Positions 1 to 21,740 of a stretch of DNA of 21,740 bases are shown piece by piece. Origin of the DNA: Nitrososphaera sp. UBA217 (GTDB lineage: Archaea > Thermoproteota > Nitrososphaeria > Nitrososphaerales > Nitrososphaeraceae). Within the stretch, counting starts at the first letter, position 1, and each line of letters starts with the position of its first letter. Made by a program: the position numbers and the translations under genes. The stretch is taken from positions 30,822 to 52,561 of the forward strand of contig DAOL01000036.1 in NCBI GenBank assembly GCA_002501845.1, given 5' to 3'. Below the pieces are notes generated by a model. It saw only the letters and a program-made list of their open reading frames with translations, did no database searches and had not been told where the DNA came from.

Positions 1-2264
1 GGGTCCTTCAGTGAGAGTGGTTTGCCGTCCTTGATCGTCTCTTTCTTTTTGTTCCAGACCATCGAGTTAAAATCGATTATCTGCTTCGTGTATTTCACCA
101 TTTCAGGGTCTACCTTTTCTTCCCGGAACATTGGCTGGAGGTGAATGCTGTTGGAAGAGTAAATCTTTGTCCAGAGCTCTTCTGCTATGAAAGGCGTAAT
201 CGGAGCTATCAAGAGCAGGATGGTGGAAAGGCACCTGTGGAGCGTGTAGAGGGCCGACCTCCTGCCGATGTCTTCGCTTGTTGCGTAGGCGCGCCCCTTA
301 ACCATTTCGACATAGTGGGCCGCAAAAAGGTTCCACGTGAAATCCCGGATTGCGTTTGCCGGCACAAAAAAATTGTAATCCTTGTAACCTTTTTTGCATT
401 CGTCCACAAGCCGGGCAAGCTCTGCCAACATCCATTTATCAGACGCCTCTAGCACCGGCTGGTTTGCCACCAATTCGAACGAAGACAGAAACCTCCCCAA
501 ATTCCAGAGCTTTGAGAGGAACTTTTGCGAGCCGGCAATCCTTTGCTCAGAGCACCTAAAGTCGTAACCAAGATTGGCCTCGCTTGCAGACCAGAATCTG
601 AACGTGTCAGCGCCGTACTTCTGTATCACGGGAAAGGGGTCGATAACGTTGCCCTTGCTCTTGCTCATCTTTTCCCCCTTTTCGTCGACCCCGTAACCCA
701 TTATCCATGCTTCGTTCCACGGCATTTTTTCCGTCAGCTGGACACACCGGAGCATCGTGTAGTGAAGCCAGGTGCGGATGATGTCCTTTGCCTGGGGCCT
801 AAGGGTAGTGGGATAAGTGTAATCGAAAATTTGTTTATCCTTACTAAATTTCGTGACGTACAGGGGGCTGATGCTCGAGTCCATCCAAGTGTCAAAGGTG
901 CGCTCCTCGCCATTGAATTCAGATCCGCCACATTTTTCGCACTTTTCAAAGGGTGGTCTTTCCTTCCAGGGGCGATAGTATCTGCCGGGTGCAGGCAAGT
1001 TTGGCGCCTTGCAAGTGTTGCAGTACCATATTGGAATTTCGGTGCCGTAGAACCTACGTCTAGAGACCGGCCAGTCGATTGCGATCGAGTCGAGCCAGTT
1101 CAGCAAAATTTGCCGGTGCATGTCGGGGTGGAACTTTAGCTTGTACGCAAGCTCTCTTAATTGCGGCACAAAGTCAAGCTGTTTTACGTAATAGTCGTGC
1201 AGTGGGATTATCTCTATCGGGGTCTTGCTCCGCTCGCAAAGCGGCGTGCGGTGCATGATGCTCTCTTCTTTTTCCATCAAACCTGAATTCTTCAGGTCTT
1301 CGATCACCTTTGTCCTTGCCTGGTTTATCCGTAGGCCGGAATACTGACCTGCTGCTTCCGTTGTAACGCCATTCTCGTTCAGCGCAACTATTTCCTTTAG
1401 GCCCAACTCTCTAAAGACCTGCACGTCATTCTGGTCGCCGTAGCTGCACACCATGACGGCACCAGAGCCAAACTCAGGTTTTGCCGAATGGTGCGGCTTT
1501 ATCTGCACTTCCCGATTGAACAATGGCAAAATAGCATGCGAACCCTGCAAACCTTTGTATCTATCATCTGCTGGATTTACAATAACTGCTTGGCAAGCAA
1601 ACAGTAGCTCCGGCCTTGTCGATGCGATAATGACATCCTCATTGGTCTCTTTTATCTTGAATTTCATGTAAATGAGCTTTGTCGGGATCTCATCGTAGAT
1701 TATCTCAGCGTCTGCTATCGTGGTCCCGCAGTCCGGGCAGTAGTTGTTGGGCCTGTTTGCGAGGTACACAAGCCCCTGCTTCCACAGCTCGATAAACGTG
1801 CTCTGCGTCAATGCCCTGTAATCATCAGAATCGGTCCTGTAGTATTCGCGGAAATTGCCGGACAATCCCATGCCCTTCATTATCTGAATCATTTCGGCCT
1901 CGAGGTCATCGAGGGCAAACCTGCAGAGCTCTAGAAACTTTTCCCTGTCCATCTGGCGCATGCGCACATTATGCTTTTTCTCTGTGTAGATCTCGACTGG
2001 CAGGCCGTTCCTATCTATTCCTATCGGGAATAGGACATTCTTGCCGTTCATCCTGGCGGTGCGAGCTATCATGTCGATCTGCGCGTAGTGCGCGGCCGCG
2101 CCAATGTGCCAAGGGCGACCGGAAGGGTATGGAGGCGGAGTATCAATTACAAATGCAGGATTGTCATTTATTGCAAACCGATAGACGTCTTGCTCTTCCC
2201 ACTTTTTGAGGATCGCCTTCTCTATCTCGGGGTTCCATGATGTCGACTGGATCTTGGGCTCCAT
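1..2264 (-). CDS. valS: Valyl-tRNA synthetase, 3' end cut by the window edge
   Basis: Class I aminoacyl-tRNA synthetase that charges tRNA-Val in the cytoplasm. I translated the minus strand from the ATG at 2264, which gives about 754 residues without a stop before the window ends. Visible motifs are the HIGH-like PYPSGRPWHIGA near residue 42, the PIGIDRNGLPVE block, a CP1 editing region with STRPELL, zinc-binding-type cysteine pairs (CPDCG, and later CNTCK with CEKCG), and the KMSKS loop as GEKMSKSKGN. The STRPELL and NGLPVE forms fit archaeal ValS better than IleS or LeuS. A second ATG at about 2281 is out of frame, so 2264 is the start. A TATA-like TTAATATC around 2296-2303 would give a leader of about 10 nt. 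The anticodon-binding region is present, but the C-terminus is outside the window. Confidence 0.93.
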   Translation of the reverse strand, partial: MEPKIQSTSWNPEIEKAILKKWEEQDVYRFAINDNPAFVIDTPPPYPSGRPWHIGAAAHYAQIDMIARTARMNGKNVLFPIGIDRNGLPVEIYTEKKHNVRMRQMDREKFLELCRFALDDLEAEMIQIMKGMGLSGNFREYYRTDSDDYRALTQSTFIELWKQGLVYLANRPNNYCPDCGTTIADAEIIYDEIPTKLIYMKFKIKETNEDVIIASTRPELLFACQAVIVNPADDRYKGLQGSHAILPLFNREVQIKPHHSAKPEFGSGAVMVCSYGDQNDVQVFRELGLKEIVALNENGVTTEAAGQYSGLRINQARTKVIEDLKNSGLMEKEESIMHRTPLCERSKTPIEIIPLHDYYVKQLDFVPQLRELAYKLKFHPDMHRQILLNWLDSIAIDWPVSRRRFYGTEIPIWYCNTCKAPNLPAPGRYYRPWKERPPFEKCEKCGGSEFNGEERTFDTWMDSSISPLYVTKFSKDKQIFDYTYPTTLRPQAKDIIRTWLHYTMLRCVQLTEKMPWNEAWIMGYGVDEKGEKMSKSKGNVIDPFPVIQKYGADTFRFWSASEANLGYDFRCSEQRIAGSQKFLSKLWNLGRFLSSFELVANQPVLEASDKWMLAELARLVDECKKGYKDYNFFVPANAIRDFTWNLFAAHYVEMVKGRAYATSEDIGRRSALYTLHRCLSTILLLIAPITPFIAEELWTKIYSSNSIHLQPMFREEKVDPEMVKYTKQIIDFNSMVWNKKKETIKDGKPLSLKD

Positions 2265-2318
2265 TGCCGTGCTTTCGTCATGTCTAGCTGGTCTACCGAT
2301 ATTAACGTTAACGAACAG

Positions 2319-2882
2319 CTACTTGGTCCTGCCGGCACCAAACATGCTGAGCACGCTGCTGACCATCATGCCAAGCGTATAGGATGAGCCGTACTCCTGA
2401 ATAGCCGGGATAAAGTGTGCAGTTAAAAGTGCTCCAAGAGCAACCAGCGATCCATACTCCGTCACCTTTTTCAAAAGCGTCATCTCTCTGTTGAAAGGGG
2501 CGAGCAGCATGCCAAGTATCCAAATTCCAAAAAGCCAGATCATGACCTTTCCTGCGATAATCTCGGGCGCTGAAAACGCTACACCGAAATACATGGCAGT
2601 CATGATAAAGTCCGCTTTCATCATCCTGGCAAATATCGGCTCAAACGACTTGAGCCTGATCACATAATAGCCGAAAAGCGCTCCCATTATCGCGACGGCA
2701 GCCACGCTGCCGCCCATGTAAATGACGTTGGAAGCACCGCATTTCAGAAAGAGCGTGTTTGGCTCAATGCTTCCGCAAAAGACATAGCTCGAAGCTATCG
2801 CCATCAAGAAGGTTTTTACGATAACGCTTGCGGTAATAAGAAGGGCTTTATGCTGGAGTTCGACGTGCTCATAGGTCTTCAA
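2319..2882 (-). CDS. Small polytopic membrane protein of unknown function
   Basis: About 187 aa if it starts at the TTG at 2882. I do not recognise the family. The protein has about five hydrophobic segments: LLITASVIVKTFLMAIA, a glycine-rich one around VAAVAIMGALFGYYV, MYFGVAF, MIWLFGIWILGMLLA, and LVALGALLTAHFI. The open frame runs further upstream to an ATG at 3152, but that part would overlap mptE on the other strand and reads like non-protein sequence, so I reject it. A TATA-like box (CTTAATTAC, 2944-2952) predicts transcription from about 2921, leaving a ~39-nt leader with AGGGA about 9 nt before the TTG. An ATG exactly at 2922 is out of frame. It sits 54 nt upstream of valS in the same direction. 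Confidence 0.6.
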   Translation of the reverse strand: MKTYEHVELQHKALLITASVIVKTFLMAIASSYVFCGSIEPNTLFLKCGASNVIYMGGSVAAVAIMGALFGYYVIRLKSFEPIFARMMKADFIMTAMYFGVAFSAPEIIAGKVMIWLFGIWILGMLLAPFNREMTLLKKVTEYGSLVALGALLTAHFIPAIQEYGSSYTLGMMVSSVLSMFGAGRTK

Positions 2883-2992
2883 AGAAAGGCTTCCCTTGGA
2901 CTTGTACCGGTACGCACTCCATTCCTCATGGTAACCTTTTCGCGTAATTAAGGATTGAGGGAAACACAAAAGACTATTCTGCAAGCCAGAAG

Positions 2993-3000
2993 ATATTAAT
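2993..3000 (+). promoter_or_regulatory. TATA box of mptE (leaderless)
   Basis: ATATTAAT is centred about 29 nt upstream of the GTG start of mptE, which is the archaeal TATA-to-start-site distance. The mRNA is therefore expected to start at or next to the start codon. Confidence 0.5.
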
Positions 3001-3025
3001 AGCAACCTCACCTCACCCTTTTCCT

Positions 3026-3760
3026 GTGAAGTTCGCTGACTGGTTCCCGTATTATCAGGGCATCCGCGCAGAATTTGGATACAACAGCGAAATGGATCAA
3101 GAGGCTGCAAAAATTCTATCAGACATGATAAAGAAAAAAGCACTTGACCCAAAGGTCCTCAAGAAAAAGATCAAGGGCAAGAATGTCATTGTTGTTGGGG
3201 CAGGTCCAAGCCTCGCCGACGGGAAGGCGCTCAAATACGTGAAGAAGAACAGGAAATTTGTCAAGATAGCTGCTGATGGCGCCGTCCAGTTTTTGATTGA
3301 AAACAAGATCAAGCCTGATATTGTTGTGACTGACCTCGACGGCGACCCCAATGCTCTGAAAAAGGCTGAAAAAAGCGGCGCAGTGATGGTCGTCCACGCG
3401 CATAGCGACAATACCGCGATGCTCAAAAAGCTCGTTCCGAAATTCAGAAAGCTGGTAGGGTCAACACAGGTGATGCCATTTGAAAACGTCCACAACTTTG
3501 GAGGGTTCACTGACGGGGACAGGAGCGTATTTTTGGCGGAGGAATTTGGCGCCCGAAAAATAGTGCTCGTGGGAATGGATCTTGGCAAGAAGATCGGCAA
3601 GTATTCAAAGAAAAAGGTCAAGGACGCGCAGCTGAAGAAGCAAAAGATGGAAGCAGGCCGGCGTCTGCTTGAAATGCTTGCCAAACAGTCTCAATCCCAT
3701 CTCGCGGACACGGCCAGGAGGCCCATCAAAGGATTTGCGCCCCTTGCCATAAGGGCATGA
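3026..3760 (+). CDS. mptE: 6-hydroxymethyl-7,8-dihydropterin pyrophosphokinase, archaeal MptE type
   Basis: Cytoplasmic enzyme that transfers pyrophosphate from ATP to 6-hydroxymethyl-dihydropterin, a step in archaeal pterin cofactor synthesis. The 244-aa protein shows the DUF115/MptE pattern: VVGAGPSL (57-63), VVTDLDGD (100-107, acidic metal-binding cluster), HAHSDN (124-129), NFGGFTDGDR (157-166) and LVGMDLG (181-187). The length fits the family. The start is the GTG at 3026, supported by a TATA box about 29 nt upstream. The C-terminus is very lysine-rich (190-208). It overlaps the next small gene by an ATGA junction, so the two are probably translated together. The family assignment is firm from the motifs; the pathway is from family knowledge. 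Confidence 0.88.
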   Translation: MKFADWFPYYQGIRAEFGYNSEMDQEAAKILSDMIKKKALDPKVLKKKIKGKNVIVVGAGPSLADGKALKYVKKNRKFVKIAADGAVQFLIENKIKPDIVVTDLDGDPNALKKAEKSGAVMVVHAHSDNTAMLKKLVPKFRKLVGSTQVMPFENVHNFGGFTDGDRSVFLAEEFGARKIVLVGMDLGKKIGKYSKKKVKDAQLKKQKMEAGRRLLEMLAKQSQSHLADTARRPIKGFAPLAIRA

Positions 3761-3918
3761 TTATTGCGCCTAAAAAGCTAAAAGGCATTGCAGGAATGGC
3801 GTTAGCAGTCCTAGGCGGCGTAGCATGGTTCTATCAACTTTACGTCCCGGCATTCGCGCTCTGGGGCGGGGCTGGACTCATTATCCTCAGCCTGAACAAA
3901 CGGCGGCGCCGAATCTGA
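3757..3918 (+). CDS. 53-aa membrane protein coupled to mptE
   Basis: The ATG at 3757 overlaps the mptE stop codon (ATGA), a typical arrangement for translational coupling. The peptide begins MIIAPKKLKGIAG and has two hydrophobic stretches (GMALAVLGGVAWFYQLYV, then AFALWGGAGLIILSL), ending in the basic tail NKRRRRI. This predicts a two-helix membrane hairpin with both ends in the cytoplasm. I cannot assign a function. The overlap and membrane pattern make it a credible gene despite its size. Confidence 0.6.
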   Translation: MIIAPKKLKGIAGMALAVLGGVAWFYQLYVPAFALWGGAGLIILSLNKRRRRI

Positions 3919-4526
3919 GCAATTATGGACTGGTTAGCACTCGAAGAATTTTGTAGAATGTTGGCAATGGGAGACTAGAAGATGATGAGGGATAGGCCCG
4001 AGATATGGCTACCCCCAACATGCGACTCCTGATCCCAGTTAAAGTCGTTATTGGAAGGGCCCCCCCTCAGTCGGTATCGGTATGGATCAGCGGATATTTC
4101 AAAAATCCTCTGTCAGCCATCAGGACATAAGCTTCGATTCTAGGTTGTAAATTCAATGACAACAAAAGCAGTCATGATAAATATTCGATTGAATTGCGAT
4201 CGCAAATCACGATTCGACAACTAAAAGTCCCCTTGGGCTACCCCCAATAGAAACAGCTGAGCCGATACCCAACAGCTCTTATCGGGTTCACCCTTGGGGG
4301 ATTATTATTTCGGCAACATGATATTTAAGAGCTCCAGATCCGAAGAATCGACATCCCGGCTCGTACGCCACTTGAAACAGATCGATTAACTATGTTAAGC
4401 CAGTCTTAAATTGGATGCAAGCGCCTTTCTCACTGCAAAAACCCCATAGTACGCGCGTCCTGCCCGTCATCCAATCTAACATTGGGCTTATCGTCATCCC
4501 TCAGACGGGCAGGGCGATCCCCTTTA
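3919..4526. other. Gene-poor stretch with inverted and direct repeats
   Basis: No convincing gene was found; only ORFs of about 22-23 codons occur. The 12-mer GGCTACCCCCAA occurs at 4007-4018 and again at 4236-4247. From 4241, CCCCCAA pairs with TTGGGGG (4294-4300) around an inner CCGATA (4262-4267) / TATCGG hairpin, so the stretch could fold as a nested stem. A perfect 12-bp palindrome TTGCGATCGCAA lies at 4194-4205. This may be a non-coding RNA or the remains of a mobile element; I cannot decide. Confidence 0.4.
4459..4513. repeat. Inverted repeat, 10-bp arms
   Basis: CCTGCCCGTC (4459-4468) and its reverse complement GACGGGCAGG (4504-4513) flank a 35-nt loop. Inside the loop CCAAT and ATTGG form a second small inverted repeat, and CGTCATCC occurs twice (4466-4473 and 4492-4499). 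It lies just downstream of the 48-aa minus-strand ORF and could form the 3' end of its transcript. Confidence 0.4.
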
Positions 4527-4673
4527 TCACTGTTTTCGGTTGATTCCTAACTTTTTGACGTATCGCACGAAAGCGTCATAGTCTTCGAATTGGAAATACT
4601 TCATAATGTCTCTCATCGTTTGATCGTTGATACTTTGAAGAAAATCTTTTATTGGAGATATTTCCGTCGTCAT
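4527..4673 (-). CDS. Small hypothetical protein, 48 aa, leaderless
   Basis: The ATG at 4673 opens a 48-codon frame ending at the TGA at 4527. The peptide begins MTTEISPIKDFLQSINDQTM and ends VKKLGINRKQ; it is charged, with several aromatic residues, and looks helical. A good TATA box (TTATAATG, about 4692-4699) sits about 26 nt upstream of the ATG, which supports a real leaderless transcript. I do not recognise a family. The size makes chance hard to exclude. Confidence 0.4.
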   Translation of the reverse strand: MTTEISPIKDFLQSINDQTMRDIMKYFQFEDYDAFVRYVKKLGINRKQ

Positions 4674-4739
4674 TATTCAACAAAATGTGTCATCATTATA
4701 ATCAGTTATGCAACGAGATTCTAGAGTTTTGCTTCCGAT

Positions 4740-4856
4740 TCAGTGGCGTTCTCTTATGTGGATGACAAGCTCTATTTTTTCAGCGAATAGAGCTTTACAA
4801 AGTGGGCAAATCACGGTTTTCTTTGTTCTATGAAAAAGCCTGTGAAGTGGGTTCAA
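4740..4856 (-). CDS. Tiny C2H2 zinc-finger protein (about 38 aa)
   Basis: This minus-strand frame ends at the TGA at 4740 and contains VICPLCKALFAEKIELVIH followed by IRERH. That is Cys-x2-Cys-x12-His-x4-His, a textbook C2H2 zinc-finger spacing, preceded by a basic stretch (HRLFHRTKKT). The start is uncertain. I take the TTG at 4856, but the frame stays open further upstream to about 4920 with no canonical start. Small one-finger proteins are common in Nitrososphaeria, where they may act as DNA-binding regulators. It lies inside a region with an inverted repeat (AGCCTGTG 4837-4844 / CACAGGCT 4874-4881). Confidence 0.42.
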   Translation of the reverse strand: MNPLHRLFHRTKKTVICPLCKALFAEKIELVIHIRERH

Positions 4857-5020
4857 TCGATGACTGTTCCTACCACAGGCTATGAAAGCAGTAAGATAAA
4901 CCTTTAGATAGGTTGTACTAGAAAATAGCCTAAAAAGTTCGACAATAGGCGCAGAAGTATATCAACTAGGCTATACTCCTAATCTCTACTCATCACTTCA
5001 GCGAAGACCAACACCTCTTT

Positions 5021-5248
5021 TTACGACTCTTCGTCCCGTGTTCGTCCGCTGTTCATGAACAGTGCAAGAAAGATGAAAGGTATGGATGCTATGCTTATGA
5101 TGATTAGTGAAACATGAATAGATGTAGGATCGTATGGAGCATTAAAGAGCGGCAAAAAGGGGATCGGAAACAGAACCCATAGCCACAAACCGGCGACGAT
5201 CGACAATAGCTTCCATCTTTTCCTTATCCTCTGTTTTAAGAATGACAT
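5021..5248 (-). CDS. Small two-helix membrane protein, 75 aa
   Basis: The frame begins at the ATG at 5248 (a GTG at 5251 is also possible). It has a basic N-terminus (SFLKQRIRKRWK), a hydrophobic helix rich in Trp (LLSIVAGLWLWVLFPIPFLPLF), a short polar loop, and a second helix (IHVSLIIISIASIPFIFLALF), ending in a charged tail. The positive-inside rule puts the N-terminus in the cytoplasm. The first codons (MSFLK) lie inside the left copy of the ~300-bp direct repeat; at the right copy the same start codon leads to an unrelated ~22-aa tail. No family recognised. Confidence 0.4.
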   Translation of the reverse strand: MSFLKQRIRKRWKLLSIVAGLWLWVLFPIPFLPLFNAPYDPTSIHVSLIIISIASIPFIFLALFMNSGRTRDEES

Positions 5249-5533
5249 CACAGGGTAAACACTAGCCTTTTCCTTGCAATATCACGCAATCAGCTCATAA
5301 TAGCCCTGACTTAACCTAGTTACCTCTGGTTTTGAGTTAGGTTCCATGTATGCAGGAGCCACATAACCCACGAAATCACGGGAAAGGGGTTCACCTAAAT
5401 GTCGGGACCTTTATTGTTTCAAGAAACGGCATTTTATGCACAATGACATCAGAGGTTTTTGAGCGCCCAAGTCGTTCTGCATCGCCCAAGAAAGACGTTG
5501 CACAGTTCAAATTTGACTCGCCTCACGACATCT
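5233..5533 (+). repeat. Left copy of ~300-bp direct repeat flanking the catabolic block
   Basis: From GTTTTAAGAATGACATCACAG at the left edge to CACGACATC at the right, this stretch matches 20876-21166 in the same orientation with scattered substitutions and a few small indels. The best conserved part is 5400-5515. It includes a short hairpin (AACCTAG / TTAGGTT, about 5315-5345) and a short ORF. The FAH gene ends 9 nt to the right of it. It may be a mobile-element remnant or the footprint of a segmental insertion or duplication. Confidence 0.8.
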
Positions 5534-5535
5534 AG
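5350..5535 (+). CDS. Repeat-encoded short ORF, left copy (61 aa)
   Basis: The part from about residue 15 (HLNVGTFIVSRNGILCTMTS and on to FKFDS) is shared with the ORF in the right repeat, frame kept and no internal stop. Differences between copies are a mix of silent and conservative changes (V/I) with a few others. That hints at, but does not prove, coding. The N-termini differ because of indels. No family recognised. It converges on the FAH gene, with 6 nt between their stops. Confidence 0.25.
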   Translation: MQEPHNPRNHGKGVHLNVGTFIVSRNGILCTMTSEVFERPSRSASPKKDVAQFKFDSPHDI

Positions 5536-5541
5536 CTATTA

Positions 5542-6414
5542 TTACGAGAACACCACTCTATTCCTTAACCTTCCAAGCCGTCCAACTTCCACTTCAACAA
5601 TGTCGCCCTGTTGCAAATATTTGAGATGTGAAGAAAGAGATAATACGGTACCGCTTGGTGTTCCTGTCGATATAATATCGCCTGGTTCCAGAGTCATCAC
5701 AAGGCTCAGGCTGTGTATAATCTTATTTACTTTCAAAACCATGTTCGAGGTTGAAGAGTTCTGACGGATTTCGCCATTTACCTTTGTTATAATACTCAGA
5801 TTGTGGGGGTCGGGGACTTCTTCTGGCGTCGTCAGCCATGGCCCGCATGGACCAAATGTATCAAAGCCTTTTGCTCTTGTGTATTGTTTGTCAATGAACT
5901 GTATATCGCGCGCCGATACGTCATTCATTACAAAATATCCCGCAACACAATCAAGTGAGTCCTTCTCCGATACATCCTTGCATTTTTTTCCGATGACAAA
6001 GGCCAACTCGCCCTCATAGTCAAGTTGCGTTACAAATTTGGGGCAAACAATATCGTCAAATGGACCGACTAGACTTGTATGGGGTTTCAAGTATATGACG
6101 GGTTCCCGTGGAGGGAATTTCCCAAATCTCACCCAACTGTCTTGGTCTGAATAGTTGAAGGCCAAACAGATTATCTTAAAGCTTTTTGTAAATGGAGGCA
6201 AGATCTTTAGTTTACCTATTTCGTGGGCAAACGTCAGGTCTTTTGTTCGATCATTTACCTTTTGCAGGCTGCCTCCGAACACGAACTCGTCGAGAGAATG
6301 CGGCAGGCGCAAGCCAGTCTTTTTCACTATTTCATCTCGGGTACTCATCTTCCCTTCAGAATTAACTAGTGCAAACGTCTCCTCGTCATGCAGTAATATC
6401 CTTGCAACCTTCAT
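5542..6414 (-). CDS. Fumarylacetoacetate hydrolase (FAH) family protein
   Basis: Metal-dependent enzyme family that cleaves C-C bonds or decarboxylates small oxo-acids (acylpyruvate hydrolases, oxaloacetate decarboxylases, isomerases). The 290-aa protein has an N-terminal ~70-residue domain and the catalytic C-terminal domain: DYEGELAFVIG with metal ligands E134 and E136, MNDVSARD with D165, KGFDTFGP (K182), and TGTPSG (250-255). All hallmark residues are present, so it should be active; the substrate cannot be read from the sequence. The ATG at 6414 has GAGGT 8 nt upstream. A TATA-like CTTTTAATTTT (about 6457-6467) precedes it, but I see no copy of the block's 13-bp element. It may handle the oxo-acid part of the compound degraded by this cluster. 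Confidence 0.85.
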   Translation of the reverse strand: MKVARILLHDEETFALVNSEGKMSTRDEIVKKTGLRLPHSLDEFVFGGSLQKVNDRTKDLTFAHEIGKLKILPPFTKSFKIICLAFNYSDQDSWVRFGKFPPREPVIYLKPHTSLVGPFDDIVCPKFVTQLDYEGELAFVIGKKCKDVSEKDSLDCVAGYFVMNDVSARDIQFIDKQYTRAKGFDTFGPCGPWLTTPEEVPDPHNLSIITKVNGEIRQNSSTSNMVLKVNKIIHSLSLVMTLEPGDIISTGTPSGTVLSLSSHLKYLQQGDIVEVEVGRLGRLRNRVVFS

Positions 6415-6515
6415 TTAGTAACCTCGACGCCTGGGTCGATAAGCTTTCCACAAAGTAAAATTAAAAGTTATACACAAGCGCTATTGTCAGATCTTGAGTA
6501 TAAAGGGAAAATGGA

Positions 6516-7409
6516 CTAATCTCTAAAAGCTGATTTGATACCTTGCACAAATCTTTTAGAATCAGAAACCCAACCAAATACTCCACCCTGCATCTTGATC
6601 TGCTTCATTGCCGCTTCGTGATTGGCGTGATCCGTAGCGCCAGTGGCGTCTTTCAACACAAGACACCAATATCCATTGTCGTTTGCTTCTCTCATTATTG
6701 TATGCACGCAGACGTCAGTCGTAATGCCAGTTATTACCAAATGAGTAATCCCAAGATTCTTGAGCAAAAGTGGTAGATTACTTTGGCCAAATGCCCCCTT
6801 TCCGGCCTTGTCTACGACGTACTCGCCTTGAACCGGATAGAGGTCTTCAATTATGTCCCAATTTTTCTCGCCCCGCACCAGCAAACGACCCAAACCGCCT
6901 TTAGGAATATCGCCAATGCCAACACCATTTCCAATGAGCTTGCTTCGGAGTAGCTTATTGTAAGGCGCATCGGAGAGATCGGGCAAATGTCCTTCCCTAG
7001 TATGTATGACTTTAATGTCGGTGCCGTTGCGTATATTATACATTACATAGTGGATCGGTTTGATCGGAGCTGAAGTAAGCCCCAAGTCATAGCCCATGAC
7101 GTCAACATAACCCTTGGGCCCGCAGAAGTCTATCTGCATGTCTATGCTCAAAAATGCGGTTCTAGCAGAGTCAAATTCAACATAGGCCGTTTCGCCAAAA
7201 CGCGGACAGTCTTCCACTTCTACTTTGAATAATTTGCCTTTTGGAGGGCCGTAAAGCCAGACAGGAAATTTGAAAGTGCGCGTGATCTTGAATTCCTCAT
7301 AATCCTTTTCAACTCTCTTGAGAATCTCATCTCTACCTCCGGCAGTAAAGTCTTTGTTTGGTACTGGAGACCTCGGGTTGTTTGTCTTGTTGCTCATTTC
7401 AGTGTGCAT
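6516..7409 (-). CDS. Cysteine hydrolase, isochorismatase-like fold
   Basis: Amidohydrolase of the isochorismatase-like superfamily, whose members hydrolyse N-carbamoyl compounds, biuret, ureidoacrylate or nicotinamide. The 297-aa protein carries the expected triad: D90 in LSIDMQIDF, K201 in VVDKAGKGAF, and the nucleophile C234 in GITTDVCVHT, with the cis-peptide TT just before it. The first ~80 residues (including FPVWLYGPPKG) are an extension beyond the ~190-residue core. The start is ambiguous: the ATG at 7409 sits 1 nt from a GGAGG (7411-7415), while the ATG at 7397 sits 13 nt from it. The promoter carries the 13-bp element shared across the block. By context it probably releases ammonia from an amide or ureido intermediate (oxamate is one candidate); the exact substrate is inference. 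Confidence 0.85.
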   Translation of the reverse strand: MHTEMSNKTNNPRSPVPNKDFTAGGRDEILKRVEKDYEEFKITRTFKFPVWLYGPPKGKLFKVEVEDCPRFGETAYVEFDSARTAFLSIDMQIDFCGPKGYVDVMGYDLGLTSAPIKPIHYVMYNIRNGTDIKVIHTREGHLPDLSDAPYNKLLRSKLIGNGVGIGDIPKGGLGRLLVRGEKNWDIIEDLYPVQGEYVVDKAGKGAFGQSNLPLLLKNLGITHLVITGITTDVCVHTIMREANDNGYWCLVLKDATGATDHANHEAAMKQIKMQGGVFGWVSDSKRFVQGIKSAFRD

Positions 7410-7448
7410 TCCTCCATGCCGGGCCTTGAAGAATCAGCCAAATGTAGG

Positions 7449-7497
7449 TCTTTAAGGTTAGGTTTGGCGGTTGTTGCAATAATGCATATATCATAAA
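7449..7497 (-). promoter_or_regulatory. Promoter of the cysteine hydrolase with 13-bp regulon element
   Basis: On the minus strand TTTATGATATATG (7497-7485) is followed 27 nt later by a weak TATA box (CCTTAAAGA, 7457-7449). Start of transcription is expected near 7426. This is the same architecture as at four other promoters in the block. Confidence 0.6.
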
Positions 7498-7566
7498 AAG
7501 GAGATATTTTGTTACCACGTAGCCCAAGACCGGAATTTTTGTCCTGTTCTTGGTGATTCAACATGG

Positions 7567-7950
7567 TTACTCACTGTCGACAAGATTCAGCCGCAAAATC
7601 TCCAACAGATCCTCTGTTCCAACCGGCTTCTCTACCAGTCTTGTAGAGGGAAAAGTTGGAAATGAGGATTTGAATTCGTTAAGATGCTTTTCTCTGAGAA
7701 CTGTCATGAAACAAACACTTACTTTATCGTCTATCTGTCTCATTCTCTTGTACAGCTCAAAACCGTTAATTCCTTTCATCTCTAGATCAACAAGGATTAG
7801 GTCGTATACCCCTTTTTGAAAATCTGAAAATGCTAGCTCTGGATCGGAATAGGGCATCACATCAAAATTGTTGAGCTTCAAGATCATAGTGATCATGTAA
7901 GATGCAGCGGGTGCGGGATCGATCAACAAGATGTTCTTCTTGCGCGGCAT
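7567..7950 (-). CDS. Stand-alone response-regulator receiver domain
   Basis: CheY-like single-domain protein of 127 aa, with no output domain. The fold pattern is clear: ILLID (7-11), YDLILVDLEMKG with phospho-acceptor D55, FMT with T83, and VEKP with K108. The second residue of the usual acidic pair is proline (D11-P12), so Mg2+ binding may be altered. It could be phosphorylated by a histidine kinase encoded elsewhere and act by protein contact. The ATG at 7950 is 28 nt from a palindromic TATA box, so the gene is probably leaderless; a TTG just before it is less likely. A role in the cluster is not demonstrated, and its promoter lacks the 13-bp element. Confidence 0.85.
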   Translation of the reverse strand: MPRKKNILLIDPAPAASYMITMILKLNNFDVMPYSDPELAFSDFQKGVYDLILVDLEMKGINGFELYKRMRQIDDKVSVCFMTVLREKHLNEFKSSFPTFPSTRLVEKPVGTEDLLEILRLNLVDSE

Positions 7951-7972
7951 CAAACAAACATGCTGCTCATTC

Positions 7973-7984
7973 GCTTAATTAAGC
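7973..7984 (-). promoter_or_regulatory. TATA box of the receiver-domain gene
   Basis: GCTTAATTAAGC is a perfect 12-bp palindrome centred about 28 nt upstream of the ATG at 7950. It fits an archaeal TATA box; being palindromic it could also support divergent transcription. Confidence 0.5.
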
Positions 7985-8048
7985 TGCTTGAATTTATGGC
8001 CAACACGAATCAACTCAAATCCGAAAACCAACGGAGCATTTCTCTACC

Positions 8049-8058
8049 TTTTTTAGTA
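8049..8058 (+). promoter_or_regulatory. TATA box of the AlaE-like gene
   Basis: TTTTTTAGTA is centred about 26 nt upstream of the TTG start at 8079, which points to a leaderless transcript. Confidence 0.4.
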
Positions 8059-8078
8059 ACAATTCTATTTCAACACTA

Positions 8079-8288
8079 TTGAACAAATATCAACAATACC
8101 TCCTTGACACAATTCTTTCACTGGCTTTTTGGGTGCCTGTCATCGGGATTTGGAGCTACTTTGTTGTGAAGTTGGAAGGCTGGGAACTCGTTAGTGTAAT
8201 GGCTGGAACAGCATTAATTAACGCATCTCTTGGCGGTCTTTACGGAAGGGTACTGGACAGATGGAGAAGATTCTTTAATCGACGTTGA
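8079..8288 (+). CDS. Half-size AlaE-like membrane protein (69 aa)
   Basis: The protein has two hydrophobic segments (ILSLAFWVPVIGIWSYFVV and VMAGTALINASLGGLYG) and ends VLDRWRRFFNRR. From memory of E. coli AlaE (L-alanine exporter, 149 aa) it resembles only the C-terminal half: L-x-D at the start, a P-V in the first helix, then a W, an N, a G-x-x-Y-G and D-x-x-R-R at the end. It is therefore either a half-length homologue that works as a dimer or a truncated gene. The start is a TTG, the only start codon in frame, with a TATA box at the right distance. It lies divergent from the receiver gene. A transport role is inference. Confidence 0.55.
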   Translation: MNKYQQYLLDTILSLAFWVPVIGIWSYFVVKLEGWELVSVMAGTALINASLGGLYGRVLDRWRRFFNRR

Positions 8289-8317
8289 AGATATCCAAAG
8301 AAACTGTTCACGCGCGA

Positions 8318-8830
8318 TTATTTCTTGCTAAATTGCAAGTCTTCTGATTCCACTTGGTTCTCCAGCATTTCCTTATGTTGGTTCAGCTTTTCCTTAAGTT
8401 GAGGATATTTCAGACTTAAAATCTGACAGGCAAACACTCCCGCATTATGACCCGAGTTAATTGCCATAGTCGCTACTGGCACTCCGCGTGGCATTTGAAC
8501 TATTGAAAGGAGAGAATCCATTCCCTGAAGAGAGGTACCGTCAAGCGGAACTCCTATCACTGGAATAGTAGTAAGCGAGGCTATCATCCCCGGCAGGTGG
8601 GCCGAGCCGTCAGCTGCTGCGATTATGACTTCTACTCGTTTTGATTCCAATTCTGTTATGAACCTAAGAGTTTTCTTTGGAGCCCAGTGAGCGGCAACGA
8701 TACACACTTCATTTTCTATTCCAAATGAATTAAGAACGACTCTTGCGTCCTTCAACTTCTCAAACTGCTTCAACGAAGGGACCACAATACAGACGGTGGC
8801 ACCCTTGGTTAGCTTCTTTGACTCTGCCAT
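8318..8830 (-). CDS. PurE-like protein with altered substrate-binding residues
   Basis: About 170 aa (179 if the TTG at 8857 is used), with the class I PurE fold. It has IIAAADGSAHLPGM, IPVIGVPLDG, and DSLLSIVQMPRGVPVATMAI followed by NAG and ACQIL, all close to N5-CAIR mutase. The residues that hold the ribonucleotide phosphate in PurE are changed. The GSxSD loop is VPSLKQF (Asp19 of E. coli PurE replaced by Gln), and SAHRTP is AAHWAP (Ser43 to Ala, Arg46 to Trp), while the catalytic His is kept. It therefore probably acts on a non-phosphorylated compound, or on a carboxy/carbamoyl transfer within this pathway, rather than in purine synthesis. Its promoter carries the 13-bp element. The ATG at 8830 is preferred, but the TTG at 8857 is only 12 nt from the predicted transcript start and remains possible. 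Confidence 0.75.
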   Translation of the reverse strand: MAESKKLTKGATVCIVVPSLKQFEKLKDARVVLNSFGIENEVCIVAAHWAPKKTLRFITELESKRVEVIIAAADGSAHLPGMIASLTTIPVIGVPLDGTSLQGMDSLLSIVQMPRGVPVATMAINSGHNAGVFACQILSLKYPQLKEKLNQHKEMLENQVESEDLQFSKK

Positions 8831-8892
8831 TCTAACAATATGATTCTTCCTTGCCAAATTCAGAAATGTCCGGTTCGAATGCCTTTCCTTGA

Positions 8893-8942
8893 ATTAATAA
8901 ATCTATTTAGCTCATTCCCGAAATTAGTTCATATATCATAAA
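8893..8942 (-). promoter_or_regulatory. Promoter of the PurE-like gene with 13-bp regulon element
   Basis: TTTATGATATATG (8942-8930, minus strand) lies 28 nt upstream of the TATA box ATTTATTAAT (about 8902-8893). The element is identical to the one before the cysteine hydrolase. Confidence 0.65.
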
Positions 8943-8971
8943 AAACCAAATCCGAAATACATACTGCAAAG

Positions 8972-8978
8972 AAAAAAA
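8972..8978 (-). terminator. T-run terminator after the DUF1116 gene
   Basis: The minus strand reads a run of seven T about 60 nt beyond the stop of the DUF1116 gene, the usual archaeal intrinsic termination signal. Confidence 0.4.
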
Positions 8979-9036
8979 GTTGTTGCGACTATCTGTTATT
9001 ATTTGAGCAGCGAAACTACTTGAGCCAGGGACTAAT

Positions 9037-10305
9037 CTATACCTTGTACTTTGAAGCAAATGCGCGCAGAGCCGATTTGAAAGCTTCCATAGGCGGATTA
9101 ACTATTCCGGCTCCTATCATTCCTATGCCCGGATCCTTATGAGCGATTGCGGTGTCGATCACTGGAAGTATTCCGGTTTTTACGACTTTTCTGATGTCAA
9201 TGCCCGTAGCAGTACCTTCAAAGTCGAGTATAGGTACTAGAAAAGTGTCATTCAATGTCGTAGTTATCTCACGCATCTGCTTTGTGTAGTTAAAGGCATC
9301 TTGCGCGGTTCCTCCAACCAAGGAAAGAATGGCAGGAGAGTTCGCTAGCGCAAATGCGCCGACGCCAGTTGTCTCCGTTATCGCGCTGTCACCCATGTCT
9401 GGGTTAGCGTCTTGAGTGCCATACCCTGGGAAATAGAGTCCCTTGACCATTCCTGCCGGGCCTGTAAACCATTGATTCCCCAATCCACTTACCTTTATAC
9501 CAAAATCCACACCATTACGCGCCATAACTGTCACAAGCGTACTATATTCAACATCTTTTGCAGCATTCATCGTAGCTTTGCAGGCGGCCATCGCCAGGCA
9601 AAGGAAAAATATCTCGTTTCCTGAAAAGTACTTCACTATCTGTGAAAGACGTTCCTTATCTTCTCCAGATTCTATCAAGGAGGGCAATATGGAGAGAGCA
9701 AACAGCGCAGTCCCTGCAGACGGTCTGTTGTGGAGCTCATCACCCATGTAGAGTGCCCTCGCCATGATTGATTTTAGGTCGATACCGATGCTGCCACTTG
9801 ACCGAAGTCTGCCTAAAGCCTTGGCCAACGCCGGAGCCAATACCTTTTTCCAGAATTGCAAAGATTGGATTGCCTCCTCGTCGAATGCACCAAACTGTAC
9901 CTTTTGTTCGACTACTCTACCATAGTTCACATTGCCAAATTTTTCATTCTTCACAACAACTACTGGCAAAGAAGGAGAAATCACTCCTGCCATAGGACCT
10001 ACGGCCTCATGGTCATGGTTTGGCGACAGCTCAACCTCGCCTTCTTCGACGAGCTTGACAGCGCCGTCCCAGCTTGATGCCCATCCTTCAAATATTATGT
10101 TGGCCACGACCGCGCCCTTCATTGGTCCACACATGCTACCCCACTTTATCGGGGGTCCTGCGTGAAAAATCGACCTCTTGTTCATGCCAGGCAGAACCTC
10201 TATGGCTGGTTTAACGTCGACAAGATGAGGCTTTGAGGCAAGCACTCTCTGAACAGCCGTTGCATTGGCAGACTCGATCTTTGCCTTTATATCTTCAGGG
10301 GCCAC
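9037..10305 (-). CDS. allG: DUF1116 protein, AllG/YlbE-type subunit of a carbamoyltransferase
   Basis: The 422-aa protein has the DUF1116 length and pattern: AAN-like ESANATAVQRVL and LVDVKPAIEVLPGM at the N-terminus, GPPIKWGSMCGPMKGA, NHDHEAVGPMAGV, GDELHNRPSAGT, a central FFLCLAMAACKATMNAA, and GTATGIDIRKVV near the end. In E. coli the YlbE homologue (AllG) is reported to form oxamate carbamoyltransferase with FdrA (AllF) and YlbF (AllH), releasing carbamoyl phosphate. All three partners occur here. The start is a GTG at 10305, 27 nt below a TATA box, so leaderless. Many bacterial members begin with a further N-terminal segment ending in a VDWRPP-like motif; that piece seems to be encoded separately at 13459-13629. 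The natural substrate here could be another ureido compound. Confidence 0.82.
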   Translation of the reverse strand: MAPEDIKAKIESANATAVQRVLASKPHLVDVKPAIEVLPGMNKRSIFHAGPPIKWGSMCGPMKGAVVANIIFEGWASSWDGAVKLVEEGEVELSPNHDHEAVGPMAGVISPSLPVVVVKNEKFGNVNYGRVVEQKVQFGAFDEEAIQSLQFWKKVLAPALAKALGRLRSSGSIGIDLKSIMARALYMGDELHNRPSAGTALFALSILPSLIESGEDKERLSQIVKYFSGNEIFFLCLAMAACKATMNAAKDVEYSTLVTVMARNGVDFGIKVSGLGNQWFTGPAGMVKGLYFPGYGTQDANPDMGDSAITETTGVGAFALANSPAILSLVGGTAQDAFNYTKQMREITTTLNDTFLVPILDFEGTATGIDIRKVVKTGILPVIDTAIAHKDPGIGMIGAGIVNPPMEAFKSALRAFASKYKV

Positions 10306-10328
10306 GTGAAAATCGTAATCGGGTCAGC

Positions 10329-10376
10329 ATTTAAGTTTAATTCATTCAGGCTTGAAAATTTGACATATATCTAAAA
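10329..10376 (-). promoter_or_regulatory. Promoter of the DUF1116 gene with variant regulon element
   Basis: TTTTAGATATATG (10376-10364, minus strand) differs from the consensus at two positions and lies 27 nt upstream of a TATA box (CTTAAATG, 10336-10329). The TATA centre is 27 nt from the GTG start, so the mRNA is predicted to be leaderless. Confidence 0.6.
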
Positions 10377-10380
10377 TTCG

Positions 10381-10386
10381 AAAAAA
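10381..10386 (-). terminator. T-run terminator after the carbamate kinase gene
   Basis: Six consecutive T on the minus strand about 60 nt past the kinase stop codon, just before the promoter of the DUF1116 gene. Confidence 0.35.
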
Positions 10387-10446
10387 TAATGCGTAGTCGC
10401 GTTCAAAGCGCTCGCAGAAGCTTCCATTTACTCTCTAGCGCCTGCG

Positions 10447-12360
10447 TCATGGAAAAAAGTGTGTCCCTGAAACGCCATTTATGGCATCTTGGACCTTGTC
10501 CAGACTTGCAATTATGGCTTCTTCGCCTCCGTTCTTGACAAACTGCAAGCAGGCCTGAACCTTTGGCCCCATACTTCCCTCTTCAAGTTGAGAGATTTCC
10601 ACATGATCCCGGCTCAGGATTATTTCTTTTATCAGCCGTTGCGTTGGTTTCTTGTAGTCCAAGTACAAACCTTCAACGTCGGTCAAGATCACGAATTTTT
10701 TTGCCCCTATCTCCCTGGCCAGAAACTCGCCAGCCAAATCCTTGTCAATGACTGCATCCACGCCAAATTTTCCTTCACCGTTTCTGTGCACTACAGGTAT
10801 TCCGCCTCCGCCACATGCCACAACTACAAATCCACCGTCAATTAGAGAACGAATTGCATGTCGGTCGACAATGACGACCGGTTTTGGAGAGGGGACTACT
10901 CTCCTATATTTGGCATTGCTCTGGTACTTCCAGGTAATTGTCGAGTCGCCACTGATAAACGGGTCGAGCTGATCACCGCCTACGTACCCAATCATATTTG
11001 TTCTTGTCATCATGCCAGCAAGCGCTCCAAGAAGGAAGGTACCTTCTTGCTGCATAGGGAACATGGAAGCCACATTTTCCGATCCTACAAGGCCTGTGAA
11101 TACCACAAACTTTGTGTTTGGATAGTCCTTGCCCACCTTGACAGCCGGGTCTCCCCACTGAAATCCATGCGCGATCACGAGATCATAGCCTTCGTTTGCG
11201 CGTGCTCTCAGTACAGGTTCTATGTCCGCAATGGAAATATTATCAACACAAGACACTTCATGGCCATACTTTGACTCAAGCAACTTTGCAGCATTATATG
11301 CCGTAGCACCCCAGCCGCCATCGCTAAACAGGGCATCCGTGACCAATGCTATCCTAAGTTTTCCGCGACCACTCTTAGGCGGAGCAAGTGTCACCTTTGG
11401 TGAATCTATTGTGACGGTGTACTTTTCGGGAATTTCTATTTTTTTGGCCATCACTTCAAGCAACAGCTCTTTTAGCCTGATCTTGACGTCGCCTGGTACC
11501 TTGCTATCTAGGCCATAAAATGGAGCCAGATATACGATTCCATCCCCTACAGCCCCCTTTCCAACTTCAATGCCAGGCTTGAATATCTTGCCTTCGAACT
11601 TGTTTTGAGCGACCATTTGCACAGCTTGGTCAAATGCTTTGTCGATGTCCAGTACGAACGAAGTCAATACCGCTTTTGGAGCTAGGTGGTACTGGTCTCC
11701 CACAGCACCAAAGGCATACACCCCCTTTTCGTTGGCAGCTTCGATGACACCCTTGCCAGATGTATCTGCGACGTGCAGAACGAAATCGGCTCCAGAATTT
11801 ATCTGAAGCAAAGCAGCTTCTTTACCCTTCTCAGGACTGTCCCAATCGCCCAAATAGCTTCCCGTGACCTTTACATTTGGATTTACGTACTTTGCGCCCA
11901 ACCTATAACCTTCAAAAATGTTGACAAGGTTTGCGTATTGGCTCCTTTCGAAATATGGTCCGATGGGCTTGGTCGGGTTGCGAAAAGAAGGGTCATTTTC
12001 ATCAACTACAACTCTGGAGACAAGAGCCACCACTGACTTGTCAATGTGTCTTCTATCAAGCTCATTCTGCAGAGCTTGTACTACCATATAGCCGATAAAT
12101 CCCTGAGTCTCTGCATTGCAAGCGTGAAGCGGAAAAGAGGGTACGGTCTTCTTGGCCATATCATGCCTGATAAGGGTTGATCCCACTTGAGGACCGTTGC
12201 CATGCGTTAGGACTACGCGATAATCGTCTTCTATCAAATTGACAATGCCTCTTGCAGCGAGCTGCACGTTGCGAAATTGTTCTTCAAACGTACCCTTGTC
12301 GTCTCTTTTGAGAAGAGCATTTCCGCCCAAGGCAATGACCACTGTGTCTTTTGAACTCAA
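10447..12360 (-). CDS. arcC: Carbamate kinase with an inserted, circularly permuted BMP binding domain
   Basis: Carbamate kinase makes ATP, CO2 and NH3 from carbamoyl phosphate and ADP. The usual length is about 310 aa; this protein has 637. Residues 1-138 and 485-637 form a complete kinase: VIALGGNALL, VLTHGNGPQVG (51-60), TKPIGP with K131, RRVVPSPKP, VACGGGGIPVV, DKDLAG with K540/D541, and GSMGPK with K600. Between PIGPYF and YRRVVPSPKP, where the protruding lid subdomain belongs, sits a BMP-family binding domain in swapped order. Residues 141-314 equal the C-lobe part (170-343) of the binding protein at 19381-20823. A ~19-residue linker follows, and residues 333-464 equal its N-lobe part. 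No signal peptide, so it is cytoplasmic. Ligand-pocket motifs (FSDGGWGA, HGFQWGD, MQQEGTF, HVADTSG) are kept. The start is a leaderless TTG. A ligand-controlled kinase is inference. Confidence 0.93.
   Translation of the reverse strand: MSSKDTVVIALGGNALLKRDDKGTFEEQFRNVQLAARGIVNLIEDDYRVVLTHGNGPQVGSTLIRHDMAKKTVPSFPLHACNAETQGFIGYMVVQALQNELDRRHIDKSVVALVSRVVVDENDPSFRNPTKPIGPYFERSQYANLVNIFEGYRLGAKYVNPNVKVTGSYLGDWDSPEKGKEAALLQINSGADFVLHVADTSGKGVIEAANEKGVYAFGAVGDQYHLAPKAVLTSFVLDIDKAFDQAVQMVAQNKFEGKIFKPGIEVGKGAVGDGIVYLAPFYGLDSKVPGDVKIRLKELLLEVMAKKIEIPEKYTVTIDSPKVTLAPPKSGRGKLRIALVTDALFSDGGWGATAYNAAKLLESKYGHEVSCVDNISIADIEPVLRARANEGYDLVIAHGFQWGDPAVKVGKDYPNTKFVVFTGLVGSENVASMFPMQQEGTFLLGALAGMMTRTNMIGYVGGDQLDPFISGDSTITWKYQSNAKYRRVVPSPKPVVIVDRHAIRSLIDGGFVVVACGGGGIPVVHRNGEGKFGVDAVIDKDLAGEFLAREIGAKKFVILTDVEGLYLDYKKPTQRLIKEIILSRDHVEISQLEEGSMGPKVQACLQFVKNGGEEAIIASLDKVQDAINGVSGTHFFP
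10969..11940 (-). other. Permuted BMP domain inserted in carbamate kinase
   Basis: This is the DNA for kinase residues 141-464. 11940-11419 corresponds to binding-protein DNA 19888-20409, and 11364-10969 corresponds to about 19492-19887, in opposite orientation and with the two blocks exchanged. The cut in the BMP fold falls after GGDQ and before Y-x-N-x-x-NIFEGY. A Gln is present at both ends (SQYAN and GGDQ), as expected if permutation arose through tandem duplication and trimming. Hand alignment gives about 75% identity for the N-lobe block and about 72% for the C-lobe block. Confidence 0.9.
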
Positions 12361-12381
12361 GACATAGATGGAACTTGAAAA

Positions 12382-12391
12382 AATATATAAG
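12382..12391 (-). promoter_or_regulatory. TATA box of the carbamate kinase gene
   Basis: CTTATATATT on the minus strand is centred about 26 nt upstream of the TTG start at 12360, so the mRNA should be leaderless. Around 12421-12433 a degenerate relative of the 13-bp element (TTTTAGCATATCT) lies at a similar spacing; I rate that site as only possible. Confidence 0.55.
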
Positions 12392-12413
12392 CATAATGAT
12401 TTAATCTGTTCGG

Positions 12414-12419
12414 AAAAAA
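12414..12419 (-). terminator. T-run terminator after the DUF2877 gene
   Basis: Six T in a row on the minus strand about 56 nt beyond the stop of the DUF2877 gene, upstream of the kinase promoter. It would end the fdrA operon transcript. Confidence 0.35.
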
Positions 12420-12474
12420 TAGATATGCTAAAATCTGCAATTCTTGATACATTGTGAACCCGCAGTGGAGAACT

Positions 12475-13440
12475 TCAAGTTTCTAAAGTGTAAACCAAGC
12501 TCGGAAGAACTGAAGTCTTGAACACTCGATCTGCAATCGTGAATAGCGCTACAGTCACTCCGGTTGCAAAGTCGAGGCCTGAAGTATGTCCTCTTTTGCT
12601 GATAAGCCGAACTGATTCAATATAGGCTTCCAGATTGTTATGAGCAACGCTGTTTATCATGTGTTGAGCCTGATCATCCAGCAAGTTTCTTGCGCTATAT
12701 TCAATCAATTTGAAGCTCGTCCAAGTTGTGAGAACAGAAAAATCATTGCCCGGAATGACTGCATCTCCAAGCTTCATTGCGTTACCGAGCGAATTTCTCA
12801 TGGCCAAGTAGCCGGCTATGAAATCGTCACCGGCAGGCGTAAACCCCGGGCCTACCCCGCACAGGTGTTTCAGCCCTTTCGATATCCTACTGTCGAATTC
12901 TTGTTGGTCTTTGATCGTGCAATCTGAGATTAGCTGGTCAATGAATCGCGCAAATAAGCCTCTGGTCGTCATGTCAGGATTTAGCAGGCAACCAAATTTG
13001 TTCGCCTGCCCCAATGATTCTAGTTCTGAGAATATTCCATAGCTGTTGCTTGCAAATGTCTGAATTGCATGCGGGTCCAGAGAGCTAAAGTAATTGCGGA
13101 ACCTGTTGCAGTCACCTACTGCGATATTTGCATCTCCAACCAAGAGCGTCGCGCTTGGTTGTTTATCGCGATTTTCATCTTGTATGAATGCCTTTTCGTC
13201 TTCGCGTATGATCCCCTTGAATCCATCGATAGTATTAGAGGCAGTGACATTTAGATTCGCGGGAGAACGAACCTTGCCAAGCGTAATCACCAGAAGTTCG
13301 TCTTCTTTAGTGCGTATGTTAATTGTGGTATCAAAAGCGTTCAAGATCTTTCCAACTGTGCCGCTTCTCTCTTGCAAGAGCCAACCATGCAAATCTCCAA
13401 TGCAGGCGCAAACAAAATTTCGCTGAACTGTCATTGTCAT
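12475..13440 (-). CDS. allH: DUF2877 protein, AllH/YlbF-type subunit of a carbamoyltransferase
   Basis: The 321-aa protein carries the DUF2877 signature GVGPGFTPAGDDF (195-207) followed by IAGYLAM, and a C-terminal KRGHTSGLDFATGV segment. The E. coli homologue YlbF (AllH) is reported as one of three subunits of oxamate carbamoyltransferase. It is the third gene of an operon with fdrA and the 56-aa gene, 18 nt after the latter. The ATG at 13440 is used; an ATG two codons later is also possible. It is expected to act as a soluble partner of the FdrA and DUF1116 proteins. The chemistry of this subunit is not evident from the sequence. Confidence 0.78.
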   Translation of the reverse strand: MTMTVQRNFVCACIGDLHGWLLQERSGTVGKILNAFDTTINIRTKEDELLVITLGKVRSPANLNVTASNTIDGFKGIIREDEKAFIQDENRDKQPSATLLVGDANIAVGDCNRFRNYFSSLDPHAIQTFASNSYGIFSELESLGQANKFGCLLNPDMTTRGLFARFIDQLISDCTIKDQQEFDSRISKGLKHLCGVGPGFTPAGDDFIAGYLAMRNSLGNAMKLGDAVIPGNDFSVLTTWTSFKLIEYSARNLLDDQAQHMINSVAHNNLEAYIESVRLISKRGHTSGLDFATGVTVALFTIADRVFKTSVLPSLVYTLET

Positions 13441-13458
13441 CTACATGCGCCTGTTGAC

Positions 13459-13629
13459 CTATAATAGCTTGTCAAGAATATCCTCAATTTCTTTCTCAAG
13501 CTTTGGGGTTGGTCTCCAGTTGATGTCTACTGCCTTTACGTTTTGCATTTGGAGTGCGTCATAAAAGATATCCAGCCCGACATTTATGACTTTTAATTCT
13601 ACATTGAATAGTTTTTTCCCTTCAGCCAT
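13459..13629 (-). CDS. 56-aa protein resembling a detached N-terminal piece of DUF1116/FdrA proteins
   Basis: It begins MAEGKKLFNVELKVINVGLD and continues through VKAVDINWRPTPKL to a charged helix. The pattern V-x-N-V-G-L ... V-D-x-x-W-R-P is one I associate with the segment that precedes the DUF1116 core in many bacterial YlbE-type proteins. Here it is a separate gene, placed between fdrA and the DUF2877 gene and far from the DUF1116 gene. The ATG at 13629 is one base after the fdrA stop, and GGGGGAG lies about 10 nt upstream, inside the fdrA end; a TTG at 13647 would overlap fdrA. It probably completes the carbamoyltransferase complex. The family link is from memory. Confidence 0.65.
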   Translation of the reverse strand: MAEGKKLFNVELKVINVGLDIFYDALQMQNVKAVDINWRPTPKLEKEIEDILDKLL

Positions 13630-13630
13630 A

Positions 13631-15277
13631 TCAGAATTCTCCCCCAAGCGTCAAATATTGTGAATAAATCTTTTCTATATTTCCCTTCCCCCTGAGAGCC
13701 ACCAATGCCGCTCCTGTGGCCGCAATAGCGTTAGTGGGTAAGACCACTGCGCCGACTGATTGTAACTTGCTTATGCTGCTTTCATATCCCTGTGTGTCAC
13801 CAGTGGCTCCGCATACGTGGGATATCACTGAAAGATATCTGCCGCCTCTTTCCGCCAAATCTTTTGCTTCTCTTATCTCTCGAAGAGCTGCTCCAACTGG
13901 ATCAGGGTGCGAGCCATAGCCAAGGACAAAGTCCATCAAAAGAACTGCAACTTCAGGGTCTTTTGCTTCCTCAATAATTCGAAGTTTTCTTATTGTTGGA
14001 TCAATCATTGGATGGGCCCTGCCTTGTGTAAATTCTTCTTCGCCAAGATCCACCACTGAATTTGCTTCGCTTGTAAGAGAGCTGGCCATCTCCTTTACGT
14101 TAAGGATCGGGGCGTTTGAATAAATCAAACCTGGCAATATTTCGCTCAAGATCACTTGAGCTTCGTAAGTAAAGGTCCCGCCTGTGTAAAGTGCTCTGAT
14201 GTATTTCTGGCCATCGCTCAACTTGGTCCATTCTTTTTCCATTGCACGCATTAGATCTTCTTGTGAGACGCTCGTCTTTGCTGTTGCCTTCAAAAATTGG
14301 TCGTTTCCTGCTTGCTTTGCAAATGCCAGGACTGCAGATGCAAGGCTACCCACCTGAATAATTCTTCCTCCAGTCCGGTTATCCTGCATTTGTCGGCCGC
14401 CGATAAATGCCAATACGTACTTTTTCTTGCCTTGTTGCGATATATGCTTGATAATCTTTTCTTGAATTGAAGGGGACGGAGGCTTTGAAACGATCCCAAT
14501 AACTGAGATATCGGGGTCTTTCTCAAGCAACTTAATACACTCTAACATCATTAGGCCGCCTATCTTCTCCTTTGTGTCACTTCCTCCCACACCCAAACCA
14601 TGCTTTACACCGATTCCGCATTGGTCAAGCAAAGTAATAACTTCTTGAAGCCCGGTTCCTGCGGCCGCAACTATTCCTACTGGACCTTCTTTAACAGCAT
14701 TAGAAAAGCCTATGCCTTTGCCGTTAATGATTGAAGTGCCGGCACCAGGTCCGAGTATCAATACGCCATTCTTGACAGCACGCTCTTTGATTTCCAGCTC
14801 GTCTTCTATTGACACATGATCGCTGAATATCTGCTGGTGTATACCTCGATCTATTAGCTTTAGTGAAATATCTTTGACGTGCTCACCGGGAATTGATATA
14901 AGAACAAGATTTGCATCTGGCATCGCATTTAGAGCAGAGTCTAAATCAGTCAATTTAGATTTCTTCTCGTCGCCGGACGAAATTTTCTCTGGTGATTCGA
15001 GCATTTCGTTAGCCTTTTGGATAGCTAGATTCAATGAATCTTGGTCCTGGGCCCTGACAGCTATAATAATGTCAGTTTCTTTTGCCTCCTCAATTAGGGT
15101 AGGCGGGAATCCAAGACGAATAAGTATTCCCTTGTTGGTAGGTGTCGCCATTATTACTGAAGCTTCTGTTATTCCCCTTGAAATGCGCCTAACCTTATCA
15201 GAAATCTTCATTAGCTGCAAAGAGTCGCGATAGAAATTCGGCTTTATTATGGCATGAAACAGATCTGGTTGTGTCAA
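13631..15277 (-). CDS. allF: FdrA-family protein, AllF-type subunit of a carbamoyltransferase
   Basis: The 548-aa protein is related to succinyl-CoA synthetase subunits. The N-terminus KPNFYRDSLQLMKISDKV and ITEASVIMATPTNKGIL are typical of FdrA. It then has a CoA-ligase-like core with LILGPGAGTSIINGKGIGF, VGIVAAAGTGLQEV and KHGLGVGGSD, followed by FTYEAQVIL, HPMIDPTIR, VLLMDFVLGYGSHPDP and a VISHVCGATGDTQGYE segment. The E. coli length (about 555) is similar. FdrA (AllF) is reported to build oxamate carbamoyltransferase with the DUF1116 and DUF2877 proteins. The start is a TTG at 15277, 9 nt below the predicted transcript start. It heads an operon with the 56-aa gene (1-nt gap) and the DUF2877 gene. 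No copy of the 13-bp element is clear upstream. Confidence 0.87.
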   Translation of the reverse strand: MTQPDLFHAIIKPNFYRDSLQLMKISDKVRRISRGITEASVIMATPTNKGILIRLGFPPTLIEEAKETDIIIAVRAQDQDSLNLAIQKANEMLESPEKISSGDEKKSKLTDLDSALNAMPDANLVLISIPGEHVKDISLKLIDRGIHQQIFSDHVSIEDELEIKERAVKNGVLILGPGAGTSIINGKGIGFSNAVKEGPVGIVAAAGTGLQEVITLLDQCGIGVKHGLGVGGSDTKEKIGGLMMLECIKLLEKDPDISVIGIVSKPPSPSIQEKIIKHISQQGKKKYVLAFIGGRQMQDNRTGGRIIQVGSLASAVLAFAKQAGNDQFLKATAKTSVSQEDLMRAMEKEWTKLSDGQKYIRALYTGGTFTYEAQVILSEILPGLIYSNAPILNVKEMASSLTSEANSVVDLGEEEFTQGRAHPMIDPTIRKLRIIEEAKDPEVAVLLMDFVLGYGSHPDPVGAALREIREAKDLAERGGRYLSVISHVCGATGDTQGYESSISKLQSVGAVVLPTNAIAATGAALVALRGKGNIEKIYSQYLTLGGEF

Positions 15278-15308
15278 CTCTTCACAGAAATGGCGAACCC
15301 TCGGTTGG

Positions 15309-15317
15309 TATTTAAAG
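15309..15317 (-). promoter_or_regulatory. TATA box of the fdrA operon
   Basis: CTTTAAATA on the minus strand is close to the archaeal TATA consensus. The start of transcription is expected near 15286, leaving a 9-nt leader before the TTG at 15277. Confidence 0.55.
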
Positions 15318-15508
15318 TTAGGCTGATCATTGCTTTAGTTATCGCATAATTGTTTTTTTTGCAACGCAAGGATGAGGCCGCGATCCCAAAACTGCAAAAT
15401 ATCCTAATAATGGGCCTCAATCTGTGGAATTTATGGAAAACACGAAATGTTTGCTCAGACTCATTTATTCCAACAATCAGAGGCCGAACAGTATCTATCT
15501 TTTCAAAC

Positions 15509-15557
15509 TTTATGATATATGACAAAAATCTCATGATTGAATACCAAAGTATAATAT
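15509..15557 (+). promoter_or_regulatory. Promoter of the BMP transporter operon with 13-bp regulon element
   Basis: TTTATGATATATG (15509-15521) is followed after 27 nt by a TATA box (GTATAATAT, 15549-15557). Transcription should begin near 15579, which is 129 nt (43 codons) upstream of the ATG of the ATPase. A second TATA-like AGTATAAAG lies at 15655-15663. Between the fdrA TATA box and this element (15318-15508) I see no other gene or signal. Confidence 0.65.
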
Positions 15558-15707
15558 CGAGTTATAGGACAATGTTCTATTGCGTTTTTAAAACGAAAGT
15601 TTGATCGGGACAACAAGGGAACAAGCCTTCCTGACGATATCAACGGCAACGATCAGTATAAAGCAAAAAAGCTATCTTCAGTTGGTCCCGGCGATCCCGT
15701 TCTAAAG

Positions 15708-17216
15708 ATGAAGGGAATCACCATAAAGTTTGGCGATGTTGTGGCGAACAACAATGTAGATTTCGACCTGCTAAAGGGAGAGGTACATGGTCTCCTTGGT
15801 GAAAACGGAGCAGGCAAGACAACTCTGATGAGCATACTTTATGGCCTGTATCAGCCGAACGCCGGAGAGATCATTGTGAAGGGAGAGAAGACGACTATCA
15901 AATCGCCAAACGATGCAATGGAACTTGGGATAGCAATGGTTCACCAACACTTTCTGCTTACTCCACCTCATTCAGTCACAGAAAATATCATTGTTGGCCT
16001 AAAATCCAGGGGGCTATTTCTGGACCTCGCCAGCGCTGAAAAGAAGATCTTGTACTTGGCTGAAAAGTACGGACTGAAGATCGATCCAAAGGCAACTATT
16101 GCCGATTTAGCAGTTGGAGAGCAACAGCGAGTGGAGATAATAAAGGCGCTATACAGGGATATTGATATCCTCATCCTGGACGAGCCTACATCCATGTTGA
16201 CCCCACAGGAGGAAAAAGCGCTATTTGCTACTTTACAGTCGATGGTAAAGCAGGGCCTTTCTATAATATTCATTACACACAAGCTCCACGAAGTAATGGA
16301 AGCAAGCAATAGAGTGACAGTCCTTCGCGGTGGCAAGGTCGTGGGGACAGTCAAAACATCGGATTCTAGTGAATCAGAGTTGGCAAAGATGATGGTTGGT
16401 CGATCTATCATTGAAAGTGTTGAACCGAAAGCATCTGCAAAAAACCCTGCAATTCTCCAGCTGAAAAACGTGTCAGCACTCAACAATGCAAAAGTTAAAT
16501 TCCTTAAGGATCTTTCGCTCGAACTGAGAAAGGGGGAAATCCTTGGAATAGCCGGGGTCGATGGAAACGGCCAAGCAGAGCTTGCTGAGGTAATTGCGGG
16601 GCTGAGAAAGGTCCAGAGCGGCGAAATAATAATGGACAATACTGCAATAACCAACGCTGCCCCGAGAAAAATTAGAGAATGGGGGTTGGCCTATGTGCCA
16701 CAAGACAGGCTCAATACTGGACTGATCTTAGATTATTCGATAGCTGAAAATCTGATACTTGATCGGTGGTACAAGGATGAATACTCTGGCAAGATATTTT
16801 TGAAACAAGAAAAGATGAAGGAATTTGCAGAAAAGGTCGTGACTGATTTTGAAGTAAAAACCCCTGGTATCAATGTCCCGGTTAACTCGTTGTCCGGCGG
16901 AAATTTGCAAAAAGTTTTGATGGCTAGGGAACTAGCAAGAAACCCCAAAGTCCTAGTTGTCCACAATCCAACGAGGGGTCTTGACATCGGTGCGACAGAA
17001 TACATCCACAAACAACTCGTAAAGCAGCGCGACAACGGAGTCGGCGTCCTAATGATCTCACTTGACCTGGATGAAATTTTAACTGTTTGCGACCGGCTTG
17101 CAGTCATTTACGAGGGCAAGATTGTGTCAGTGATGGACAGGAGAGACGCAAACGTTGACGACATCGGCCTCATGATGGGGGGCAAAGTTGCAGTTGCGTC
17201 GGAGGGGAAAAAGTGA
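15708..17216 (+). CDS. ABC transporter ATPase of a BMP/nucleoside-type importer (two ABC domains)
   Basis: Energises import together with the two permeases downstream. The 502-aa protein has two ABC domains. In the first, Walker A GENGAGKT (31-38), Q-loop MVHQHF, signature AVGEQQ (135-140), Walker B DILILDEPTS (153-162) and H191 are intact. The second has a degenerate Walker A (GVDGNGQAE, 283-291, no Lys), signature LSGGNLQK (395-402) and VVHNPTRGLD instead of a normal Walker B. This asymmetry is usual in the sugar/BMP-type double ATPases. The start is uncertain: the reading frame is open for 43 more codons to the predicted transcript start, including an in-frame GDPVLK just before MKGITIKFG, which resembles the usual N-terminus of the family. 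The stop overlaps the next gene by GTGA. Confidence 0.9.
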   Translation: MKGITIKFGDVVANNNVDFDLLKGEVHGLLGENGAGKTTLMSILYGLYQPNAGEIIVKGEKTTIKSPNDAMELGIAMVHQHFLLTPPHSVTENIIVGLKSRGLFLDLASAEKKILYLAEKYGLKIDPKATIADLAVGEQQRVEIIKALYRDIDILILDEPTSMLTPQEEKALFATLQSMVKQGLSIIFITHKLHEVMEASNRVTVLRGGKVVGTVKTSDSSESELAKMMVGRSIIESVEPKASAKNPAILQLKNVSALNNAKVKFLKDLSLELRKGEILGIAGVDGNGQAELAEVIAGLRKVQSGEIIMDNTAITNAAPRKIREWGLAYVPQDRLNTGLILDYSIAENLILDRWYKDEYSGKIFLKQEKMKEFAEKVVTDFEVKTPGINVPVNSLSGGNLQKVLMARELARNPKVLVVHNPTRGLDIGATEYIHKQLVKQRDNGVGVLMISLDLDEILTVCDRLAVIYEGKIVSVMDRRDANVDDIGLMMGGKVAVASEGKK

Positions 17217-18280
17217 GCGTGCTTGATGTAGTCACTCAGACCCGTAACAAGCTTAGAGATGTAAAGTTTTTTGTACCCTTCGCATCTGCGAGTCTCGCTT
17301 TCGTAGTAGGGGCCATTATCCTCGGTGCAACAGGCGTGGATGTAGGCAAAGCCTATACTATCATGTTCGAAGGAGCTTTTGGATCCGCGTTTGGATTCGG
17401 AGACGTATTGCTGAAGACTACTTCGCTTCTGCTGACAGGGCTTGCTGTTTCAGTTGCATTTAGGTGTAAGCAATGGAACATTGGGGCAGAAGGCCAACTC
17501 TACATGGGCGCATTAGGCGGGACACTCGTGGGCATATCTGTAGTAGGCCTGATTCCAGGTCTTGCAATTTTTCTTGGAATAATTCTAAGTTTTATTTTTG
17601 GAGCAGTTTTTGCTCTCGTTCCGGCCGTGCTTAAAGTAAAGTTTGGAGTGAACGAGGTTATTTCAACTGTGCTTCTAAACTTCGTTGCATTTCTTTTCAT
17701 ATCATTTCTATTACATGGACCCATCAAAGCACCTGGGTTTAATCCATATTCTCCGGAGATCGGCAACGCATCACAAATGCCAATAATATTTCCAGGAACG
17801 CGGCTTCATGCAGGTATTATCGTAGCAGCTTTGGCAACGGTAGGAGTTTATTATTTATGGAAAACCAAGATCGGCTTTGAAATCAAAAGCGTTGGAGCAA
17901 ACATCAAAGCAGCGCGCTATGCTGGAATGAACATTACAAAGAGCGTCCTTGTCACTCTGGCAATAAGTGGCGGGCTAGCAGGAATTGCGGGAGGCATGCT
18001 CGTTTCTGGAGTCCAGCACGTTCTAATAGAAGGAATATCACCTGGATACGGATTTATCGCAGTTATTATTGCACTCCTTGGCAGGCAGCATCCAATAGGT
18101 GTAGCAATAGTAGCATTCTTCTTTTCGGTTCTTATGACAGGTTCTGAAACCATGTATAGAAGCCTTGGCGTGCCAAGTGCATTTTCCATGACCCTTCAAG
18201 CGCTGGTCCTTGTATTTGTGCTGGTCGGGCAATTATTCGTAGTCTGGCTAGGCAAAAGAAAGGTCGGAGGTGCACGATGA
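17213..18280 (+). CDS. BMP/nucleoside-type ABC transporter permease 1
   Basis: Membrane-spanning half of the importer, 355 aa, with about eight to ten hydrophobic helices. It belongs to the BPD_transp_2 family (YufP-like): the FRCKQWNIGAEGQLYMGALGG motif (about 83-103), LKVKFGVNEVISTVLLNF, and KIGFEIKSVGANIKAARYAGMN with the following TKSVLVTLAISGGLAG, the EAA-like loop that docks on the ATPase. The start is a GTG overlapping the ATPase stop by 4 nt, and its own stop overlaps the start of permease 2 by ATGA, so the three are co-translated. Confidence 0.9.
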   Translation: MSVLDVVTQTRNKLRDVKFFVPFASASLAFVVGAIILGATGVDVGKAYTIMFEGAFGSAFGFGDVLLKTTSLLLTGLAVSVAFRCKQWNIGAEGQLYMGALGGTLVGISVVGLIPGLAIFLGIILSFIFGAVFALVPAVLKVKFGVNEVISTVLLNFVAFLFISFLLHGPIKAPGFNPYSPEIGNASQMPIIFPGTRLHAGIIVAALATVGVYYLWKTKIGFEIKSVGANIKAARYAGMNITKSVLVTLAISGGLAGIAGGMLVSGVQHVLIEGISPGYGFIAVIIALLGRQHPIGVAIVAFFFSVLMTGSETMYRSLGVPSAFSMTLQALVLVFVLVGQLFVVWLGKRKVGGAR

Positions 18281-19221
18281 AGTTGGCTGGTGAAACCGAA
18301 GCCGTTATCATTGGCATAATTGCATCAGGCATTCGTTTGGCCACGCCTGTGCTTTTTGCTGGATTGGGGGAGAAAATCGCAGAGCGTTCAGGCATTCTAA
18401 ACTTAGGAATTGAGGGTATGATGCTAATGGGAGCATTTGGCGGCTTTATAGGGACATATTTTACCGGAAACTATGTCATTGGAATTTTGCTTGCAATGGC
18501 ATCGGCAGGAATACTGGCGGTCCTAAAGGGATTCTTGAGCATTACCATAAGGACCAATCAACTGGCTGCGGGTCTGGCGATATGGTTGCTGGGGACGGGG
18601 CTCGCTGCGCTTCTCTACAGGTTGACCTTTGGCGTTCGAACAGCGGCACCAAGTGTGGAGCTCATGCCTAAGATTGACATTCCGGGCCTTTCGAACCTTC
18701 CGGGTATTGGACCAATCCTGTTTAATCATGATCCGCTAGTCTACATTGGCTTCTTGCTGGTGCCTCTAACCTACATTTTCATATTCAAGACCAACCTTGG
18801 TCTCAAAATAAGGACGGTTGGTGAAAATCCAAAACAAGCGGATGCTCTTGGTGTTAATGTATACAAGATACGCTACCTTGCTGTCATAGTTGGAGGAGCG
18901 TTGGCAGGGATTGGAGGCGCGTACTATTCGCTTGTTCAAACGGGATATTTCCTCGAAAATATTACTGGAGGAGCTGGATGGATTGCTCTGGCTCTTGTAA
19001 TTTTTGGCAGATGGAAGTCTCAGTGGATATTGGTTGGAGCGCTTATCTTTGGCATGGTCGACGCATTTCAGCTTGGTCTTCAGGCGCTAGGTACAACCTT
19101 GCCCTACCAGTTCCTCCTCATGCTTCCGTATTTGATTCCAATTGCAGTCCTTGTGGGGTTGTACAAGAGGACTGGGGCGCCGGCCGCCCTTGCCACACCT
19201 TATGTCAGAGGGGAGAGATAG
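18277..19221 (+). CDS. BMP/nucleoside-type ABC transporter permease 2
   Basis: Second membrane subunit, 314 aa, YufQ-like. It shows FAGLGEKIAERSGILNLGIEGMMLMGA (about 27-53), TNQLAAGLAIWLLGTGLAA, and NLGLKIRTVGENPKQADALGVN with the next helix, again the ATPase-docking loop. About eight helices. It is paired with permease 1 as a heterodimer, the usual arrangement for BMP-dependent importers. Transcription probably ends or weakens after it, since the binding protein has its own promoter 90 nt downstream. Confidence 0.9.
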   Translation: MKLAGETEAVIIGIIASGIRLATPVLFAGLGEKIAERSGILNLGIEGMMLMGAFGGFIGTYFTGNYVIGILLAMASAGILAVLKGFLSITIRTNQLAAGLAIWLLGTGLAALLYRLTFGVRTAAPSVELMPKIDIPGLSNLPGIGPILFNHDPLVYIGFLLVPLTYIFIFKTNLGLKIRTVGENPKQADALGVNVYKIRYLAVIVGGALAGIGGAYYSLVQTGYFLENITGGAGWIALALVIFGRWKSQWILVGALIFGMVDAFQLGLQALGTTLPYQFLLMLPYLIPIAVLVGLYKRTGAPAALATPYVRGER

Positions 19222-19310
19222 CAGTTTCCAAACATGAAATCATGTGGCATGCAAGTTGAATTCGAAAATCCAGCCTGTTTCGCATAAATAATGTGATTCT
19301 CTACCTATAA

Positions 19311-19359
19311 TTTATGATATATAATAATTAACAGGGAGAATGCTACAAAACTATATTAC
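19311..19359 (+). promoter_or_regulatory. Promoter of the binding protein with 13-bp regulon element
   Basis: TTTATGATATATA (19311-19323, one mismatch at the last base) is 27 nt upstream of CTATATTAC (19351-19359). The TATA centre is 26 nt from the ATG at 19381, pointing to a leaderless mRNA. A separate strong promoter would give binding protein in excess over the membrane subunits, as is typical. Confidence 0.6.
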
Positions 19360-19380
19360 AATCCCGTCTGGATGCCATCT

Positions 19381-20823
19381 ATGAAGTCATATCTCAAGAA
19401 AGCTTCAGTGGTTGCAGTTATTGCAGCACTAGTGCTAGTATCTTCGATGGCAATAGTCGCGCCGCTTCAGATTGCGAATGCTCAGGGTGGAAAACAGCTT
19501 AAGATAGCCCTGGTAACCGACGCACTTTTTAGTGATGGCGGATGGGGGGCTGCCGCACATGATGCGGCCAAGCTATTAGAGACAAAGTATGGTTACCAAG
19601 TTGCCTATGCTGAGAGCATAGCTATTCCGGACATAGAGGCTACCTTAAGGCAATATGCACAGGACGGCTATGATCTTATAATAGCTCATGGATTTCAGTG
19701 GGGAGATCCTGCGGTCAAGGTAGGCAAGGATTATCCAAATACAAAGATTGTAGTCTTTACAGGTCTTGTCAGTTCAAATAATGTGGCATCGATCTTTCCA
19801 ATGCAACAAGAAGGCACGTTTTTGCTAGGAGCCCTCGGTGCAATGATGACCAAAACGGGAACATTGGCATATGTAGGTGGCGATCAATATCCAAACATTA
19901 TCAATATTTTCGAAGGCTACAAGCAGGGTGCAAAGCTCGTTAAACCGGACATCAAAGTTATTGGAACCTATCTAGGAGACTTTGACAACCCTGCAAAGGG
20001 CAAAGAAGCCGGATTGGCACAGATCAACAACGGGGCCGACTTTTTGTTTCACGTGGCAGATACTTCAGGCCATGGTGTAATTCAGGCGGCCAAGGAAAAG
20101 AAGGTTTATGCATTTGGTGCTGTTTTGGACCAAAGCGCGTTAGCGCCTGACACTGTGCTTACCTCATTCGTTCTTGACATGGATAAGGCATTTGACCAGG
20201 CTCTACAGATGGTTGTACAAAACAAGTTTGAAGGCAAAATATTCAAACCAGGCATTGAAGTCGGCAAAGGAGCTTCAGGCGATGGCATTGTATATTTGGC
20301 ACCCTTCAATCAACTGGACAGCAAAGTACCTGCAGATGTAAAAGCAAAACTCCAAGAACTTACACAGGCTGTAATTGATAAGAAAATACTGGTTCCTGAG
20401 AGAATAAAGACGACCAGCGATATCTCGGCGACTGCAAAGCTGGGCGACCAGACATACACGATCACAGGCATATCCAGCGGAGGGAAAATCAATTCGGCAA
20501 CGATCAATTCAGGCAAATCTATTAAATTTGAATTCGACAAGGCCGGTGACATAGAGCTGACGCTGCCAAAGAGCGTGATAGACGGGATAACTGTCGTAAA
20601 GGCCGGAGATAAAACCGTAGAGTTTCAAGAAATAAGTAGTTCAGACTCGGCAAGCACTATCAAATTCGTATTACCCGAGGGAAGCAGTTCAGTTGAAATC
20701 TCTGGAACCACAGTTGTACCAGAGTTTGGTACGTTAGTTGCTATTGTACTTGCTGCACTGCTTGTAGGGGTAATAGGAATTGTTCGCTTCAAGGGGGCTT
20801 TGCTAAACCTAGGAAGGCCCTAG
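19381..20823 (+). CDS. BMP-family substrate-binding protein with PEFG-CTERM-like membrane anchor
   Basis: Extracellular receptor of the importer, 480 aa from the ATG at 19381 (483 from the ATG at 19372). Domains: signal peptide to about residue 35 (LPLQ-like APLQIANAQ end); BMP domain about 40-343 with LVTDALFSDGGWGA, IIAHGFQWGDPA, FPMQQEGTFLLGAL, YVGGDQ and HVADTSG; a ~100-residue beta-rich spacer with DQTYTITG and FEFDKAGDIELTLP; then VVPEFGTLVAIVLAALLVGV plus Arg/Lys (447 onward), a PEFG-CTERM-like tail recognised by archaeosortases in Thaumarchaeota. BMP proteins of known function mostly bind nucleosides; the ligand here is unknown. The 19381 start is preferred because the TATA box places the mRNA end there. 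Its binding domain is the close parent or sister of the one inside the carbamate kinase. Confidence 0.9.
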   Translation: MKSYLKKASVVAVIAALVLVSSMAIVAPLQIANAQGGKQLKIALVTDALFSDGGWGAAAHDAAKLLETKYGYQVAYAESIAIPDIEATLRQYAQDGYDLIIAHGFQWGDPAVKVGKDYPNTKIVVFTGLVSSNNVASIFPMQQEGTFLLGALGAMMTKTGTLAYVGGDQYPNIINIFEGYKQGAKLVKPDIKVIGTYLGDFDNPAKGKEAGLAQINNGADFLFHVADTSGHGVIQAAKEKKVYAFGAVLDQSALAPDTVLTSFVLDMDKAFDQALQMVVQNKFEGKIFKPGIEVGKGASGDGIVYLAPFNQLDSKVPADVKAKLQELTQAVIDKKILVPERIKTTSDISATAKLGDQTYTITGISSGGKINSATINSGKSIKFEFDKAGDIELTLPKSVIDGITVVKAGDKTVEFQEISSSDSASTIKFVLPEGSSSVEISGTTVVPEFGTLVAIVLAALLVGVIGIVRFKGALLNLGRP

Positions 20824-20825
20824 CC

Positions 20826-20840
20826 TTTCTTTCTTTTTTT
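20826..20840 (+). terminator. T-rich terminator of the binding-protein gene
   Basis: Immediately after the stop codon the plus strand is almost all T (three T-tracts, the last of seven), an archaeal-type intrinsic terminator without a hairpin. Confidence 0.6.
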
Positions 20841-20875
20841 ACTGTTTTCGGACCTAGAATTTTGAGAGCCGAATG

Positions 20876-21166
20876 GTTTTAAGAATGACATCACAGTAAA
20901 CACTAGCCTTTTCCCTACAATAGCACACAATCCGTTCATAGCCCTGACTTAACCTAGTTACCTCTGGTTTTTTCAGCTAGGTTCCAATATGCAGAGCCAC
21001 ATAACCCATGAAATCGGGATTAGGGTTCACCTTAATGTCGGGACCTTTATTATTTCAAGAAATGGCATTTTATGCACAATGACATCAGAGGTTTTTGAGC
21101 GCCCAAGTCACTCTACATCGCCCAAGAAAGCCGTTGCACAGTTCAAATTTGACTCGTCCCACGACA
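20876..21166 (+). repeat. Right copy of ~300-bp direct repeat flanking the catabolic block
   Basis: It matches 5233-5533 in the same orientation. Here the internal hairpin is perfect (AACCTAG, loop, CTAGGTT, about 20952-20983), whereas the left copy has one mismatch. Past 21166 a ~32-bp insertion repeats CACGACA (again at 21192-21198), and weak similarity to the left copy resumes for a few bases. No transposase or integrase is visible next to it. Confidence 0.8.
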
Positions 21167-21210
21167 AATCAAGCCCTTGTCTATACCCCCCCACGACATC
21201 AAGGGGATAA
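20989..21210 (+). CDS. Repeat-encoded short ORF, right copy (73 aa)
   Basis: Counterpart of the ORF at 5350-5535. The shared core runs from HLNVGTFIISRNGILCTMTS through FERPS to AQFKFDS; the tail after SHD differs because of the local insertion. The frame is kept through the conserved part in both copies, the only hint of coding. No family recognised. Confidence 0.25.
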   Translation: MQSHITHEIGIRVHLNVGTFIISRNGILCTMTSEVFERPSHSTSPKKAVAQFKFDSSHDKSSPCLYPPTTSRG

Positions 21211-21213
21211 TAA

Positions 21214-21508
21214 TACGGAGTACCAGCATGGGTACCGCAAATATTCGCAAAATGAGCCTTGTTTAATAAAGCCTTTTATGTTTAGAAACTCAGCTATTTG
21301 ATATTCTGCCGCAGATCACTAGTTTTCACGCAGGTATGGTAGACATTACTGACTCAGTGTTGCCTTACTGCCGTTCTTTAATATTTGACGCTACCTTGTA
21401 GTAGCGATGAAATCTGCTCAGATAAAGAGGTATGTTGCCTGCACATCCCACATGGAATTCGCCCCATGATGTCATGGACACCGATGGTGTAGTTTACAAG
21501 GACAAGGT
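21214..21508. other. Non-coding stretch before the dehydrogenase fragment
   Basis: No gene seen. A small perfect hairpin (CGCTAC, six-base loop, GTAGCG) lies at 21389-21406. The base composition turns GC-richer towards 21500. Confidence 0.35.
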
Positions 21509-21721
21509 ATGACCACCATGAGCAAGAACGGAGACAAGAGGATACGTGTCGGCATCATCGTCGCCAATCCGGATCGCGGATGGGCGGCTGAGGGGCACAT
21601 CCCTGCTTTGAAGTCGCTCTCGGATGACTTTCAGATCACGGCGCTGTCCACCAGCCGACGCGAATCTGCCGACGCCGCTAACAAGCTCTTTTGCGTGCCT
21701 GTCGCGTTCGGCAATCACTAA
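21509..21721 (+). pseudogene. Broken Gfo/Idh/MocA-family oxidoreductase, N-terminal fragment
   Basis: The 70-residue frame has the N-terminal Rossmann strand and helix of a Gfo/Idh/MocA dehydrogenase: IRVGIIVANPDRGWAAEGHI, then ALKSLSDDFQITALSTSRRE and SADAANKLFCVP. It stops at a TAA (21719-21721) where the family would continue for another ~280 residues. The sequence beyond reads VLFNWA in the same frame. One position of the usual nucleotide-binding GIIGAN is Val. The DNA is visibly GC-richer than the genes to its left, so it may be acquired from a bacterium. The window ends 19 nt later, so a frameshift rather than a true truncation cannot be excluded. ATGs at 21509 and 21518 are both possible starts. 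Confidence 0.55.
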
Positions 21722-21740
21722 GTCCTCTTTAACTGGGCCG

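Follow-up and report, generated by a model that had tools for sequence, protein, structure and literature searches.

Can a solute-binding domain be threaded, with its lobes in swapped order, into the active-site lid of a metabolic enzyme, and what would it do there? The question is raised by one gene in a stretch of 21,740 nt from Nitrososphaera sp. UBA217 (hereafter the window, meaning the whole stretch of DNA analysed). The gene runs on the minus strand from a TTG start codon at 12360 to the end of its stop codon at 10447 and encodes a protein of 637 aa. The initial annotation reported the open frame of 637 codons and its kinase motifs, all of which are present, but gave no strand. It interpreted the product as a carbamate kinase whose lid holds a circularly permuted BMP domain, and Pfam, the swapped profile order and the alignment with the Pyrococcus furiosus carbamate kinase structure 1e19 agree on this point. 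Pfam matches AA_kinase (94 bits) and Bmp (177.2 bits, E 5e-52; gathering cut-off of PF02608, 24.1 bits), each split into two segments. A profile search of the genome matched Bmp positions 142-261 upstream and then 2-134 in the fused gene, and positions 3-262 in one piece and native order in a standalone BMP gene (19372-20823); no third Bmp gene was found by this search in the genome, which is 69% complete. Among the NCBIfam models, NF009007 is passed (314.8 bits, cut-off 266), and TIGR00746 (336.7 bits versus a cut-off of 358.25), NF009008 and NF006926 are missed by the split kinase. The observation that a permuted BMP domain interrupts the carbamate kinase lid is thereby confirmed. As the kinase match to 1e19 starts at residue 6, there is no room for a signal peptide, and an export signal is absent by sequence. 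The domain thus departs from BMP/PnrA binding proteins in being circularly permuted, in lacking a signal peptide and in sitting inside an enzyme.

The kinase is present in two parts, both on the minus strand. The N-part (residues 1-141; 11938..12360) contains GGNA, HGNGPQVG, K131 in TKPIGP and the first lid residues, YFERSQ. The C-part (residues 485-637; 10450..10908) contains YRRVVPSPKP, CGGGGIP, K540/D541 and K600, and is preceded by the second junction (residues 465-484; 10909..10968, minus strand), which holds the end of the lid (WKYQSNAK) and is modelled with low confidence. Chain residues 4-141 of 1e19 correspond to fusion residues 6-141 and chain residues 154-314 to fusion residues 478-637; about 336 residues stand in place of about 12 lid residues, and both halves together make up the whole carbamate kinase fold. 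The catalytic residues are invariant: all 39 aligned fusion proteins carry K131, K540, D541, K600 and G13/N14/G54/N55/G56. In the Mycoplasma penetrans enzyme, the protruding subdomain extends from Lys126, equivalent to Lys128 of Enterococcus faecalis, to Val159, and its rigid-body movement is described as essential for catalysis (PMC3474736). By the offset of the match to 1b7b (query 7-141, chain 5-138), K131 of the fusion is Lys128 of E. faecalis, and by these alignments the BMP insertion falls within the protruding subdomain. As far as the published descriptions of AllK/YbcF and ArcC go (PMC9843812; PMC11326118; PDB 1e19, 3kzf), the fused protein has in common with them the fold, the catalytic residues, the allFGH operon and the presumed reaction of carbamoyl phosphate with ADP. 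Ordinary carbamate kinases have a short uninterrupted lid, whereas that of the fused AllK is broken by the insertion, making it a variant of the family.

The inserted domain, likewise on the minus strand, begins with most of the BMP C-lobe together with a short segment inside it that crosses to the N-lobe (residues 142-314; 11419..11937). A variable linker follows (residues 315-333; 11362..11418), with none of its 19 positions invariant, that joins the old BMP C-terminus to the old mature N-terminus. The last segment (residues 334-464; 10969..11361) comprises the N-lobe, to about residue 435, and the first helix and strand of the C-lobe, about 436-464. Thus, the lobe order given in the initial annotation (141-314 as C-lobe, 333-464 as N-lobe) stands, but the division was too simple. 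The boundaries come from AtzT, in which domain 1 is described as residues 27-133 plus 257-287 (PMC6834077); carried through the alignment, the first lobe crossing maps to about fusion residue 435. Since residues ~436-464 stay at the end of the domain, the new termini lie in a cleft loop of the C-lobe and both kinase junctions are on one lobe. The secondary structure of the AlphaFold2 model locates the cut in the C-lobe loop between strand 456-460 and helix 143-159. Entry of both kinase junctions into the BMP fold at one point, as proposed earlier, is borne out, this point being the C-lobe loop beside the ligand cleft. What is new, as read from the alignment and the modelled secondary structure, is that the cut is in this loop rather than in the hinge and that both kinase halves attach to a single lobe.

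The nearest solved binding proteins are the BMP/PnrA members AtzT (6pi5, guanine; PMC6834077), Lbp (7x0r, guanosine), BmpD (6shu, adenosine) and PnrA (2fqw, inosine). With these, as they are described, the fused domain has in common both lobes, the aromatic sandwich positions (W350, W173) and the cleft-loop positions, but several of its hydrogen-bonding residues differ. The guanine site of AtzT, counted by hand on the printed alignment, maps to W350 (Tyr45), G399 (Ser97), F400 (Phe98), N144 (Glu165), W173 (Trp194), D199 (Asn218) and S201 (Asn220), the placement of the last two hanging on a two-residue gap; the second-shell Thr139 maps to T441. N144 (11929..11931, minus strand) lies only three residues past kinase Q141 and is invariant in 39 of 39 sequences. 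Seven of the eight mapped positions are invariant in all 39 proteins and the eighth, T441, in 38, compared with 111 invariant positions among the 323 of the domain (P 0.003). Four hydrogen-bonding positions are unlike those of AtzT (Ser97 to Gly, Glu165 to Asn, Asn218 to Asp and Asn220 to Ser), so that the identity of the ligand is not readable from the pocket.

Is the fusion real? The same fusion, which the initial annotation advised seeking in relatives, is found there, in a group of soil ammonia oxidizers that includes Nitrososphaera viennensis. Among the best 120 of 1409 protein matches, at least 70 homologues cover at least 94% of the fused protein with 64-99% identity; one of them (P0001) is the window's own protein or a near-identical one. 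The N. viennensis fused kinase (P0016; locus L117) is encoded in a single-contig genome of 2,527,938 bp, and two further fusions (P0058 and P0065) are on contigs of 1.73 and 3.11 Mb. The junctions are the same in the 39 fusion proteins aligned end to end (that of the window and 38 from databases). The distribution is narrow: four of 70 genomes from the family carry the fusion, two of them with the gene intact and two with it truncated at a contig end, and all four belong to the window's genus (18 genomes); the same four have it among 400 genomes drawn from the class (E 1e-60). In two related genomes (G002:C52 and G011:C14), the contig stops within the BMP portion of the fused gene, at residues 342 and 419, which is what assemblies broken at near-identical repeats would look like. 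A contig scan with the fusion alignment is no measure of distribution, as it covers the best 80 of 592 matches and one of its patterns (THGNGPQV) is generic; its rows were taken from the listing as ordinary carbamate kinases, and the three odd-looking ones inspected are a tandem pair (L043), an ordinary kinase (L041) and one cut by a contig end (L024). When residues 1-141 were searched against proteins of ~350-1115 aa, 73 of the best 120 of 933 matches belonged to the fusion family, rearranged or cut forms included. The other 47 have no Bmp domain in precomputed Pfam assignments, two having peptidase domains, and the three of the 47 inspected, which have a tandem repeat, an extension at the N-terminus and a peptidase at the C-terminus, respectively, lack a lid insertion.

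Accidental joining of two genes during assembly could be suspected because rearranged products of the same two genes are also found in databases (P0067, P0071, P0073-P0077, P0083, P0089 and P0105) and because the contigs of two relatives break off within the fused gene. This reading is, in our estimate, extremely improbable: identical junctions in 39 proteins, the single-contig genome of N. viennensis, the long contigs and the presence of an unfused kinase at the same operon position in relatives already contradict it.

This operon position is that of the allFGH genes. In the window, the fused gene is flanked on the minus strand by genes for the oxamate carbamoyltransferase subunits AllG (9037..10305; PF06545) and AllH (12475..13440; PF11392), followed by FdrA/AllF (13631..15277, minus; Ligase_CoA, with NF004760 missed at 387.6 bits for a cut-off of 433). 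An ABC importer is encoded on the plus strand (15708..19221; ATPase 15708-17216, permeases 17213-18280 and 18277-19221), as is the standalone, unpermuted BMP binding protein (19372..20823), a paralogue of the inserted domain with a signal peptide and, by eye, a C-terminal PEFG motif and hydrophobic tail. The PEFG-CTERM model gave weak scores for P0090 and P0083 (22.0 and 23.6 bits, cut-off 25) and no reported match for the window's own BMP protein. Genes of PurE-like, BiuH-like and FAH-family proteins (8318-8857 and 5542-7409) are located beside the all operon; the substrates of such purE/biuH/FAH genes in these archaea are a question also raised in PMC12625717. Between the BiuH-like and PurE-like genes, a lone ORF resembling a response-regulator receiver was seen by eye (7567-7953).

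Of thirteen stretches compared, ten have a kinase that is not fused. The fused genes of the window and of N. viennensis (L117) both lie exactly between allH and allG, and in both loci bmp comes after nupC. An unfused kinase follows allH in L118, L119, L120 and L128, and allG comes next after the unfused kinase of L118, L119, L128 and L129; in L118-L120 the unfused ORFs are 322-332 codons from stop to stop, and bmp adjoins allF in the opposite direction. Different genes flank the unfused kinases of L126 and L127 (purE; FAH, biuH and nupC), and no window genes were seen beside those of L123, L124 and L125. The fused kinase takes the place of the ordinary AllK in the oxalurate operon. As a separate observation, bmp is the first gene of the importer operon in the three unfused genomes L118-L120 and the last in the two fused ones, so that a reshuffling of this operon may have accompanied the fusion.

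The 29 fused rows in a tree of 69 kinase sequences all group in a single clade (99/89; recovered in 99% of 200 bootstrap trees), which joins four unfused kinases of Nitrososphaeraceae (95/87). The standalone kinases of L123 and L124, from the same genus, are diverged and lie apart from the fused clade, with weak placement. The single-lobe BMP trees comprise 75 rows for the N-lobe (29 identical removed; 2 of 100 proteins unmatched by the extraction pattern) and 71 rows for the C-lobe (14 identical removed; 16 of 100 unmatched). The fused label changes four times on the former and three times on the latter. The clearest mixing joins P0016 with P0090, both from N. viennensis (100/99). On the N-lobe tree the deepest fusion, P0069, clusters with four standalone proteins (97/90), and the C-lobe tree does not contain it; with so few columns, the remaining placements are weak. 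By themselves, the single-lobe trees would allow the domain to have been captured two or more times; it is the common junctions and the kinase tree that exclude this. These sequences are most simply explained by a single origin of the fusion.

The fused and standalone genes of N. viennensis share two identical tracts in swapped order, of 346 bp in the N-lobe (15801-16146 with 7319-7664 of L117) and 269 bp in the C-lobe (15404-15672 with 6827-7095), around which identity falls to 54-82%. The window's own gene pair, with 72% (N-lobe) and 68.5% (C-lobe) identity, gives no sign of recent conversion, its longest exact run being 20 bp. Thus, in one of the two genomes compared, that of N. viennensis, the copies were apparently homogenised by gene conversion across the circular permutation. 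All four crossover products expected of a fused gene and an inversely oriented bmp exist in databases: kinase N-part, C-lobe and exported tail (P0083); BMP, second N-lobe and kinase C-part (P0071 and P0073-P0077, with a signal peptide save in the P0077 record); kinase N-part, C-lobe, N-lobe and C-lobe (P0067); and signal peptide, N-lobe and kinase C-part (P0089 and P0105). They reflect either genuine inversion of a stretch several kb long or misassembly of short reads. Both the conversion tracts between the fused and exported domains and the four crossover products of the two genes are new.

What might the domain do in the lid? In E. coli, oxalurate is reported to react with phosphate under AllFGH catalysis, giving oxamate and carbamoyl phosphate; AllK then makes ATP from the latter (PMC11326118). 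Purine-degradation loci of ammonia-oxidizing archaea with allFGHK, biuH, purE, FAH and a BMP/Nup importer have already been described, with biuH and allFGHK named in N. viennensis (PMC12625717); as presented there, these loci (bmpA-nupABC, allFGHK, biuH) are of the same kind as that of the window. The main text of that paper makes no mention of a fusion, chimera or permutation, and literature searches, mostly outside subscription papers and supplements, found no description of the fusion. Following the E. coli scheme, AllFGH would here produce oxamate and carbamoyl phosphate from oxalurate and phosphate, AllK would transfer the phosphate of carbamoyl phosphate to ADP, yielding ATP and carbamate, and carbamate would release ammonia, the energy substrate of this organism.

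In this context, we think it rather probable that the permuted copy of the transporter's binding-domain family gates the enzyme, with its ligand moving or ordering the lid. Lid closure would be needed to bring K131 to carbamoyl phosphate, and ligand binding with closing of the N-lobe would shift the position or stiffness of the lid, since both lid strands enter the C-lobe at the loop whose N144 is the counterpart of a ligand-contact position. The initial annotation had supposed that closing of the BMP domain pulls the two kinase halves. In this simple form the idea is weakened: the junction point is a C-lobe loop, not the hinge, and lobe closure cannot pull the halves apart between the lobes. 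A likelier coupling would be ligand-dependent ordering of the N144 loop together with closing of the N-lobe over the lid. In AlphaFold2 models built from an alignment of 73 rows (41 fusions and 32 kinases; standalone BMP rows were dropped as they misaligned into kinase columns), the kinase and BMP parts each fold, as the structure prediction suggested earlier had been meant to establish, but their mutual placement and the lid-BMP geometry are not predicted, given a pLDDT <50 at the junctions and a full-length pTM of 0.53; pLDDT is also <50 in kinase stretches 57-69 and 73-84. The narrow distribution of the fusion, the missed TIGR00746 cut-off and the lack of recent conversion in the window's own gene pair weigh against gating as well. 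As the inserted domain and the binding protein of the importer are paralogues, and have apparently undergone partial gene conversion in N. viennensis, the signal is probably a compound that is imported, in the range of purines, nucleosides and ureide-like molecules. Engineering offers a precedent for this design: circularly permuted GltI placed inside a red fluorescent protein that is itself not permuted is built in the same way, as are further domain-insertion switches described in PMC6335823. Those were made in the laboratory; the fused AllK is a product of evolution, with a metabolic enzyme as its output. The fuller picture, in which a permuted sensor evolved in the catalytic lid, an ATP-forming kinase is switched by an imported solute and gene conversion retunes sensor and transporter to the same ligand, has about an even chance of being right.

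A switch is not the sole function that such a domain could serve. It could be a docking or solute-capture module that ties the kinase to AllFGH or to the importer, or that shields carbamoyl phosphate, leaving activity unchanged. The lability of carbamoyl phosphate (half-life of ~5 min at 37°C, as given in PMC6022934), the joint encoding of kinase, AllFGH and importer, and the low model confidence at the junctions would fit such a scaffold, but docking requires neither a conserved ligand pocket nor a position inside the catalytic lid, and we find this reading unlikely, though it is the strongest competitor of gating. Cytosolic regulators that resemble binding proteins are known, and AmiC of the amidase operon is among the structure matches; the domain might then be a cytosolic ligand buffer, or a receptor for another partner, with the kinase merely its carrier. 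The location in the catalytic lid points instead to the kinase as the output, which makes this quite improbable. We give similarly little credence to a tolerated insertion that has lost binding. Its narrow distribution and variable linker are what a neutral passenger would display, but the domain has been kept over the depth of the clade (at least 70 homologues covering at least 94%, among the matches listed), its pocket positions are invariant and it folds in prediction. Moreover, dN in the inserted lobes (0.13-0.22) is similar to that in the kinase parts (0.14-0.21), dS being not computable for nine of ten pairs.

If gating by the lid domain holds true, the fused AllK would be a natural counterpart of the permuted-binding-protein switch and an instance of allosteric control of a carbamate kinase through its lid. 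Judging by the conversion tracts, a receptor that is exported and an enzyme domain that stays in the cytosol may be genetically co-tuned, even when one of them is circularly permuted. For Nitrososphaera-type ammonia oxidizers, the fusion would offer a direct and testable handle on the organic nitrogen compound that they import via the BMP/Nup system.
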